Source: Methanofollis tationis (GTDB lineage Archaea; Halobacteriota; Methanomicrobia; Methanomicrobiales; Methanofollaceae). From it: a stretch of 64,000 nucleotides of DNA. Within the stretch, counting starts at the first letter, position 1, and every line of letters starts with the position of its first letter. The notes below the pieces were generated by a model that worked only from the letters and a program-made list of their open reading frames with translations, ran no database searches and was not told the origin of the DNA. Below, one piece after another: positions 1 through 64,000 of this stretch. Location: contig NZ_JABXWR010000001.1 in NCBI RefSeq assembly GCF_013377755.1, positions 1,127,104 through 1,191,103 on the forward strand, written 5' to 3'. The position numbers and the translations under genes were made by a program.

Positions 1-1
1 G

Positions 2-1276
2 AACGGGACGCAGCGCTTCGAGGAGATCAAGGAGCTCCAGATCGAGTACAGGAACAAGGACGACCCCGGCAAGCTCTACTCGATCATCTACGAGGGCGAG
101 GCGCTCAGGGACGAACTCTCCCAGGCCTACACCTCGTACGCCGGCCAGAAAGAGCAGGTGGCCGATATCGGCCGGAAGTACGAGCGCGACACCACCGCCT
201 ACGAGGAGAGCGTGGACGGCTATAAGGAGATCGTCGAAGAGGTAGCCGAGGTCCAGGTCCGGGAGGTGAGCGCCTCTGCCCCGGTGCTCCCGCCGCCGGC
301 GATCTCGATCTTCCTCACCCCTGAAGAGGCGCGCTACGGCGAGACGGTCCAGGTCCGCGGCCTCCTCGCCACCGGGGAGGACGGCGCCGGGGTGGACCTC
401 TACGTCGACAGCCGCCTCTCGGCGAACGCCACCACTGCGGACGGGCGCTACGAGTTCGTCTACACGATCGGGCGGCTCCGCACCGGCACGCACCTCGTCT
501 ATGTGCAGTCCGGCAGGTCGGTCTCAGACCTGGCGCAGTTCTCGGTGCTCTCCTCGCCCTCGGAGATCACCCTCGCGGCAAAGGCGAACGTCACCGCAGG
601 GCTCGCGGCCTGCACCGGCAGATTGACGGCCCCCGGCCGCGGCGTTCCCGGCGCCGAGGTGGCGATATTCGTCGACGGGAACGCGACGGCGTGGGCGCGG
701 ACCGCGGCGAACGGGGCGTACGAGATCGAGGTCCCCCTGGAGCCCGGGCACTATGCCATAAAGGCGGTCTTCGCCGGCGAGGGCTTCCCCCTGGAGCCCG
801 CGGAGAGCCAGGAGCTGGAGGTGACGATCATCGACCCCTTCGGGTTGATCAAGACGGCCCTCACCGCCCTCGCCGCCGTCTCGGTCGGGCTGATCGCCGG
901 GTTCGCGTACCTCCGCCGCAGCCGGCGGAAGGCGCCGGAGGTGCAGCCCCCGGCGGCAGAAGAAGAGGAGGCGCCGGTCGAAGAGGAGGAGGAGATCCAA
1001 AAACCCCCCGAGCCGACCGGCCCGCTCTCCCCCCTCGACGAGGCCGCCCTCCTCTGGGAGCGCTTCGCCCTCGCCGCCGGGAGGCGCTTTGCGATCAGGA
1101 ACCCGCGCTCAAAGACCCCGCGCGAGGTCGCCGCCGCCCTGGCAGAGACCCCGGTCGCGGACGCCGCGGGGGCGTTCGCCCGCCTGTACGAGCGGGTGCG
1201 GTATGCCGGCATCGCCTGCGGCGAGGACGAGGTGGGGGAGCTGCGTGCCCTCTACCAGGCGGTCGCCGGGGGATAA
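2..1276 (+). CDS. Membrane-anchored surface protein with DUF4129-like C-terminus (5' end outside window)
   Basis: The frame is open from the first bases, so the true start lies upstream of the window. The visible part begins with a charged, probably coiled-coil stretch. Two beta-rich repeats of the carboxypeptidase-regulatory/Ig type follow (YVDSR...GRYEFVYTI and IFVDG...GAYEIEVPL). A single membrane segment (ALTALAAVSVGLIAGFAYL) precedes an acidic linker and a cytosolic helical domain containing AALLWERFALAAGRRF and TPREVAAAL, which resembles the DUF4129 domain found at the C-terminus of transglutaminase-like membrane proteins. The topology suggests an extracellular N-terminal part and a small cytosolic C-terminal domain. 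The substrate or partner is unknown. Confidence 0.75.
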   Translation, partial: NGTQRFEEIKELQIEYRNKDDPGKLYSIIYEGEALRDELSQAYTSYAGQKEQVADIGRKYERDTTAYEESVDGYKEIVEEVAEVQVREVSASAPVLPPPAISIFLTPEEARYGETVQVRGLLATGEDGAGVDLYVDSRLSANATTADGRYEFVYTIGRLRTGTHLVYVQSGRSVSDLAQFSVLSSPSEITLAAKANVTAGLAACTGRLTAPGRGVPGAEVAIFVDGNATAWARTAANGAYEIEVPLEPGHYAIKAVFAGEGFPLEPAESQELEVTIIDPFGLIKTALTALAAVSVGLIAGFAYLRRSRRKAPEVQPPAAEEEEAPVEEEEEIQKPPEPTGPLSPLDEAALLWERFALAAGRRFAIRNPRSKTPREVAAALAETPVADAAGAFARLYERVRYAGIACGEDEVGELRALYQAVAGG

Positions 1277-1336
1277 CGATCGTTCCCCCCGGATGGCACG
1301 CCGGGCGAGGAGAAGATTCCCACCTGCGGAACCGTC

Positions 1337-1342
1337 TATATA
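1337..1342 (+). promoter_or_regulatory. TATA-like box upstream of hicB
   Basis: TATATA lies about 26 bases before the TTG start of hicB, and a GGAGGG Shine-Dalgarno-like element (1355-1360) sits five bases before that TTG. A transcript starting at the usual distance from the TATA box would begin close to the TTG, so the box and the ribosome site may not both be functional. No other promoter is visible for the hicBA pair. Confidence 0.4.
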
Positions 1343-1365
1343 CCATTTTCCCATGGAGGGATCAA

Positions 1366-1596
1366 TTGTCAGAGCATCGTCTGCGCTACACAGTACTCAT
1401 GGAGCAGAACGAGGACGGAGGCTACACCGTAACGGTTCCATCGCTCCCCGGCTGCATGGGTGAGGGGTCCACCCGGGAAGAAGCGCTGGCAAACATCGAG
1501 GAGGCGATCTCAGGATATATTGAGGTAGCCAGAAACCTGGGACGGCCCATTCCCGTTGAGGTTTCCGTATCTCCCAATACAATCAATGCAGTATGA
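1366..1596 (+). CDS. hicB: HicB family antitoxin
   Basis: This 76-residue protein has the HicB N-terminal fold signature: a tyrosine-rich first strand (RYTVLMEQ), then GGYTVTVPSLPGCMGEG and STREEALANIEEAISGYIE. It should neutralise the HicA mRNA interferase and probably autoregulate the operon. I chose TTG 1366 because GGAGGG precedes it by five bases; ATG 1399 is an alternative but would remove the first beta strand. The stop overlaps the hicA start (ATGA), so antitoxin and toxin are translationally coupled, with hicB first. No C-terminal DNA-binding domain is visible, as in short HicB forms. The partner toxin gene is interrupted. Confidence 0.88.
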   Translation: MSEHRLRYTVLMEQNEDGGYTVTVPSLPGCMGEGSTREEALANIEEAISGYIEVARNLGRPIPVEVSVSPNTINAV

Positions 1597-2057
1597 AAAT
1601 TCCAAGAATCACCGGGGAAAGAGCGATCAGGGCCCTGAAAAAAGTGGGTTTTGAGGAGGTTGGCGTGCGAGGAAGCCACCACTACCTCCATCATGCCGGG
1701 CGCGGTGCCATCGTCACGATTCCGGTACACGCCCGGAAGACCCTTGCTCCCTACATTCTCGCAAATTCATAACGAGCCATATCCTAAATGGCTGAATTTC
1801 GACTTAATTTATAAACAAGGCAAATTTCATTGATGGATATATTTGCGCTCGTTAGGTGTCAAGTACAACACATAACGATATTGGGCATTTCCAGAATACT
1901 GAAAATATATCAACTAAATTGCAATCAAACGAATATTGTGCCTCATTTTTCTCCTCATCGTTACGTATCTCCGAGAATACAGGCTGCTCCAAAGACACTT
2001 CAGACGATTCTATTTCAGGCCGGTCTCTCTGTCGACGAGTTTCGAACGCTCCTGTAA
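1593..2057 (+). pseudogene. hicA: hicA toxin gene interrupted by a small insertion
   Basis: The first 54 codons encode a HicA/YcfA mRNA interferase with the RGSHHYLHH catalytic-histidine region and IVTIPVHARKTLAP. The frame then meets a stop inside foreign DNA (TAA 1770-1772). The missing C-terminus, KTLQTILFQAGLSVDEFRTLL, resumes at 1991 and ends at TAA 2055-2057. Removing 240 bases (the 234-bp insert plus one TGCTCC copy) gives an uninterrupted 74-residue HicA of normal family length in the same frame. As it stands, only a truncated product of about 59 residues could be made, lacking the last helix. It overlaps hicB by four bases. The toxin is therefore probably inactive unless the insert can excise. 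Confidence 0.88.
1751..1984. mobile_element. MITE-like insertion (234 bp) in hicA
   Basis: This AT-rich segment has no credible ORF and lies between two copies of TGCTCC (1745-1750 and 1985-1990), which look like a target-site duplication. Its ends are imperfect inverted repeats: the left end CTACATTCTCGC and the inverted right end starting at 1982, CTGTATTCTCGG, agree at 19 of 26 positions over 26 bases. Base composition differs sharply from the GC-rich genes around it. This is the structure of a non-autonomous element. The mobilising transposase is not identifiable in the window. Confidence 0.8.
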
Positions 2058-2069
2058 CTCCAGGATCTC

Positions 2070-2375
2070 CCGCACCACCCGGTCTCGGAGATGTCGTCAC
2101 GCGGAGTAACCACATTGCAGTCATTCTCCCGAATGACAGATGCCGTGATGGGGATGTGTCCGGGGAAAAAGGAGACCTTATAGATCCCGGGCATTTGATG
2201 AAGAAGGTAAAGCCGATATTTGCTACGCAGGTGCGGCGAAACGTTCTGTGCAACCTCGCCGATGCCAAGCACGCCGGGTTTGTTGAGTTCTGCTGTCGAC
2301 GAAATGCCCCTCGAAAAATCCTCAATGCTGGAATCAAGGATATGATGGAGGTACGCAGGATCTTCCGGCTTCGTG
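2070..2375 (-). pseudogene. Decayed HepT-like (HEPN, DUF86) toxin gene
   Basis: One minus-strand frame reads DPAYLHHILDSSIEDFSRG, then IGEVAQNVSPHLRSKY, then HQMPGIYK and NVVTPRDDI. These match, in order, the DUF86/HepT landmarks: YLxHILxxIExI, the IGEA-xKNLS block, the MAGIR block and the VVxxDIPxL end. The central block is short, the Rx4-6H catalytic site is not recognisable, and no start codon remains. It lies directly downstream of mntA on the same strand, the expected position of hepT in a mntA-hepT operon. A hairpin (2381-2400) sits where its 5' end should be. The assignment rests on pattern reading and is moderately certain. Confidence 0.55.
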
Positions 2376-2380
2376 AACTA

Positions 2381-2400
2381 CCCCGGCCTGAAGGCCGGGG
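2381..2400. repeat. Perfect hairpin, possible IS200/IS605-type end
   Basis: CCCCGGCCTGAAGGCCGGGG is a perfect palindrome with an eight-base stem and a TGAA loop. Hairpins of this composition are common at the ends of IS200/IS605-type elements in archaea. Here it separates mntA from the hepT remnant and may mark a deletion or insertion scar. A transcription terminator for mntA is the alternative. Confidence 0.45.
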
Positions 2401-2418
2401 TCTTCCTGCTCCACCCCT

Positions 2419-2745
2419 TTACCCCACAAGATAAATCACCACTTCATCACGACCTATGGCATCGGCAAGATAGGGGCTGACCGCCTTTTCCGTGACGAGA
2501 TCGACGTTTCTATGGAGGGCAGCCTTGAGTTCGTCCTCGATCCGCACGATCTGGAGAAGACTTTTTGTGCGGCCGAACCTGACCAGGATATCGATGTCGC
2601 TCTCCGGGCCGGCCTCCCCCCGCGCATAGGAGCCGAATATTGCGATCCGCTCGGCATCGTTCTGCGTCAGTACACGAACGATGGTCTCACAGATCTTCTC
2701 GGTCAGGGTATACATTCCTCTTGCTGTAGCCTGCCCCATCATCAT
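2419..2745 (-). CDS. mntA: MntA-type nucleotidyltransferase antitoxin
   Basis: The protein has the minimal nucleotidyltransferase (MNT) core, with GSYARGEAGPESDIDILV carrying the GSxxRG motif and the paired catalytic aspartates (DID), and a third acidic position in NVDLVTEK. In MntA/HepT modules this enzyme adds AMP groups to the HEPN toxin and so inactivates it. Three ATG codons occur at the start; Met-11 (position 2715, MYTLTEKIC) is an equally good start by family length. The toxin gene that should follow is decayed, leaving an orphan antitoxin. Confidence 0.82.
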   Translation of the reverse strand: MMMGQATARGMYTLTEKICETIVRVLTQNDAERIAIFGSYARGEAGPESDIDILVRFGRTKSLLQIVRIEDELKAALHRNVDLVTEKAVSPYLADAIGRDEVVIYLVG

Positions 2746-2797
2746 CCTTTCGGCAGAAGAGCGGTTTCGCCGTCACCCCTGCTCCCGGGGCGATTTT

Positions 2798-3085
2798 CTA
2801 CAGGTCCACGCCCTCAAAGAGCGCCTGGAGGATGAACGGGTTCTTCTCCTCCACGAGGCGCTCGAACTCCGCCGGCGTATAGCAGAGGGGCTCGACCGGG
2901 AGATCGGTGAGGTCGAGCAGGGCGGCGATGCGCCGGTGGAAGCGTTCGGAAAAATCCCCGATCACGATCAGGTCGATATCGCTCCCTTCGTGCATGGACC
3001 CCCTCGCCGCCGAGCCGAAGAGGACGATCCGATCGACCCTGAACCGGGAGCGCACATCCGCCGCAAAGGCGCGGAGGGCCTCCAT
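2798..3085 (-). CDS. Nucleotidyltransferase-domain antitoxin of HEPN/MNT pair
   Basis: A second small nucleotidyltransferase, with FGSAARGSMHEGSDIDLIVI holding the GS-x-x-RG and DxD catalytic motifs. The start at 3085 is chosen because its ATG overlaps the stop of the upstream HEPN gene by one base (TGATG), which is typical coupling. An in-frame extension to 3142 would overlap the HEPN coding sequence by 58 bases. About 95 residues, normal for the family. It probably modifies or binds the adjacent HEPN protein. Its sequence differs clearly from the mntA gene just downstream, so the two are not a recent duplication. Confidence 0.82.
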   Translation of the reverse strand: MEALRAFAADVRSRFRVDRIVLFGSAARGSMHEGSDIDLIVIGDFSERFHRRIAALLDLTDLPVEPLCYTPAEFERLVEEKNPFILQALFEGVDL

Positions 3086-3486
3086 CAGGTCGGGAGAAGG
3101 GGCCGTGCTGCCTGTACGATATACTCTGCAGACCTGATGCATTCCTCTGCATCCTCCTCTTCGAAATATTCACAGGGGGCGAGACCGCCGGCGATGCTGT
3201 CCGGGTACCGGGTCGTGATGTACACACTGTCCAGGTGCTTCGCATCGCGCCGGAAAGAGAGCAGGGAGGGATCATCGATCTCCCTGAGCAGTTCGAAGAC
3301 CGAGTGCGTGATGATCCTTCGCGCCCCCCTCCCGTAGAGCACTGCCTTCAACGATTTTTCGGCGCTCTGCTGTGCCTGAAAGCAGGCCCACTCGAAATCT
3401 TCGCTGGCGAGGCTGTTTCGTGCGCTCCGCAGATCTTTTTCCGCCTGCATCATCCAGCGCTGTGCCTCCCCGATATTTTTGTCCAT
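3085..3486 (-). CDS. HEPN-domain protein (putative toxin)
   Basis: A 133-residue all-helical HEPN protein. The N-terminus WMMQAEKDLRSARNSL and FQAQQSAEKSLKAVLY are hallmark HEPN helices. RRIITHSV contains the Rx4H form of the catalytic Rx4-6H ribonuclease motif, so the active site appears intact. It precedes its nucleotidyltransferase partner with a one-base overlap, forming a HEPN-first toxin-antitoxin pair on the minus strand. The complete reading frame contrasts with the two damaged toxin genes a few hundred bases away. An RNase role is inferred from family knowledge. Confidence 0.82.
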   Translation of the reverse strand: MDKNIGEAQRWMMQAEKDLRSARNSLASEDFEWACFQAQQSAEKSLKAVLYGRGARRIITHSVFELLREIDDPSLLSFRRDAKHLDSVYITTRYPDSIAGGLAPCEYFEEEDAEECIRSAEYIVQAARPLLPT

Positions 3487-3582
3487 GTATGTACTGTGGT
3501 AATGATCCCCGGGACGCTATAATCTATTCCCCCGCCAGAACAGAAAGGTTCATCCCCCCGCCGGTGGCGAAAACACATACCG

Positions 3583-4167
3583 ATGAACCCGCAGATCCCC
3601 GCCCTCATCCTCATCCTCTCCCTCCTCATCGCCCCGGCCGCCGCCGATAAGGTCGTCATCACGGCCCAGATCGGCCTCGCGATCACCAACCTCACCGTCT
3701 CGGCGATCGGCTCAGACCGCGCCGCGGTCTCCTGGGAGACCGACCGGAATGCCGCAGGATGGGTCGACTACGGCAATGCCCCGGGAGACTACCGGCACCG
3801 CATGGACGGAAAAACACCCGGAAACCGCCACCAAATCGCCCTCGCCGGCCTCCCTGCCGGCTCCACCATCTACCTCAGGGCGGGATCGGCGTGGATGAAC
3901 CTCAGTGCATACTCAGGCGAAGTGGCGTTCTCCACCCTGAGATCAGGCGGAGGGGGCAACACACTCTCGATCGCGGTGCCGGGGGTCAGGCCGCCCGTTC
4001 AGACCACGGTCGTCGAGACCACAAAAACCGCACAGACCCTCGCGGCAGAGACACCGGCGCCCACCGGCGGGGAAGGCGGCGAGGATGAAACCGGCACCGC
4101 ACCCTTCCTCGTCGCCCTCATCCTCGGCGCCCTCCTCCTCGCCGCCGTCAGGTGGCAGATGAAGTAG
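3583..4167 (+). CDS. Secreted membrane-anchored protein with fibronectin III-like domain
   Basis: An N-terminal signal peptide (ALILILSLLIAPAAA) is followed by a fibronectin type III-like domain (residues 30-115). The domain is recognisable from ITNLTVSAIGSDRAAVSWET, GWVDYG and the YLRAGS/GEVAFSTL strands. A threonine/proline/glycine-rich stalk and a C-terminal membrane helix (FLVALILGALLLAAV) follow. The layout is that of an archaeal surface protein tethered to the membrane with its domain outside. It is convergent with the next gene, only two bases separating the stops. The binding partner is unknown. Confidence 0.7.
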   Translation: MNPQIPALILILSLLIAPAAADKVVITAQIGLAITNLTVSAIGSDRAAVSWETDRNAAGWVDYGNAPGDYRHRMDGKTPGNRHQIALAGLPAGSTIYLRAGSAWMNLSAYSGEVAFSTLRSGGGGNTLSIAVPGVRPPVQTTVVETTKTAQTLAAETPAPTGGEGGEDETGTAPFLVALILGALLLAAVRWQMK

Positions 4168-4169
4168 CC

Positions 4170-5408
4170 CTACCGCCGCCGGCGGAGGAGGGCATACCCA
4201 CCGCCGAGGAGGGCGATCCCGCCGAGGACGGGGACGAGCGGGAGACCGCCCCCACCGACCGCCACCGCCCAGCACCCGGGCCGGTCTGAAGAGGCGGTGA
4301 GCACGCCCCGGGCCGGATCGCACGCCGTCCCCACCGGCACCCAGGCGCCGTCCTCCCGGTACGCGAGGCAGAGACGGCCGGGATCGCCCCCGGCAGAGGC
4401 GAGGTCTTCAGGGGAATACGCCACCTCGATCGTCATGGGGGCGTTCAGCCGCCCGGGTATCCCGGCGATGGCAAACGCCGTCGCCGCCGGGATATCATCG
4501 ACAGAACAGGGCCCGAGCGTGAGCCGCGCCCGCGAGAAGACCGCCCCTGCAGGGATGCGGAGCGTGATCCGGCCGTCAGGGGAGGAGAGCACCGAGGCGC
4601 GGGAAGGGTCCAGGTCGACGGAGACCTCAGGGAAAGCCGCCGCGCCCTCGTCGAGGGCGACCTCCACGCTGCGCTCGTCCAGCACGGTGCCGTCCCCACC
4701 AGAGATCCGCGCCGCAACCCTGCAGGTGCCGGACGGCAATGCTGCCTCCACCGGGATGGAGAGCCTGACCGAGCTCCCCGGGACGAGGGCATGGGCCGCC
4801 GGATCGACGGCGCCGCTCCAGATCACCGGGCCGCCGGCATCCCTGACCTCGGCCGCCCCGGAGAGGCCGTAGAAGTGGCGGTCGCCCGTATGCGTCACCC
4901 AGATCTCCACCGCAGGCGCCCCGTCGGTGACGAGGTCCACCGAGTCTATCCTGGCCGTCTCCGCAACAGCGCCCGGAGAGGTGAGCATCACCGGCACCTG
5001 GACGGCGGTGACGACGCCCATCGCCCCCTCGCCCGCGGGCAGGGTACGGATCGATATCAGGGCGTAGAAGCAGCCTGAAGACGGCGGGGTGAAGGTAGCC
5101 CGCACCGTCGCCCGCTCGCCCGGCACCAGGTGAAGAGAGGTCGGCGAAACCGAGAGAGAGGAGCAGGCAGAGCATGGCCCGGTCGCCACGTACGAGAGAT
5201 CAGGAGCGTTCGCGAACCCCAGCACCTCGACGACGGCGTCCATCTCCCCCTCCCCCGGGCTCGGCTCCACCACGATCGTGTGGGCGGCCGGCACGCCCGG
5301 CGAGACCTCGCCCTCCCACTTCGCCCCCGTCACCCTGAGGGCGGCAACCGGGGCGAGGAGAAGAAAGAGAATGATGAGCAAGGCTGCGATTGACCTTCTG
5401 GATATCAT
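4170..5408 (-). CDS. Membrane-anchored surface protein with DUF916/WxL-interacting-like N-terminal domain
   Basis: I placed the start at ATG 5408, which has AGGTGG just upstream and a signal peptide (SIAALLIILFLLLAPVAA); the open frame to 5558 overlaps the upstream gene. The mature N-terminus has a beta-sandwich with LHLVPGERATVRATF, GCFYALISIRT and VTAVQVPVMLT. This resembles the DUF916 pattern (PGE..., GxYxGxI, IPVxV) of Gram-positive proteins that partner WxL proteins. A second Ig-like domain, a domain containing RITLRIPAGAVF, a short Gly-rich linker, a membrane helix and an RRRR tail follow. It lies seven bases downstream of a small secreted beta protein, so the two are probably one operon. 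The family link is my inference from pattern only. Confidence 0.6.
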   Translation of the reverse strand: MISRRSIAALLIILFLLLAPVAALRVTGAKWEGEVSPGVPAAHTIVVEPSPGEGEMDAVVEVLGFANAPDLSYVATGPCSACSSLSVSPTSLHLVPGERATVRATFTPPSSGCFYALISIRTLPAGEGAMGVVTAVQVPVMLTSPGAVAETARIDSVDLVTDGAPAVEIWVTHTGDRHFYGLSGAAEVRDAGGPVIWSGAVDPAAHALVPGSSVRLSIPVEAALPSGTCRVAARISGGDGTVLDERSVEVALDEGAAAFPEVSVDLDPSRASVLSSPDGRITLRIPAGAVFSRARLTLGPCSVDDIPAATAFAIAGIPGRLNAPMTIEVAYSPEDLASAGGDPGRLCLAYREDGAWVPVGTACDPARGVLTASSDRPGCWAVAVGGGGLPLVPVLGGIALLGGGYALLRRRR

Positions 5409-5415
5409 ATACCAC

Positions 5416-5943
5416 CTACAGGGCTGAGGCGACGAAGGTGACGACAATCCGGTACGACTGCCCTTCAGACAGGAGGGTATCTGAGGGTTCCAGCCGCTGC
5501 TTGATCCCGATCGCGTACTGGTCCCCGGCATCGTCCGATATCCCGACCTTTGACTCAATGCTCTGCTGCACCCCGCTCAACGAGACATATGCACCGGTGC
5601 CAGATTTGATCTGCAGGGGATTTTTCAGATAGGCCCCGAGATAACTGCTCTCATACTTGGTCAGATGGCCAGCGGTCTCGGCCGGTTTCCCGCCGTCCCG
5701 GGCATCATAGACCTTCACATCATACCCCCCGGCGTTGTTCGAGAGCACCGTCATCGTGATGCTCCCCACATCCTCGTTCTCCCCCACGGTCAGGCTCCAG
5801 TCGGCGATCGAACCGGCAACCGTCAGGTCCACCGACGCCCCGAAAGTGTCGGTCTCGATCTCGGCAGAGCCGTTCGATGCCGCAGCAGCGGTCTGGAAAA
5901 GGAAGAACACGGCAATCAGTGCAAAATAGAACCATTTTTTCAT
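5416..5943 (-). CDS. Small secreted beta-sandwich protein (WxL-like layout)
   Basis: A signal peptide (WFYFALIAVFFLFQTAAAA) is followed by about 150 residues of alternating strands, with ADWSLTVGENEDVGSITMTV, GGYDVKVYD and a final strand YRIVVTFVASAL. Like bacterial WxL proteins, it is an anchorless secreted beta protein ending in a YxxxxxY/F-type strand. It is the first gene of a pair with a membrane-anchored partner. A true WxL motif pair is not evident, so this is an analogy rather than a family assignment. An AT-rich promoter region of 130 bases precedes it. Confidence 0.55.
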   Translation of the reverse strand: MKKWFYFALIAVFFLFQTAAAASNGSAEIETDTFGASVDLTVAGSIADWSLTVGENEDVGSITMTVLSNNAGGYDVKVYDARDGGKPAETAGHLTKYESSYLGAYLKNPLQIKSGTGAYVSLSGVQQSIESKVGISDDAGDQYAIGIKQRLEPSDTLLSEGQSYRIVVTFVASAL

Positions 5944-6077
5944 AATAATACCTCAATACACAATAATTTTGAATTATATTCGCACGGAACATAAATTGCA
6001 CGATCTGAATCAGATCAGAAAAGAGATATACCAGAATAGATGCGCAGACCTCTTTTTGACAGAAGAAAACCCGGCCC

Positions 6078-7361
6078 TCATGCCTCCAGCCACTCGTAGA
6101 TGGGAACAACGTGAATCGCCCTCCCGTCGACGACCAGTTCTTCAGATTCCGACGCCGTGACAATGACGCCTTCGTCAAGGGCATAGGCATCCATCGCCTC
6201 AACCAGCCCGCGTATCTCCCTCTTTTGCGTGCTCTCCTCCTTGAGAGACCATGTCACCTGGACGGCCTGGACGATCGTTCTGCCCGACTTCACCAGAAAG
6301 TCGCACTCGTACTGGCCTTTATGGTAATAGATCCCGCCGTGCTTTCTCCTCAGGGCGATATATACGAGGTTCTCCAGGAGTTTTCCCGCGTTTTCCGAAA
6401 AGGTGAAGGCGACGGCATTGACAAGCCCCGTATCGAGAGCATAGATCTTTTTCGGGTTTGCAACCTGTTTTTTTACCGAGGGATCAAATTTCATCACGGT
6501 GTACAGAAGAAAGGCGTCTTCTGCATACTCGATATATTCCTTCACGGTATCGGTCGAGACCTGAAGGCCATCGGCGATGCGGTTGTAGGAAAGCGTGGTG
6601 CCGACATTGGAGATCAGATAATAGAGCAGATCGACCAGGTCGCTGTTGTTCCTCAGCCTGTTTGGAAAGATGATGTCCTTGAGGTAGATCGTCTCATAAT
6701 AATTTTTGAGGATCTGGATCTTCAGGCTCTCCTGCTCTTCCAGGACCACCCGTGGAAACCCGCCGAATTTCAGATAGTCCTCGAGATGCTGCCGGCGCTC
6801 GACAACGGTCGGGTGTGCGACCCCACAAAAGCGGAGGTATTCCTCAAAAGAAAGGGGATAGACGGTACAGGAGAAATATCTGCCTGAAAGGCGGCTGCTC
6901 TCTCGCTGGAGCAGCGACGATGTGGACCCGGTCAGGATGCACTTCACCGTGCTCTTTGTGTCATATATGGTCTTGATCGCCTGGGCCCAGTATGAATAAT
7001 TCTGGATCTCGTCGATGCAGAGATAAAACCGCTCGACATGGGGGTGACGGGCGATATGATCCTCGACGATGCCGGTGATCAGGGCGGGATCGTCTGCCAT
7101 GGAGAAGAAGAACGGCTCATCCAGGTTCATGAAAAGGATCGCCTCGCCGGCCACCCCTCGTTCGAGAAGAGACCTGATGATCTGGTATACGAGCGTGGAT
7201 TTTCCGGTTCTCCGGGCACCGAAGAGAAGAAGCACCTCCCTCGCCTCCATCGTAGCCTCGATCTCGGGGAAATACGATAGGCGCCCAACACCGGTTTCAA
7301 ACGCTTTTCCAAACCACCAGGGGTTTTGACTTTCAAGAGCAATCCGGAGCCTGTGATCCAT
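6078..7361 (-). CDS. AAA ATPase with DUF4143 C-terminal domain
   Basis: The protein has a Walker A motif GARRTGKST near residue 50, a Walker B-like LCIDEIQN, and the sensor region ILTGSTSSLL. This is the AAA_14 layout. The C-terminal half holds DUF4143 with a nuclease-like fold (YYHKGQYECDFLVKSGR, VQAVQVTW), typical of this widespread prokaryotic family. Length (427) is normal. The cellular role of the family is unsettled; mobile or defence associations are common. Two palindromes sit immediately upstream of its ATG and probably control it. There is no operon partner. Confidence 0.85.
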   Translation of the reverse strand: MDHRLRIALESQNPWWFGKAFETGVGRLSYFPEIEATMEAREVLLLFGARRTGKSTLVYQIIRSLLERGVAGEAILFMNLDEPFFFSMADDPALITGIVEDHIARHPHVERFYLCIDEIQNYSYWAQAIKTIYDTKSTVKCILTGSTSSLLQRESSRLSGRYFSCTVYPLSFEEYLRFCGVAHPTVVERRQHLEDYLKFGGFPRVVLEEQESLKIQILKNYYETIYLKDIIFPNRLRNNSDLVDLLYYLISNVGTTLSYNRIADGLQVSTDTVKEYIEYAEDAFLLYTVMKFDPSVKKQVANPKKIYALDTGLVNAVAFTFSENAGKLLENLVYIALRRKHGGIYYHKGQYECDFLVKSGRTIVQAVQVTWSLKEESTQKREIRGLVEAMDAYALDEGVIVTASESEELVVDGRAIHVVPIYEWLEA

Positions 7362-7362
7362 C

Positions 7363-7413
7363 TGTCGATTATAATCGACAATACATGATTAACGTGTCGA
7401 CTACAATCGACAC
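7363..7413. promoter_or_regulatory. Two tandem palindromic operator-like sites before the AAA/DUF4143 gene
   Basis: TGTCGATTATAATCGACA (7363-7380) is a perfect 18-base palindrome beginning one base before the ATG. A related near-perfect copy, GTGTCGACTACAATCGACAC (7394-7413), lies 13 bases further upstream. Their matching half-sites (GTCGA/TCGAC) and the spacing of roughly three helical turns suggest paired binding of a dimeric regulator. The sites also fall between this gene and the end of the upstream SLATT-like gene. Confidence 0.65.
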
Positions 7414-7415
7414 CT

Positions 7416-8708
7416 TCACACCCCCTCCAGCTCCCGGAACCGGAAGACCACCCGCCACTCCTGCTGCTCCCTGAGCATCACCTCGTTCGCCTCCTCCAGG
7501 AGATCGCAGAGGTCGTCCATCCGCTCGGCCCGGCGGATGCGGAGCGTGATCGACGAGAGATGATGGAGCATCGCCGCCGCCCGCTCGGCATTGTGGCGGT
7601 ACTCCCGCTGGATACGGATCGCCGAGAGGGAGGCCGCCACCGCCGGCAGCACGATGGTGGCGGCGGCGAGCAGAGCGCCGTCGTGGTGCACGGCCCCTGA
7701 GGCATGGGCGGCGGCGGCGATGAGGGTGGCGATGAAGAAGAACTCCCCCGCGTGGAGGAGGAGGTCGTACCACCGGCGGTTGTGCCTTTCTGTCGCCGCG
7801 TAGAAATCGACCTGCCGGTCGATCCAGGCCGAGAGCAGGAAATGCTTCAGGGGTTCGAGCGGGACCGCAAGAGAGCAGTACTCCAGCGGGCGGACGTCAA
7901 GCAGCCCCTCAAAGGCCCGGGACATCCAGTCGTCGGCATGGTGGGTGAGGGTGATCCCCGGATGGGTGCCCGGCACCGAGCAGCGGACACAGACAAAACA
8001 GAGGAAGATCGCCGACCTGATCCGTTCGGCAAGAAACCGGTAGTCGAGCCACTTGCGGTGCCAGTCCAGCGTGCGGGCGGCGATCAGCAGCAGGATGGCG
8101 GCGATCGCTCCCACCTCGACCCAGATGAGGGAGGGGAGATCGGGAAGGAGGAGCGCCTGCACCGTGACCGCCGCAATCGCCACCGCAGAAAGGGCATAGA
8201 CCGCCGTCCCGGCGCCGAGGTGCAGGAGACCGTAGCGGTCGGCAAGGATCCTGGTCCGCGCATAATGGGGGAGAAGCGATGCAGCGACCGGTTCGAGCAG
8301 AGCGGCGTCCAGACCGGCGGCGCGGAGCTGGCCCTGGATCGCCGCGGTGCGCTCATCCACCTGCCGGCCAATCCGTTTCGCGTCCACCCGTTCGGCATTG
8401 TAGGCGTCGAGCGAACGCAGCGTCGCCAGAAAACCACCTGCACCTGGCCCCTCGACAACGCCGCCGCCATCCATGACCCGGAAGACCGGGACGCCCGAGA
8501 AGCGTGCGGCGGCAATGAGACCGGCAGGTGCGTCGGGAAAAACGACGACCAGATCGCAGCCGTCGACCTCCTCGACAGACACCGCCCGGACAGCGAACGT
8601 GCGGGGCGTACGGGCAAGGACCGCATCGATACGCCCGATCACACCGGCAGGATCGCCGGCCCCGGCCGTGCCGACGGCGAGATCGATCTGCAGGGCGAGC
8701 GGGTCCAC
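7416..8708 (-). CDS. Multi-pass membrane protein, SLATT-like (SMODS/SLOG-associated 2TM) with N-terminal Rossmann-like domain
   Basis: I chose GTG 8708, which has GGTGAGG upstream and follows the HEAT gene stop by seven bases; the longer open frame is low-complexity Arg-rich shadow. Residues 1-110 contain CDLVVVFPDAPAGLIAAARF, compatible with a Rossmann/SLOG-type fold. A transmembrane hairpin then begins with ADRYGLLHLGAGTAVYALSA and ends with WHRKWLDYRFLAERIR, the pattern seen before and after the paired helices of SLATT domains. A second two-helix membrane unit follows near residues 330-385, then a cytosolic helical tail. SLATT proteins are thought to be pore-forming effectors of nucleotide-signal defence systems. 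No nucleotidyltransferase is adjacent, so a defence role is only a hypothesis. Confidence 0.6.
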   Translation of the reverse strand: MDPLALQIDLAVGTAGAGDPAGVIGRIDAVLARTPRTFAVRAVSVEEVDGCDLVVVFPDAPAGLIAAARFSGVPVFRVMDGGGVVEGPGAGGFLATLRSLDAYNAERVDAKRIGRQVDERTAAIQGQLRAAGLDAALLEPVAASLLPHYARTRILADRYGLLHLGAGTAVYALSAVAIAAVTVQALLLPDLPSLIWVEVGAIAAILLLIAARTLDWHRKWLDYRFLAERIRSAIFLCFVCVRCSVPGTHPGITLTHHADDWMSRAFEGLLDVRPLEYCSLAVPLEPLKHFLLSAWIDRQVDFYAATERHNRRWYDLLLHAGEFFFIATLIAAAAHASGAVHHDGALLAAATIVLPAVAASLSAIRIQREYRHNAERAAAMLHHLSSITLRIRRAERMDDLCDLLEEANEVMLREQQEWRVVFRFRELEGV

Positions 8709-8715
8709 AGGCGCC

Positions 8716-9279
8716 TCACCCCTGCCCGAGGGCGTCCCTGATCGCCCGGCGCACCGCGCCCGAGGGCTCGCCCTCGAGCGCCGCCCGCAGGGCCGCCTCA
8801 TGCCCGCCGATCTCGCCAAGGGCCCATGCCGCCGCTTTGCGCGCCGGCGGGTTCGCATCCCCGAGCACCCGGGCGAGGGCGTCCCCGGCCGCGGGATCGG
8901 CGATCAGGCCGAGCGCCCTCGCGCCCATATAGCGGACATGGTCTTTCTCGTCTGAGAGCGCACGCACCAGCGCCCCCACGGCCCGCCGGTCGCCGATCAG
9001 GCCGAGGGCCTCGGCCGCCCGGTAGCGGAGGCGCCAGTCTGGATCCCTGAGCACCGGGATGAGCGCCGTCACCGCCGGCGACCCGATCGCTGCCAGCGCC
9101 CGGGCGGCCTCTGCCCTGACCGCCATAGCGGGATCGCGCAGCGCTGCAAGAAGCGGGCCGGTCGCCGCCGCATCCCCGGTCCCGCCGAGGAGCAGGGAGG
9201 ACATCCGTCTGATCCGGGCGTCTTCGGCGCCGCCGAGGGCGAGGGTGAGCGCCTCCTCCCCAATCTTCTCCTGGTTCAT
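8716..9279 (-). CDS. HEAT-repeat protein
   Basis: The real gene starts at ATG 9279, divergent from ppk1; the longer open frame is a shadow of that gene. It encodes 187 residues made of about five to six HEAT/PBS-lyase-type repeats, with recurring units such as RAEAARALAAIGSPAVTAL, RYRAAEALGLIGDRRAVGAL and RYMGARALGLIADPAAGDAL. No catalytic residues are seen, so it is probably a scaffold. It is seven bases upstream of the SLATT-like membrane gene on the same strand, which strongly suggests co-translation and a shared function. Confidence 0.8.
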   Translation of the reverse strand: MNQEKIGEEALTLALGGAEDARIRRMSSLLLGGTGDAAATGPLLAALRDPAMAVRAEAARALAAIGSPAVTALIPVLRDPDWRLRYRAAEALGLIGDRRAVGALVRALSDEKDHVRYMGARALGLIADPAAGDALARVLGDANPPARKAAAWALGEIGGHEAALRAALEGEPSGAVRRAIRDALGQG

Positions 9280-9343
9280 GCAGGTGATCTCGCCCTCCTC
9301 CCTCAAACTACTTGTGGCAAAAAAACGAGAGAGTGTGATCAGC

Positions 9344-11389
9344 ATGGCGGCATTCACCCCCGGCGACCCGGCGCTGTACATCAACCGCGAGCTCTCCTGG
9401 ATCGAGTTTGACCGGCGCGTCCTCGAAGAGGCCTTCGACCGCACCCACCCCCTCCTGGAACGGGTGAAGTTTCTCTCGATCTTCTCCTCGAACCTCGACG
9501 AATTCTTCATGATCCGCGTGGCCGGGCTGCGGCGGCAGATCGCCTGCGGCGCCCTCGAGGCCCCGCCCGACGGCATGAGCCCACAGGAGCAGATGCAGGC
9601 GATCCGCAAGCGCCTCGTCCCCCTCCTCCAGGAGCGGCAGCGGTGCTGGGAGGAAGAACTCCTCCCGGCCCTGGAGAAGGAGGGGATCGTCGTCCACCGG
9701 GCAAAAGTCCTCCCGGAAACGGCGCAGGAGGCGATCAGGAAACGCTTCTTCGAGGAGGTCTTTCCGGTGCTCACCCCGATGGTCATCGACCCCTGCCACC
9801 CCTTCCCGGCGATCTCGAACCTCTCCCTCAACCTCGCCGTCGCCGTCAGAAACCCGGCCACCGGCGAGCGGGCGCTCGCGCGGGTGAAGGTGCCGACCGA
9901 CCTGATCCCCCGCCTCCTCAGGGTGCCCGGGATGGAGGGGCACCACCTCGTCTTCATCGAGGAGGTGGTGGCCGCAAACTTAGACCTCCTCTTCGTCGGC
10001 ATGGAAGTGGAGGAGTGCCACGCCTTCAGGGTCACCCGCGACGCCGACATGGAGATCGAGGAGGACGAGGCCTCTGACCTGCTCACCGCCGTCGAGGAGG
10101 GGATGGAACTCCGCCGCCGGGGCGCACCGGCCCGCCTCGCCGTCACCACCTCGATGCCCGGGTGGATCCGGGAGCGCCTCGCCGCGCACCTCGGCCTCCC
10201 GCCGATCCAGGTCTACACCACCGGCGGCCCCCTCGGCATGGCCGACCTGATGGAGATCGCCGGGATCGACCGGCCCGACCTCAAAGACCCCCCCTTCCTC
10301 CCGGCCGTGCCGGCCGAGTTCACCCGGGGCACGCCGGCGATCCCCGCCCTTTCGGGCCGGGACCTCCTCCTCTACCACCCCTACGACAGTTTCGCCCCGG
10401 TCGTCGCCGTCCTGCGGGAGGCGGCGCACGACCCCGCGGTGCTCGCGATCAAGCAGACCCTCTACCGGGTCGGCCCCAACTCCCCGATCGTCGCCGCCCT
10501 GATGGAGGCGCGGCAGAACGGCAAGCAGGTGACCGCGATCATCGAGTTAAAGGCGCGGTTCGACGAGGAGAACAACATCGGCTGGGCCCGGGCCCTGGAA
10601 GGCGCCGGCGTCCATGTCGTCTACGGGCTCACCGGCCTCAAGGTCCATGCGAAGGTCTGCCTGATCGTACGAAAGGAGAGGGACGGGATCGTCAGGTACG
10701 TCCACCTCGGCACCGGCAACTACAACGCCCAGAGCGCCAGGGTCTACACCGACATCGGGCTCTTCACCACCGACCCGGCGATCGCCGCCGACGTCTCCGA
10801 CCTCTTCAACGTCCTCACCGGCGTCTCGCGCAAGGCCGACTACCGGAAGATCCTGGTCGCCCCGGTCTCGATGCGCAAAGAGATCCTCGCACGGATCGAA
10901 GGGGAGATCGAACGGCAGCGGGCGCACGGGGACGGCCGGATCATCTTCAAGATGAACGCCCTCGTGGACCGGGAGTGCATCGACGCCCTGTACCGCGCCT
11001 CAGAGGCCGGCGTCCAGGTCGACCTGCAGGTGCGCGGCATATGCTGCCTGCGCCCGGGCATCCCGGGCGTCTCTGAGCGGATCACGGTCACCTCGATCGT
11101 CGGGCGGTTCCTGGAGCACGCCCGGATCTACGCCTTCGGCAGCGGCGAAGTCCTCCTGGGCAGCGCCGACCTGATGCCCAGAAACCTCGACCGGAGGGTG
11201 GAGGTGCTCTTCCCGGTGGAGGACCCGGCGATCAGGGCCGGGCTCCTCCGGGTCCTCGCCGTCCACCTGGAAGACGACGTCAAGGCAAGACGGCTCCGCC
11301 CGGACGGGTCGTACGAGCGGCCAGAGACCGGCACCTGCAACGCCCAGACGTGGATGATCGCCCACCGGCCGGGCGGGGAGGGGCCATGA
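9344..11389 (+). CDS. ppk1: Polyphosphate kinase 1
   Basis: The enzyme transfers the gamma-phosphate of ATP to polyphosphate, reversibly. The N-terminal domain begins YINRELSWIEFDRRVLEEA, and SSNLDEFFMIRVAGL is a PPK1 hallmark. The catalytic region has FDEENNIGWARALEGAGVHV and KVHAKVCLIV with the phospho-accepting histidine, plus HLGTGNYNAQSARVYTDIGL. About 681 residues, full length. The start at ATG 9344 is preferred; GTG 9335 is in frame. The longer frame upstream overlaps the divergent HEAT gene and is not coding. Its stop overlaps the ppx start (ATGA), so kinase and phosphatase are coupled. Confidence 0.96.
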   Translation: MAAFTPGDPALYINRELSWIEFDRRVLEEAFDRTHPLLERVKFLSIFSSNLDEFFMIRVAGLRRQIACGALEAPPDGMSPQEQMQAIRKRLVPLLQERQRCWEEELLPALEKEGIVVHRAKVLPETAQEAIRKRFFEEVFPVLTPMVIDPCHPFPAISNLSLNLAVAVRNPATGERALARVKVPTDLIPRLLRVPGMEGHHLVFIEEVVAANLDLLFVGMEVEECHAFRVTRDADMEIEEDEASDLLTAVEEGMELRRRGAPARLAVTTSMPGWIRERLAAHLGLPPIQVYTTGGPLGMADLMEIAGIDRPDLKDPPFLPAVPAEFTRGTPAIPALSGRDLLLYHPYDSFAPVVAVLREAAHDPAVLAIKQTLYRVGPNSPIVAALMEARQNGKQVTAIIELKARFDEENNIGWARALEGAGVHVVYGLTGLKVHAKVCLIVRKERDGIVRYVHLGTGNYNAQSARVYTDIGLFTTDPAIAADVSDLFNVLTGVSRKADYRKILVAPVSMRKEILARIEGEIERQRAHGDGRIIFKMNALVDRECIDALYRASEAGVQVDLQVRGICCLRPGIPGVSERITVTSIVGRFLEHARIYAFGSGEVLLGSADLMPRNLDRRVEVLFPVEDPAIRAGLLRVLAVHLEDDVKARRLRPDGSYERPETGTCNAQTWMIAHRPGGEGP

Positions 11390-12921
11390 ACCGGGCGGCG
11401 GTGCCGCCGGGGGGCAGGGTCGCCGCCTTCATCGATCTCGGCACCAACTCGGTCCGCCTGCTGATCGTCAGGCTCAACGAGAACGGCTCCTACACCGTGC
11501 TCACCAGGCAGAAGGTGACCGTCCGCCTGGGCGAAGGGGAGTTTGAGAGCGGACGCCTCCAGCCTGCGGCGATGGAGCGCACCGTCCTCGCCTGCAAAAA
11601 CCTCATGGAGGCGGCCCGGGGCTTCGGGGCAGACGAGACCGTGGCGGTCGCCACCTCGGCGACGCGGGAGGCGGAAAACCAGGACGAGTTCCTGGCATTG
11701 ATGAAAGAGGGAGCCGGCGTGGACCTTGAGGTGATCTCAGGGCTCGAGGAGGCCCGGCTCATCCACCTCGGCGTCGCGTCCGGCGGGGATACCGGCGGGA
11801 GGGAAGCGATCTTCATCGACATCGGCGGCGGCTCGACCGAGATCTCGGTCGGCGGCCACCACGCCCCCCGCCACCGGACAAGCCTGAAACTCGGGGCGAT
11901 CCGGCTCCCGGCCCTCTTCCCGCCGGATGAAGACGGCCGGATCGACCTGGAGACCTACGAGGCGATGCGGGCCTATGTGCTCGCCGCCGTCCGCCCGGCC
12001 CTCGACAGCTTCGGCGACATCGGGACCGACCTCGCCTTCGGGAGCTCGGGGACGATCGAGAACCTGGCGGCGATCGCCGGGGACCGGAGCCTCCTCGCCT
12101 ACACCGACCTCTGCGCCGCCCTCAGGAGGCTCTATCCGATGAGCCTGGAAGAGCGGCGGCAGATCCCGGCGATCAACCCGGGCCGCGCCGACATCATCGT
12201 CGGCGGCGGCGTGATCCTGGAGGTGCTGATGGCCGGGATCGGCCTCCCCGCGATCAGGATCTCCGACCGCGGGGTGATCGACGGGCTGCTGGTCGATTAC
12301 CTCAGCGGGTTCGAGGGGTTCCTGCAGGGCAGCCCGGTCCCGGTCCGCCGCCAGAGCGTCGTGCACCTGATGCGTGCCTGCCGCGCCGACGAGGGGCACG
12401 CCCACCAGGTGGCCCGCCTGGCCCTCCGCCTCTTCGACACCGGGGCGGCATCAGGCGTCCACGCCCTCGGCGAAGAGATGCGGGAACTGCTCGAATACGC
12501 CGCCCTCCTCCACGACACCGGAAAGATCATCGCCTTCCGCAACCACCAGCACCACTCCCGCTACATCGTCGAGAACGCCGGCATGGTCGGGTTTTCCCGG
12601 CGGGAAACCCTGATCATCGGCGAGACCGCATGCTTCCACCGCAAAAAAGCCCCGTCTGAAAAGGCGCTCATCGCCGCAGGGCTCGATCCCGCGGGGGCAA
12701 AGGCCGTGCGGACCCTCTCGGCCCTGCTGCGGATCGCAGAGAACCTGGACCGCAGCCAGCTGGGCCTCGTAAACGACGCCGCCCTGAGGGGAGAGGGGGA
12801 GGGCGTCGTCATCGAGGTCAGGAGTCAGGGCGGGTGCGACCTCGAGATCTGGGGCGTGCGCGACGCCCTGCCCGCCGTCGAGAAGTGCCTCGGCCGCAGG
12901 GTGGAGATCAGGGTCGCATGA
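11386..12921 (+). CDS. ppx: Exopolyphosphatase, Ppx/GppA family with HD-type C-terminal domain
   Basis: The N-terminal ASKHA-fold part has AAFIDLGTNSVRLLIV, AVATSATREAENQ, IFIDIGGGSTEISVG and FGSSGTIENLAAIAGD, which form the phosphate-binding loops of Ppx/GppA. The C-terminal part has an HD-like helical domain (AALLHDTGKIIAFRNHQHHS) as in long bacterial Ppx. It releases phosphate from polyphosphate ends and may also act on pppGpp in bacteria. The start at ATG 11386 overlaps the ppk1 stop, with GGGGAGGGG upstream. Synthesis and hydrolysis enzymes in one operon imply tight control of polyphosphate level. Confidence 0.94.
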   Translation: MNRAAVPPGGRVAAFIDLGTNSVRLLIVRLNENGSYTVLTRQKVTVRLGEGEFESGRLQPAAMERTVLACKNLMEAARGFGADETVAVATSATREAENQDEFLALMKEGAGVDLEVISGLEEARLIHLGVASGGDTGGREAIFIDIGGGSTEISVGGHHAPRHRTSLKLGAIRLPALFPPDEDGRIDLETYEAMRAYVLAAVRPALDSFGDIGTDLAFGSSGTIENLAAIAGDRSLLAYTDLCAALRRLYPMSLEERRQIPAINPGRADIIVGGGVILEVLMAGIGLPAIRISDRGVIDGLLVDYLSGFEGFLQGSPVPVRRQSVVHLMRACRADEGHAHQVARLALRLFDTGAASGVHALGEEMRELLEYAALLHDTGKIIAFRNHQHHSRYIVENAGMVGFSRRETLIIGETACFHRKKAPSEKALIAAGLDPAGAKAVRTLSALLRIAENLDRSQLGLVNDAALRGEGEGVVIEVRSQGGCDLEIWGVRDALPAVEKCLGRRVEIRVA

Positions 12922-12932
12922 AAGAAAAAACC

Positions 12933-12939
12933 TTTTTTT
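12933..12939 (+). terminator. Poly-T terminator after ppx
   Basis: A run of seven T residues follows the ppx stop, as expected of archaeal intrinsic termination. The AAAGAAAAAA immediately before it can pair weakly with the T run. Confidence 0.55.
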
Positions 12940-12981
12940 AAAGCCCTGTGCTCTTTCAATCAAATTTTAAAAAGAAAGAAG

Positions 12982-13054
12982 CGCCCAGGACGGAATTCGA
13001 ATCCGTGTCGATGCCGTGACAGGGCATCATGATAGGCCTCTACACTACCTGGGC
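12982..13054 (-). tRNA. tRNA-Asp (GTC)
   Basis: Read on the minus strand, the acceptor GCCCAGG pairs with CCTGGGC and the discriminator is G. The D arm has GTAGTGTAGAGGCCTATCA, the anticodon loop is CTGTCAC giving GTC, and the T arm contains GGATTCGAATCC. All stems pair. CCA is not encoded. It lies ten bases from tRNA-Tyr on the same strand, so the two are probably one transcript. Confidence 0.95.
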
Positions 13055-13064
13055 TCATTGCAGA

Positions 13065-13169
13065 TCCCGCCTCCCGGAGTCGAACCGGGGACATCGCGGT
13101 AGCCGCGCGGTTACCGAAACGGCAAACCAAACTACAGCCGCGCACTCTACCAGTCTGAGTTAAGGCGGG
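13065..13169 (-). tRNA. tRNA-Tyr (GTA) with 31-nt intron
   Basis: The acceptor CCCGCCT/AGGCGGG with the C1-G72 pair and A73 is diagnostic of archaeal tRNA-Tyr. The anticodon stem CGCGG pairs with CCGCG; the loop starts CTGTAG, giving anticodon GTA. A 31-base intron (13101-13131) lies after position 37, the canonical archaeal site removed by the bulge-helix-bulge endonuclease. The T arm CCCGG-TTCGACT-CCGGG is intact. The gene is upstream of tRNA-Asp. Confidence 0.93.
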
Positions 13170-13242
13170 TATTGCGTTACATAGGTGGGTTAAGGGAGTT
13201 ATTAAAGGTATTGGTGGCGTCGGATGCCGGAGGAGGCACCTT

Positions 13243-13250
13243 TTTATACT
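13243..13250 (+). promoter_or_regulatory. TATA box of the LeuA/CimA gene
   Basis: TTTATACT after an AGGAGGCACC purine-rich stretch lies about 25 bases before ATG 13270. Transcription would begin at or next to that ATG, giving a leaderless mRNA. This supports 13270 as the real start even though the frame is interrupted 34 bases later. Confidence 0.5.
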
Positions 13251-13269
13251 GCAACATCGTTTTTTGAGT

Positions 13270-14839
13270 ATGTCTCACACCAACGCAGACACAACCGCAA
13301 CGAGGGGGAATCGTTTTCTTTGTCCCCGGAAATGCACGTAAGAACATAGCTCTTTTCGACACCACCCTGCGCGACGGCGAACAAACGCCGGGCGTCTCCT
13401 TCACCATCGATCAGAAGGTAGAGATCGCCCGCCAGATCGCTGCGATACGGGTCGGCACCATCGAAGCCGGATTCCCCGCCTCTTCAGCCGACGAGCTGGC
13501 TGCGGTGAAGGCGATCGCCGCCGCAGAGACCGGGGCCCGGATCTGCGGGCTCTCGCGGATGAGAAAGGACGACGTCGACGCCTGCATCGAGAGCGGCGCC
13601 GACATGATCCATGTCTTCATCCCGACCTCGGACATCCAGCGGGAGCACACGATCAAAAAGACGCGCCGGGAGGTGATCGAGGCCACCGGGGCGATCGTCG
13701 CCTATGCCCGCGACCACTTCGACCGCTGCCTCTTCTCGGCGATGGACGCCACCAGGACCGACCCGGACTACTTAATCCAGGTCTGCCGGGCGGCCGTCGA
13801 CGCCGGGGCGACGACGGTGAACATCCCTGACACCGTGGGCGTGATGACGCCCTCGGCGATGAAGGAGCTGATCGCCCGCGTCGTTAAAGAGGTGAACGCC
13901 CCCATCGACGTCCACTGCCACAACGACTTCGGGCTCGCCGTCGCCAACACCCTGGCCGCCGTCGAGGCCGGGGCCGCCCAGGTCCAGGTGACCGTGAACG
14001 GCATGGGCGAACGGTCAGGCAACGCCGACCTCGCCCAGACGGTGATGGCGCTGGAGGCGATCTACGGGATCGAGACCGGGATCGAGACTACCCGCCTCGT
14101 CGAGACCTCAAGGCTCGTCTCGCGCTATGCCGGGATCAGCATCCTGCCCTACCAGCCGGTCGTCGGCGAGAACGCCTTCTCGCACGAGAGCGGGATCCAC
14201 TCCCACGGCGTCCTGGAGCGCTCCGACACCTTCGAGCCCGGGATCATGACCCCGGAGATGGTCGGCCACCGGCGGCGGCTGAAGCTCGGCAAACACGCCG
14301 GCCGCCACGCCGTCAGGCAGACGCTCGCCGACGCCCACATGAGCCCGGACGAGGCCCAGCTCGACGTGATCATGGAGAAGATGAAGGCAATCGCGGGCCG
14401 CGGCCGGCGGATCACCGACGCCGACCTCTACGCGATCGCCGAGGAGGCGATGGGCATGGCCGGCGTCGCCCATGCAGTCGAGCTGCGGGACATCGCCATC
14501 CTCACCGGCAACCACGTGATGCCCACCGCCTCGGTGAACCTGACCGTGGACGGCATCGAGAAAGTGGCGTGCAGCACCGGCAACGGCCCGGTGGACGCCG
14601 CCATGAAGGCGATCCTGGGCTGCCTGCCCAGGCCGGTCCACTTAAAAGAGTTCTCGGTGGAGTCGATCTCCGGCGGGACCGACGCCATCGGCCACGTCAC
14701 GATCGCCGTGGAGGACGCCTCGGGCCGCATATTCGACGCCTCGGCCTCCTCCGACGACATCATCATCGCCTCGGTCGAGGCGATGGTGAACGCCATCAAC
14801 CTGCTCCAGCGGGTGCAGGGGAGCGAGAAAAAGGAGTGA
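13270..14839 (+). CDS. 2-isopropylmalate/(R)-citramalate synthase family enzyme, frameshift near 5' end
   Basis: The enzyme condenses acetyl-CoA with a 2-oxoacid (leucine or isoleucine/coenzyme B branch). [37 protein letters not shown] and [20 protein letters not shown] are the catalytic motifs, and a LeuA regulatory domain with [11 protein letters not shown] and [15 protein letters not shown] ends the protein. The catalytic frame has no ATG, GTG or TTG between an upstream stop at 13265 and GTG 13505, which lies inside the domain. ATG 13270 opens another frame ([13 protein letters not shown]) that joins exactly if one G is removed from the G run at 13304-13308, giving 522 residues, the family length. 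LeuA versus CimA cannot be decided here. Either a sequencing error, a mutation or programmed frameshifting explains this. Confidence 0.82.
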
Positions 14840-14859
14840 CGCTTCTTCCCGGTCACACC

Positions 14860-14866
14860 TTTTTTT
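14860..14866 (+). terminator. Poly-T terminator after LeuA/CimA gene
   Basis: ACCTTTTTTTCC follows the stop codon by about 20 bases. The following 430 bases to the prefoldin gene carry no credible gene, only a dispersed palindromic repeat. Confidence 0.5.
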
Positions 14867-15071
14867 CCGGGTCTTTCCCCCTTTCACGCGGGTGATCCCT
14901 CCATCATCTCACGGCATGGGCACTGCAGGCGTGCATTTCCCGGGGAGGGCCATCGTGTCCTTCGCACCTGGAGGGTGGGGAAGACGGGAGATCCGGTGCG
15001 CCTCGCCCCGCGCATGCGATAGGGGCAGGGATGGACAAAACACTCCGGCTCGCCCATCGATCAATGTTCAT

Positions 15072-15152
15072 CGACAGATGCGCCGCTCAGCCTGTCCCCG
15101 CATATCCAGGGGCAATCGTGCGCGGGGGTCCGGGTGTGAAACCGCCGGCACC
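15072..15152 (+). repeat. Dispersed palindromic GC-rich repeat, copy 1
   Basis: This copy shares about 80 bases, including CCCCGCATATCCAGGGGCAA and GCGCGGGGGTCCGGG, with 63254-63335. It ends in a degenerate palindrome (CGGGTGTGAAACCGCCGG). It sits in the 450-base gap between the LeuA/CimA gene and prefoldin, where nothing else is visible. Related palindromes occur at 27121-27254 and 54912-54970. Confidence 0.65.
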
Positions 15153-15293
15153 ATTGATCCAGGAACGCCATCCCCCCCTGTTCGGATAAAAGCCCCACGC
15201 CAGAGAGGAAGGAGCATTTCAGAACGGAACGCATCCTTACCGGCACTGAAAGGCCATGGAAAGCACAAACAACAATTCTGCGAAAAAAAAGAT

Positions 15294-15653
15294 TTACGAG
15301 GCCTGCGGAGCGCCGCCGCCGACCGCCTGCTTGATCTGGGCCTGCAACTGCTCGAACTTCGCCTGCAGGGCCTTCGCCTGCTTGTCGAGGGACTTGATGC
15401 GCAGGTCCAGAGTCTCGGCCTTCTCGCCGAGGTCGGCGAGCACCTTCTCCTTATCCTTCTGCATCATCACGGTGCCGACATTCACATAGACGGGTGCGTC
15501 GTCGGCGACCTCTTTCAGCTCCTCGACGGCGCGGTTCGTCTCCTTCACTGCCATCTCGTACTGGGCCTTCTGCCCCATCACGGTCTGGAGCTGCTGCTGG
15601 ATCTGCTGCAGCATCGCAAGCTGCTGCTGCACTCTGGGTGAAACACTACTCAT
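15294..15653 (-). CDS. pfdB: Prefoldin subunit beta
   Basis: A 119-residue coiled-coil protein. The N-terminal helix (RVQQQLAMLQQIQQQLQTVM) and the C-terminal helix (LDLRIKSLDKQAKALQAKFE) flank a short beta hairpin (PVYVNVGTVMMQKDKEKV), as in archaeal prefoldin beta. It assembles with the alpha subunit into a hexameric holdase that delivers unfolded proteins to the thermosome. It overlaps pcc1 by eight bases and is the last gene of the translation/proteasome superoperon. Confidence 0.95.
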   Translation of the reverse strand: MSSVSPRVQQQLAMLQQIQQQLQTVMGQKAQYEMAVKETNRAVEELKEVADDAPVYVNVGTVMMQKDKEKVLADLGEKAETLDLRIKSLDKQAKALQAKFEQLQAQIKQAVGGGAPQAS

Positions 15654-15888
15654 GCCTGATCATCTCCTGGAGTTCATCTGCCACATTGACCAGCCGGAGC
15701 CACATGTTCAGCGCCGCCCGCAGGGCATGGACGTCGGCCGCCTCGACCCTGAGCACCAGGGTCTCGGGGTCCTGGAGGGCGACCTCCTCGCGTGAACGGG
15801 AGCCCTCGACCTCACCGGCCTCAGGGGCGAGGGCGCGGTAGAGGACGGCGGCGTGTGGCGTCGCAAAGCGAAAGACCGCCTCATGCAT
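15646..15888 (-). CDS. pcc1: KEOPS complex subunit Pcc1
   Basis: An 80-residue alpha/beta protein, with FRFATPHAAVLYRALAPE at the start and LRVEAADVHALRAALNMWLRL at the end matching the Pcc1 fold. KEOPS makes the t6A modification at position 37 of ANN-decoding tRNAs. ATG 15888 overlaps the stop of the upstream gene (TGATG); GTG 15891 is a possible alternative. Its position between the Brix-domain and prefoldin genes is conserved in euryarchaea. Confidence 0.9.
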   Translation of the reverse strand: MHEAVFRFATPHAAVLYRALAPEAGEVEGSRSREEVALQDPETLVLRVEAADVHALRAALNMWLRLVNVADELQEMIRHE

Positions 15889-16283
15889 CACTGCGCCAGC
15901 TCCAGCACGATCTGTTTCTTCTGCTGCCCGTCAAAGACGATGGACGGAGCCCCGGCTTCTGCCGGTTCTGCATCACAATATCTTTTCAGGACCTCATAAA
16001 CCGATTGGTCGGCGATCCGCAGGGTGCGGTCGATCAGACCCTCCCGAACGGCGATCCGCACCGACCTGACCGGACGATCGAGGGCAACCTCTCCGCCCTC
16101 GTCCACCACCACAAGACGGATCGTCCCGTGCTCACGCGTAAAAAGTATGACGGCCTCGTCGGAAAGAGCCGCAAATCCGGTCTTTCCGCGGGCCAGATAG
16201 CGGGCGCCGGTGGCAAAGGCGAGGTGCCGCGCAAGCGCCCGCAAATCGTCCGCTGCTTTTCTGGAGGTGGTGACGACGGTCAT
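15888..16283 (-). CDS. Brix-domain ribosome biogenesis protein
   Basis: A 131-residue protein matching the archaeal single-domain Brix family: [19 protein letters not shown] at the N-terminus, [12 protein letters not shown], and a C-terminal half with [15 protein letters not shown]. Brix proteins are likely rRNA-binding factors for large-subunit assembly, related to Imp4. It overlaps rpoP (ATGA) and pcc1 (TGATG), showing tight coupling in the superoperon. Confidence 0.85.
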
Positions 16284-16414
16284 CGAGCCTTCAGCTCTTT
16301 GATCGCAGCGCCCCTTTCCTTAAAGAGGATGCGGTGTCCGCAGTAGGGGCACCGGACATTCTTGTCGATCTCCACCTTCTGCTTGCACCGTGCACACTTG
16401 TACGTACTTGCCAC
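16280..16414 (-). CDS. rpoP: DNA-directed RNA polymerase subunit P (Rpo12)
   Basis: This 44-residue zinc ribbon contains [13 protein letters not shown] and [15 protein letters not shown], i.e. two CxxC pairs and the conserved basic C-terminus that contacts the polymerase assembly platform. It starts at GTG 16414, five bases after the L37Ae stop, and its TGA overlaps the next start (ATGA). Rpo12 is the archaeal equivalent of eukaryotic Rpb12. Confidence 0.93.
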
Positions 16415-16419
16415 GCCGC

Positions 16420-16713
16420 TTACTCCTGAGACTCAATCGCGCGCTCAATGGTCCTGAGTGCGACACGGAGGGAGGGAGTCTGGGGCGCATAGGCGCCGCC
16501 TGCAAACTTGAAGTCGCACTTCCGGCACTGCCAGATGCCGGTGCCGACGCGGCGAACGGCCACGTGGTCACAGCGGGGGCAGGTGTGGGCGGCCTTCTCG
16601 ATCTTCTCCACCTCGAGCACTCTCTTGCGGATGAACCTGCCGTATCTCGGCCCGAACCTTCCCGCACTCCCGGTGACTTTGCCTTTTGCCTTCTGCTGTT
16701 TACGCCTCGCCAT
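16420..16713 (-). CDS. rpl37ae: 50S ribosomal protein L37Ae (eL43)
   Basis: A 97-residue zinc-ribbon ribosomal protein with [18 protein letters not shown] and the [11 protein letters not shown]...[15 protein letters not shown] zinc site (CxxC-x14-CxxC). It binds the large ribosomal subunit. In many euryarchaea the exosome genes rrp4-rrp41-rrp42 lie just upstream; here the SBDS gene is only 44 bases upstream. Confidence 0.96.
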
Positions 16714-16757
16714 AATATAATACCCCTAATTATGCTTATCTAGGTTGAACGTCCCGC

Positions 16758-17468
16758 TTAATATACTTGATCAAGGATCTTTACCTGCCCGTCGCCCTTC
16801 GAAAGACGGTTGACCAGGGCGTAGAAATCGCTCTGAATGCCTGCAGGAATCCGGCAGACGCAGACCCACGAACCGTCGCCCAGCCACTCCTCCCGCTCGA
16901 TCGTCGCCGCACCCTGCATCTCGCCATAGGCGCGGGGTGCGTGATCGGCCGGGATCTTCACGGCAAGCCTGAGTTCCTCGAACCTGATCGGCAGGATCGG
17001 CCTGAGCGCCTTCACCGTCTCCTTCACCAGTTCGTCGACGTGCTTGAAGGGATCGATGTTCACCCGCGCCTCCTCCATCGCCAGCTCGATCCGCTGCGGC
17101 GGGTGCGGGAGTTTGGTCTGCGGGTTGATCGCGTGCCTGGAGATGAAGGTGATCACCTTCCGGCGCTTATCCTCGATCATCCGCCGCCGCTGGTCGGCCG
17201 TCAGGTGGATCTCGCCTTTTGCGAGGATCCGGCGGGCGGCCGGCTCGAAATCGGTCGTCCCGAAGACCTTCATGAGGGCCTCCTCAGACGCCCGCTCCCC
17301 GTGGGCGAAGTTCTCGAAGACCGCGTCAGCCGCAACGACGTCCTCGATCGCGATCTCCTCACCCTGCCGCACTTTCATCGCGAGCTCGGGGTCGACCGCG
17401 ATCTCAAAGCGCTCGCCGTGGCTCTCAAGACGGGCCATCACCGCCCGGTCCAGCGGGATCAAACCCAT
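16758..17468 (-). CDS. Ribosome maturation protein SBDS homolog
   Basis: The 236-residue protein has the three SBDS domains. The N-terminal FYSH domain includes FEIAVDPELAMKVRQGE, VFENFAHGERASEEAL and VFGTTDFEPAARRIL; a central helical domain has FISRHAINPQTKLPHPPQRI; a C-terminal ferredoxin-like domain follows. SBDS promotes release of the anti-association factor from the 50S subunit. ATG 17468 overlaps the psmA stop (TGATG). Confidence 0.95.
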   Translation of the reverse strand: MGLIPLDRAVMARLESHGERFEIAVDPELAMKVRQGEEIAIEDVVAADAVFENFAHGERASEEALMKVFGTTDFEPAARRILAKGEIHLTADQRRRMIEDKRRKVITFISRHAINPQTKLPHPPQRIELAMEEARVNIDPFKHVDELVKETVKALRPILPIRFEELRLAVKIPADHAPRAYGEMQGAATIEREEWLGDGSWVCVCRIPAGIQSDFYALVNRLSKGDGQVKILDQVY

Positions 17469-18214
17469 CACTCCTTTTCGCCTTCAGGCGTCTCGAACTC
17501 GACCTTGTCGACGAAAGACTTCACTTCGTCGGCCTCCATCTTGCGGAAGATCGGGTTTTTCATCTCGATGACGCCGATCTCGACGGTCTGGACATCGAAT
17601 TTCCCTTCGGTCGCCGCGTGCAGGGCACGCAGGCCGAGGTGGATCGCCTCGGGGATCGTCATCTCGTGGCGGTACTCCTCCTCGAAGATCTTCATCACGG
17701 CCGGCCGGCCGATGCCGATCCCGGTCGCCTTGTACTCGAGGAGCGTGCCCGACGGATCGGTCTCGAAGAGGCGGGCCTCGCCCTCATAGATGCCTGCGAT
17801 CAGGAGGGCGGTGCCGTACGGCCGGGCCCCGCCAAACTGCGTGTAGACCTGCATATGGTCGCAGATCTTCTTTGCAAGGCTTTCCACCTCGATCGACTCG
17901 TCATACGAGACCCGGTTGATCTGGGCCTCGACCCGTGCACGGTCCACAAGGAGACGGGCATCCCCGACGAGCCCCGATGAAGCGACGCCGATATGCTCGT
18001 CGATCTGGTAGATCTTCTCGATAGAAGCGGGTTCAAGGAGGCGCGACGACACACGCTTGTCGACGAGGAGGATCACCCCTTCGCTGCACTTGATCCCGAC
18101 AGCGGTCGTCCCCCTCTTCACCGCTTCCCGTGCGTACTCGACCTGGTACAGGCGCCCGTCCGGGCTGAAGACCGTAATCGCCCGGTCATATCCCATCTGA
18201 TATTGTGGTTGCAT
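17468..18214 (-). CDS. psmA: Proteasome subunit alpha
   Basis: A 248-residue 20S alpha subunit with the characteristic N-terminal YDRAITVFSPDGRLYQVEYA and REAVKRGTTAVGIKCSEGVI. It forms the outer rings that gate the 20S core. The acidic C-terminus (FETPEGEKE) lacks a gating-ATPase HbYX motif, as expected for alpha. It overlaps the upstream rnp2 stop by one base (TAATG). The beta subunit is not in this window. Confidence 0.96.
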   Translation of the reverse strand: MQPQYQMGYDRAITVFSPDGRLYQVEYAREAVKRGTTAVGIKCSEGVILLVDKRVSSRLLEPASIEKIYQIDEHIGVASSGLVGDARLLVDRARVEAQINRVSYDESIEVESLAKKICDHMQVYTQFGGARPYGTALLIAGIYEGEARLFETDPSGTLLEYKATGIGIGRPAVMKIFEEEYRHEMTIPEAIHLGLRALHAATEGKFDVQTVEIGVIEMKNPIFRKMEADEVKSFVDKVEFETPEGEKE

Positions 18215-18696
18215 TAGATCTCCTCACGTTCACAATCTGTCAAAAAGACTATGCTCTGTTTTTTAATACCTTCTTGTAGTACATCAACCTTATGCCGCCC
18301 GTACCGAAAGGAGCGAAGTTCCTTTTCCCCGTACAGCGCCTCTTCGGGCGGCAGGGCATGGATCCACCCGTCCATCCGCCCTTTGAGCGCGGCGATCGTC
18401 CCTGAAACGGCGACGGTCCGCAATGCGACCCGGAGATCGCCCACGGCGGTGACGGTGGCGCAGGACACGGAAAGGTCGCCCTCGCCGCCCCGCCGGCACC
18501 GGAGGATCGCGCACCCCCGATCAGAAAAGACGACCGCGGGCTGGATTTCGGCCGCATGGGCGTCGCCGAAGAGGGAGGTCACCGCCCCGGAGACCGCGAG
18601 GTACAGGGCCTTCTGCTCGATCTCCTGCCAGGGGGGCAGCACCCTGACGAGAAGGTAGCGCCTCTTCTGCCGCAGGGCCTTGGGTCTGGGCCTCAC
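18214..18696 (-). CDS. rnp2: Ribonuclease P protein component 2 (Pop5 homolog)
   Basis: The gene starts at GTG 18696, overlapping the rnp3 stop as GTGA, and encodes 160 residues. The N-terminus RPKALRQKRRYLLVRVLPPW and later AAEIQPAVVFSDRGCAILRC match archaeal Pop5, which pairs with Rnp3 to activate the RNase P RNA catalytic domain. A longer open frame in this register to 19101 is a shadow of rnp3. Confidence 0.9.
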   Translation of the reverse strand: MRPRPKALRQKRRYLLVRVLPPWQEIEQKALYLAVSGAVTSLFGDAHAAEIQPAVVFSDRGCAILRCRRGGEGDLSVSCATVTAVGDLRVALRTVAVSGTIAALKGRMDGWIHALPPEEALYGEKELRSFRYGRHKVDVLQEGIKKQSIVFLTDCEREEI

Positions 18697-19328
18697 GCGA
18701 CCACCCTGACCGTCTCGGGCCGGTCGAGCAGCCCCTCCACCGAGGAGAGGGCGGCCCCGGCCTCGTCCCCGTCCATCCCGAAGAGCGAGCAGAGCCCGAC
18801 AGCGTCGCGGACGCTCCGCTGGTCGAGGACCGAGCGGGCATTGCTCGCGATGCAGAGGGGAAAGCCATAGCGGCGGTGGAGAAAGAGGATGTCGGCATAG
18901 CAGGCGAGCACCCGCTGCCGGTCGCGGCCCCGCAGGGCGACGATCGGGGCGAGGTCGATCTCCACCGCAACGCCGCGCTCGCCGGCCGTCCTGGCCGCCA
19001 CATGGTCGAAGGCGTTCTTCGGCCCCTGATGGACCCCCTTCAAGACGTGCACCCCCCCCAGGGAGACGGCCGAACGGGTGAAACTCTCGTCGCCCGCGCA
19101 CACCGCCACCAGGGCGGCCTCAGGCGCCCGCCGCACCGCCTTCACCACGTCCTTGAACGTCCGGGCGCCGATCACGACACCCTGCACGGCACGGACGCCG
19201 AAAAACTCTCCGGACCCCCCGGTCGAGACGATCGTCGCAAACCCGAGTTCCCGCGCCTCCAGGGCCATGCGTGGAAGCGAGGTATCGCCGGCAGGACAGG
19301 GATGCACACAGGCATCAGCATACGCCAT
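18693..19328 (-). CDS. rnp3: Ribonuclease P protein component 3 (Rpp30 homolog)
   Basis: A 211-residue TIM-barrel-like protein. ADACVHPCPAGDTSLPRMAL, IVSTGGSGEFFGVRAVQGVV and AVEIDLAPIVALRGRDRQRV are typical of archaeal Rpp30. With Rnp2 it supports 5' maturation of tRNAs by RNase P. It is downstream of L15e and coupled to rnp2. The ATG is preceded by GGAG. Confidence 0.92.
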   Translation of the reverse strand: MAYADACVHPCPAGDTSLPRMALEARELGFATIVSTGGSGEFFGVRAVQGVVIGARTFKDVVKAVRRAPEAALVAVCAGDESFTRSAVSLGGVHVLKGVHQGPKNAFDHVAARTAGERGVAVEIDLAPIVALRGRDRQRVLACYADILFLHRRYGFPLCIASNARSVLDQRSVRDAVGLCSLFGMDGDEAGAALSSVEGLLDRPETVRVVA

Positions 19329-19358
19329 CGGTGCACTCCGGAAAAAATGGGGAGATGG

Positions 19359-19949
19359 TTACTTTCCGCGGTTCGCGTGCGAGCGGATGCTCGGGCGGGT
19401 CTTCTCGGTGCCGATGCCCTTGTGCCGCTGACCGCGACCCTTGCGCCCGGCCATCGTCTTGCCGCGCTCGGCCCGGCCGCGCTGGTTGGCATTGCCGATC
19501 CAGGAGAGCTGAGGGTCGCTCATCACCGAGGGGTGGCTGCCGTCGACCAGGATGACCTCGTACCACTTGTGACGGCCGTCCTGACCGACCCAGTAGGAGT
19601 TGAGCACTTCCATGTTCGGGTACTTCTTCGAGGCGCGCTCCTCGGCGATCCGCTGGATGCTCTTGCCGGCGGTGATCCGGCGCATGCCCATCCGTGCGGT
19701 CCTGCGACCGCGCACGTATCTGGACTTCCTGCGACCGCCGCGGCGGACGCTGGCCCGCACGACGATGACGCCCTGCTTCGCCTTGTAGCCGAGGGTGTGC
19801 GCACGGTCGATACGGGTCGGGCGGTCGAGGCGGACAACCGAGCCTTCGCGCCGCCATACCTGCATCCGCTCCCAGAGGAGGGACTTGACCCCGGTTTCAG
19901 CCGGGTTTCTCCATGCCTCGCGAACGTAGGCATACATTGACTTTGCCAT
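19359..19949 (-). CDS. rpl15e: 50S ribosomal protein L15e
   Basis: A 196-residue basic protein. [32 protein letters not shown] and [17 protein letters not shown] are L15e signatures, and [20 protein letters not shown] is the central beta part. It is the first gene of the minus-strand superoperon. The start has GGTGAT four to nine bases upstream. Confidence 0.97.
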
Positions 19950-20054
19950 TGATTATCACCTTCAGGTTCAGCGCTGGTTTCGCGCCACATTCCTTCACGG
20001 GACTGATCCCGCAGGTCTGTATAGGTATGTTCCAGAGAGATATTAATCGCTCGG

Positions 20055-20525
20055 TCAGGCCGCGCCCTTCCGTTTCTCGATCACGCGGATGCCCTCGATG
20101 CGGGTGTGCGGGTACTGGCCGTCCGCATCCTTCTCAGCCGACTTCACCATGTCCCAGACGGTGAGAAGCGCCGCGGAGACACCGGTCAGGGCCTCCATCT
20201 CGACCCCGGTCTTACCATATGAGCGGACTCTGACAATGGCCTCGATGGCGCCCTCGACCTCGCCGAACTCCACCTCCACCCCGCCCAGGGCGAGGGGATG
20301 GCACATCGGGATGATCCTGGGCGTGTCCTTCACCGCGAGGGTGGCGGCGACGCGGGCGGTGGCCAGGACGTTCCCCTTGATCGTCGTCCCGGACCGGATC
20401 GCCTCCAGGGTCTCGGGCCGCAGATAAATCCTGCCGGCGGCGACCGCTTCCCTGACGACATCGGGCTTTGCCGAGACATCGACCATGCGGGCGCGGTCGT
20501 CGGCGATATGGGTGAACTCAACCAT
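20055..20525 (-). CDS. moaC: Cyclic pyranopterin monophosphate synthase MoaC
   Basis: This enzyme converts the MoaA product 3',8-cyclo-GTP into cyclic pyranopterin monophosphate in molybdopterin synthesis. IIPMCHPLALGGVEVEF is the catalytic MCHP motif, and RSYGKTGVEMEALTGVSAAL is the conserved end region. At 156 residues it is full length. It overlaps nnr by eight bases. The cofactor serves the Mo/W enzymes of the organism, including formate or formylmethanofuran dehydrogenases and the AOR in this window. Confidence 0.96.
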   Translation of the reverse strand: MVEFTHIADDRARMVDVSAKPDVVREAVAAGRIYLRPETLEAIRSGTTIKGNVLATARVAATLAVKDTPRIIPMCHPLALGGVEVEFGEVEGAIEAIVRVRSYGKTGVEMEALTGVSAALLTVWDMVKSAEKDADGQYPHTRIEGIRVIEKRKGAA

Positions 20526-21924
20526 AGAGTACTTCTGGGATATGGAGGAGCATCTCTGTTGCGGTCATCCCGGCGTCCCTCCCCCCTGCTGCCGCCTCGC
20601 CGGCGCGGCCGTTCGCATATGCCGCGGCACACGCCGCATCGAAGGCGGAAAGCCTGCAGAAAAGGGCGGCGGCCACCCCGGCGAGGATGTCGCCGGTGCC
20701 GCCGACGGTCATCGCGGGGCAGCCGGTGCGGTTGAACCTGACCCGTTCGCCGTCAGAGACGATGTCGATCGCGCCCTTGAGGAGGACAGCCGCCCCGGCA
20801 GGGACAGCGTGGCGCACGGTGCGGGCGCGGTCAGCAAGGCTCTCCGAAAGGGAGCGACCGGTCATCCGGACAAACTCGGCGGCATGAGGGGTGTAGATCG
20901 TCGCCGTCCCGACAGGGAGGGGCATGCGGAGGGCGTCGGCATCAAGCACCAGGCGGGGTGCCACCCGGGCGAGCGCCTCCACCACTGCATGGCTCCGGGT
21001 GCCAAGGCCGTTGCCGCAGAGGACGACGTCGGCCCGTTCGGCCAGGGGGAGAAGAACCTCCAGGTGCTCCTGCCCGATGGCGGCACCGGCGAGGGGGACG
21101 TGGATCAGGTCGGGGCAGGGGACGTATGCCGGCGAGGCGACCCTGACGATATCGGCCCCGGCCCTGAGCGCCGCCATCCCGGCCAGGAACGGCGCACCCT
21201 GGTACGGCCCGCCGCCGACGACGAGCACCTCGCCGCCCGCCCCCTTGTGTGCCGAGGGCGATTTCGGCCGCAGGCAGAGGAGGTCGCCCGGCCCGGCAAA
21301 GACCTCGGCAGCGAGGGGGATCCCGATCCCGGCCGCCCGCACCCCGGGCGCCTTGGGACGGTGGAAGGCGAGGACAAGGTCTGAGCGCATCCCGGGCGTC
21401 GGGACGTCGGCGGCGACGATCCGGGCGGCACTCAGGTTCGCACGCCCGATCATCGCGGCGATGGGCTCGCGAACCGCCCCGGCAACGCCGGTCCCGAGCA
21501 TGGCGTCGACGATCACGTCGGCCCGATCGAAGAGAGGGGCGAGCGCCTCCACCCCGGCCGGCACCGCCACCTCGTGGACGGCGACGGCGCAGTGGCAGAG
21601 GGCCGCACGCTGGGCGAGGAACTCAGGGGTGGCAGAGCCGCACGCCGGGACGACGACATCGACCGTCAGGTCCTGGAGATGGCGGGCGGCGACCAGGCCG
21701 TCCCCGCCGTTGTTCCCGCGGCCGCAGAGGACGAGCACCCGTTCGGGGGCGGACTCCCGCACCGCACAGGCGAGGGCGAGACCGGCCGCCTCCATCAGCC
21801 GGAGGCCGGAGACGCCGAGGGCGGCGGCGTTCCGGTCCACGGCGCGCATCCGCTCAGGGGAGATGACGCCGCTCTCGCAGAAGGCGGCGAGTTCCACCAG
21901 GTCCGGGGAGAGAAGATCCTGCAT
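20518..21924 (-). CDS. nnr: Bifunctional NAD(P)H-hydrate epimerase / ADP-dependent dehydratase
   Basis: The N-terminal YjeF_N epimerase domain has VLCGRGNNGGDGLVAARHL and DVIVDAMLGTGVAGAV; the C-terminal ribokinase-like dehydratase has LVVGGGPYQGAPFLAGMAAL and MTVGGTGDILAGVAAAL with the GTGD catalytic aspartate. Together they repair hydrated NADH and NADPH. Full length (468). The start at 21924 has AGGTG upstream; Met-26 is an alternative. It is divergent from recJ. Confidence 0.94.
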   Translation of the reverse strand: MQDLLSPDLVELAAFCESGVISPERMRAVDRNAAALGVSGLRLMEAAGLALACAVRESAPERVLVLCGRGNNGGDGLVAARHLQDLTVDVVVPACGSATPEFLAQRAALCHCAVAVHEVAVPAGVEALAPLFDRADVIVDAMLGTGVAGAVREPIAAMIGRANLSAARIVAADVPTPGMRSDLVLAFHRPKAPGVRAAGIGIPLAAEVFAGPGDLLCLRPKSPSAHKGAGGEVLVVGGGPYQGAPFLAGMAALRAGADIVRVASPAYVPCPDLIHVPLAGAAIGQEHLEVLLPLAERADVVLCGNGLGTRSHAVVEALARVAPRLVLDADALRMPLPVGTATIYTPHAAEFVRMTGRSLSESLADRARTVRHAVPAGAAVLLKGAIDIVSDGERVRFNRTGCPAMTVGGTGDILAGVAAALFCRLSAFDAACAAAYANGRAGEAAAGGRDAGMTATEMLLHIPEVLYG

Positions 21925-22006
21925 ATCCGCACCTATGCATCAGAGCGATAGATAGTTTTTGACCGATGGGTCGGTTATATCAGATCAGGTGCCGACCTGA
22001 AAGGGA

Positions 22007-23401
22007 ATGAGTCTTGAGGGCGACGTCAGGGCGGCGGCCGGACGCATCTGCGAGGCCGAACGGGTGACGGTCATCTCGCATATCGACGCCGACGGGATCA
22101 CCAGCCTCTCCATCCTGATGCAGGCGATCACGCGCGCCGGGATCGAGGCGGTGCCGGTCTTCGTGCGGCAGCTCGAGCCCCTGATGATGCACCGCGTCCC
22201 GCAGGACGACACCCTCAAGGTCTTCGCCGATCTCGGCGCCGGGCAGCAGAACCTCCTGGAGGCGCACGGGCTGAAAGATGACCGCGTGGTGATCGTCGAC
22301 CACCACGTCACGCAGGACGTGGAGACCCCGTACCTGCAGGTCAACGCCCTGCCGTACGGCCACGCGAAGTTCTCCGCCGCCGGCGCCGCGTACCTGGTGG
22401 CGCAGGCGATCGACGCCGACAACCGGGACCTTGCCAAGCTCGCCGTGATCGGGAACGTCGGCGACATGATGGCGCGGGAGGACTGCGGGCTCGTCGGGCC
22501 GGCGCGGCAGATCGTCGACGACGGGGTGGAGTACGGCAACGTCGAGGCGAGAAAGGACCTCAACTGCTACGGCATCTCGACGCGGCCGCTTGCAAACTGC
22601 CTCGCCTACAGCGACGACCCCCATATCGAGGGGATCACGAACAGCCTGCCCGGCACCCGCCGGCTGCTCGCCCGCCTCGGCGTCCCCGAACGGACGCGCA
22701 AAGGGCAGTGGCGGGTCTGGGAAGACCTTTCAGGGGAGGAGCGGCAGGCGATCGCCTCGGCCCTTGCCGAGCAGGTGGTCGCCCACGGCGGCCGGGCCGA
22801 CCGGCTCTGCGCCGAGGTCTATCTCTTCCCGGACGAGGCCGAGAAGACGGCGCTGCGCAACGCCGCCGAGTATTCGACCCTGCTCAACGCCTGCGGGCGC
22901 TGGGCGCGCCCCGAGGTCGGGAACGCCATCTGCGCCGGCGACCGGGGCGAGGCTGTGCGCGAGGCCGGGCACATGCTCACCCACCACCGGGCGGTGATCA
23001 GGGAACTCCTGAACCATATCCTGGAGACCGGGGTGACCGAGCTCGACGCCGTCCAGTACATCCATGTCGGCGACAGGTTCCCTGACACGATCGTCGGCAT
23101 CGGGGCCGGGATGGCCTTATCGCGGCTCAACCGCGATAAGCCGATCCTGGTGATGTGCACCCTCCCCGACGATCCCGACCTCACCAAGGTCTCGATGCGG
23201 GCGACCGAGCGGATGGTCGGCAGCGGCATCGATCTCCAGGAGGCACTCATCGAGGCCTCAGGATCCTTCGGCGGCGCCGCAGGCGGCCATGCCGTCGCAG
23301 CCGGGGCATATATTCCAAAAACAGCAGAAGAGGAGTTTGTTCAGCGTGTTGACAGGTGCATCAAAAGACAGCGCGGAGCGGCAGGTCAGGGCAATCGCTG
23401 A
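22007..23401 (+). CDS. recJ: RecJ-like DHH/DHHA1 phosphoesterase
   Basis: The DHH superfamily core is present: ISHIDADGITSL, FADLGAGQ, VIVDHHVTQDV with the metal-binding DHH motif, and IGNVGDMMARE. The C-terminal DHHA1 domain has GSFGGAAGGHAVAAGAYIP, the GGH nucleic-acid-binding motif. Such archaeal proteins are single-strand nucleases related to RecJ/Cdc45 (GAN/HAN type). It leads a run of closely spaced genes with PUA, NAC, trmI, pyrB and pyrI. Confidence 0.9.
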   Translation: MSLEGDVRAAAGRICEAERVTVISHIDADGITSLSILMQAITRAGIEAVPVFVRQLEPLMMHRVPQDDTLKVFADLGAGQQNLLEAHGLKDDRVVIVDHHVTQDVETPYLQVNALPYGHAKFSAAGAAYLVAQAIDADNRDLAKLAVIGNVGDMMAREDCGLVGPARQIVDDGVEYGNVEARKDLNCYGISTRPLANCLAYSDDPHIEGITNSLPGTRRLLARLGVPERTRKGQWRVWEDLSGEERQAIASALAEQVVAHGGRADRLCAEVYLFPDEAEKTALRNAAEYSTLLNACGRWARPEVGNAICAGDRGEAVREAGHMLTHHRAVIRELLNHILETGVTELDAVQYIHVGDRFPDTIVGIGAGMALSRLNRDKPILVMCTLPDDPDLTKVSMRATERMVGSGIDLQEALIEASGSFGGAAGGHAVAAGAYIPKTAEEEFVQRVDRCIKRQRGAAGQGNR

Positions 23402-23822
23402 CTTCCAGTTCGGCAGGGGAGCGGGCGCAGCCCTCTTCCCGCCGGGCTGCAGGTATGTGCGCTCCAAAACCCGCCGCGTCCGTCAGGTGATGATCGGCGA
23501 GGAGCGGATCGTCACCCTGCGGGCCCAGGACGGGCGCTTCACCCTCGGGATCGAGGGCGCCCGCCGCCTTGCGGCAGCGATGCCGGCCCCGGCCTACCGG
23601 GTCAGGATCGCAGAGGAGGTCGCCGGGTATATCGCCCAGGGCAAGAACGCCTTTGCAAAGCATATCGCCGCCGCCGACCCCGAGATCAGGCCGGGCGACG
23701 AGGTGATCCTGGTCAGGGACGGCGACGAAGTGATCGCCACCGGCGAGGCCGTGCTCTCGGGTGCGGAAATGCTGGCATTTAATTACGGAGTAGCGGTAAA
23801 CGTTAGAAAAGGAGGAAAGTAA
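23346..23822 (+). CDS. PUA-domain RNA-binding protein
   Basis: I chose GTG 23346, which overlaps the recJ 3' end by 56 bases and has GAGGAG upstream; the frame is open further but lies within recJ. The protein (158 residues) ends in a PUA domain with YIAQGKNAFAKHIAAADPEIRPGDEVILVRDGDEV split over adjacent strands. An N-terminal domain with FPPGCRYVRSKTRRVRQVM resembles the pre-PUA part of archaeosine transglycosylase-related proteins. It probably binds tRNA or rRNA. Confidence 0.85.
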   Translation: MLTGASKDSAERQVRAIADFQFGRGAGAALFPPGCRYVRSKTRRVRQVMIGEERIVTLRAQDGRFTLGIEGARRLAAAMPAPAYRVRIAEEVAGYIAQGKNAFAKHIAAADPEIRPGDEVILVRDGDEVIATGEAVLSGAEMLAFNYGVAVNVRKGGK

Positions 23823-23824
23823 GC

Positions 23825-24169
23825 GTGTTTCCAGGCGGTAAAATCAACCCGAAAAAGATGAAGCAGATGATGAAGCAGCTCGGCATGGAGATGGAGACGA
23901 TCGAGGACGTCCACCGGGTCGTCATCGAGACCGGCACCGGCACCTACGTCTTCGACGGGGCCGAGGTCGTCGCCACGATCATGCAGGGCGTCACCACCTA
24001 CCAGATCACCGGCGAGGCGCGGTTCGAGCCCGCCGCCCTCGAGATCCCGGAAGACGACGTCAGGCTCGTGATGGAGCAGACCGGCGCATCGGCAGAGGCC
24101 GCACGGGAGGCGCTGAAGGCCACCGGCGGCGACATTGCCGGGGCGATCCTGCGTCTGACCGCTGCATGA
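23825..24169 (+). CDS. nac: Nascent polypeptide-associated complex protein
   Basis: The 114-residue protein has the archaeal NAC domain (KINPKKMKQMMKQLGMEME, VVIETGTGTYVFDGAEV) and a C-terminal UBA domain (EDDVRLVMEQTGASAEAARE). As a homodimer it binds ribosomes near the exit tunnel. It starts at GTG 23825 with GGAGGAAAG upstream and overlaps trmI by four bases. Confidence 0.95.
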   Translation: MFPGGKINPKKMKQMMKQLGMEMETIEDVHRVVIETGTGTYVFDGAEVVATIMQGVTTYQITGEARFEPAALEIPEDDVRLVMEQTGASAEAAREALKATGGDIAGAILRLTAA

Positions 24170-24891
24170 TCGAGGAGGGGGAGCGCCTGGTCCTCGTCCT
24201 CGGGACGAGAGAATATTATGTCCGCGCCGGGGAGGGCACCCTCTCCACCGACCTCGGCATGCTCGACCTCGCCAGCCTCGTCGGCATGGACTACGGCGGG
24301 ATCATCGCCACCCACCTGGGCAGGGAGTTCGTGGTCCGCCGCCCCCGTGCGACCGACTTTTTTGCGCATGCCTCCAGGACCGGCGCCCCGATGCTCCCGA
24401 AGGACATCGGGATGGTCATCGCCTACACCGGCATGAACAGGAACGACGACGTCCTCGACGCCGGCACCGGCAGCGGGATTGCGGCGATCTACTTCGGCGG
24501 CATCGCCCGCCGGGTAGTCACCTGCGAGGTCCGCCCGGAGTTCGCGAAGAAGGCCGAGAAGAACATCAGGGACGCCGGGCTCGAGAACGTCGAGGTGCGG
24601 GCCTGCGACGTCCTCGAGGCCGACGGGGAGTACGACGTCGTCCACCTCGACCTCGGGGTGCGGGAGGAGCATATCGCCCACGCCTACCGGCTCCTCAGGC
24701 CGGGCGGCTACCTCGCCTGCTACACGCCCTTCATCGAGCAGATGTCGGCCGCCTACGACGCGGCCGCAAACCTCTTTTCCGAGGTGCACACCTACGAATG
24801 CATGGAGCGGGAGATGACGCGGGGGAGCCGCGGCACCCGTCCCTCGACCCGGGTCGGGCATTCGGGCTATATCACCATCGCAAGGCGGTAA
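24166..24891 (+). CDS. trmI: tRNA (adenine-N1)-methyltransferase TrmI
   Basis: A class I SAM methyltransferase. The N-terminal domain binds tRNA, and the catalytic domain has DDVLDAGTGSGIAAIYFGGI (motif I), VVTCEVRPEFAKKAEKN, and DVVHLDL in the active site. The family methylates A57 and A58 of archaeal tRNAs. 241 residues, full length. Tandem overlaps place it in the recJ-nac-pyr transcription unit. Confidence 0.93.
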   Translation: MIEEGERLVLVLGTREYYVRAGEGTLSTDLGMLDLASLVGMDYGGIIATHLGREFVVRRPRATDFFAHASRTGAPMLPKDIGMVIAYTGMNRNDDVLDAGTGSGIAAIYFGGIARRVVTCEVRPEFAKKAEKNIRDAGLENVEVRACDVLEADGEYDVVHLDLGVREEHIAHAYRLLRPGGYLACYTPFIEQMSAAYDAAANLFSEVHTYECMEREMTRGSRGTRPSTRVGHSGYITIARR

Positions 24892-24892
24892 G

Positions 24893-25789
24893 ATGCGGCA
24901 TATCATCTCAATCAAGGATTTCGAGAAGAGGGATATCGAGACCCTCCTCGACCGTGCCGAAGCGATCGACGCCGGCACCTACGACCGGCACGCCCTGGAC
25001 GACCGGATCCTGGGCGTGCTCTTCTTCGAACCGTCCACCAGGACCAGGATGTCCTTTGAGGCGGCGATGGCCCGCCTCGGCGGGACCTCCATCGACATGG
25101 GCGGCGTCGAGGCGAGTTCGGTCGTGAAAGGCGAGACCCTCGCCGACACGATCAGGGTGGTGAGCGGCTACGCCGACGCCATCGTGCTCCGCCACCCCAA
25201 AGAAGGGGCGGCCAGGCTTGCCGCCGAGTTCTCCTCGGTCCCGGTGCTCAACGCCGGCGACGGCGCCGGGCAGCACCCGTCCCAGACCCTCATCGACCTC
25301 TACACGATCAGGCAGGCGATGCCCCTCGACAGGATCGACGTCGGGCTCCTCGGCGACCTCCGCTACGGGCGGACCGCCCACTCCCTCGCCTACGCCCTCA
25401 CCGAGTTCAACGTAACGATCCACACTCTCGCCCCGCAGAGCCTGGAGATGCCCCCGAACGTGATGGAGGGGCTCAAGGACCGCGGCGTCGAGGTGGTCAG
25501 GCACGACGACATCGAGGAGTTCACCGCCAGCCTGGACGTGATGTACGTCACCCGGATCCAGCGCGAGCGCTTCCCTGACACCGCCTCGTACTATGCGGTC
25601 GCCTCCAGTTACCGGGTGACCCCCGAACTCCTGGAGCGGGCGCGGGAACAGATGATCGTCCTCCACCCCCTGCCCAGGGTGGACGAGATCGATCCGGGCG
25701 TCGACGCCCTCCCGCACGCCCGCTACTTCGAGCAGGCGAGAAACGGGATCCCGATCAGGATGGCCCTCCTGCTGGGGGTGATCGGATGA
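24893..25789 (+). CDS. pyrB: Aspartate carbamoyltransferase catalytic subunit
   Basis: It catalyses the carbamoyl phosphate plus aspartate step of pyrimidine synthesis. FFEPSTRTRMSFEAAMARLG is the carbamoyl phosphate loop, RHPKEGAARLA and NAGDGAGQHPSQTLIDLYTI complete the site, and VLHPLPRVDEID is the 240s loop. 298 residues, full length. It overlaps the regulatory subunit gene by four bases and follows trmI by one base. Confidence 0.97.
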   Translation: MRHIISIKDFEKRDIETLLDRAEAIDAGTYDRHALDDRILGVLFFEPSTRTRMSFEAAMARLGGTSIDMGGVEASSVVKGETLADTIRVVSGYADAIVLRHPKEGAARLAAEFSSVPVLNAGDGAGQHPSQTLIDLYTIRQAMPLDRIDVGLLGDLRYGRTAHSLAYALTEFNVTIHTLAPQSLEMPPNVMEGLKDRGVEVVRHDDIEEFTASLDVMYVTRIQRERFPDTASYYAVASSYRVTPELLERAREQMIVLHPLPRVDEIDPGVDALPHARYFEQARNGIPIRMALLLGVIG

Positions 25790-26247
25790 GCGGCGAGCCG
25801 AGATGCCTGCAGATCAGCCCGATCCGGAACGGGACGGTGATCGATCACATCACGCCCGGCGAGGCCTTCAATGTGCTCCGCATCCTGGGGATCACCGGGA
25901 CGACCGAGGAGCGCCTCTCCGTCGCCACGAATGTGGTGAGCCGGAAATCGGAGAGAAAAGACATCGTCAAGATCGAGAACCGGGAGCTCCGAAAGCAGGA
26001 GGTGGACCGGATCGCCCTGATCGCCCCGAACGCCACGATCAACATCATCAGGAACTACCTGGTCTGCGATAAAAAGGGCGTCGAGATCCCGGAGATCCTC
26101 CGCGGCGTCATCAGGTGCCCGAACCCGGGCTGCATCACCAATACGAGAGAGCCCGTCCAGAGCCGGTTCGAGGTGACGGCAAAGGGGCTCCACTGCCTCT
26201 ACTGCGACTGGTACCTTACCGAGGACATCGCCGGGCATATTATCTGA
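25786..26247 (+). CDS. pyrI: Aspartate carbamoyltransferase regulatory subunit
   Basis: A 153-residue subunit. The N-terminal nucleotide-binding domain has ISPIRNGTVIDHITPGEAF, and the C-terminal zinc domain has RCPNPGCIT and HCLYCDWYL, giving four cysteines that bind the structural zinc needed for contact with PyrB. It confers allosteric control by nucleotides. It ends the operon and is followed by a T-rich terminator. Confidence 0.97.
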   Translation: MSGEPRCLQISPIRNGTVIDHITPGEAFNVLRILGITGTTEERLSVATNVVSRKSERKDIVKIENRELRKQEVDRIALIAPNATINIIRNYLVCDKKGVEIPEILRGVIRCPNPGCITNTREPVQSRFEVTAKGLHCLYCDWYLTEDIAGHII

Positions 26248-26248
26248 A

Positions 26249-26260
26249 TTTTTCTTTTTT
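26249..26260 (+). terminator. T-rich terminator after pyrI
   Basis: TTTTTCTTTTTT begins two bases after the pyrI stop, typical of archaeal termination. The following 180 bases up to trmO contain no gene. Confidence 0.6.
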
Positions 26261-26442
26261 CGGCCCTTTTGAATCGCAAAACAGGGCGAGTACCCTGAGG
26301 TCGGTTTCTGATAGGTCTATGTTTTTATCGAGATCGACCTTGCACACTCCACAACACCTATCACGAGACCGGGACAATTGAGTGATTGCTTTCACCATCC
26401 AGCGGGCAAAAGAGCCGCATCGAGCACCAGGAGATAAAAAAA

Positions 26443-26985
26443 ATGGAACACGCACCCTCATCAGGAACGATCACGCTCACACCCATCGGGATCGTCAGGA
26501 ACGACATTGCAGCACCTCTGCTCGTCGCAGACAGCGACGGCCTGAAGGTGAACGACGGGCCGAAGGCTGCATTGAAGAAGTTCAACCAGGCGTCTGATGC
26601 GCGTTCGAAGATCGTCATCAGAGAAGACCTCTCCGATCTCCTCGACGGCATCGACGACTACTCCCACATCGTGGTGCTCTACTGGGGGCACGGGATCACC
26701 GATGCGGCCCGGTCCTTAAAACACGTCCACCCGGTCGGCCGCACCGATTACCCGTTGCAGGGCATCTTCTCCACCTGCAGCCCGGCACGCCCCAACCCGG
26801 TGCTGATGACCGTGGTCCGCCTGTGGGGGCGGGACGGCACCACATTGACCGTCTCCGGCCTGGACGCCATCGACAAAAGCCCGGTCCTGGACATCAAACC
26901 CTATGTGGGTGAGTCCTTCCCGCGGGACGGTGTTTCTGTCCCCGAGTGGATGCAGCGGATCATGGGCGAGTTCAGGGCGGAGTGA
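26443..26985 (+). CDS. TrmO-like tRNA methyltransferase (TsaA/YaeB fold)
   Basis: The 180-residue protein has the TsaA/VirR pattern: TLTPIGIVRNDI, LLDGIDDYSHIVVLYWGHGI, the FSTCSPARPNPVLMTVVRL active-site block and GLDAIDKSPVLDIKPYV. The family uses SAM to methylate t6A37 in some tRNAs (TrmO). Archaeal members are less well characterised. ATG 26443 is chosen because AGGAG lies nine bases upstream; the frame opens earlier with a TTG at 26386. Confidence 0.85.
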   Translation: MEHAPSSGTITLTPIGIVRNDIAAPLLVADSDGLKVNDGPKAALKKFNQASDARSKIVIREDLSDLLDGIDDYSHIVVLYWGHGITDAARSLKHVHPVGRTDYPLQGIFSTCSPARPNPVLMTVVRLWGRDGTTLTVSGLDAIDKSPVLDIKPYVGESFPRDGVSVPEWMQRIMGEFRAE

Positions 26986-27120
26986 TACGCGGCGGGTTCC
27001 CGGACACCAGTTCCTGATGGGTGTGCCTCTCCTGGCCAGGGGCTCGTACTCCCGGACCCCACACATGATTGCCCTGACAGATGATGGAAGGGCAGGCCAG
27101 AGAGATTTTCCATCTTCGCA

Positions 27121-27254
27121 CCAATCGCAATCAGCGGGGGACCGGGGGGCTGCCAGCCCCCCGCCGCCTCCCTCTCGATCAACTGCCTTCCCAACGCTGC
27201 CTGCCGGGGGCTCTTACCCCCGGACCACCGCATGCGATTGGACCGGGAAGGCAG
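27121..27254. repeat. Dispersed palindromic GC-rich repeats, copies 2 and 3 in opposite orientations
   Basis: Two related units lie close together. The first (about 27121-27170) reads CAATCGCAATCAGCGGGGGA and then the palindrome GGGGGGCTGCCAGCCCCCC. The second (27197-27254), read on the minus strand, matches 54912-54970 almost throughout: it is bounded by CTGCC/GGCAG and carries GGGGG...CCCCC arms. The gap from 26986 to 27295 holds no gene. Confidence 0.65.
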
Positions 27255-27295
27255 AGGCGGGATCCAGAAACGGAGCGGGACTATCCCTCTCCCAA

Positions 27296-27497
27296 TGAGG
27301 TGGTACCGGTGAACCGTCGATTTGGTGCCGTATTTCGCCGGCACATCGAGCCAGGAGCATCCAGTGGTCAGAACGTACAGGATGCCGTTGATCAGCCCGC
27401 GGGGGTCACACCGGGGTCTGCCAATATGCGGCTTCGTTGGGGGGATGTATTTCTGAACAATCTCCCAGATATCATCGTCAATTTCCCGGAATGCCAT
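27296..27497 (-). pseudogene. IS5-type transposase, N-terminal fragment
   Basis: About 67 residues of a transposase N-terminal domain (AFREIDDDIWEIVQKYIPPT, KPHIGRPRCDPRG, ILYVLTTGCSWLDVPAKYGT) then lose similarity abruptly at HRYHL near 27296, where the palindromic repeat region begins. The catalytic domain is absent. Upstream sequence (27498-27550) matches that before the similar fragment at 36463, including CCTATAATTATAAG, so an IS left end is preserved here. A dead remnant. Confidence 0.8.
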
Positions 27498-27605
27498 GAT
27501 TCCAGGTTTTATCTGAGAGACCTTATAATTATAGGATCACCTCATAGATTCTCTCCGAAACGTCCCCTGCGTCCGTAGGCAGAACCATATCATAAAACCC
27601 TCTCT

Positions 27606-28679
27606 TTAAGTCAGCGACGTGTTGCACGTCCCTCCTCTCTCTCCGCCATACCACTTTTTCCTGAGCCAAAGCGAGACATTCACCAGCGATATCAGGACCG
27701 GCACTTCCACGAGAGGTCCAATTACGGTGGCAAAAGCTGCCGGTGAGGCGATCCCGAAGACGGCGACAGCAACTGCAATCGCGAGTTCGAAGTTGTTGGA
27801 AGCTGCCGTGAATGAGAGTGACGCCGACTTCTGGTAGTCAACCCCGATCCTCCAGGACATCCAGAAACTCACAAAGAACATGATGACGAAGTAGAAGAGA
27901 AGCGGGATCGCGACCCGGATCACATCGAAGGGTACGTTCACGATGTACTCGCCCTTGAGCGAGAACATGACGATGATAGTGAAGAGCAGGGCGATGAGCG
28001 TGATTGGCGAGATCTTCGGGATGAAGACCTGCTCATACCATTCTTTCGACTTCACGCGGAGCAGGGCGTACCGCGTGAGCAGTCCAGCGATGAACGGGAT
28101 GCCAAGGTAGATGAGGACACTCTCAGCGATCTGGAGCATTGTGATGTTGACGGTAATTCCTGCGATCCCCAGCATCTGCGGCAGGTACGTGATGAAGAAC
28201 CAGGCATACACCGAATAGAAGAAAACCTGGAACAGCGAATTCAATCCCACGATGGCGGCACAGTACTCGCAGTCGCCTTCCGCAAGATCGTTCCAGACGA
28301 TGACCATTGCGATGCACCGTGCAATCCCGACAAGGATCAGGCCGTACATGAAGAGCGGCTGGTCCCGGAGAAAGATAACCGCGATGACAAACATCAGGAC
28401 CGGTCCGACGATCCAATTCTGGACAAGCGAGAGGCCGAGCACCTTTGTGTTCCTGAACACCCTCGGGAGTTCTTCATACTTAACCTTCGCAAGCGGCGGG
28501 TACATCATCAGGATGAGCCCGATCGCGATCGGGATCGAGGTGGTGCCGACCGAGAGCCCGGTGATTACAGACGGTACTGATGGCGCGAAGTAGCCGATAC
28601 CAATACCGACGGCCATGGCAAGGAAGATCCAGAGGGTCAGGTACCGGTCAAGAAAAGAGAGTTGTTTTGTAATAGTCAT
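27606..28679 (-). CDS. acr3: Arsenite efflux transporter, ACR3 family
   Basis: A 357-residue protein with about ten membrane segments. The ACR3 signatures are visible: [39 protein letters not shown] with the conserved cysteine that binds As(III), and [20 protein letters not shown]. It exports arsenite, alone or with ArsA. It is the last gene of the ars operon on the minus strand. The cytosolic C-terminus is short and contains a cysteine. Confidence 0.96.
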
Positions 28680-28699
28680 GCATGATCACCTGGTAATGA

Positions 28700-28900
28700 T
28701 CAGCACTTGCCGCCGCAATCACAGCCGCCGGCAGGTGCACATACGCCCCCGTAATCGATGCCGGTAATTTGCCGGATCATCGTGTTGCATTCGGTCAAAA
28801 GGCGGATAAATTCGCCGGGGTCCTTTTCATCCTTTAACTGTTGTAAGGCCTCTCCAAGTATCTCTGCTCTTGCTAAAACCTCGTGTTCTTCGACGGTCAT
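28700..28900 (-). CDS. Small protein with Cys-rich C-terminal tail in ars operon
   Basis: A 66-residue protein, if started at ATG 28900, one base after the previous stop; an upstream in-frame start would overlap the previous gene. The body is helical (VEEHEVLARAEILGEALQQL). The tail GVCAPAGGCDCGGKC carries four cysteines and looks like a soft-metal or As(III) binding site. I do not recognise a named family. Its place between the YlbF-like gene and acr3 suggests it chaperones or senses arsenite. Confidence 0.7.
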   Translation of the reverse strand: MTVEEHEVLARAEILGEALQQLKDEKDPGEFIRLLTECNTMIRQITGIDYGGVCAPAGGCDCGGKC

Positions 28901-28901
28901 G

Positions 28902-29270
28902 TTAACAACACCCCCCCCGACGGTTTTGAGCAAACGTCTGCCCGATCTTTTCACTTATCCGATCATTTGAACGTTTAAGAAGGTCGACAAGTGCCGCCTG
29001 CGAACTGAAAAACTTCGTCAACGTTTCATCATTTTTTACTTTCATTTGCAGATCTTTTAATTCATCAAGCGTAGCGGCATCATAGCCAGCCCATTGCAGT
29101 TCTGTCTGTTTTCGCTGGTATCGAAGTAACAGATTCCGTGCTTCCTGATTTCTCTCGAGATTTTCGTTGCAGTGCATGAAAGTGCGATATTCTTCAGATT
29201 CGAGAATCGCTTGAGCGAATGCTTTTACCTGGGACTCCAGCTCGTTCTGGCCTGTTGATTGATCTTCCAT
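28902..29270 (-). CDS. YlbF/YmcA-like helical protein ending in a Cys-Cys tail
   Basis: The start at ATG 29270 has AGGAGG upstream; the frame to 29318 overlaps arsA. The 122-residue protein is predicted all-helical, with ILESEEYRTFMHCNENLERN and LLLRYQRKQTELQWAGYD in the pattern of the YlbF/DUF964 family. It ends in GGCC, adding to the cysteine-bearing proteins of this operon. In Bacillus, YlbF-type proteins bind Fe-S clusters and affect RNA turnover; whether that applies here is unknown. The role in arsenic resistance is inferred only from position. Confidence 0.7.
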   Translation of the reverse strand: MEDQSTGQNELESQVKAFAQAILESEEYRTFMHCNENLERNQEARNLLLRYQRKQTELQWAGYDAATLDELKDLQMKVKNDETLTKFFSSQAALVDLLKRSNDRISEKIGQTFAQNRRGGCC

Positions 29271-29301
29271 TTTCAGCCTCCTGGTGACATCGGTTGTTTG
29301 T

Positions 29302-31140
29302 TCAGGCTTCCTCTCCATAGATGGCTCTCCTCATTCCTTTGAGAGACTCGACACCATTTAGTTCTTCTACGAAAAGAGGCACACCCAGCAGGGGCACCGG
29401 GAATTTTTCACGTATCAGGTGCAGATACTTTTCCTGCTGCTTTCTTCTGTCGGCAAAGTAACTGTTGTTCCCATAATTCCTGGGAAGCAGGTAGTTGATT
29501 GCCACCATGCCCAATTCAATACCGACCTGATCATGCAGATCCTCAACTCCTCTCCATGCTTCTATGATGGGCGTGTATTCAGGATACATCACAAAAACAA
29601 AGGTGCTGGCCTCCCTGTCTCTCATCGTGTCGATGACATGGGCATACTTGTCTGTGGTGGCGTCCGAGGTCTTTTTGGTCAGCGTTCCCAGATCGATGAA
29701 GCCTTTCCAGTCCGACGGCATCTCCAGCAGCCGTAACGTGTGTCCTGTCGGCGCGGTATCGAAGATGATGATATCAAACCCCTGTAATTCGAAATAGCTC
29801 ATGAATTTTTCAAACACAGCCATCTCCTGCGCACAGGGTGAGTTCAGATCCTCTTCCACCGCTTTCTTCGTCTCCTGCCCCTCATCCTTAACGGCATCAA
29901 GTATTCTTGTTTTATACTCGTTCCACGCATTTTTCTGGTCGATCTGTGTTGCGTAGAGGTTCTCGACACCGTTGATCTTCGTCGGCTCGTTTCCGAGCGA
30001 TTGACCGAAAATAACCTGCAGGTGTGAAGCAGGGTCGGTGGTGAGTATCAGTGTCCGATAACCTTTTTCTGCCAGATAGATCGACGTCGCACCGGCAATG
30101 GTGCTCTTTCCCACCCCGCCTTTTCCTGTAAAGAAGAGGTATCTCGTACCTTTTTTTGGAGTGAGGAGGGCAAGAACCTCGCGCTCGTCATGCACGACCG
30201 CCGGAGCTGCCGCCTCAGCTCGCTCCATGATAACGGGCTCCTGGATCTCTTCTTTCCCTTCGTACAGGAACTCCCCCACCCTATCAAGAAGGAGAATACC
30301 GGAGACTTCGGTGTTCCTGAGTGGGTATAGAATTTTTTCCATCAGAAATTCATGGTTAATTTCCTCGATGATCTCCTGCTCCCGGTTCCACCTCTTTTTA
30401 AAGAATTCATCCGTGACCACTTCTTCGGGTAACACACCATTGATCACGAGGAAACTTGTTTTAATCCCCAATTGCTCGAGTTCGCTGATACTTCGTTTTG
30501 TCTCGAAGATGGACAACCGCTCCGGCTTGAGGACAAAGACAAACGAGGTCTTCGCCTCGTCCTGAAGAGCGGCAATGGCCTTTTCATACTTGGTTTTCGC
30601 TGTCTGCAACGACGCGCTGGGCCCGATACAGGTTGCACCCCCCTTTTCAAGTTCGCTGTTCCAGCCACTCGGAAGTTCCAGCAGTCGCAGGGTATGGCCG
30701 GTCGGTGCGGTATCAAAGACGACCACATCGTACTCCGGTTTGTCCATGAATTCGATGAATTTGTCAAATGCAGCGACTTCCTCGATACAGGGGCTGTTAA
30801 GCTGTTCCCGTATTCCCTGTACATTCCGTTCGTCCAGAAATCCTTCGAGGGGGGCGATGATACGGTCCCGGTACTCCTGCGAAGCGGCATCGGGGTTTAT
30901 TTCAATCGCCGAGAGGTTATCGACGCCGGGGATCTCCGTAATCCTGTGGCCGATCTTCTGACCGAAGATATCTGATAAATTCGGTGCTGGATCTGTGGTG
31001 ACAAGCAATGTTTTGTACCCGTTCTTTGCCAGCCACACTGCTGTCGCACAACTCATGGTACTTTTGCCGACACCGCCCTTTCCGCTAAAGAAAATAAATC
31101 GGGGAGCACCGGATTGTGGAATCACCAGATTTTTGATCAT
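29302..31140 (-). CDS. arsA: ArsA arsenite-stimulated ATPase, two-domain
   Basis: A 612-residue ATPase with duplicated halves, each with a deviant Walker A: GKGGVGKSTMSCATA and GKGGVGKSTIAGATS. Each half has a switch-II-like VFDTAPTGHTLRLLELP or IFDTAPTGHTLRLLEMP. The DNSPC-type metal-site cysteines appear as LNSPCIEE and LNSPCAQE. It energises arsenite export with the membrane carrier. It overlaps the upstream gene by four bases. The two-domain form matches bacterial ArsA rather than the single-domain Get3 type. Confidence 0.96.
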   Translation of the reverse strand: MIKNLVIPQSGAPRFIFFSGKGGVGKSTMSCATAVWLAKNGYKTLLVTTDPAPNLSDIFGQKIGHRITEIPGVDNLSAIEINPDAASQEYRDRIIAPLEGFLDERNVQGIREQLNSPCIEEVAAFDKFIEFMDKPEYDVVVFDTAPTGHTLRLLELPSGWNSELEKGGATCIGPSASLQTAKTKYEKAIAALQDEAKTSFVFVLKPERLSIFETKRSISELEQLGIKTSFLVINGVLPEEVVTDEFFKKRWNREQEIIEEINHEFLMEKILYPLRNTEVSGILLLDRVGEFLYEGKEEIQEPVIMERAEAAAPAVVHDEREVLALLTPKKGTRYLFFTGKGGVGKSTIAGATSIYLAEKGYRTLILTTDPASHLQVIFGQSLGNEPTKINGVENLYATQIDQKNAWNEYKTRILDAVKDEGQETKKAVEEDLNSPCAQEMAVFEKFMSYFELQGFDIIIFDTAPTGHTLRLLEMPSDWKGFIDLGTLTKKTSDATTDKYAHVIDTMRDREASTFVFVMYPEYTPIIEAWRGVEDLHDQVGIELGMVAINYLLPRNYGNNSYFADRRKQQEKYLHLIREKFPVPLLGVPLFVEELNGVESLKGMRRAIYGEEA

Positions 31141-31466
31141 TCGTCCCTCGTTTCGTCTGCTTCCCGATTGCCAGGAATGCCGTTAATCAGCACTGAATCC
31201 TGAGGAAGGTCGGACGTTGACATTGGTGCATCCGCGACCAGGCGGTCCCTGACAAGGCTGGATACTGCCTTTGCCGGCATTTCTTTGATTGCTTTTCCAA
31301 GAGTGGCTGCCTTTAACATATCCTCGTGGGAAACGCCCAGCGATTTTGCCTTTTGATAATGGTGTTCGAAACACTTCTCGCAATTTCCAGCGACTGCTGC
31401 ACCAATTGCGACCAGTTCTTTCACTTCATCGGTGAACCGGCTCCGTGATGCGGTGTCATTCGTCAT
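31137..31466 (-). CDS. Carboxymuconolactone decarboxylase/AhpD-like protein
   Basis: A 109-residue helical protein of the AhpD/CMD fold: KELVAIGAAVAGNCEKCFEH contains the redox CxxC with a following histidine, and KAATLGKAIKEMP completes the core. Members in ars operons are presumed thiol-disulfide proteins acting on arsenic species or partners. It overlaps arsD and arsA by four bases each. Confidence 0.88.
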   Translation of the reverse strand: MTNDTASRSRFTDEVKELVAIGAAVAGNCEKCFEHHYQKAKSLGVSHEDMLKAATLGKAIKEMPAKAVSSLVRDRLVADAPMSTSDLPQDSVLINGIPGNREADETRDE

Positions 31467-31792
31467 TCCTGATCCCCTCCCCCGGTGAGAATATTCTGAA
31501 ACTCTTCATATCCCAGATATTTTTTCTGGGCGACGATCTTCCCGTTGAGCGTGGTAATAGGAAGAATCTCGGGTCCCTGTGATTTCACCATCTGATAGAT
31601 CTCCTCGTTTTCCAGAAACATATCAATGTTGAAGGTAAGGCTCGCCCTCCGTGTTTCCAGATCAGGATAATCTCTTTTTAGTTTCGTCATTGTTTCATTA
31701 AACTCAATGAGTTCTTTGTCCGGTTCAGGGCCGCATACCCCTGTTGAGCAGCACAATGCGCCTTCGTATATTATCACGGTATCACTCGTCAT
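31463..31792 (-). CDS. arsD: ArsD arsenic metallochaperone
   Basis: The 109-residue protein has VIIYEGALCCSTGVCGPEPD, which supplies the Cys12, Cys13 and Cys18 triad that binds As(III) in ArsD, plus the thioredoxin-like core (TFNIDMFLENEEIY, LPITTLNGKIV). It hands arsenite to ArsA. ATG 31792 has GAGGA nine bases upstream and overlaps the arsR end; a GTG at 31807 is possible. Confidence 0.95.
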   Translation of the reverse strand: MTSDTVIIYEGALCCSTGVCGPEPDKELIEFNETMTKLKRDYPDLETRRASLTFNIDMFLENEEIYQMVKSQGPEILPITTLNGKIVAQKKYLGYEEFQNILTGGGDQE

Positions 31793-32084
31793 GTTCACAT
31801 TCCTCACAGGTTACCTCAGTCTCGATTTTCTGAATGCCAAGAATCTCCATAATCTGGATCGTCTGTTTCGACCGGATTCTATACCAGATGTTAACACCGG
31901 CCCTCCTTGACTCCAGAACCCCGGCCTCCTCCAGAATTCTGAGGTGCCGTGACACTGTTGGCTGCGCTTTCCCAACGGCCGGGACGATGGCACATGCACA
32001 TCGTTCGCCATCCATCAGGCACTGTACGATCGTTATCCGCGTCTCATCGGCGAGAGCTTTTAACAGTTTAATCCGCCCTTGCAC
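31782..32084 (-). CDS. arsR: ArsR family transcriptional repressor
   Basis: A 100-residue winged-helix protein starting at GTG 32084. RIKLLKALADETRITIVQCL begins the fold and QPTVSRHLRILEEAGVLES is the recognition helix. CACAIVP and the C-terminal CEECEHDE provide thiols that could sense As(III); the classic ELCVCDL box is altered (GERCACAIV). It should bind the palindrome just upstream and repress the whole operon down to acr3. Confidence 0.93.
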   Translation of the reverse strand: MQGRIKLLKALADETRITIVQCLMDGERCACAIVPAVGKAQPTVSRHLRILEEAGVLESRRAGVNIWYRIRSKQTIQIMEILGIQKIETEVTCEECEHDE

Positions 32085-32088
32085 AACA

Positions 32089-32120
32089 ACATATTTGTAT
32101 ATTCATATATATAAATATGT
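32089..32120. promoter_or_regulatory. ars operon promoter with ArsR operator-like palindrome
   Basis: A 32-base inverted repeat has arms ACATATTTGTATAT and ATATATAAATATGT with 13 of 16 positions matching. It begins four bases before the arsR start and overlaps the TATA sequence (TTTATATATA on the minus strand). A dimeric repressor bound here would block TBP, consistent with autoregulation. Confidence 0.65.
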
Positions 32121-32251
32121 CCGCTCTGGTAGAAAACTACCGGTACCTGAACAGATCCGGAGATACCTCATCCTATGAACCAGATGGTCGCTAATTGGAC
32201 TCTGCGCACCTGTTCTTTCCGGCACCGGGGGTCATTTGGGAGGTCAGGGAC

Positions 32252-32890
32252 ATGACAGGATCCGGACGGACGGTGCTTCCGACCCGTGCCGAGCTGCTCG
32301 CAGTCCGGCGTAAGATCAGTCTTGCGGAGCGGGCGCACCGGCTGCTGAAATAAGGCGGGATGCCGTGCTGCTTGAACTGGTGAAACGAGTCAGCACGCTC
32401 AAACCCCGCTATGACCAGAATGGAGGCGCAATACCGGAAAGCCGGGGAAGAACTGACGGCCGCGCTTATCATGGCAGGGACGGCCGGTGTCACGCTCGCA
32501 GCGTTTTCCGTTGAGGAGCACCCGTCCGTTATTGTGGAATATCAGAACTTTGTCGGGCTCGCTCTCCCGCAATTCCGTCCGGTCAAGGTAGCCAGGAGCC
32601 TTGACGAACGGGGTTACGGTTTGGTCGGCACATCCAGCGTCATCGACGATGCTGCCGATGCCTGCGAGGAGATGGTTGACGAGATCATTAAAATGGCCGG
32701 GGTGCGTATGCAGGTGCTCCTGCTGATGCGTGAGATCGCGACCCTGACACGGAGGGTGAATGCTTTGGAGAAGATGCTGTTACCGGAACTCAGGGCACGC
32801 GAAAGAACTATCGAATCGATGCGTGACAAACGGGAGGAGTTCAACCGGCTGTTCCTGATCAAAAAGAAGAAAACCGTATGGACTGAAGTG
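32252..32890 (+). pseudogene. A-type ATP synthase subunit D, frameshifted copy
   Basis: ATG 32252 with GGAGGT upstream opens GRTVLPTRAELLAVRRKISL and AERAHRLLK, the N-terminal coiled coil of subunit D. A stop (32351) interrupts it. In another register the sequence continues as RDAVLLELVKRVSTLKPRYD, then returns to the first register near 32411 as RMEAQYRKAGEELTAALIMA and RRVNALEKMLLPELRARERT. It ends near REEFNRLFLIKKKK. Two compensating indels over about 60 bases point to decay. No other ATPase subunits are nearby. Confidence 0.8.
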
Positions 32891-32950
32891 CGAATCTGCC
32901 GGTTCCTGCAGATACCTCGCGCTTTCGGATCAATTGTGAAGAAAATATCC

Positions 32951-33217
32951 TCAGGGGCTCTGACGATCTACCGGAGCTCCAAGATGTTTGATATCATACC
33001 ATCCCTTCCCCACGAGGATTGATCCTATAACGATGAAGCAGAGTGAATGAAGGCCGTACACCCACGTCTCGTGAGGAGAATCTCCCGAGAACAGACTTAT
33101 CCAGAAGAACGGACAGACCAATCCGAAAAGAGCAAGGCCGGCACCGATCTTCATCAGGCTTTTTGCCTGTCGTTCGTCAGATCTCATTTTGCTTTCTTGT
33201 ATTGGATTTTTTACCAT
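32951..33217 (-). CDS. Small two-helix membrane protein
   Basis: An 88-residue protein with two membrane helices: MKIGAGLALFGLVCPFFWISLF and VYGLHSLCFIVIGSILVGKGW, each quoted in part of its span. The first helix motif CPFFWISLFSG is shared with the 139-residue protein two genes upstream (CPIFWLSLLAG), so the two are paralogs. Met-11 is an alternative start. Function unknown; the gene lies at the end of a minus-strand run led by the permease. Confidence 0.65.
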   Translation of the reverse strand: MVKNPIQESKMRSDERQAKSLMKIGAGLALFGLVCPFFWISLFSGDSPHETWVYGLHSLCFIVIGSILVGKGWYDIKHLGAPVDRQSP

Positions 33218-33236
33218 AGGCCACGCAACAAAATGG

Positions 33237-33410
33237 TTACCGGTTTCTCTTATCGTTCATGACAATGATTCCCGCTGTGATGCAGCCGATACCAGCGATA
33301 ACGACAGTCGGCAGCAACCAGCCGCTACCCGATACGACCGCGTTGACAATGAAGAGGAACGCCGCCCCGGCAATACAGGGAGCAAATACCTTCAGGACCG
33401 GTGGCATCAT
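33237..33410 (-). CDS. Very small two-helix membrane protein (57 aa)
   Basis: ATG 33410 overlaps the upstream stop as ATGA. The product has two hydrophobic helices (FAPCIAGAAFLFIVNAVV and LPTVVIAGIGCITAGIIV) with GSG in the turn and a basic end NDKRNR. I recognise no family. The perfect coupling to its neighbours and codon usage suggest it is real. Confidence 0.65.
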   Translation of the reverse strand: MMPPVLKVFAPCIAGAAFLFIVNAVVSGSGWLLPTVVIAGIGCITAGIIVMNDKRNR

Positions 33411-33826
33411 CGGTTTGTACCCGCGAATTCCCTTCCCAGCTGGATCCGGTATGCGATCATGAACCCGAGGCCGAACAGGAAAACAAGAAACGAGTGGATC
33501 GCATTGAACATGAGTTCGTCCCCTCTTGCACCGGCCAGCAGGGATAACCAGAAGATAGGGCAGAAGATCCCGACAAGCATGATACCGTACCCGATTCTGA
33601 TATTGCTCTTCAGGTGGATCTCCCGGTTCGTGAGCTGATCCGGGAGTGTTCCGGTCTCACCCCTCAGCAACCGCAGGATCTTCTTCGCAAGCATCGTATA
33701 GGGGCAGCAGGAGATCACGGTACGGGCGAACCCGCGTATCCCCCCCTGTGTTAAAAGGCTGGAAGCCGGGCACCGGGACTCTCCGGCCTCATTGGATCTG
33801 TTCTGCCCCTTTTTCTGTCCGGTCAT
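33407..33826 (-). CDS. Small membrane protein related to the 88-aa neighbour
   Basis: A 139-residue protein. The N-terminal soluble part contains two adjacent cysteines (TVISCCPYTM). Two membrane helices follow: IGYGIMLVGIFCPIFWLSLL and AIHSFLVFLFGLGFMIAYRI. Similarity to the 88-residue protein downstream shows duplication. The ATG has GGTGATGAGG upstream. The SCCPY pair could bind a metal. It lies 26 bases downstream of the interrupted permease. Confidence 0.65.
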   Translation of the reverse strand: MTGQKKGQNRSNEAGESRCPASSLLTQGGIRGFARTVISCCPYTMLAKKILRLLRGETGTLPDQLTNREIHLKSNIRIGYGIMLVGIFCPIFWLSLLAGARGDELMFNAIHSFLVFLFGLGFMIAYRIQLGREFAGTNR

Positions 33827-33852
33827 TTCCTCATCACCCCGTTACCACACAA

Positions 33853-35069
33853 TCATCCGACAAACAACGCATAGAAGACAAAACCGCCCAGGGTTGCCGT
33901 GACGAACACCCAGAGGACATAGGCTGCGATGGCTTTGGGTCTGAGCATGGAGCCCAGGATAGCAATCTCCGGCAGGCTCGCGCCGGTCCCGCCGATGAGG
34001 AGGGCCATTGCCGCACCGAGGCTCATGCCTTTCGTAAGAAGAACAGAAAGCAGCGGGATCGCCATCTCGATTCTCAGGTAGAGCGGAACCCCGATTACTG
34101 CTGCGATCGGGATTGCGAGGAGATTCGAGTTGCCCACGTAGGTCTCGACAAGCGATGCCGGGACGAACGCCGCGATGATGCCGCTGATCGCTGCACCGAT
34201 GAGCACATAGGGGATGATCTTTACAAAGAGTGCCCGGGCAAACGGCATGCTTCGGGCGATACGGGGACGGTTGCGTTCCCAGAAACTTCCTCGCTCATAT
34301 TCAGCGGCGGGTGATGTCGAGCCGCAGCACGCGGACGATGGAACCACGGGTTCACAGCATGTCGAAACCGGTTTTGTAACCGGTGCGGAACACCCACATC
34401 CCGAAGCGAGCGGTGCCGGAGATGCACTGCACGGTAAAATGTCGTATTCCATTTGCTGCACCCCGGCAGAACACCCACATGCGGATGCCGGTGCCGGAGC
34501 AGATGATGCACAGGACGATTCGACCGCAAACATCACTTCCTTGACCTCATGGCTCAGCCGGGTGCTGCCGAGGAACGCTCCGCCGATAATCGCCATGACG
34601 AGGGTCACGACAAAATAGACGAGAGCGATCTGCCAGCCGAAGACCCCGAAGATGATTCCCACGACCATGAAATTGCACACTGGTGCAGAGAATAAAAATG
34701 CGAGCACGGTTGAGAAGGGTACTTTTGAGGATTTCGATTAACTCCCCACCTGAGATGCGTCAGTTATAAATCATTTATATGTGGCCTGGATTAATCGAGG
34801 GGTTTTTCGAAGTCCTCTTTTGACTCTATCATTCCCATCGAGATCGGTATCATCGATGCGCTGCAGAACGGGGTGATTATCCCAAGGAGCGCCCCGATGA
34901 CCGGCCCTTTTCTCCCGAGGCCGCTCCCGAGGCGTTTCTGGATCTTCTCCTGTGGAACATATTCACGCACGATACCGGTGAGAATCGCGATAACAGCGAT
35001 AAGGATCACGAGCACGACGGCAACATGGACAAATTCATTGAATGCGATAGTCAGTTGTTCTTGTAACAC
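33853..35069 (-). pseudogene. ArsP/DUF318-type permease interrupted by a small insertion
   Basis: The N-terminal 84 codons (FVHVAVVLVILIAVIAILTG, GALLGIITPFCSASMIPISM) run to GMIESK, then enter foreign DNA and stop at 34791. The rest resumes at 34722 as VPFSTVLAFLFSAPVCNFMV and continues to 33853. Removing 95 bases (the 91-bp insert plus one TTTT) restores a continuous 373-residue permease, although the two pieces are now in different frames. The DUF318/ArsP family exports organoarsenicals or other soft metals; CSAS and VCNF contain family cysteines. The central loop is unusually Cys-rich (ACGCSAG, GCGCSAP, STCCEP, ACCGS). Confidence 0.85.
34727..34817. mobile_element. MITE-like insertion (91 bp) in the permease gene
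   Basis: The segment is bounded by TTTT on both sides (34723-34726 and 34818-34821). Its termini are inverted repeats: GAGGATTTCGATTAACTCC at the left and the inverted right end GAGGACTTCGAAAAACCCC agree at 15 of 19 positions. The interior is AT-rich with no ORF. The permease aligns across it without loss when it is removed. No relationship to the insert in hicA is visible. Confidence 0.78.
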
Positions 35070-35204
35070 GGTTTCACCATTAGGTTAGGAATCTCCGGCG
35101 GTGTGCAAGCCAGGATTAATTCCAATAAATCTCTGCCAGCACTAAATTTATATGGGATACTAATTCGAATCGTATATACTACACAAAATCATAGTTGAAA
35201 CCGT

Positions 35205-35594
35205 ATGATGAAAGATCCCTCCTGCTATTTATGCCCGGTCGAGGGCACGCTTGATGTGATCGGCGGGAAATGGAAACCGCTGATCATATGGTTCCTGCGA
35301 AAACGATTACTGCGATTCAGCGATCTGCGGCGGTCAATTCCCGGCATAACGGATGTAATGCTCACCAAACAGCTCCGCGAACTTGAGGAGGATGGTGTGA
35401 TCAATAGGAAGGTCTACAACCAGGTCCCGCCCAAGGTTGAATATTCCCTCACACCGCTGGGGATGACGATCATCCCGCTTCTCGATGCGCTCTGCGACTG
35501 GGCGATCGAGCATATGAAGATCCCGATGATTGACGACGATGAAATTGTTAGCCGTGACTCAAAGAAAAGGAACAAGTTAGACAAAGCCCGTTGA
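35205..35594 (+). CDS. HxlR family winged-helix transcriptional regulator
   Basis: A 129-residue protein: CPVEGTLDVIGGKWKPLIIW is the HxlR N-terminal hallmark, RFSDLRRSIPGITDVMLTKQ is the recognition region, and VEYSLTPLGMTIIPLLDALC completes the wing and dimer helix. Cys-7 and Cys-10 (CYLCP) could sense redox or metals. It is divergent from the permease, which it may regulate. The intergenic region has a TATA element (TTTATATG, about 35147) and an ATTCGAAT palindrome near 35163. Confidence 0.9.
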   Translation: MMKDPSCYLCPVEGTLDVIGGKWKPLIIWFLRKRLLRFSDLRRSIPGITDVMLTKQLRELEEDGVINRKVYNQVPPKVEYSLTPLGMTIIPLLDALCDWAIEHMKIPMIDDDEIVSRDSKKRNKLDKAR

Positions 35595-35619
35595 CAATCC
35601 ATCCAGATTATCATTTCAA

Positions 35620-36423
35620 TTGTACACGAACGCCTCGCCCCTCGGCGTTCGTCCCAACTATGACGTCGTTCTCATGATCAAACTGCTGGTGCTGCAGCAG
35701 TGGTATGGTCTGTCAGACCCTGAACTGGAGCGTCAGGCGATGGATCGGATCTCGTTCCGCCATTTTCTGGGGTATCCGGAAACCATTCCGGACCGGTCGA
35801 TGATCTGGCTGTTTCGGGAACGTCTGGAGCAAACCGGCAAGGATACTGCGATCTGGGAGGAGTTCCAACGGCAACTCGATGCACAAGGCCTCGCGATCAA
35901 ACGCGGAGTCATCCAGGATGCGACGTTCATCACGGCTGATCCGGGGCATGCCTCTGCCGATACCCCCCGGGGAGACCAGGCACAGACCCGGCGGAGCCGC
36001 GATGGTACCTGGGCAAAGAAGGGAACGAAGTCCCAGTTCGGGTATAAACTCCACATCCTACTGGATAAAGACAATCAACTCATCCGCCGGATTGAAACGA
36101 CCACGGCGTCGCTCCATGACAGCAAGGTCGATCTCTCCCGGGAAGGCGAGACGGTCTATCGCGACAAAGGCTATTTCGGCGTGAAACCGCAGGCATCCAT
36201 GGACAAGACGATGCACCGGGCTGTCCGCGGCCATCCCCTCTCGATCAAGGAGAACCGGAGAAACAAGGCCATCAGCAGAACACGCTCGCTGGTGGAACAG
36301 CCGTTCGCCGTGATCAAGCGGGTGTTCCATGCAGGCCCCCTCATGGTCACGACAGTTGCCAGAGTGCGAGTCAAAAACACCGTCTCCTGCATGAATTTCA
36401 ACTTCAGGCAACTTCTGAGGTGA
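35620..36423 (+). CDS. IS5 family transposase, 5'-truncated
   Basis: The product holds the IS5 DDE core: VIQDATFITADPGH (first Asp), KLHILLDKDNQLIRRIETTT, the YRDKGYFG block (second Asp), and TRSLVEQPFAVIKRVF (Glu). It begins at TTG 35620 with YTNASPLGVRPNYDVVLMIK, a position normally about 50 residues into the protein, so the N-terminus and left IS end are missing. It ends against another IS remnant. Probably inactive. Confidence 0.85.
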   Translation: MYTNASPLGVRPNYDVVLMIKLLVLQQWYGLSDPELERQAMDRISFRHFLGYPETIPDRSMIWLFRERLEQTGKDTAIWEEFQRQLDAQGLAIKRGVIQDATFITADPGHASADTPRGDQAQTRRSRDGTWAKKGTKSQFGYKLHILLDKDNQLIRRIETTTASLHDSKVDLSREGETVYRDKGYFGVKPQASMDKTMHRAVRGHPLSIKENRRNKAISRTRSLVEQPFAVIKRVFHAGPLMVTTVARVRVKNTVSCMNFNFRQLLR

Positions 36424-36462
36424 TCCTATAATTATAAGATCCCCCAGATAAAACCGGGGATC

Positions 36463-36893
36463 ATGGCATTCCGGGAAATTGACGACGACATCTGGTAGAT
36501 TGTTCTGAAATACCTCCCCCCAACAAAGCCGCACATCGGTCGACCCCGGTGTGACAAGAACCCGGGCGGGAACCGGGCGCCGTAGTGCTCCCAACAAAGC
36601 CACACATCGGCCGACCCCGGTGTGACCCCCGCAGACTGTTCAACGGCATCCTGTACGTTCTGACCACCGGCTGCACCTGGCACGATGTTGCGGCAAACTA
36701 CGGCACCAAATCGACGGTTCATCGCTACCACCTCGAATTATGCGAGGAGGGAGTGTACCAGGCGATTTTCCTCGACCTGCTCCGATCCGGGTATGAGATC
36801 CGAAAGATCGATCTCTCGCACTGTGCAACGGATAACAAGGATATCCAGGCAAAAAACCCTCATGATGCCTGGGCAGCAAGCATACAGAATTAA
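36463..36893 (+). pseudogene. IS5-type transposase remnant with internal duplication and stops
   Basis: ATG 36463 begins AFREIDDDIW, then a TAG stop, then IVLKYLPPTKPHIGRPRCD. About 75 bases later the block PPTKPHIGRPRCDP is repeated and runs on through NGILYVLTTGCTWHDVAANY to NPHDAWAASIQN, where similarity ends. It is homologous to the fragment at 27296-27497, and the upstream 40 bases (36424-36462) match too. The catalytic domain is missing. Confidence 0.8.
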
Positions 36894-37064
36894 AATATTC
36901 GGGTGGCCATCTTTCCTGGGGTAGAGAAGGCTGACCCCTTTCTGGGATCCGATCCCGTGCTAAAAACTAGCCAGTCCACCGTCTCGGAAGCATACATGCA
37001 TCAGAGAATGCGGATACAAAATTGCTCCTGAAGAACCCTGGATCTACCCCAATCTTGAGGAGTT
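36894..37064 (+). other. Left non-coding end of IS110-family element, possible bridge RNA region
   Basis: These 171 bases before the IS110 transposase have no ORF and contain small hairpins such as GGGATCCGATCCC. In the IS110 subgroup a bridge RNA is encoded in the left non-coding end, and its length there is similar. I cannot fold it or define the exact IS end, so this is a candidate only. Confidence 0.35.
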
Positions 37065-38327
37065 ATGAACGAACAAACCAAAGTATGCGGAATTGATGTG
37101 CACAAGGAGTTTCTCCAGGTCTGCATCCTCTCGCGATCCGGAGAGCACTCCCACCATCGCTTCCGCCATACGTCTGATGGGATTCGTGCCTTAAAAGACC
37201 TTGTCCTGACCGAAGGGTGCGACCTTGTCGCCTTTGAATCCACTGGAATCTATTGGTACAAGTTGTACCTGCTCCTTGAGTCGGATATCCGAGTCATTGT
37301 TGCCAACGCCTACCAGATCAAGAGTATTCCCGGACGCAAGACCGATCTAAAAGATGCCCAATGGATCGCCGAGCTCGCTCTCAACGGCTTGATCAAGCCT
37401 TCCCGGATCTTCCCTCGCAAGGATCGTGAGTTCCGGGATCTCACGCGAAACCGGGAGATTCTGGTACAGACCCGGACAACTATCAAGAACCGGATCCACA
37501 AGATCCTGGATAGTGCCGGGATCCGGCTGAAACCAGCACTCAAAGATCTCTTCGGGAAATCAGGGTATCATCTGCTCCAGGGAATCGCAGGAGAGAAGGA
37601 TCTGGAAGCTACCCTCTCGACCCTCCCCTCTCCCCTGATCCGCCGTCGTGCCGATCAGATCCGGGAAGCGTTGCAGGAGTCCTCCCTCTCCCCTCTTCAA
37701 CTGCATCTCCTGAAGACCCAATTGGCACTGTTTGAGGAGATCGAGGAGAAGATCACGTATCTTGAATCCCTCATTCTTGCATCACTCGATGATGATCACA
37801 CCGAGGATATCGCGATCTGCATCTCGGTCCCGGGCATCAGCAGTACTGCTGCAATGACGATCCTTGCCGAAGTGGGAGATGTCCGGGACTTCGCCTCGGC
37901 GGATCACCTTGTCTCCTGGGCAGGACTGGCACCTTCGGTGTATCAGTCCGCTGACACCCTGGTCACCGGACGGATCACGAAACGTGGATCGAAACATCTC
38001 CGGTGGATCCTGGTGCAGGCTGCACAGGCAGCAAGCAGAGCAAAGGATACGGTGTTCTCCCACTTCTTCCGGCGCATAGCCTATCGCATAGGCCGGAATA
38101 AAGCCGTTGTCGCCCTTGCCCGGAAGATCCTCTGTATTCTGTGGCACTTGCTGATGAACCGGGAACGCTATGTTGAATCCGGTCTGAAGAAATCAGTGAA
38201 ACTCCCGGCACGGTTCGTGGTGCCGGAGATGTCTGTCGATGAGGCGGTAGCGGTGTTGCTGAATGCCGGGTATGCGGTATACACACCTGAGAAGCAGAGC
38301 CGTGCCAGGAAGGGGGTGAGGGAGTAA
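37065..38327 (+). CDS. IS110 family transposase (DEDD recombinase)
   Basis: A 420-residue protein with the N-terminal RuvC-like DEDD domain: CGIDVHKEFLQVCIL (Asp), LVAFESTGIYW (Glu), and GRKTDLKDAQWIAELAL (two Asp). The C-terminal Transposase_20 domain has SVPGISSTAAMTILAEVGDV, HLVSWAGLAPSVYQS and RITKRGSKHLRWILVQAAQA with the catalytic-serine region. Full length and apparently intact, with GAGGAG before the ATG. IS110 elements recombine without terminal repeats using an RNA guide. Confidence 0.93.
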   Translation: MNEQTKVCGIDVHKEFLQVCILSRSGEHSHHRFRHTSDGIRALKDLVLTEGCDLVAFESTGIYWYKLYLLLESDIRVIVANAYQIKSIPGRKTDLKDAQWIAELALNGLIKPSRIFPRKDREFRDLTRNREILVQTRTTIKNRIHKILDSAGIRLKPALKDLFGKSGYHLLQGIAGEKDLEATLSTLPSPLIRRRADQIREALQESSLSPLQLHLLKTQLALFEEIEEKITYLESLILASLDDDHTEDIAICISVPGISSTAAMTILAEVGDVRDFASADHLVSWAGLAPSVYQSADTLVTGRITKRGSKHLRWILVQAAQAASRAKDTVFSHFFRRIAYRIGRNKAVVALARKILCILWHLLMNRERYVESGLKKSVKLPARFVVPEMSVDEAVAVLLNAGYAVYTPEKQSRARKGVRE

Positions 38328-38556
38328 AGGCCACCCTCCCCTTTGGGGATTTTCATACAAAAGTTGAACCACGGCGGGGGATCGCCCGTAACGAAAGGAA
38401 ACTTAATGCCATAAACCGGCACTGGCATCCATGAGGATCTTGCGATGCCGGCCATGCTCATACTCCACCACAGACGGCCCCGCCCGTGACGAAAACAGTC
38501 AGGCAGCAGATCCCACTCGACTCCACCGTTATCGTTCCATTACTTTCCGACAAGTG
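38328..38556. other. Non-coding stretch between IS110 transposase and moaD
   Basis: No gene is visible in these 229 bases. They include the right side of the IS110 element, with short inverted repeats such as CGGCACTGGCATCCATGAGG and GATGCCGGCC. In the IS1111 subgroup the guide RNA lies on this side. The IS end was not located. Confidence 0.35.
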
Positions 38557-38835
38557 TCATCCCCCGCCTACCGGAGGAAATAGCGCGATGAGATCACCTT
38601 CGGCCAGAGGTGTATCCAGACCATTTTCAAATTGGATATTCCGCCCATTGTGAAGTATATTGACAAACTGTTTCAGGGCGCCCGGGCGCTCAAATACCAT
38701 CTCCTGAAAACCAGGGTATCGCCGGATGATCTCTGCAAGCAACTCAACCACGGTTGCATTCGCGGCAAGGGGAATGTCGATATCCTTGTCCATCACCTCA
38801 CGGAACATGGCAAATGCCTTTACTCGGACATTCAT
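38557..38835 (-). CDS. MoaD/ThiS family sulfur carrier
   Basis: A 92-residue beta-grasp protein: VRVKAFAMFREVMDKDIDIP at the start and LAEGDLIALFPPVGGG at the end, with the C-terminal Gly-Gly that is adenylated and thiocarboxylated. The adjacent MoeB-like enzyme is its likely activator, with which it overlaps by four bases. In aldehyde oxidoreductase operons such carriers supply sulfur to the tungsto/molybdopterin dithiolene. Confidence 0.9.
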   Translation of the reverse strand: MNVRVKAFAMFREVMDKDIDIPLAANATVVELLAEIIRRYPGFQEMVFERPGALKQFVNILHNGRNIQFENGLDTPLAEGDLIALFPPVGGG

Positions 38836-39590
38836 ACACGGGACCCACTGACATCCAGTTCAATCGCCGAAGAACCGCAGTCGATACAGGTGGGGGACCT
38901 CACAATCCGGATCACTTCTGCGTCGCCCCGCAGCCCGTCCCAGAGCAGCAACCGGCTTTTCAGGAGCTCACCAGTACCGGTGAGTAATTTGATCGCTTCG
39001 GTGCCCTCAATGCACCCGATTGCGCCGCAGGTTACTCCGATGATCGGGTTCTTCTCCCATTCCGGAGGAGTGGGCACAAGGCACCGCAGGCATGGGGTGG
39101 CGCCAGGGAGGAACGTGGTCACCTGCCCGTAGAACCCGTTCACCGCACCATGAACGAACGGGATTTTGTGATCGAGCCCCGCCCGGTTCAGAATATATCG
39201 GGCGGCGAAGTTGTCCATGCCGTCCAGAATCAGGTCAATTCCCTGTACAAGATCCTTCACCGACGTTTCATCGATATGCCTGTACACGGCGTCAACCTGC
39301 GTATCAGGACTGAATGCATGAATCGACTGCTGTGCCGCTTCGACTTTGCAGGCGCCGATATCCTGTTCCCGGTAGAGGATCTGGCGGTTCATGTTGGATG
39401 CCTCGACTCTGTCCTCATCAACGATCCGGATATATCCGACTCCTGCTGCTGCAAGGTACGTTGCAAGTGCAGACCCGAGCCCCCCCACTCCGGCAACAAG
39501 AACGCGGGCGTTTTTGAGTTTATCCTGCCCATCTTCACCGATGAGCGGGAGTTGCCGCAAGAACCGTTCATTGGCTGATTGAGCCGTCAT
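38832..39590 (-). CDS. MoeB/ThiF family adenylyltransferase
   Basis: A 252-residue E1-like enzyme: VLVAGVGGLGSALATYLAAA is the nucleotide-binding loop, NRQILYREQDIG includes the conserved Arg, and DGMDNFAARYILN has the Mg-binding Asp. Zinc cysteines occur as CLRC and CIDC. It activates the C-terminus of the neighbouring MoaD-like protein. Position between ferredoxin and moaD supports a dedicated role for the AOR operon. Confidence 0.9.
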   Translation of the reverse strand: MTAQSANERFLRQLPLIGEDGQDKLKNARVLVAGVGGLGSALATYLAAAGVGYIRIVDEDRVEASNMNRQILYREQDIGACKVEAAQQSIHAFSPDTQVDAVYRHIDETSVKDLVQGIDLILDGMDNFAARYILNRAGLDHKIPFVHGAVNGFYGQVTTFLPGATPCLRCLVPTPPEWEKNPIIGVTCGAIGCIEGTEAIKLLTGTGELLKSRLLLWDGLRGDAEVIRIVRSPTCIDCGSSAIELDVSGSRV

Positions 39591-39610
39591 GTCGATTCAC
39601 CATGCTGGAA

Positions 39611-39952
39611 TCAGCTCTGCATCAATTCGAGTTCCTTCTTGGCGGAAGGCAGCACTTTGTATTTTTTTACAATCCGCTGGGCCTTCTTTTGGGGGGTGTC
39701 CCCTTCTTCGGCAAACGCGATCGCCTCTGCCGGGCAGAGATTTGCACAGGTCTGGCACCCGACGACACAGCTCTCCGGGTGGATGACGACCGATTTCTTC
39801 CGATCCCAGTCAAACTGGTATACCCCTTTCCCGCAGGTCAGGAAACATAGCCCGCATCCGATACATTTCTCATCGTTTACCGTTGGATGCCAGTCAATCT
39901 TCGATCGGGGGACCCCGTGCCATAGTGCTGGTTTCATACCTGATTCCGTCAT
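39611..39952 (-). CDS. Ferredoxin-type 4Fe-4S protein
   Basis: A 113-residue protein with a first cluster motif CIGCGLCFLTCGKGV, where the fourth ligand pattern is atypical, and a second region CVVGCQTCANLCPAEAI. The C-terminus is basic and helical. It is the probable electron acceptor for the adjacent aldehyde:ferredoxin oxidoreductase, passing electrons onward to ferredoxin-linked methanogenic enzymes. Confidence 0.88.
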   Translation of the reverse strand: MTESGMKPALWHGVPRSKIDWHPTVNDEKCIGCGLCFLTCGKGVYQFDWDRKKSVVIHPESCVVGCQTCANLCPAEAIAFAEEGDTPQKKAQRIVKKYKVLPSAKKELELMQS

Positions 39953-40005
39953 GGTGTTTGCTCCATGTTTTTCAAAGATTTATTCTTTGTCCAATACGAA
40001 AAAAT

Positions 40006-41784
40006 TTATACCGTTAGCCCCAGCTCTTTGAGCTTCGCCGGTGTGGGACGACCCTCGTTGTCCCAGCCACGGGCTGCATAGTAGTTGTCGAGCAACGGTT
40101 GACGCTGCCAGACGCGCCCTTTGGGTGCACCGTCCTGGAGTGGTTCTGTCAGCAGGCGTCCGGGCAGGGTGTCGTCCGCTTTCGTGTAACCCACCTTGAT
40201 ATTGAACAGTTTCTGGAGGTTCCAGATCCGCTCCCCGATCAGGAGGAGGTCCGGTGTCGTCATCGACATGCCGGTCGTTGCGGCGATGAGATCCGCGTAA
40301 TCGTCGGCTCCGAGTGCGAAAGATGTAAAAAGACACATCCCGGAGGCATCAATTGAAGCGGTGAGGTCCTGGAACGTCTTGACCCACTGGTCCTTTCCTT
40401 CGCTGATGTAAGGGTCCAGTTTCTCCGGAGCACCCAGTACTTCCGGCGATATCAGATAACCATAGACATGGTCTCCGCCGCGGACAGATGTTGCAGTCGC
40501 AAGGCCGTATCCCTGGAGCCCACGGGGATCGTACGCGGGAAGTTCCTGCTTCTTGACGCTTATCGACAACTCAGGGTGTCCATACTTTGACGCAAACCGG
40601 AAGGAGCCATCGGCAAGTTCGGCACCAAGTCCGCGACGGTACCCGATATCCTCGACGAGTCTCAGCATCTTCTCCGCGTCGCCGAACCGTAGACCCTCCT
40701 TGAGGTACCCTTTCTCGGTCATCTCCATTGCGCAGGCAATGGAGGTCGGGGTCCCGATCGCATCAAGCCCGAGATCGTTGCAGATATAGTTAGCACGGGC
40801 AATGGCGTTCAGATCGTCAATGCCGCAGTCTGCACCGAATGCCCAGTCGGGTTCGTACTCCGGCCCTTCGCCCTCCGCGCCTCCAGTCTTTGTCACCCTG
40901 CCGCACTGGACAATGCACGCGTAGCAGCCCTTGGGCTTGGTCAGGATCGTATCCGCTATGGTCTCTCCGGAGATCTTTTCTGCCTGGGGGAAGTATCCGC
41001 GCTGGAAGTTCCGGGTCGGAAGCACCCCATTTTCATTGATGATGTTGATGAGGATTGCCGTGCCGTATTTGTGGAGGCCCTGGCAGATGCCGTTCTCCTC
41101 AATCTTGTTCCTGACGCGTTCTTTGACGGCGTTGAGTTGCTCCTCGTCGGCAGGCTTGATCGGGAGATCGCCGGTCGCGACAACGGCTTTGAGGTTCTTC
41201 GAACCGAGCACTGCGCCCGTGCCGCCGCGCCCTGCGGCCCGGTGGTCTTCGTTGATGATGCATGCAATTCGGCTTTTAAGTTCGCCAGCCGGCCCGATGC
41301 ATGCGACACGAGCTTTCTGGTCACCGAGATCGCGCTTGAGTGCCGCGGTCGTCTCGCTCGTCCTCATGCCCCAGTATCCTGAAGCATCCCGGAGTTCTGC
41401 AGTTCCATCATTGAGGAAGAGGTAGACCGGTTTTAACGAGCGCCCCGTAAAGATCACCGCATCAAACCCGGCTTTCTTCATCTTCCAGCCAAAGACTCCG
41501 CCGCTGTTGGCAGAGAGAAGGGTGTCGTTGAGCGGAGCCTTCGTGGTCACCTCGTACCGTGCCCCGAGCGGGATACCAGTACCGGTTAACGGACCGGCAG
41601 CGAACACGATGACATTCTCCGGAGAGAGAGCATCGATGCCTGGGTCGATCCTGTCACTCACAATGCGTGCCCCGAATCCCCGGCCGCCAAGATAGTTCTT
41701 CTTGAGATCAGCTGGTGTCGGCTGGATCGTCACCTTGCCACCGGTGAGATCGACAAACGCCATTTTTCCTGCATAGCCATCCAT
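40006..41784 (-). CDS. aor: Aldehyde:ferredoxin oxidoreductase (tungsten/molybdenum)
   Basis: A 592-residue AOR family enzyme. KNYLGGRGFGARIVSDRI and GPLTGTGIPLGARYEVTTKA mark domain 1, AGRGGTGAVLGSKNLKAVVA contacts the pterin, and KPKGCYACIVQCGRVTK provides three 4Fe-4S ligands with Cys in ASGMCLFTS as the fourth. It oxidises aldehydes to acids with ferredoxin. ATG 41784 is preferred over the upstream TTG 41796. A palindrome lies in the promoter. The operon with ferredoxin, MoeB and MoaD makes a compact functional unit. Confidence 0.94.
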   Translation of the reverse strand: MDGYAGKMAFVDLTGGKVTIQPTPADLKKNYLGGRGFGARIVSDRIDPGIDALSPENVIVFAAGPLTGTGIPLGARYEVTTKAPLNDTLLSANSGGVFGWKMKKAGFDAVIFTGRSLKPVYLFLNDGTAELRDASGYWGMRTSETTAALKRDLGDQKARVACIGPAGELKSRIACIINEDHRAAGRGGTGAVLGSKNLKAVVATGDLPIKPADEEQLNAVKERVRNKIEENGICQGLHKYGTAILINIINENGVLPTRNFQRGYFPQAEKISGETIADTILTKPKGCYACIVQCGRVTKTGGAEGEGPEYEPDWAFGADCGIDDLNAIARANYICNDLGLDAIGTPTSIACAMEMTEKGYLKEGLRFGDAEKMLRLVEDIGYRRGLGAELADGSFRFASKYGHPELSISVKKQELPAYDPRGLQGYGLATATSVRGGDHVYGYLISPEVLGAPEKLDPYISEGKDQWVKTFQDLTASIDASGMCLFTSFALGADDYADLIAATTGMSMTTPDLLLIGERIWNLQKLFNIKVGYTKADDTLPGRLLTEPLQDGAPKGRVWQRQPLLDNYYAARGWDNEGRPTPAKLKELGLTV

Positions 41785-41809
41785 GAGTTTCGCCAATGGC
41801 TGATTGGCT

Positions 41810-41829
41810 AAAGGTATATTAATACCTTT
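41810..41829. promoter_or_regulatory. Palindrome in the aor promoter
   Basis: AAAGGTATATTAATACCTTT is an inverted repeat with perfect eight-base arms, 26 bases before the aor ATG. It contains the TATA-like TATTAATATA on the minus strand, so a regulator bound here would compete with TBP. Confidence 0.55.
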
Positions 41830-41899
41830 TCAAGTTTTTTTTGAAATGCGGGATCCCGGATCCAACCACCGTCCGTAGCGAGTACTGATTGACCCCTTT

Positions 41900-42118
41900 T
41901 CAGGTAATTCTCCTGGAAATTCGACAGGGATTGTCGCTCCGACGGACCGGTTTGATGGTCTGACAGGCATCCTTTGCGAAATGCGCGATGCGGATCAGTT
42001 CGAGAATCAGGGCTTCGCGCTTCATCTTCAGCATCTGGTGCCCCTGTTCAGCGAGCCGGATCCGGCGCTTGATCGCGAGCCCCTGATAGTGCAGGGTTCC
42101 CGCGAGGAAATGGCTCAT
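41900..42118 (-). pseudogene. Fragment of A-type ATP synthase subunit D (N-terminal helix)
   Basis: GLAIKRRIRLAEQGHQMLKM and KREALILELIRIAHFAKDA match the first long helix of subunit D. The usual first residues and everything after this helix are missing. It differs from the copy at 32252-32890, so it is a separate decayed gene. No other ATP synthase gene is adjacent. The stretch 42119-42434 contains nothing I can identify. Confidence 0.7.
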
Positions 42119-42434
42119 CGATGAGGGCGGGAGGGAGCGAGGATTTGATGAGGGGGATGGGAAGAGGCGTAGCCACGAGGCATTCCAGATGGGTAGCGAT
42201 CTCGGAAACGGAATAGTGCCAAACGACGATCTGGCCTGCGTACAGGAGACAGCTGCCGCATGCCCGGTTGAAATTATTTCAGTGGAAGAGTAAGGGGAGC
42301 ATCTTTCACATTCCCGTCAAAGAAAAGAGGGGGCCTCGCCATTGGCCATTGGGATACGCCCTTAAAAATCATAATCCTCGAGGGGACGGCCGAAACCAGA
42401 GTCAGAAAAGCACGTCGAAAAAGACCTGACACCC

Positions 42435-42893
42435 TCACCCGATCAGGTGCCCGGCCTCGTCGATCTCGCCCCTGATGATCCGGGTGGACGAGATCCACCG
42501 TCCGTCTTCGGCGAGCACGCAGGCGATCTGGTAGATCTCCACCATCTTTTTTCCCTTCGCCCGGCGGAGTTTGTTGATCTCGAGGGCGACCGGCAGGGTC
42601 TCCTCAGAGACGACCAGGATATCGAAATCCGCTTCGAGCGCCGAGCCGTAACGGTCGTTCAGCTCCTCGATCTCCCAGCGGACCTTATCGGGAAGGCTCC
42701 GCACATACCGCTCCAGCGCCGCCAGCCGCTCCTCGTACGGCATCACCGGGTGGCTCTTCCTCCCCGCGAAGGCGTCTGAGGAGAGGCCGATCACCACCTT
42801 TCCTTCCGGGCCTGCAAGTTCAAATGAGCGCGATATCAGTTTCTTATGGCCGGCATGCAGGGGAGAGAAGGTGCCCCCCACCATAATCTTCAT
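42435..42893 (-). CDS. coaD: Phosphopantetheine adenylyltransferase, archaeal type
   Basis: A 152-residue nucleotidyltransferase: MVGGTFSPLHAGHKKLI contains the TxxHxGH-like motif (HAGH), and ISSTRIIRGEID is the ISSTxI motif that binds ATP. GLSSDAFAGRKSHPVMPYEE and VSEETLPVALEINKLR fit archaeal PPAT. It forms dephospho-CoA from 4'-phosphopantetheine. It is divergent from the carbonic anhydrase-like gene with only 30 bases between. Confidence 0.93.
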   Translation of the reverse strand: MKIMVGGTFSPLHAGHKKLISRSFELAGPEGKVVIGLSSDAFAGRKSHPVMPYEERLAALERYVRSLPDKVRWEIEELNDRYGSALEADFDILVVSEETLPVALEINKLRRAKGKKMVEIYQIACVLAEDGRWISSTRIIRGEIDEAGHLIG

Positions 42894-42923
42894 TCATAGT
42901 CATGGGCTACCAATACTATTAGT

Positions 42924-43415
42924 ATGAACCACAATCTGCGCATCGGCGATGAGGTCTTCATTGCGGAAAACGCCACGCTCGTCGGGGACGTCACCATCGG
43001 CGAGAGATCCGGCGTCTGGTTCGGCGCCGTGGTGCGGGGCGACCGCGACCGGATCGTCATCGGCGCCGGCTCCAACATCCAGGACAACGCCACCGTCCAC
43101 GGCTCGGCCGGCCACCCGACGATCGTCGGGGATATGGTCTCGGTCGGGCACGGGGCGATCATCCACGGCTGCACCATTTCAGACGAGGTGCTCGTCGGCA
43201 TGGGGGCGATCGTGATGAACGGGGCGGTCGTCGGCGAGGGCTCGATCATCGGCGCAGGTGCGGTGGTCACCGAGGGGAAAGTCGTCCCGCCGGGTTCGGT
43301 GGTGCTCGGCGTCCCGGGCAAGATCGTCAGGCAGGTCGACGAGGCCGGGCGCGAAGGGATCAGGGAGAACGCCCGGGTCTATATGGAGATGGCCGGGAGG
43401 TATCGGCGTGGCTGA
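42924..43415 (+). CDS. Gamma-carbonic anhydrase-like hexapeptide protein
   Basis: A 163-residue left-handed beta-helix of hexapeptide repeats. VWFGAVVRGDRDRIVIGAGS holds the conserved Arg/Asp, and QDNATVHGSAGHP and VSVGHGAIIHGCTI supply the three zinc-binding histidines. It may hydrate CO2, as the Cam enzyme of methanogens does, though many family members are of unproven activity. It lacks the signal peptide of Cam. It overlaps the HdrA-like gene by eight bases. Confidence 0.9.
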   Translation: MNHNLRIGDEVFIAENATLVGDVTIGERSGVWFGAVVRGDRDRIVIGAGSNIQDNATVHGSAGHPTIVGDMVSVGHGAIIHGCTISDEVLVGMGAIVMNGAVVGEGSIIGAGAVVTEGKVVPPGSVVLGVPGKIVRQVDEAGREGIRENARVYMEMAGRYRRG

Positions 43416-44691
43416 GGTGGTCGTCGTCGGCGGCGGGATCGCCGGCATCCAGGCGGCGCTCGACATCGCGCAGCACGGGGTTGCCGTCCACCTCGTCGAG
43501 CGGGAACCGACGATCGGCGGGCACATGGCGATGCTCGACAAGACCTTCCCGACAAACGACTGCTCGATGTGCATCCTCTCCCCGAAGATGGTCGAGGTGG
43601 AGCGCCACCCCCTGATCACCGTCCACACCTGCACCGAGGTGACCGGGGTCGAGGGCGAGGTCGGCGACTTCACGGTCAGGATGCGCCGCCACCCCCGCTA
43701 CGTGGACGATGAGCGGTGCAACGGCTGCGGCGACTGCACCGAGGTCTGCCCGGTCGAGGTCTACAACCGTTTCGACGCCGGGATCGGGGTGAGAAAGGCG
43801 ATCTATCGCCCGATGCCCCAGTCAGTCCCGAACGTCACGATCCGGGACGCCGAGCACTGCATCGACTGCGGGCTCTGCTACGAGGCCTGCGGCCGCGAGG
43901 CCGTCCTCCACGACGACGAGGACCGGGAAGAAGAATTCAGCGTGAAGGCGGCGAGCCTCGTGATCACCACCGGCTACGGCACCTTCGACCCGCGAAAGAA
44001 GGGAAACCTCAGGTACCTCAGCATCCCCGACGTGATCACCAGCCTGGAGTTCGAGCGGATGATCAATGCGAGCGGCCCGACGGGCGGGGAGATGAGGCGC
44101 CTCTCCGACGGCACCCTCCCGGAAAGCGTCGTATTTCTCCAGTGCGTCGGCTCGCGGGACATGCAGGTCGACCGGCCGTACTGCTCCTGCGTCTGCTGCA
44201 TGGCGGCGGTGAAAAACGCGATCCTGATCAGGGAGCACCACCCCGAGATCGCCGTGACGGTGCTGTACATCGACCTCAGGGCCTACGGCAAGGGCTACGA
44301 GGAGTATTTCAACCGCGCCGGGGATATGGGCGTCCGCTTCCTGCGCGGGCTGCCCGGCGAGATCGCGCAGAAGAACGGCGGCATCGAGCTGCAGGTCGAG
44401 AACTCTGAGACCGGCGAGGTGGAGACCCTCCACCCTGGCCTCGTCGTCCTCTCGGTCGGGATGCAGCCTCCGGCAGGGATGGAGGCGCTTGCCGAACGTC
44501 TCGGGATCACCCTGGAGAAGACCGGGTTCGTCCAGACGCAGGACGAGAAGATGAACACCGTGGCGACGATCCGGCCCGGGATCTACGTGGCCGGCACCGC
44601 GGTGGCGCCAAAGGATATCCCTGACTCCGTGGCGATGGGCGGGGCGGCGGCGATGCGGGCGTACACCGACGCCCTGCGGGCCGGGCCATGA
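43408..44691 (+). CDS. HdrA-like FAD/4Fe-4S protein (short form)
   Basis: The gene starts at GTG 43408. The 427-residue protein has an FAD-binding N-terminus (VVVVGGGIAGIQAALDIAQH), EREPTIGGHMAMLDKTFPTN with CSMCILSPK as in HdrA, then two ferredoxin clusters CNGCGDCTEVCPVE and CIDCGLCYEACGRE, and VVFLQCVGSRD. It is shorter than the roughly 650-residue HdrA of heterodisulfide reductase and is not beside hdrBC, so it is probably an alternative electron-bifurcating or electron-transfer partner. It overlaps mtnA (ATGA). Confidence 0.85.
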   Translation: MAEVVVVGGGIAGIQAALDIAQHGVAVHLVEREPTIGGHMAMLDKTFPTNDCSMCILSPKMVEVERHPLITVHTCTEVTGVEGEVGDFTVRMRRHPRYVDDERCNGCGDCTEVCPVEVYNRFDAGIGVRKAIYRPMPQSVPNVTIRDAEHCIDCGLCYEACGREAVLHDDEDREEEFSVKAASLVITTGYGTFDPRKKGNLRYLSIPDVITSLEFERMINASGPTGGEMRRLSDGTLPESVVFLQCVGSRDMQVDRPYCSCVCCMAAVKNAILIREHHPEIAVTVLYIDLRAYGKGYEEYFNRAGDMGVRFLRGLPGEIAQKNGGIELQVENSETGEVETLHPGLVVLSVGMQPPAGMEALAERLGITLEKTGFVQTQDEKMNTVATIRPGIYVAGTAVAPKDIPDSVAMGGAAAMRAYTDALRAGP

Positions 44692-45713
44692 TCCCGCGGA
44701 CGATCGAGCGGGTGGGCGGGACGATCTGCTTCATCGACCAGACCCTCCTGCCACAAAGGCTTGAGATCGTCGAGTGCACCGATATCGAACGTCTGGCAAG
44801 AGCGATCCGCCGCCTGGAAGTGAGGGGCGCCCCGGCCCTCGGCATCGCCGGGGCCTACGGCGTCGCCCTTGCGGCGATCCAGAGCGAAGAGGAGGATCTC
44901 GACGCCTTTCTGGCAGAGGTCTCGGCGGCCGCGGCCTCCCTGCGGGGCACGCGGCCGACGGCGGTGAACCTGGGCTGGGGGATCGACCGGGTGCTCGCGG
45001 CGGTCAGAGGGGCCGGCTCTATCGAGGCAGGAAAAGAGGCGGCGGTCAAAGGAGCCGACGCCGTCGCACGGGAGGACGAGGAGACCTGCCGCCGGATCGG
45101 GGCGAACGGCGCCGCCCTCCTGCCCGAGAACGCCCGGGTGCTCACCCACTGCAACGCCGGCGCCCTCGCCTGCGCCACCTGGGGGACGGCCCTCGGGGTG
45201 ATCAGGTCGGCCGTCGAGGGCGGGAAGACGGTCTCGGTCACCGCCTGCGAGACCAGGCCCCTGCTGCAGGGCGCACGCCTCACCGCCTGGGAACTCGCCG
45301 CAGAGAAGATCCCGGTCCGGGTGATCACCGACGCGACGGCGGCCTTCCTGATGCGGCGCGGCGAGATCGACTGCGTCGTCGTCGGCGCCGACCGGATCAC
45401 CGACGACGCTGTCTTCAACAAGATCGGCACCTACATGCACGCCGTCTGCGCCCGGCACCACGGCATCCCCTTCTACGTGGCCGCCCCCCTCTCGACCTTC
45501 GACCCGGGGCGATCCGAGACCGACGTGACGATCGAGGAGCGGGGCCGGGACGAAGTCGCCGCCTTCAACGGGAAACAGACCGTCCCGGACGGCGTCGGGT
45601 GCACGAACTACGCCTTCGACGCCACCCCGCTCGACCTCGTATCAGGGATCATTACGGAAATCGGGGTTCTGCTGCCGCCATACGACCCCATGCCCCGACT
45701 CCGCCATATATAA
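44688..45713 (+). CDS. mtnA: Methylthioribose-1-phosphate isomerase family protein
   Basis: A 341-residue member of the eIF2B-like superfamily with RLEVRGAPALGIAGAYGVAL, LTHCNAGALACATWGTALGV (catalytic Cys), IDCVVVGADRITDDAVFNKI (catalytic Asp) and FYVAAPLSTFD. It isomerises 5-methylthioribose-1-phosphate in methionine salvage; in archaea it may instead act on related nucleosides. R15P isomerase is the main alternative, but the MtnA-type motifs fit better. Confidence 0.9.
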   Translation: MIPRTIERVGGTICFIDQTLLPQRLEIVECTDIERLARAIRRLEVRGAPALGIAGAYGVALAAIQSEEEDLDAFLAEVSAAAASLRGTRPTAVNLGWGIDRVLAAVRGAGSIEAGKEAAVKGADAVAREDEETCRRIGANGAALLPENARVLTHCNAGALACATWGTALGVIRSAVEGGKTVSVTACETRPLLQGARLTAWELAAEKIPVRVITDATAAFLMRRGEIDCVVVGADRITDDAVFNKIGTYMHAVCARHHGIPFYVAAPLSTFDPGRSETDVTIEERGRDEVAAFNGKQTVPDGVGCTNYAFDATPLDLVSGIITEIGVLLPPYDPMPRLRHI

Positions 45714-45714
45714 A
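45707..45714 (+). promoter_or_regulatory. TATA box for DUF116 gene
   Basis: TATATAAA overlaps the mtnA stop and lies 24 to 31 bases before ATG 45738. Transcription would begin at that ATG, giving a leaderless mRNA and favouring 45738 over ATG 45714. Confidence 0.5.
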
Positions 45715-45737
45715 TGGGCCCACCGAATAGTGTAGCA

Positions 45738-46409
45738 ATGTTCCTCGACTCCCCGCTCTGGACGCAGGCGATGTTCCTCATCGGCGAGGTGACGGTCTTT
45801 TTGATCCTCGGCATGTTCGTCGCATCCCTCGCCCTCATCTTCATCATGACGCTCTCCATCCAGCGGGGGAAAGTCTATTTTCCGCGGCTCATCAACAGCG
45901 GGATGGTCTTCCTCGAAGGGATGGTCAGGGGGATCTGCAAGTTCTTCGGGTTTGAAGACCAGGACCTCATCAAGTTCTCGATCCGGCTGCACAACACGAT
46001 GAGCCTGAAGCAGTTCGAGGAGATCCCGGTCGAAAAGCGGGCGATATACCTGCCCCAGTGCCTGCGGTCGGCCGAGTGCCCGGCGCACCTCACCCCCGAG
46101 GGGCTCGTCTGCCGCCGCTGCGGCCGCTGCGATATCGGCCGGGAGATCGATAGTTATGAGGCGATGGGATATCGCATCTTTATCGCCCCGGGCTCCACCC
46201 TCATCAAGAGAATGATGAAAAAATACCGGCCCGAAGCGATCATCGGCGTCGGTTGCCTGATGGAGATAAAAGAGGGGCTCGACCTCTGCGACCGGGCCGG
46301 CGTTGTCGGGATGGGGGTCGTCACCCTGAAAGACGGGTGCGTCGAGACCCTCCTCGACTGGCACGAGCTGCGGGATATCGCCGTTATTGGTTTGCCTGAT
46401 TCCCGATGA
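45738..46409 (+). CDS. DUF116 family membrane protein with cysteine motifs
   Basis: The 223-residue protein has a two-helix N-terminal membrane hairpin (AMFLIGEVTVFLILGMFVAS, ALIFIMTLSI), then a cytosolic DUF116 domain. That domain has YLPQCLRSAECPAHLTPEGL, CRRCGRCDIG and IIGVGCLMEIKEGLDLCDRA, together about seven conserved cysteines. An Fe-S or metal site is likely; the reaction is unknown. The 3' end overlaps the convergent bactofilin-like gene by 26 bases. Confidence 0.88.
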   Translation: MFLDSPLWTQAMFLIGEVTVFLILGMFVASLALIFIMTLSIQRGKVYFPRLINSGMVFLEGMVRGICKFFGFEDQDLIKFSIRLHNTMSLKQFEEIPVEKRAIYLPQCLRSAECPAHLTPEGLVCRRCGRCDIGREIDSYEAMGYRIFIAPGSTLIKRMMKKYRPEAIIGVGCLMEIKEGLDLCDRAGVVGMGVVTLKDGCVETLLDWHELRDIAVIGLPDSR

Positions 46410-46806
46410 CCTTCACATTTCTGCCGATGAGCCGGGTGCTCAGGATCCTGCCGTAGACATAGATCGTGGCGTCGCTCTTCACCTCGCCGACCTTGATCCC
46501 CGGGCGCAGAATGATGTCGCCCCCGGCAGCGACCGATTTTACGATGACGTTGTCCGAGATGGTGACGTTCTCCCCGACCGAAAGGGCCCCTTTGATCCTG
46601 ACGCTCCGGCCGATGACGCCGGACTTGCACCGCACATCCTTGCCGACCGTGGAGAGGGCGCCCAGTTCGAGCCGGCCGTCGACGTCGAGCGACCCCCAGA
46701 TATGGGTCTCAGGCGGGACGATAAAGTCCCCGGGTATGTGGACATTCCCGTCAAAAAAAGAACCTTTCGGGGCGATATAGGTGTCTCCGCTCTGATAGAC
46801 CTTCAT
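46384..46806 (-). CDS. Bactofilin-like (polymer-forming) beta-helix protein
   Basis: A 140-residue protein of short repeating strands (VHIPGDFIVPPETHIWGSLD, VRCKSGVIGRSVRIKGALSV, KSVAAGGDIILRPGIKVGEV), typical of the DUF583/bactofilin right-handed beta-helix. No membrane helix is seen. In bacteria bactofilins assemble into membrane-linked filaments. An archaeal cytoskeletal role is inference. It lies downstream of UbiA in the same direction but 40 bases apart. Confidence 0.8.
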   Translation of the reverse strand: MKVYQSGDTYIAPKGSFFDGNVHIPGDFIVPPETHIWGSLDVDGRLELGALSTVGKDVRCKSGVIGRSVRIKGALSVGENVTISDNVIVKSVAAGGDIILRPGIKVGEVKSDATIYVYGRILSTRLIGRNVKVIGNQANQ

Positions 46807-46846
46807 ATAATACCACTACGATCATGCACCCCCACCATTAAAAAAT

Positions 46847-47683
46847 TTAGGAAAGGAGTGCTGCGGCGGTGAAGATCAGGAGGGAGAGGAACATCCCCTT
46901 CTTCAGGGTGGCGGTGACACCGGAGCGGCGGATGCAGGCGGGCGTCGTGCACCCCCGCACCGCGAGGGAACGGTAGAGCACCCCGGCGTTGAGCAGGCCG
47001 ATCGCCGCCAGATAGGGCAGACTCCACCACCAGAAGACCGGGAGCATGGAGAGGAGGGCGGCGGCGAGGGCGAAGACGAAGGCGATGCCGACGCTCCGGT
47101 CCACGCCGACGATCATCGGCAGGGTCCGCGCCCCGCCGGCACGGTCCCCTTCGATATCCTCGGCGTCCTTGAGAACCTCCCGTGCCGTCATCGCAAGGAA
47201 GGTGACGCCGGCCACCGGCAGGGTGGCAAGAAGGCCGTCCATCCCGGCGAACGCCCCGCCGAAGAGGAAGATCGAGGCCGAGAGGTAGGCGACGGCGAGG
47301 TTGCCGAGAAACGGCGTCGCCTTCAGCCGGACGGCGTAGAGCACGAGGAGCGCCGAGTTGAAAAGGGCGATCCCGAGGCAGAGCGGGTTTGTGAGGAGGG
47401 CGAGGAGGTTGCCGGCGGTAAAAAGCAGCGCCGCGTAGACGAGCGCACCCCTCAGCGAGACCGTGCCCGCCGGGATCGGCCGGTCAGGCCGGTTGACGGC
47501 GTCTATCCCGGCATCACAGTAGTCGTTGACGACGTTGCCGGCCGCCGTGACGAGGGCGACGATCCCGATCACTACGGCGGCTTCCGGGACGAGGGTGCCG
47601 GTGGCGATGAGGGAGCCGAGCACGCCGGCAAGCCCGGCGACGATGGCGTTTGTCGGCCGGGTGATGGCAAGATAGCCGTGCAT
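46847..47683 (-). CDS. UbiA family prenyltransferase (digeranylgeranylglyceryl phosphate synthase)
   Basis: A 278-residue, eight- to nine-helix membrane enzyme with the first Asp-rich motif NVVNDYCDAGIDAVNRPDRP and the second DAEDIEGDRAGG. The start YLAITRPTNAIVAG is typical of archaeal DGGGP synthase, which adds the second geranylgeranyl group in ether-lipid synthesis. Other UbiA enzymes are possible, but archaeal context and motif favour lipid synthesis. Confidence 0.88.
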   Translation of the reverse strand: MHGYLAITRPTNAIVAGLAGVLGSLIATGTLVPEAAVVIGIVALVTAAGNVVNDYCDAGIDAVNRPDRPIPAGTVSLRGALVYAALLFTAGNLLALLTNPLCLGIALFNSALLVLYAVRLKATPFLGNLAVAYLSASIFLFGGAFAGMDGLLATLPVAGVTFLAMTAREVLKDAEDIEGDRAGGARTLPMIVGVDRSVGIAFVFALAAALLSMLPVFWWWSLPYLAAIGLLNAGVLYRSLAVRGCTTPACIRRSGVTATLKKGMFLSLLIFTAAALLS

Positions 47684-47710
47684 TTTAAAAAAATGCGACG
47701 GCAGGGTATT

Positions 47711-49915
47711 TCAAGATTGGCCGGCGGTCCACCAGGGGCGGTCAGGCGGGTCCTGCCGGAGGCGCCCCTGCCAGGCCTCGTCGGTGAGGCGGCCGGCGAG
47801 GGGGACGGTGAACTCGTAGTACGAGAAGACCGGGCCGGCGGCGAGGGTGACCGACCCGTCGGGCGCCGGACAGGCAACGACGACGAGGCCGGTGTAGCCG
47901 ACCCCTTCCTCCAGGACGAGGTCATGGTACGGGTCTGTGTGGACGTCGGCCACGATCGCCGTCGTCTTTGCCCGGTCGTCGACGCCGGTCAGGGTGCCGT
48001 CGAGGAGAGCGCCGACATTCCTGATGAAGGCGTGATCGGCGGCGGTGAGGGGTCTGCCCTCCAGCTCCTGCACCGAGATGGCGGTGAGGCGATCGAGGGT
48101 CGTCTCCAGCGTCTGCAGGCGCCGCTCCGAGACCGGGTCGAGGGCATCGAGGGATGCAAGCCCTTCCCGCGTCATCGCGGTGAGGGCGTGGAGGCGGGTG
48201 TAGAACCCGGGCACCGGCTCCACATACCCCGGGACCGCCTGCTCCTCAGGTTTGACCGAGATCGCCCGGCCAGAGGTGTAACTCTGCTTCGCATAGAGGA
48301 TCGTGTCGTGGCGCAGTTCGGTCCACGAGGCAAGGGCGGTGGTCAGTTCCTTCTCCTGCCATGCAGGGGTCTGCATGAAGGCTGGATACCCGTCCCCGAA
48401 GGTGGCGAGAAGCGGGCGGAGGGAGGAGAGCCAGCCCCAGTAGAGGTTCCTGTTCCACCCGCTCTCGTTCACGGCGGCAAACTCCCCCTCCAGCCTCCCG
48501 TAGACCCGGTCATAGTGGAGATACCGGCTGTCCCCGCCCGCGTCCAGAAGGGCGGCGGCCCGCTCAGAGCCCAGGAGGGCCATGAGGTCGAGGGCGGTCG
48601 GGATCGCCCGCTCGCCCTGGACAAGGGTGAACGGCGCGCCGATCCCGGTGAAGGCGCCGGTATAGGGGGAAACCAGTTCGGAAAAGACATACGAGTCGGG
48701 AACGAACCGCTGGCCCATGAGCCTGAAACCCATGGTGGCGTTGAGGGCCTTGCGCCCCTCTTTTTCGTTGCCGACGGCACGGTAGCCGGTGCCGCTGGAG
48801 ATCGCCGGGGGCGGATGGGTGCGGAGTTCCGCCTGGAGGAGGGCGGTCTTGTCCGCGGCGAGGGTGCGGTTCACCCCGCCGTGCGCCCCCTTCATCGCCT
48901 CGATATACTCGTGCGGACCGAGGTCGTCGGAATAACCGGCATAGAAAGAGGTGACCTCGTAGATCCGGTTCCAGCGCGCCATCAGGGAGGGGTCGGCCTC
49001 GAGCGCCGCGGCGATCTGGGCGGCGGCCGCCGTCTGGACCGCCGCCTCCTCCGCGCTGACGATCGAGCCCTCGTCACCGCCGGTGAGGAGGAAGGTCATC
49101 CGCCCGTGCCACATCATCGCCAGGAAATAATGTTCCAGCCGCGCGGATCGCGTATAGTGGCCTCGCGGAAGGTACTGCGAGTAGTCCTCGGCATAGGTGA
49201 AGATCGGGCTCTCCGCCAGACCGGCGCGGGCCCGGATCAGGGCGAGTTCGTCGACGGCGGCGGGCGGAAGTGCGGACGGCGCCGCATAGCGCACTGCATC
49301 CTCCGGGGAAAAACCCGTATTATCCCCGTCCGCGGACGGCGCCAGAAGGGCGAGGGCCACGGCAAAATAAGCGGCGTTTCGCCGGGCCGCCTCCCTCGCC
49401 TGCCCTTCGGCGGTGGCCGCGGTCTCGATCGAGGCGTCGAGCAGGGCGGCGTCGAGGGTCCACAGGTCGTCATAAAATTGTTCCTCCTCGATCGTCCGCA
49501 TCGTCTCGTCGAACTGGATGTGATAGAGGTGGAGGACCGAATCGGCGGTGACGAAGACCGGGATGCCGCGCTCCTTCAGGACGGTGTACGGCCTGACCAT
49601 GTCGGTCTCCCGCGGGTTGAAGGGGTTCTCGATCGTCACAAACCCGTTCTGTTCGAGGAGGGCGGTCGCGTTCCGGTCCAGAGAGAGGCCGGCGGCCACC
49701 GCCCCCCGGTTCCAGACGCTCTCCGGGTCGAGGGGGAGGCGATAGGACGGCGAGGCCGGGGTGAGGTCGAGGGGAAGGGATCGGTAATGCGCGCTCACCG
49801 CGCTGCCGCCTGCCGCAAGCGGGGAATCGTTCTCAGGCGGTTCTTCGCCGCCGCCGGTGCACCCGGCCGTCAGCAGGACGGCGGCGACGGCAAGGATCAG
49901 CACTGTCCACTCCAT
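47711..49915 (-). CDS. DUF3160 lipoprotein
   Basis: A 734-residue protein starting with a lipoprotein signal (LAVAAVLLTAGCTGG), so it is anchored outside the membrane. The DUF3160 region covers most of the protein, including GIPVFVTADSVLHLYHIQFD near the N-terminus, YTRSARLEHYFLAMMWHGRM and a C-terminal beta part with VIVADVHTDP. The family is largely uncharacterised, common in methanogens and found in some bacteria. A large open frame on the opposite strand is a GC-driven shadow. Confidence 0.88.
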   Translation of the reverse strand: MEWTVLILAVAAVLLTAGCTGGGEEPPENDSPLAAGGSAVSAHYRSLPLDLTPASPSYRLPLDPESVWNRGAVAAGLSLDRNATALLEQNGFVTIENPFNPRETDMVRPYTVLKERGIPVFVTADSVLHLYHIQFDETMRTIEEEQFYDDLWTLDAALLDASIETAATAEGQAREAARRNAAYFAVALALLAPSADGDNTGFSPEDAVRYAAPSALPPAAVDELALIRARAGLAESPIFTYAEDYSQYLPRGHYTRSARLEHYFLAMMWHGRMTFLLTGGDEGSIVSAEEAAVQTAAAAQIAAALEADPSLMARWNRIYEVTSFYAGYSDDLGPHEYIEAMKGAHGGVNRTLAADKTALLQAELRTHPPPAISSGTGYRAVGNEKEGRKALNATMGFRLMGQRFVPDSYVFSELVSPYTGAFTGIGAPFTLVQGERAIPTALDLMALLGSERAAALLDAGGDSRYLHYDRVYGRLEGEFAAVNESGWNRNLYWGWLSSLRPLLATFGDGYPAFMQTPAWQEKELTTALASWTELRHDTILYAKQSYTSGRAISVKPEEQAVPGYVEPVPGFYTRLHALTAMTREGLASLDALDPVSERRLQTLETTLDRLTAISVQELEGRPLTAADHAFIRNVGALLDGTLTGVDDRAKTTAIVADVHTDPYHDLVLEEGVGYTGLVVVACPAPDGSVTLAAGPVFSYYEFTVPLAGRLTDEAWQGRLRQDPPDRPWWTAGQS

Positions 49916-49982
49916 ACCCCAGCATGGAGACAGCAGGTGATAAAGATGCAGATGACTGCGAAGATCTTCGTAGCAAAAAGGA

Positions 49983-50057
49983 CGGGCTTGGGGGGATTTG
50001 AACCCCCGGCGTTCAGCTTAGGAGGCTGACGCCATGTCCTGGCTAGGCCACAAGCCC
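49983..50057 (-). tRNA. tRNA-Arg (CCT)
   Basis: On the minus strand GGGCTTG pairs with CAAGCCC, with discriminator G. The anticodon stem TCAGC/GCTGA encloses the loop CTCCTAA, giving CCT for AGG codons. The T arm GGGGG-TTCAAAT-CCCCC is perfect. No intron and no encoded CCA. Confidence 0.94.
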
Positions 50058-50123
50058 CGGGACTCTAGTAATGTGGTCGTTGAGATGGTATTAAGGTTTG
50101 TGAGAGGCCACCTTTCTGGCACG

Positions 50124-51242
50124 ATGGAACGCCTGCCGGTCACCGAGGGGAAGACAACATTTTTTGCACCGGTTCAGGACGAGGGAGCGGCATTCCCGCC
50201 GGGATCGGCCCCGATCTTCTACAACCGGAAGATGGAGGCGAACCGGGACGGGACGGTGCTCTTCCTCGCCGCCGTGCACCCTTCAGACTACCTCGACGCC
50301 ATGGGGGCGACCGGGGTGCGGGGGCTGCGGGTCGCCCACGAGACCGGGATCGCCGTGACGATCAACGACATCGATCCATCAGCCGCGGCCGAGATCCGGG
50401 CGAACGCCGAACGGATCGGCGGGGCGATCGAGGTGACCTGCCAGGACGCCAACGCCCTGATGAGCACCAGGCGCTTCGACGCCGTCGACCTCGACCCCTT
50501 CGGGACGCCCGCGCCCTTCGTGGACGCCTCCTGCCGGAGCGCAAAACGGTATCTCTTCGTCACGGCGACCGACACCGCCCCGCTCTGCGGCGCCCACTTA
50601 AAGGCCGGGATGCGCCGCTACTTCGCCCGCCCGATGAACACGGAGTACCACGGCGAGGTCGGGCTGCGCATCCTCCTCGGTTTCGTGGCGCGGGAGATGA
50701 TCAAGTACGACCGCGGCATCGAACCGCTCTTCTGCTTTGCCCACGAGCACTTTGTCCGCCTCCACCTCAGGACGCGCCCGCGGGTGAAGAACGCCGACCA
50801 GGCACTCGACCGGATCGGGTACGTGATGCAGTGCACCGGCTGCTTCTACCGCGAAGAAAGGACCGGCCTCCTGTCAGAGTCCGGCGTCTGCCCCTGCTGC
50901 GGCACGGCCCTGCGACCGATCGGCCCCCTCTGGCTCGGGGCGGTGAACGACCCCGATACCCTTCTGGCGATGGAGGCGCTGCTCCCGGAGATGACGCTCG
51001 GCACGGCGTCGTACCTGGGGCGGCTGCTGCCCGTCCTCAGGGACGAACTCCCCACCTCGACCTTCTACGACTACCACCGGATCGCAAAGACGCTCAGGGC
51101 CTCGCCGCCGGCGATCGATATCGTGCTGGAGCGCCTCCGCTGCGGCGGCTACCTGGCGACGCGGACGCATTACGAGGGCACCGGGATCAGGACCGACGCC
51201 CCGCTCGCGGCGATCGAGGCGGCGATCACCGATCCCGCTTGA
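50124..51242 (+). CDS. trm1: tRNA (guanine26-N2)-dimethyltransferase Trm1
   Basis: The protein begins ERLPVTEGKTTFFAPVQDEG and has PIFYNRKMEANRDGTVLFLA, DYLDAMGATGVRGLRVAHET (SAM site), FDAVDLDPFGTPAPFVDA (catalytic DPFG) and a zinc-ribbon insert with CTGCFYRE and CPCCG. It dimethylates G26 of tRNAs. I prefer ATG 50124; a TATA-like TATTAAGG about 30 bases before would give a short or leaderless transcript. ATG 50085 is also in frame. Confidence 0.93.
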   Translation: MERLPVTEGKTTFFAPVQDEGAAFPPGSAPIFYNRKMEANRDGTVLFLAAVHPSDYLDAMGATGVRGLRVAHETGIAVTINDIDPSAAAEIRANAERIGGAIEVTCQDANALMSTRRFDAVDLDPFGTPAPFVDASCRSAKRYLFVTATDTAPLCGAHLKAGMRRYFARPMNTEYHGEVGLRILLGFVAREMIKYDRGIEPLFCFAHEHFVRLHLRTRPRVKNADQALDRIGYVMQCTGCFYREERTGLLSESGVCPCCGTALRPIGPLWLGAVNDPDTLLAMEALLPEMTLGTASYLGRLLPVLRDELPTSTFYDYHRIAKTLRASPPAIDIVLERLRCGGYLATRTHYEGTGIRTDAPLAAIEAAITDPA

Positions 51243-51687
51243 ACTGCCGTGTCTTTAAAAAAGCCTCGAACTCTGTTTTGAACGAGGGGGAGCACTCCAG
51301 GTACTCGACCAGGCCCTTAACCTGCTCGATCGTCTCGTTGTGGAGCTCGTGCTCCATAAAACATGCGTCCTCCCCGGCGACCCGGTCAGAAACGCCGATC
51401 AGGGAGAGAAAACCCTTGAGAGTCTCGTGCCTGAAGGCGATCACCTCGGCGATCGACCGGCCCTCGGGCGTGAGGGTCACGCCCTCGTACCGGCGGTAGG
51501 TGACCAGCCCCATCTGCCCGAGTTTCTGGAACATCTCGACAACGCTGGAAGGGGAGACCGAGAGTTCCTTTGCCACATCAGAGGTCCGGGCATACCCCTT
51601 CTCCCGCGCCACGCAGAGGATCGCCTCCAGGTAGTCCTCGATCTTCCTGCTCAGCGGCCCGCGGCCGCAGCATCTTCCCGGTGCCAT
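51226..51687 (-). CDS. DtxR/MntR family metal-dependent regulator
   Basis: A 153-residue protein from ATG 51687. SRKIEDYLEAILCVAREKGY and ARTSDVAKELSVSPSSVVEM form the winged helix, and the dimerisation/metal domain has RHETLKGFLSLIGVS and CFMEHELHNETIEQVKGLVE, with Cys/Glu/His metal ligands. It ends the feo operon and should repress it when Fe(II) is plentiful. An upstream extension of the frame is Arg/Pro-rich and unlikely. N-terminal CC in GRCCGRG is unusual. Confidence 0.9.
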   Translation of the reverse strand: MAPGRCCGRGPLSRKIEDYLEAILCVAREKGYARTSDVAKELSVSPSSVVEMFQKLGQMGLVTYRRYEGVTLTPEGRSIAEVIAFRHETLKGFLSLIGVSDRVAGEDACFMEHELHNETIEQVKGLVEYLECSPSFKTEFEAFLKTRQFKRDR

Positions 51688-51776
51688 CGCTCTCCCGCGG
51701 CGGTGCCTGAACGGCCCGCCAATCGCATCACTGTTGCACCGCCTGCCGCATAAATGATCAGGGTCGGAACGGTCCC

Positions 51777-52232
51777 TCATGTCGCCTCCTCCCTCAGGAG
51801 GAAGAAGGCGATCGCCAGCATGAGGGGGAGGAGGAGAACGGCCGGCGTGTACGGCGGGGCAAACCCGCCGATAAACCCGGCAAACGAGTTGAAGAAGGCC
51901 CCGGACTCCTCCCCGGCGGGAATGGAGGTGCAGATCATCCCGAAGATATCACAGCCGGCAACGAGGCCGACCATGACCGCCCCAAGGAGGGCGCGCGCCC
52001 GCCATTCGAGACCTGCGCCCCGGAGACCGCCCCCGATCAGGAGGAGGCCGCCGCAGGCGACGACCGCCCCGCCCCATGCCCAGCGGAAGAAATCGTCCCC
52101 GGCGATCTCGATGAGACCGACCTCGAACGGGCCGCTCCCCCCGATCCAGACCAGGATATCTGCAAGCCCGAGCAGGAGGGCAGCGGCCCCGGCGACGACC
52201 GAAACGGCGCGGAGCGCCATCTTTCCGCTCAT
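51777..52232 (-). CDS. Four-helix membrane protein in feo operon
   Basis: A 151-residue protein from ATG 52232, one base after the feoB membrane gene stop. Four hydrophobic segments are visible (AVSVVAGAAALLLGLADILV, WGGAVVACGGLLLIGGGL, LLGAVMVGLVAGCDIFGMIC, LLLPLMLAIAFFLL). Acidic residues (EVGLIEIAGDD) lie in a loop. No family is recognised. The position suggests an accessory subunit of the iron transporter. Confidence 0.7.
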   Translation of the reverse strand: MSGKMALRAVSVVAGAAALLLGLADILVWIGGSGPFEVGLIEIAGDDFFRWAWGGAVVACGGLLLIGGGLRGAGLEWRARALLGAVMVGLVAGCDIFGMICTSIPAGEESGAFFNSFAGFIGGFAPPYTPAVLLLPLMLAIAFFLLREEAT

Positions 52233-52233
52233 C

Positions 52234-53451
52234 TCAGGCCACCCCCAGCAGCATGCCGGCAAGATGGATCAGCCCGCCGTAGAGGAAGACCACGGTCATC
52301 AGGGCAAGCATCGCCCCGCCGAGGAACTTCCATCCCTCTTTGAGCAGCATCACGAAGGTCGCCACGCACGGGAAGTAGATCGAGACCAGGATCACCGAGG
52401 CGAACATCTGGTACGCCGTCATCGGGATCGTGGAGAGCTGGGCGACAGCGAGGTCCTTTCTCAGGAAGGCGGCGAGCAGCGGACCGACGGTCTCGGGAGG
52501 CACCCCGAACCAGAGGACAAAGACCGGTGCAAGGGCGCTGCTCAGCCAGCCGATCACGCCGAGAAGGTAGAGGACGTTGACGAGCAGGACGCCGAGGAGC
52601 ACGAAAGGAATGGCCTCGCGCAGGAAGCCCATCGTCCTGATCTTCATTTTACGGGAGACATTCTCGAACATCGGCCGGCGGTACGGCGGGACATCGATGA
52701 GGATCTCGGGGTTCTCGCCCGGGAGGAGCCGGTTGAAGATGAACCCGAAGAGGGCGAAGCCGACGAGCAGGGTGAGGATCACCAGACCGACGGATTCGGG
52801 GATCACCGCGAGCATGATCCCGAGCTGCGCCCCGCAGGGGATGAAGATCGCAATCAGCGTCATCATCATGAACCGCTGTTTGTCTGTCTCCAGGATCCGC
52901 GTCGCCGTGATCGCCGGGACATTGCACCCGAGCCCCAGGATCATCGGGACGACCGCATAGCCGTGGAGGCCGATCCGGTGGAGGAGGGTGTCGGCCAGGA
53001 CGGCAAGCCGCGGGAGGTAGCCCGAGTCCTCCAGCACCGTCATGGTGAGGTAGAAGATGAAGACTGCCGGAAGGACGACGCCGATGGAGACGAAGAGCCC
53101 GGAGGTCAGGACGCCGAACGCCTCGAAACAGTTCTCGGCCGCCGGGTCCCCGACAAAGAGGAAGTAGAGGATGCTCTGCGGGTCTGGCCAGACGCTCTGG
53201 AGCCAGGGGAGCCAGTGGGCATCGAAGAGTTTGACCATGAAGCCGTCGGTGACCAGGTCGCCGGCAAAAGAGGAAAATATGCTCCAGAACGCATAGAGCA
53301 CCGCAAAAGCGACTGGGATCCCGGTCAGCGGACTGATCGTGAGGTCACCGAGGGCGTCGGAGAGCGTCCTCCTGAACACGCCGGTCCTGACGGTCCGGCC
53401 GGCGATGGCATCGGCAAGGCTCCAGCGCTCGTCCATGGACAGTGCGGTCAT
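52234..53451 (-). CDS. feoB: Ferrous iron transporter FeoB, membrane-domain protein
   Basis: The gene encodes only the Gate/membrane half of FeoB. LTISPLTGIPVAFAVLYAFW begins the first membrane segment, YLPRLAVLADTLLHRIGLHG and VVPMILGLGCNVPAITATRI contain the conserved Gate Cys, and FREAIPFVLLGVLLVNVLYL-like and CVATFVMLLKEGWKF segments follow. There is no GTPase domain; it is supplied by the upstream gene, whose stop overlaps this ATG (ATGA). 405 residues. Confidence 0.92.
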   Translation of the reverse strand: MTALSMDERWSLADAIAGRTVRTGVFRRTLSDALGDLTISPLTGIPVAFAVLYAFWSIFSSFAGDLVTDGFMVKLFDAHWLPWLQSVWPDPQSILYFLFVGDPAAENCFEAFGVLTSGLFVSIGVVLPAVFIFYLTMTVLEDSGYLPRLAVLADTLLHRIGLHGYAVVPMILGLGCNVPAITATRILETDKQRFMMMTLIAIFIPCGAQLGIMLAVIPESVGLVILTLLVGFALFGFIFNRLLPGENPEILIDVPPYRRPMFENVSRKMKIRTMGFLREAIPFVLLGVLLVNVLYLLGVIGWLSSALAPVFVLWFGVPPETVGPLLAAFLRKDLAVAQLSTIPMTAYQMFASVILVSIYFPCVATFVMLLKEGWKFLGGAMLALMTVVFLYGGLIHLAGMLLGVA

Positions 53452-54089
53452 CGGCACCTCCCGCACCCGGCGCAGCCCGGGAGGTTTGCCGGCGGCTCGG
53501 GGGTTTTTCCGGCAACACGGTCCCGGACAGCCGGAAGATCGGCGACCTGCGCCTTATGCAGGATGCCGACGAGATCACGGGTTCCCTCGCCGGTCGTCGC
53601 CGCGGTGGAGACGACCGGGACGCCCAGGAGGTGCTGGAGCGCCGCCGTGTCGACCATGATCCCTTTTGCGCGGGCGGCGTCGATCATGTTGACCGCCACG
53701 ACGGTCCGCATGCCGCGTTCGAGCACCTGGAGGAGGAGATAGAGGCCCCGTTCGATCCGGGTGGCATCGAGGACGACGAGTGCAACGGCGTCGGGATATT
53801 CCCCGACGATGCGGGCCGCCACCTCCTCGGCGGCGTCGCGCGGCTCCAGCGAGTAGGCGCCGGGGACGTCGATCACCTCCCGGGCCTGGTGGTCCGCAAC
53901 GAGGCTGCCGCGCGTGACGTCGACGGTGGTGCCGGGGTAGTTCGAGACGGTGGCGCTGCCCCCGGTGAGGCGGTTGAAGAGGGCGCTCTTTCCCACGTTC
54001 GGGTTGCCGATGAGAAGGAGCGTCCGCTCCCCCTCTGGCACCTCAACACCCAAACGGGGGCGGGAGAAGAGACGATCGCGCAGACTCAT
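53448..54089 (-). CDS. FeoB GTPase-domain protein (split FeoB)
   Basis: A 213-residue stand-alone G domain: LLIGNPNVGKSALFNRLTGG (G1), YPGTTVDVTRG (G2), DVPGAYSL (G3), NMIDAARAKG (G4, NMID) and STAATTGEG (G5). A short helical tail ends in GCAGCGRCR, a CxxCxxC-like motif. Together with the next gene it reconstitutes FeoB. Both junctions are ATGA overlaps, so stoichiometric co-translation is likely. The split is genuine, not a frameshift, because each part has its own start, stop and overlap. Confidence 0.9.
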   Translation of the reverse strand: MSLRDRLFSRPRLGVEVPEGERTLLLIGNPNVGKSALFNRLTGGSATVSNYPGTTVDVTRGSLVADHQAREVIDVPGAYSLEPRDAAEEVAARIVGEYPDAVALVVLDATRIERGLYLLLQVLERGMRTVVAVNMIDAARAKGIMVDTAALQHLLGVPVVSTAATTGEGTRDLVGILHKAQVADLPAVRDRVAGKTPEPPANLPGCAGCGRCR

Positions 54090-54319
54090 CGGTCTCCCTC
54101 CCTGATATCGACGAAGACGCCTGCAGCAAGGTCGCACCCCATCGCCACCTCGACATCGCCTGCGATCACGACGACCGGCCCTTTGATCGGCTGGCGCGTG
54201 ATCATCTTCACGGTTTTACCGGTCCTGATGCCGAGGGAGTTCAGTTCCCGGCGGAAACCGCGGATATCAACGATTATTCCGGTTTCCCCGTATTCAAGAT
54301 CATTAATTGCTTTTTTCAT
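54086..54319 (-). CDS. feoA: FeoA domain protein 2
   Basis: A 77-residue SH3-like FeoA protein: GETGIIVDIRGFRRELNSLG, IRTGKTVKMITRQPIKGPVV and VAMGCDLAAGVFV. It probably binds the FeoB cytosolic part. It overlaps the FeoB GTPase gene (ATGA) and feoA1 by 17 bases. Confidence 0.88.
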   Translation of the reverse strand: MKKAINDLEYGETGIIVDIRGFRRELNSLGIRTGKTVKMITRQPIKGPVVVIAGDVEVAMGCDLAAGVFVDIREGDR

Positions 54320-54539
54320 CAATATTCCTCTCAACAGTGATGTGTGCGGCCATACCGCGGCCGAGGGCGAGGGTGCCGCCGTCGACGGCCAGGACGATCG
54401 GACCACAGGCGGCCGATACGACCGTGCAGATCTGTCCCGGGGCGATCCCCCGCAGGGCGAGGCGGTTCCTGAACCGCTCGCAGCCCATGACGGCAACGAC
54501 CCGCACCGTTTCACCGATACCACATTCTGTCAGTTGCAT
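54303..54539 (-). CDS. feoA: FeoA domain protein 1
   Basis: A 78-residue FeoA protein starting at ATG 54539: MQLTECGIGETVRVVAVMGC, RFRNRLALRGIAPGQICTVV, and GRGMAAHITVERN at the end. It is the first gene of the iron operon. An upstream in-frame extension to 54677 is unlikely because it breaks family length. Two FeoA proteins in tandem are common in archaea. Confidence 0.88.
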   Translation of the reverse strand: MQLTECGIGETVRVVAVMGCERFRNRLALRGIAPGQICTVVSAACGPIVLAVDGGTLALGRGMAAHITVERNIDEKSN

Positions 54540-55703
54540 GCTCTGGTCAGGGAATAGGTGGCCTCTTCGGCCCGGATAAAGCGGAGCCGAAAGGTATGAG
54601 GGGACCGCTCGGCCGACCGAAAAAAATTCGGAAATTTTGATGTTTCCGAACGGTGCGCGCGAAGCATGGGCGCACATCAGGGGTGGAGCAGAAAACAGGC
54701 TCTTCGCTCGTTTGTGTGGGTCGCCATGACGTCTTCATCTGACGCCCCTCAGGCGACCCGGGGAATCATGCGCGAAAGACCGCGATTTTTAGAGGCGGGG
54801 AGTGTTTCTGGGACGAAAAGCAGGTGATCGGCGTGCCGGTTTCGGGGGGCCAGCTGCCCCATAGACCTGCGATTGGGGGGAGAGATGGGAGTGGCCATTC
54901 AGGCTCCTGTGCTGCCTTCCCCGGTCTAATCGTGTGCGGGGGTCAGGGGGGTGAAACCCCCGGCAGGCAGTATGGGGAAGGCGGGGGATCCGCACTCCCT
55001 CCCTGCGATTACAGGAGAGAGATCAAACCCGGCACGAGGGTTTACCATGAAAAACATTTCATGGGGTATGCTTGAGTCGCCTTCCCGGACTCATGCCCGA
55101 TTCAACAGCGCCAAAAAAACAGGATATCGTGAGCCGGCGGCAGTGCGTGGAGTTGTTTGCCGGCCCGTCCGAAGAACTATCGAGAGAGGTGGAAATTGTG
55201 TGGTACGTGTCGTTTTCCAGGGAAAAACGGGAGCATATCCTCCTAGCAGATCACCTTTTCCTGCACTTTTTCGGTTCCCGTGCGACACTCCGGGACTGCT
55301 GCTGCATCCGGGATCAGTCCGAGGAGCCGGGCCAGTTTTTCCGGATTGCCCGCACCTCTGATCGTCGATCTCGTGCTCATCCCATCACCCCTGTGCCAGG
55401 GGAAGCAGCAAGCCAGATTTTTTCTCCTTCCGTCCTCTCCCCGACGGTCCGATCGTCGAGGACGGCCGCGACGGCATATGCCAACCCGGCCCGGTGCAGG
55501 TGTTCTCCTGTTCTCATGTGAACAGATACATCCTGGCGTTTCGGCAGGGTTGAACCCTTCCCGAAGATTGTTGGAGGGGTTTGGCATGCCCGAAAAAGAT
55601 GCGGGTGAACGCCGATCTCCAGCGCACCCGCGCACCAACGCCGGGCCGATCCGCCACCCCTCCTGCCAGACTTTTCCAGCGATCCAGAACCGTATTTCGT
55701 CCT
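54540..55703. other. Gene-free region with inverted repeats
   Basis: No open frame here has family-like content; the longest are Arg/Ser/Pro-rich and overlap on both strands. The stretch contains a TTCGGAAA/TTTCCGAA hairpin (54628-54651) near the feo promoter and a dispersed palindromic repeat at 54912-54970. The promoter for feoA1 should lie in the first 60 bases. The remainder may hold decayed genes that I cannot recognise. Confidence 0.5.
54912..54970 (+). repeat. Dispersed palindromic GC-rich repeat, copy 4
   Basis: CTGCCTTCCCCGGTCTAATC at the start, a central palindrome GGGGGGTGAAACCCCC, and GGCAGGCAG at the end. The unit is nearly the exact reverse complement of 27197-27254, including the CTGCC/GGCAG borders. 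Confidence 0.7.
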
Positions 55704-56507
55704 CTACGCGGTCGCCAGCAGCACAACGGCCATCAGTGCCATCCCTGCGATCAGGCCGTAGATCGCACAGTGCGTCTCCCCGTACTCCCGGGCCGCAGGG
55801 AGGAGTTCGTCCAGGGCGACAAAGACCATGATCCCGGAAACACCGGCGAACAGCAGGCCCAGAAGACCCGCCGAAAAGAAGGGAAGGAGGATGAAAAAGG
55901 CGATCAGGGCGCCTGCAGGTTCGGCAAGCCCCGAGAGGAGAGCATAGAGAAACGCCCTGGCTCTGCTCCCGGTGGCGCAGTAGACAGGCACGGATACGGC
56001 GATGCCCTCAGGGATATTGTGGATGGCGATGGCCGCGGCGATCGAGAGGCCGATCCGCAGATCCGCCGTGGCGGCGTAGAAGGTCGCCATCCCCTCAGGG
56101 ACGTTGTGGATGGCGATGGCAAGTGCGGTGAATAAGCCGGTGCGATAGAGGCCTGCGTCCGCCCCGCCCTCCGCCTCCTCTACCCGCCGCGCCTCGTGGG
56201 GGTTCTGGGGATAGGGAACAAGATGATCGATGAGGCCGATGAATGCAATCCCCCCGAAAAAAGCAAGCGTGACCGCCCATGGACCGGGCACACCGCCCCA
56301 TGAAGCGCCGACCGCCGCATGCGCCGCCGGCAGGAGTTCGGTGAAGGAGACATAGATCATCACCCCGGCGGAAAAACCGAGAGAAAAAGCGAGAAGGCGC
56401 GTACCTGTTTTTTTCGTGAAGAAGACCATCAGGCTGCCGATACCGGTCGAAAGCCCGGCGATGAGCGTCAGCCCGAAGGCGACGGCGACAGTATCAGGAT
56501 CGATCAT
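55704..56507 (-). CDS. ZIP family metal transporter
   Basis: A 267-residue, eight-helix transporter with the ZIP signature helices: ALAIAIHNVPEGMATFYAAT (TM4, HNxPEG) and AAAIAIHNIPEGIAVSVPVY (TM5), which form the binuclear metal site. It imports Zn, Fe or similar divalent ions, or exports to the cytosol in GufA-type members. It is a stand-alone gene near the feo operon. Confidence 0.94.
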   Translation of the reverse strand: MIDPDTVAVAFGLTLIAGLSTGIGSLMVFFTKKTGTRLLAFSLGFSAGVMIYVSFTELLPAAHAAVGASWGGVPGPWAVTLAFFGGIAFIGLIDHLVPYPQNPHEARRVEEAEGGADAGLYRTGLFTALAIAIHNVPEGMATFYAATADLRIGLSIAAAIAIHNIPEGIAVSVPVYCATGSRARAFLYALLSGLAEPAGALIAFFILLPFFSAGLLGLLFAGVSGIMVFVALDELLPAAREYGETHCAIYGLIAGMALMAVVLLATA

Positions 56508-56667
56508 ACCTTTTCCCGGCGGACATGCTCATGTATCTCTGCTCTGCTTTAATACTCACGGGGGCGTGCAAAAAAACGCGAACACCTGATCCTTCCGGCG
56601 CCGACGGCAGAGAAGGAAAGAGATGGGGAACACCCCCCATCACCTGAAAAATATCAACGACAGGAGT

Positions 56668-57780
56668 TCAGAACCGCGTGACGATCGTCACGATGTCCTG
56701 ATCTTTGAGTTTGTGCTGAAGCCCGACGCGCTGGGCGTCGTGCTTCACGGATTTACCCCAGATCTTTGCATACCTGAACTTGTCCACGAAGTCGCGGTGA
56801 AGCCGGCGGCAGACGTCCTCGATCGTCGAGTCTGAGCGGACGATCAGCGGCTCCTCCATGTCGGCCGGACCGCCGAGCGGCTTCATGTAGACGCGCATGA
56901 AGCCGAGGTGATTGTAGATCCCGTCCTTGAGCGCATCGACGTTGTAGCCCGAGTGCGCCGAGATCATATAGGGCGTCTCGCCGAACCGGTCGGTGAGCTC
57001 GCCCTCGATCTCGGCACGGGTCTTTGCATCGACGAGATCGACCTTGTTGATGGCGATGAAGGCCGGGATATAGACGCGGTTTCCGATCATGGCGTCGATG
57101 AAATCGTCCTGCGAGATATTGCCCCTGATCAGGACGTCGGCGTTCATGATCTTGTTCTCGGCGAGGATGGACCTGACCTCCTCGATGTCGAGAGCCTCGT
57201 CGCCGACATAGTTGAGCCTGATACCGCCGTTGCCGCTCTTTTTGATGGTGATGTCGGGTTTTGGCTTGTTGATCCTGATCCCGGCGTCATAGAGTTCCCT
57301 CATCAGGACATCGACATGCCGCCCGTTGTAGACGTCGCCGAGGATGAGGATGAGGTCGGCGCTCCGCACCACGGCGATGACTTCCTTACCGCGTCCCTTG
57401 CCCATGGCGGCGCCGGCGATGAGCCCGGGGATATCCAGGATCTGGATCTTTGCGCCCTTGTGCTCCAGGATCCCGGGTACGACGGTGAGGGTGGTGAAGG
57501 CATAGGCCGCCACCTCGCTCTCCTGCCCGGTGAGCTGGTTGAGGAGCGTGGACTTGCCGACCGACGGAAAACCGACGAGGACCACCGTCCCGTCGCCCGA
57601 CTTCTTGACCGAATACCCTTCCCCGGAGCCGGCGGACTTCATCGCCCGCTGTACGGCTTCGTCTCTGATCTTGGCGAGCTTGGCTTTCAGGCGTCCGATG
57701 TGCTTGGATGTGGCCTTGTTGTACACGGTGCGCTGGAGCTCGTCTTCGATCTCCTTGATCTCATCTTCAAGACCACTCAT
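56668..57780 (-). CDS. DRG-type Obg-family GTPase
   Basis: The 370-residue protein has the DRG N-terminal helix (EIKEIEDELQRTVYNKATSK), GTVVLVGFPSVGKSTLLNQL (G1), YAFTTLTVVPG (G2), ILDIPGLIAGAA (G3), INKVDL (G4) and a C-terminal TGS domain with VRSDSTIEDVCRRLHRDFVD. DRG proteins associate with translating ribosomes. Full length and well conserved. A minus-strand, single-gene unit. Confidence 0.95.
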   Translation of the reverse strand: MSGLEDEIKEIEDELQRTVYNKATSKHIGRLKAKLAKIRDEAVQRAMKSAGSGEGYSVKKSGDGTVVLVGFPSVGKSTLLNQLTGQESEVAAYAFTTLTVVPGILEHKGAKIQILDIPGLIAGAAMGKGRGKEVIAVVRSADLILILGDVYNGRHVDVLMRELYDAGIRINKPKPDITIKKSGNGGIRLNYVGDEALDIEEVRSILAENKIMNADVLIRGNISQDDFIDAMIGNRVYIPAFIAINKVDLVDAKTRAEIEGELTDRFGETPYMISAHSGYNVDALKDGIYNHLGFMRVYMKPLGGPADMEEPLIVRSDSTIEDVCRRLHRDFVDKFRYAKIWGKSVKHDAQRVGLQHKLKDQDIVTIVTRF

Positions 57781-57949
57781 TCCTCATAGATCTGTAAGCC
57801 TGACTACATAAGGATCGTGGATAGGGAACCGCATCCCGGTGCTGCGCGCCCTCGATCTCGATGGGGCGGGCAGCGCCTGATCGGGCTGCGCAGAGAGGAA
57901 TGGTTAAATACGTCCATATCCAATATTGTAGAGCACTCAGGTGCGCATT

Positions 57950-58024
57950 GCTGCTATAGTGTAGACCGGCCAATCATGCAGGACTCTCACTCCTGCGACT
58001 GGGGTTCGAATCCCCATAGCAGCA
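57950..58024 (+). tRNA. tRNA-Glu (CTC)
   Basis: GCTGCTA pairs with TAGCAGC and the discriminator is A. The anticodon stem CAGGA/TCCTG encloses CTCTCAC, giving CTC for GAG codons. The T arm is TGGGG-TTCGAAT-CCCCA. No intron. A TTAAATA sequence at 57904 can serve as its promoter box. Confidence 0.94.
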
Positions 58025-58125
58025 TCCGATTTTGAACTCAATTCACCCAATCGCATCTGTTCAGGTTTCTTTTCTGTCGTAAAGCAATTCCCGTTGGCTC
58101 CAGCCCCCAGCGTGGAACAGCGCCA

Positions 58126-59085
58126 TTATCCCCAGCCAAGGCCATACGCCAGCACGACGACCAGCACCGCCATGATACCGTTCCGGAGCGTCATTGAGAT
58201 CAGCATGATCTCTGTTCCAGTCCACATACCGAATATCGCCACATAGGATGATCCGAGCCAGCGGATGCTCCGGGTCACGCTGGTGAGAATGTTGCCGACG
58301 AGCAGGGTAAGAACGATCTCCTGCCAGGTCATGTCCCCTGTAGCGAGCAGGGCAGACGCGACGCTTGCACCTGCAACAAAACTACCGAACTGAGCAGCGA
58401 TAATGGCAAAGCCTTCTGGGGGGACCGGGAAGAAACCGCCTGCCCCCTGCATCATCTCAGCAAGACGTTCGAATGTACCTGCGTTGATGAGAAAGGCGAC
58501 GATGACGATAGTGGGGACGGTGACTTTGAGCAGGCGTATCAGGGTTTTCCAGGAAGAGGCACCTGCCTCCCGCAGAGCGTCACGGAACGAACCAGCAACC
58601 GGCTCCTCCACAGACCGGATCTGAACGGGTGGAGGGGGTGTGAGGACGACCCGCCCGGCGACCATGATGACCGCGGTCTTTGCAAGCCCTACCAGCATCA
58701 GCAGACCGAAATAGATGAGACCAGGGATACCGAGAAGCGGGATGTAGACCGGGATGAGGTAGCGCCAGTGCATAACGACCGTCGGAAACGAATTCATGAC
58801 GGCAGCGAGGACAAGTTCGCGTCTCGTGATAATATCCTTCGTAGGGTAATCCACCAGCATGGCATTGGCGGCAGGAGGCGAGACAAAGGCCATAAGAAAA
58901 CGGGTGCCGCATTCCTCATGGAGGCAGGCGAATGTGGTTAGCGGACGGGAGAGAACTGCAATCCTCCCGGCAACCTTCAGGGCGACGAGCACCTCGGCGA
59001 GAAAGACGCCGACGACCATCATCGGGACCATCTCGCCGAGCAGATCGACTGCCAGCGTCACCGCCTGAATGATACTGTCGTACAT
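58126..59085 (-). CDS. Nucleoside recognition (Gate) domain membrane protein
   Basis: A 319-residue, eight- to nine-helix protein. The first Gate domain has ALKVAGRIAVLSRPLTTFAC and GTRFLMAFVSPPAANAMLVD; the second has FAIIAAQFGSFVAGASVASA and LVGNILTSVTRSIRWLGSSY. Such proteins resemble spore-maturation and concentrative-transporter gates; substrate unknown. AT-rich promoter sequence precedes it, shared with the divergent flavin reductase-like gene. Confidence 0.85.
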   Translation of the reverse strand: MYDSIIQAVTLAVDLLGEMVPMMVVGVFLAEVLVALKVAGRIAVLSRPLTTFACLHEECGTRFLMAFVSPPAANAMLVDYPTKDIITRRELVLAAVMNSFPTVVMHWRYLIPVYIPLLGIPGLIYFGLLMLVGLAKTAVIMVAGRVVLTPPPPVQIRSVEEPVAGSFRDALREAGASSWKTLIRLLKVTVPTIVIVAFLINAGTFERLAEMMQGAGGFFPVPPEGFAIIAAQFGSFVAGASVASALLATGDMTWQEIVLTLLVGNILTSVTRSIRWLGSSYVAIFGMWTGTEIMLISMTLRNGIMAVLVVVLAYGLGWG

Positions 59086-59304
59086 GGCTCTTCAAAACGC
59101 TGTCGCGCGGGGGAGATGTGATAACCATATACCTGAAAGGCATTCAATGCTTGTTTCAGGCAATAAAAATTACACAAAGTAAGAATTAATTTGAGTAATT
59201 GTAATAATCAGCCGGGGACGCCCGCGAGCATCCAGGAGGCATGCGCACACAAAATATTATTTTCGAATGAAAAGGTAATAATACCGTAAAAAATAGTATA
59301 AATC

Positions 59305-59886
59305 ATGCAACTGCCACCGCACAAACGCGAAAATGTCCTGCCGCTCCCCGTGGTGCTGATCTCCACGATCTCGAAGTCCGGGATCCGCAACGCCGCTCCG
59401 TGGGGCAACATAACGCCGATTCTCCGGCCACTCGACGAGATCGTCCTTGCTTCCTGGCTGCGGCGCGATACCCTCGACAACATCAGGGAGACCGGCGAGT
59501 TCGTCGTCAACGTGCCGCCGGCGACGATGATCGAAGAGGTGATGATCTGCGCCCGGAATTACCCGCCCGAGATCGACGAGTTCGTTGAGGCAAACCTCAC
59601 GCCCCGCCCCTCCACCGTCGTCGCCCCTCCCGGCATCGAAGGATCGGTCGCGTGGATGGAATGCCAGCTCGTTGAAGAGATCCTCAGGGAAAAGTACGCC
59701 CTGGTCATCGGCAAAGTTGTTCACCTTGAGGTGAACGACCGCTACGCTACCGGAAAAGGAGATATCGACATCGAATCCGCACGGCCACTCTCCATGGTCT
59801 GCAGCAACGACGGCATTCGCTACACCCGTCCGGTCGATGCAGGGCGGTTCGCGCCCTACGCAGAGATGTTCATCAGGAAACCCTGA
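59305..59886 (+). CDS. Flavin reductase-like FMN-binding protein
   Basis: A 193-residue split-barrel protein with PLPVVLISTISKSGIRNAAP, DNIRETGEFVVNVPPATM and EGSVAWMECQLVEEILREKY, typical of the flavin reductase/DIM6-NTAB family, and VIGKVVHLEVND. It may bind FMN or F420. Archaeal members (flavoredoxin-like) move electrons between reduced carriers. The 220-base upstream region is AT-rich. Confidence 0.9.
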   Translation: MQLPPHKRENVLPLPVVLISTISKSGIRNAAPWGNITPILRPLDEIVLASWLRRDTLDNIRETGEFVVNVPPATMIEEVMICARNYPPEIDEFVEANLTPRPSTVVAPPGIEGSVAWMECQLVEEILREKYALVIGKVVHLEVNDRYATGKGDIDIESARPLSMVCSNDGIRYTRPVDAGRFAPYAEMFIRKP

Positions 59887-59967
59887 TCGGCCTCTGGAAT
59901 CAGCCGTAGCAAAGATGTGTACAGGGACAGTTCGAGATCATCACCATCATAAAAAGGAAAGATATGC

Positions 59968-60813
59968 ATGGAATCAATTGACTGGAATGATGTATGGAAA
60001 GACCAGCGGAAAAGGCACAACGAGGCGAACAGAAACTCCCCTGATGCAAGTTTCTGGGATACAAAAGATGCAGCCCGCAGATTCTACAGAATGGCTCAGG
60101 AGAATAAGGGAGAACGGATCCAGAAGACCCTGAAAGATCTCCCCTTAACGCCCTCATCGCGTGTGCTCGACGTCGGTTCAGGTCCGGGCGCCCTTGCCAT
60201 TCCCATCGCCAGGCAGGTCGACCATGTCACAGCCGTTGAGCCCTCAGAGGGCATGTGCTCGGTTCTTGAGGAGATGAACGGTGAGGAGGAGATCGGCAAC
60301 ATCGATGTTGTACAGAAACGGTGGGAGGACACCAGCGTCGCGGAGGATCTCAGCCCGCCGTATGATATCGTCTTTGCGTCCTACTCTCTTGACGTTCCCG
60401 ACATCAGAGACGCCATCAGGAAGCTGGAGGAGGCGTCCTCCCGCTATGTGTATATCTACTGGTTTGCCGGGGAAACGTCGTGGGACGCGATGTCACGGGA
60501 ACTCTGGCCTCTCCTCCATGGATCGTCGTTCATCCCCTCTCCAAAATGCGACATCATCTACAACGTGCTGTATTCGATGGCCATCTACCCGAACATCGAG
60601 GTATTCCCTTTCAGGCACATCAACCGGTTTGCAGACCTTGCTGAGGCGGTCAACCACTTTGGCTCGCGGTGCTTTGTCGAGACGGATGAGCAGAGGGAGA
60701 TCCTCAGGCAGTACCTGAGCAGTCATGCCCGGACAGACGGGGATACCGTCATCGTGCCCGGACATTCGACCCGGGTGAAGATGTGGTGGGAGAGGGCGGA
60801 TTCACCCATCTAA
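59968..60813 (+). CDS. Class I SAM-dependent methyltransferase
   Basis: A 281-residue protein with SSRVLDVGSGPGALAIPIAR (motif I) and VTAVEPSEGMCSVLEEMNGE (motif II), plus DIVFASYSLDVPDIRDAIRK. The N-terminus NDVWKDQRKRHNEANRN resembles small-molecule methyltransferases of methanogens; the substrate cannot be told. GGAAAG lies upstream of the ATG. Confidence 0.85.
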   Translation: MESIDWNDVWKDQRKRHNEANRNSPDASFWDTKDAARRFYRMAQENKGERIQKTLKDLPLTPSSRVLDVGSGPGALAIPIARQVDHVTAVEPSEGMCSVLEEMNGEEEIGNIDVVQKRWEDTSVAEDLSPPYDIVFASYSLDVPDIRDAIRKLEEASSRYVYIYWFAGETSWDAMSRELWPLLHGSSFIPSPKCDIIYNVLYSMAIYPNIEVFPFRHINRFADLAEAVNHFGSRCFVETDEQREILRQYLSSHARTDGDTVIVPGHSTRVKMWWERADSPI

Positions 60814-60839
60814 CTTTCTTTAACTTGCGGGGGCTTTCA

Positions 60840-60901
60840 GGGCGGAGCGGAATGTCAGGGTGCTCGAACCGTGAGAACATCGTGAAAAAGTCGCTCCGCC
60901 C
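60840..60901. repeat. Inverted repeat upstream of solute-binding protein
   Basis: GGGCGGAGCG (60840-60849) and CGCTCCGCCC (60892-60901) form a perfect ten-base stem around a 42-base loop. It lies between the methyltransferase stop and the promoter (CATTAATAT near 60926) of the next gene, and may terminate or insulate transcription. Confidence 0.5.
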
Positions 60902-60952
60902 CACAAGATAAAAATGACAAATCATTAATATCCAACCGAATAACATCCCACG

Positions 60953-61744
60953 ATGAAATCAAGAGTGCTGCTGCCGTTCGGTGCCCTCTGCCTGGCCCTC
61001 ATCCTCTCCACCGGATGTACCGGGACAGGCGGCGGGGCGGATCTCTCCTCGCTGACCTATGTGACCGAGGACTATCCCCCCTATAACTACATGGACAGCG
61101 GCAGCGTCACCGGGATTGCCGTGGACATCCTCAAGGAGATCGCCGCAGATGCCGGAACGCCGATCCCTGCCGGGAAGATCCGGATGATGAAATGGGACGA
61201 GGCCTACAACACCGCACTATCAACACCGAATACCGTTATTTTCTCCATCACCCGACTGCCCGGGCGAGAAGCGGATTTCAAATGGGCAGGTCCGTTTGCA
61301 ACACAAAAAATGGTGCTCTTCGCCCCAAAATCATCCAGCATCACCATAAACGGACCTGAAGACCTGAAGAATTACACTATCGGCGTCGTAACAAACGATG
61401 CGGCGATCGGACAGTTGAAGGCCCTCGGTGTCCCGCAGAAGAATATGCTGGCCGACCAGAATCCTGCAGTGATCATCAAAAGTCTTCAGGACGGCCGGAT
61501 CGATCTCTGGTGCTACGGACAGGAGGCAGGAACGATCGCTGCCAGAAAAGCCACCGGATCCGCCTCATTCATGGAACCGGTCTATACCCTCGACTGCTAT
61601 GACCTGTATTATGCGTTCAACCGAAACACACCTGATCCGGTGGTGGCGCTCTTCCAGCAGGGACTCGATTCGATGATAGCCGGCGACAATCAATCCGGGA
61701 CGAGCACCTACGAGGAGATCCTGAAGCGGCACGTATCCTCATAA
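60953..61744 (+). CDS. ABC-type solute-binding lipoprotein (SBP family 3)
   Basis: A 263-residue protein with a lipobox (LALILSTGCTGT) and the periplasmic-binding fold: LTYVTEDYPPYNYMDSGSVT, IAVDILKEIAAD, FSITRLPGREADFKWAGPF and LQDGRIDLWCYGQEAG. Family 3 proteins bind amino acids or related small polar ligands. No permease or ATPase gene is adjacent, so its transporter is elsewhere or it acts as a sensor. Confidence 0.9.
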   Translation: MKSRVLLPFGALCLALILSTGCTGTGGGADLSSLTYVTEDYPPYNYMDSGSVTGIAVDILKEIAADAGTPIPAGKIRMMKWDEAYNTALSTPNTVIFSITRLPGREADFKWAGPFATQKMVLFAPKSSSITINGPEDLKNYTIGVVTNDAAIGQLKALGVPQKNMLADQNPAVIIKSLQDGRIDLWCYGQEAGTIAARKATGSASFMEPVYTLDCYDLYYAFNRNTPDPVVALFQQGLDSMIAGDNQSGTSTYEEILKRHVSS

Positions 61745-61866
61745 TCCCACAAACCCCTCATTTTTCCAGCAGAGCCGTCCAGATACCCGACGCATCAAAA
61801 ATGATACCTTCGAAAAAATTCGTAGTGAACGCCAGAAATATCTATCAGCACGCCAAAAGAGCGGGC

Positions 61867-63159
61867 ATGAAACAGAATCGTGCCGGCCTCGTGCTCCTGG
61901 CATCGGTGGTTGTCATCGCCACAGTCCTTGCCGGATGCACCGGGGTTCAGGATGCGGCATCTCCGGGGCCCACGCCTCCGGCCGGGGAGGATATCCCGGA
62001 GGCCGGGGAAAACGACAGCGTGGCCGCCGGAAACAACCGGTTCGCCTTTGACCTGTATCAGCAGTTGAGAAACGATCCCGCGTACACAGAAGAAAACCTC
62101 TTCTTCTCGCCGTACAGCATCTCGTCTGCCCTTGCGATCACCTGCGAGGGCGCCCGCAACAGGACCGCCGATGAGATCAGGACGGTCTTCCATCTCCCGG
62201 CAGACGCCGATGCTCGCCGGGAAGGGTTTATGGCGATCGATGCGAGGATCAACAGCGCGGATGCCGGATACACCCTGCGGACGGCAAACGCCCTGTGGGC
62301 TGAGGAGACCTATTCATTCCTCCCTGACTACATCGAGACCGCCGGGCGTTATTATGGTGCGAACGTCACCAACCTCGATTTCACCACCCAGCCCGAGGCG
62401 TCGCGCGCCACGATCAACCGCTGGGTGGAGGATAAGACGAACGACCTGATCAAGAACCTCCTGCCCGAGGGTTCCATCAGTCCGATGACCAGGCTGGTGA
62501 TCACCAACGCGATCTATTTCAAGGGGACGTGGGTGAAGCAGTTCGAAAAGAACAACACGGTCGAGGCCCCCTTCTGGAAAGGGCCGGGCGAGAGCGTGCG
62601 CGTCCCGATGATGCAGCGGACCGACGAAGAGGCGATCTACGGCTATGCCGAGACCGATGACCTCCAGGTGCTCGAGATGCCCTATGCCCACGAGAGCGGC
62701 ACAGGTCTCTCCATGCTCGTCATCCTCCCCCAGGACCTCCAGGCAGCCGAGGCGTCGCTCGACGCACAGAAGATTGCCGACCTGCGGCAATCCCTGACCG
62801 AGCAGCGCGTGAACGTATTCTTCCCGAAATTCTCGCTTGGGACGACATACCCGCTGGCCGGGACGCTTGCTGCGATGGGGATGCCGACCGCCTTCACCGA
62901 CGCCGCCGACCTCTCGGGAATGGACGGCACACAGAATCTGTTCGTCAGCAGCGTCGTCCACAAGGCGTTTGTGGACGTGAACGAGGAGGGCACCGAGGCA
63001 GCCGCCGCCACCGGGGTGATCATCAACATGAAGACCTCGCTCGGCGGGGATGAGACGCCGGTCTTCAGGGCCGATCATCCGTTCATCTTCTGCATTGTCG
63101 AGAACGATACCGGGGCGATCCTCTTCATGGGGCGGGTCATGGACCCGGTCAGCCCCTGA
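61867..63159 (+). CDS. Serpin (lipoprotein serine protease inhibitor)
   Basis: From ATG 61867 the 430-residue protein has a lipoprotein signal (ASVVVIATVLAGCTGV) and a full serpin fold: NLFFSPYSISSALAITCEGA, RLVITNAIYFKGTWVKQFEK, VHKAFVDVNEEGTEAAAATG and DHPFIFCIVENDTGAILFMG. The hinge EEGTEAAAAT is the intact inhibitory type, and counting from it gives P1 Lys (INMK, then TS), predicting inhibition of trypsin- or subtilisin-like proteases. An ATG at 61801 would place the signal peptide internally. Confidence 0.92.
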   Translation: MKQNRAGLVLLASVVVIATVLAGCTGVQDAASPGPTPPAGEDIPEAGENDSVAAGNNRFAFDLYQQLRNDPAYTEENLFFSPYSISSALAITCEGARNRTADEIRTVFHLPADADARREGFMAIDARINSADAGYTLRTANALWAEETYSFLPDYIETAGRYYGANVTNLDFTTQPEASRATINRWVEDKTNDLIKNLLPEGSISPMTRLVITNAIYFKGTWVKQFEKNNTVEAPFWKGPGESVRVPMMQRTDEEAIYGYAETDDLQVLEMPYAHESGTGLSMLVILPQDLQAAEASLDAQKIADLRQSLTEQRVNVFFPKFSLGTTYPLAGTLAAMGMPTAFTDAADLSGMDGTQNLFVSSVVHKAFVDVNEEGTEAAAATGVIINMKTSLGGDETPVFRADHPFIFCIVENDTGAILFMGRVMDPVSP

Positions 63160-63180
63160 AGCCCAGGGCAGCGCTCCACC

Positions 63181-63187
63181 TTTTTTT
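63181..63187 (+). terminator. Poly-T terminator after serpin
   Basis: CCACCTTTTTTTCGC follows the serpin stop by about 20 bases. A short GC-rich stretch (GCCCAGGGCAGCGC) precedes it. Confidence 0.5.
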
Positions 63188-63253
63188 CGCAGGGTGAGGA
63201 CGGTGACGACCGCTGGCCCTGCCAAAATCCGACTCGTTTATCCCGTTTTCTCA

Positions 63254-63335
63254 TCAACAGATGCTTCGCCTGGCCCGTCCCCGCATATCCAGGGGCAATC
63301 ATGCGCGGGGGTCCGGGGGTGCAACCCCCGGGCAG
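63254..63335 (+). repeat. Dispersed palindromic GC-rich repeat, copy 5
   Basis: It shares CCCCGCATATCCAGGGGCAA and GCGCGGGGGTCCGGG with 15072-15152 and ends in the palindrome CCGGGGGTGCAACCCCCGG. It occupies the gap between the serpin and the C69 peptidase. Confidence 0.7.
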
Positions 63336-63399
63336 AGGCGACCTTCGCATTTTCTTGTACCATCTCTTCGCACCTGGGGTGAGGGTTCCTGAAACTCGA

Positions 63400-64000
63400 T
63401 CAGACCTCACCGGAAGGGCCTGCTGCCCCACAGACCTGTGATTGAGGCAGGGACAGAGATATCAGTTCCAGGATCTCCTCAAACGAGGCGTTCTCCCGAA
63501 CCCATACACTTCTGCCCGTATAGTTCAGACCTTCGGTGGCGCGGAGGTTCTCGAGGTCATAGACTCGCGGGCCGTACTGGTATCCGGCTGCCTGATACCA
63601 CCATCCCGGATACCCGGGTTCATCCACCGCCCCGGTCCCGGGGTCGGTGATCAGCCCGTTTGCATATTTCACGATCAGCATCCTCGAGAGATCCTGCCAT
63701 TCCTCGATGATCTCGTCTCCCCGTGCAACGGTGACGTTTGTGAGAAGACGCCGTGCAGCGGCCTCGTCCCCCTTTGCGATGAGGGCGGTCGCTTCAGCGT
63801 CGGTCTGGCGCACCCGTTCGATCGATTCTGCTTCAAGTTCGGCCTGCTTTGATCTGATATCCTCGATCATCGCATCGTACCTGAGCATCGCCCAGTTCGT
63901 GACAAAATCAAATGTCCAGTAGGCGGCATCGGGGTCGTATACCGTCCTCGTCCCGGACGTGTATGAGCGCGAGAGATTTTCAGAACCTGCGTAGATCGGG
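63400..64000 (-). CDS. C69 family dipeptidase, C-terminal part (5' end outside window)
   Basis: Only the C-terminal 200 residues are in the window; the frame is open to the right edge. TVYDPDAAYWTFDFVTNWAM and LRYDAMIEDIRSKQAELEAE match the end of family C69 (PepD-type) Ntn-hydrolases. A further extension reads GWWYQAAGYQYGPRVYDLEN. The catalytic N-terminal cysteine would be beyond the window. Presence near the other surface proteins suggests possible export, but no signal can be seen here. Confidence 0.75.
   Translation of the reverse strand, partial: PIYAGSENLSRSYTSGTRTVYDPDAAYWTFDFVTNWAMLRYDAMIEDIRSKQAELEAESIERVRQTDAEATALIAKGDEAAARRLLTNVTVARGDEIIEEWQDLSRMLIVKYANGLITDPGTGAVDEPGYPGWWYQAAGYQYGPRVYDLENLRATEGLNYTGRSVWVRENASFEEILELISLSLPQSQVCGAAGPSGEV

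Follow-up and report, generated by a model that had tools for sequence, protein, structure and literature searches.

A 91-bp element with IS5-type ends in a permease gene of Methanofollis tationis, and paired TATA-like boxes at the centre of its archaeal relatives

In Methanofollis tationis, an ArsP_1-type permease gene has very probably been put out of frame by a MITE of the IS5 family (IS5_4 group), mobilised in trans by a resident IS and inserted at a TTTT site with duplication of 4 bp. The insertion itself is an ordinary case of a small transposon inactivating a gene. What deserves following up is the family of the element with its conserved architecture, which is more useful than the insertion. 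Beyond the inverted repeats, interior conservation is limited to a central pair of TATA-like boxes, a feature that we regard as new. The pair offers a testable idea of how a DNA of 90 bp may be transposed, possibly by borrowing a general transcription factor of the host. The analysis started from a window of 64,000 nucleotides (positions 1127104-1191103 of the contig) in a genome of 2.25 Mb. The features discussed here are collected in Table 1.

Table 1. Features of the interrupted permease locus (positions within the window)
Feature	Position	Strand	Remarks
5' fragment of ArsP_1-type permease	34791..35069	-	92 codons; final 8 (EDFEKPLD) and stop supplied by the MITE
3' fragment of ArsP_1-type permease	33853..34707	-	284 codons, GTG start
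Probable MITE, 91 bp, non-coding	34727..34817		inverted ends match at 15/19; flanked by a 4-bp duplication; other archaea have relatives of 88-92 bp
Target-site duplication TTTT, left	34723..34726		target present once in the uninterrupted L053 and L046
Target-site duplication TTTT, right	34818..34821		target present once in the uninterrupted L053 and L046
Left terminal inverted repeat GAGGATTTCGATTAACTCC	34727..34745	+	17/19 against the 3' end of IS-A
Right terminal inverted repeat GAGGACTTCGAAAAACCCC	34799..34817	-	17/19 against the 3' end of IS-B; 16/19 against the 5' ends of IS-A and IS-B
Central core with a pair of TATA-like boxes	34763..34781		conservation; recurrence across the phylum
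IS5 transposase remnant, IS-A-type, 5'-truncated	35623..36416	+	87% identical to IS-A positions 190-983; NF033581 214.7 bits

A preliminary description of this DNA had claimed that the permease gene is split by a 91-bp insertion between TTTT flanks, that its ends agree at 15 of 19 positions, and that removal of 95 bases restores an ArsP-type protein of 373 residues although the fragments are now shifted in frame. All of this was recomputed and agrees. At present, the two fragments lie in different frames, and the Pfam ArsP_1 profile (PF03773) is divided between them, with positions 6-78 in the 5' fragment and 87-292 in the 3' fragment. When 95 bp, namely the element and one TTTT, are deleted in silico, a single ArsP_1 frame of 373 codons results, without a gap. 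The encoded protein is likely to be a metal or arsenic-type permease. The closest named model is SO_0444 Cu/Zn efflux, to which the 3' fragment is distantly similar, with a score well below the cutoff. After the insertion, the gene is presumably inactive.

The empty site can be seen in other archaea. One ortholog, from a Methanoregula MAG (L046), is 90% identical and has an open frame. The other (L053) is 93% identical and comes from a genome of another family in the same order (G037), which has two copies. The preliminary description would have been hard to maintain if orthologs shared the interruption, but both orthologs that were found are uninterrupted. In both, the junction reads GAGTC(A/G)AAAGT, with one copy of the target exactly there (on the gene strand, AAAA in L053 and GAAA in L046). 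A search of the M. tationis genome with the insert, as proposed earlier, returned a single full copy of the exact 91-mer. The single-copy state could be expected for an assembly error, or for a chance short insertion rather than a transposon. Such an origin is already contradicted by the duplicated target, the common ends, the empty sites, and the homologous elements of the same length elsewhere, and is extremely improbable.

The ends of the insert also stand out in the window. In a window-wide scan, 135,693 pairs of identical 4-mers were spaced 60-399 bp apart, and only two of them enclosed segments whose ends agree at no fewer than 15 of 19 positions, where our own binomial estimate gives about 0.2. 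One of the two is the insert in the permease gene, and the other is a stretch at 1756-1977. Inside the 91-bp element, all three minus-strand frames contain stops, and there is no transposase gene.

The stretch at 1756-1977 is 222 bp long and has TACA on both sides. Its inverted ends (TTCTCGCAAATTCATAACG / TTCTCGGAGATACGTAACG) match at 15 of 19 positions, and it lies at the end of a HicA-like frame (1560-1769, plus strand). It is probably the insert near hicA that the preliminary description had paired with the permease insert as two short non-autonomous elements in one window. The pairing holds only loosely. The ends differ from those of the 91-bp element, a search of the same genome found no relative of this single copy, and it belongs to another family.

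The genome of M. tationis itself contains likely mobilisers of the permease insert. If two mismatches are allowed, the pattern GAGGAYTTCGAWWAACYCC has 46 matches there, against none for the reversed control, and most of the matches are ends of two ISs, termed IS-A and IS-B. IS-A is 1139 bp long and its transposase gives 17 full matches in the genome. The 16 full copies that were retrieved are identical base for base, and nine of them are flanked by perfect 4-bp duplications. IS-B is 1147 bp long. Its three copies encode identical transposases, and one copy lies in a TTTT site. The IS-B transposase scores 237 bits on NF033581 (IS5 family, transpos_IS5_4; cutoff 140). The transposases of IS-A and IS-B are 78% identical, and the first 900 bp of the two ISs are 74% identical. 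In addition, the IS-A-type remnant lies 0.8 kb from the MITE. In terminal inverted repeats and 4-bp duplications, the insert resembles IS5-family elements such as IS-A and IS-B, but it lacks a transposase gene and measures 91 bp instead of about 1140 bp. Its left end is nearest to the 3' end of IS-A, whereas its right end is nearest to the 3' end of IS-B. What it has in common with any IS seen in the M. tationis genome is limited to the ends. It is likely that the transposase of a full-length resident IS (IS-A, IS-B or a close relative) recognised the GAGGAYTTCGAWWAACYCC ends in trans. Insertion into the TTTT site of the permease-bearing segment would then have duplicated 4 bp and shifted the frame.

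Some minor points concern the resident ISs. In seven of the 16 IS-A copies (L029-L045) there is no matching 4-bp duplication, and some flanking 4-mers are found again at other copies, for example TCAT in L032 and L036. This is as expected if copies have recombined with each other. A putative third IS group with ends GAGGTCTTCGAACAATCCC was rejected, because the match is due to chance and lies within another transposase gene. Recoding of an in-frame TAG in the IS-A transposases was also considered and rejected, because the TAG lies upstream of the likely start.

Relatives of the insert occur well beyond M. tationis. Within the genus, G007 has three full 91-bp copies (68-73% identical) and a fourth, degenerate copy, and a sister species (G002) has one copy, 82% identical, with the target duplication TATG. 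Copies of 90-91 bp are found in four genomes of another Methanomicrobiales family (G124, G125, G057, G123). Seven of the 11 Methanomicrobiales copies, including the insert in the window, have 4-bp duplications. A phylum-level profile search found copies in further families, about seven in G488 and nine in G534, with a 4-bp duplication at 15 of the 19 loci inspected. There are several copies per genome in G007, G124, G125, G488 and G534, and one in M. tationis. The duplicated targets are 4 bp long and include TTTT, TATG, GATA and TGCA, unlike the TA duplication of IS630-type elements. In G007, a half-element (contig C64) lies directly 5' of an IS5 transposase start, which ties the element to the IS. 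Viral contigs were searched with three end patterns, and no copies were found. A MITE family with a single end type recurs over several families of methanogen-group archaea. That the insert is a short non-autonomous element, as had been proposed, is borne out by the empty sites, the 4-bp duplication, the ends common to resident IS5-family ISs, and the relatives of 88-92 bp elsewhere.

Other members of the genus have only permease matches of less than 50% identity, and therefore the permease-bearing segment, common to Methanoregula-like archaea, has probably been acquired horizontally. By identity, the insert is closest to the copy in the sister species G002, which suggests that the insertion is later than the acquisition of the segment. 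The part of the window that is 85-92% identical to G037 extends over 32372-35548 (about 3.2 kb) and stops just short of the IS5 remnant.

Across lineages, the two terminal repeats of the family (0.90 and 0.88) and a central 19-bp core (0.895) are conserved, whereas the interior outside the core reaches 0.668 (permutation p 1e-4). Two TATA-like boxes make up the core. Their centres lie about 5.5 bp on each side of the midpoint, and hence about 11 bp, or one helical turn, apart. In 28 unique elements, all 55 interior box matches lie no more than 14 bp from the centre. Box type (TTATAA, TTATAT, TTTAAA) and orientation vary, but the position is kept.

Conservation of the core might reflect nothing but common descent or a bias of the search model, without any function. 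The profile model (R1) contained the core, and copies from the same genome are related. Because of the former, the search was repeated with the ends only, allowing lengths of 77-107 bp. All ten usable unique elements from this search measured 88-92 bp, and a strict pattern detected boxes to the left and to the right of the centre in five of them, where about 0.13 would be expected, a comparison that leaves out two incomplete artefact rows and in which related copies make the probability too small. The ends-only elements show the same core and length. When Methanomicrobiales copies are compared with copies from other families, agreement in the interior outside the core is at the level of chance (0.32, against 0.29 when shuffled) and agreement in the core is above it (0.55 against 0.34), in tests that take in related copies from the same genome and are thus not fully independent. 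The change of box type at a constant position also speaks against such a reading. A functionless core is in our view rather improbable. The core is not strictly required, since 101-bp elements in three other Methanomicrobiales genomes (G147, G145 and G181) have the same ends and no central TATA pair.

The literature was searched for TATA boxes in archaeal MITEs, and no relevant paper was found. The short elements of bacteria offer a parallel. Correia elements of Neisseria are short, have inverted repeats, and carry promoters or a site for the DNA-bending protein IHF (PMC10969869). The archaeal MITE is likewise short and ends in inverted repeats. Its sequence is unrelated to that of the bacterial elements, and its candidate sites are the central TATA boxes.

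The central boxes might act as a portable bidirectional archaeal promoter, retained for its effect on adjacent genes or on the 3' permease fragment and comparable to the promoters of bacterial MITEs such as Correia elements. Promoters and IHF sites have been described in bacterial MITEs (PMC10969869), and in inverted-type copies the boxes face outwards on both strands. Their placement is also suitable: archaeal transcription typically starts about 25 bp downstream of the box, and at this distance the starts would be near the inner edge of each terminal repeat. However, a promoter alone leaves the exact central position and the near-constant length unexplained, and in L168 and L160 the boxes are direct rather than divergent. 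For the 3' permease fragment, there is no in-frame ATG or TTG between the stop borne by the MITE and the GTG at 34707. Such a promoter function is a genuine possibility, but somewhat short of probable.

The position of the boxes could instead be understood if the pair served as a hinge. Bending of the central TATA-like pair by the TATA-binding protein would allow the two ends to meet in a DNA shorter than the persistence length, a role like that of IHF. The same boxes could still serve as outward promoters. This hinge, taken together with a widespread 88-92 bp family in which the central pair is the only conserved interior feature, is a tentative proposal that we do not favour strongly. It is a candidate mechanism, much less certain than the insertion of an IS5-family MITE, and our confidence in the insertion does not extend to it. 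There is little to favour a simple hairpin: the DNA fold z-score of the element is -2.35, its middle segments pair poorly, and the boxes are direct repeats in some copies.

MITEs have been described in archaea before. Kamoun et al. 2013 list IS5-derived MITEs for Methanosarcina, and describe archaeal MITEs that share only the ends with an IS (PMC3852290). Their list includes an 89-bp MITE of M. mazei with 16-bp inverted repeats, assigned to ISMma9 (IS630) and without direct repeats (PMC3852290). Compared by description only, this element agrees in size and inverted repeat length with the 89-bp copies that we find in other families of the phylum. The IS630 assignment and the absence of direct repeats are at odds with the 4-bp duplications of the family of the 91-bp element. 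The M. mazei MITE may be a member of the 88-92 bp family.

Elements of other sizes share the ends of the family. The 101-bp elements mentioned above (L138, L139 and L140) have the same terminal repeats around a different interior, with 4-bp duplications at two of the three. Even shorter end-to-end derivatives, for example of 54 bp, are present in G007 (L103 656-785, L104 340-393). They combine IS5-type ends with the GTACTATG motif of the left ends of the ISs.
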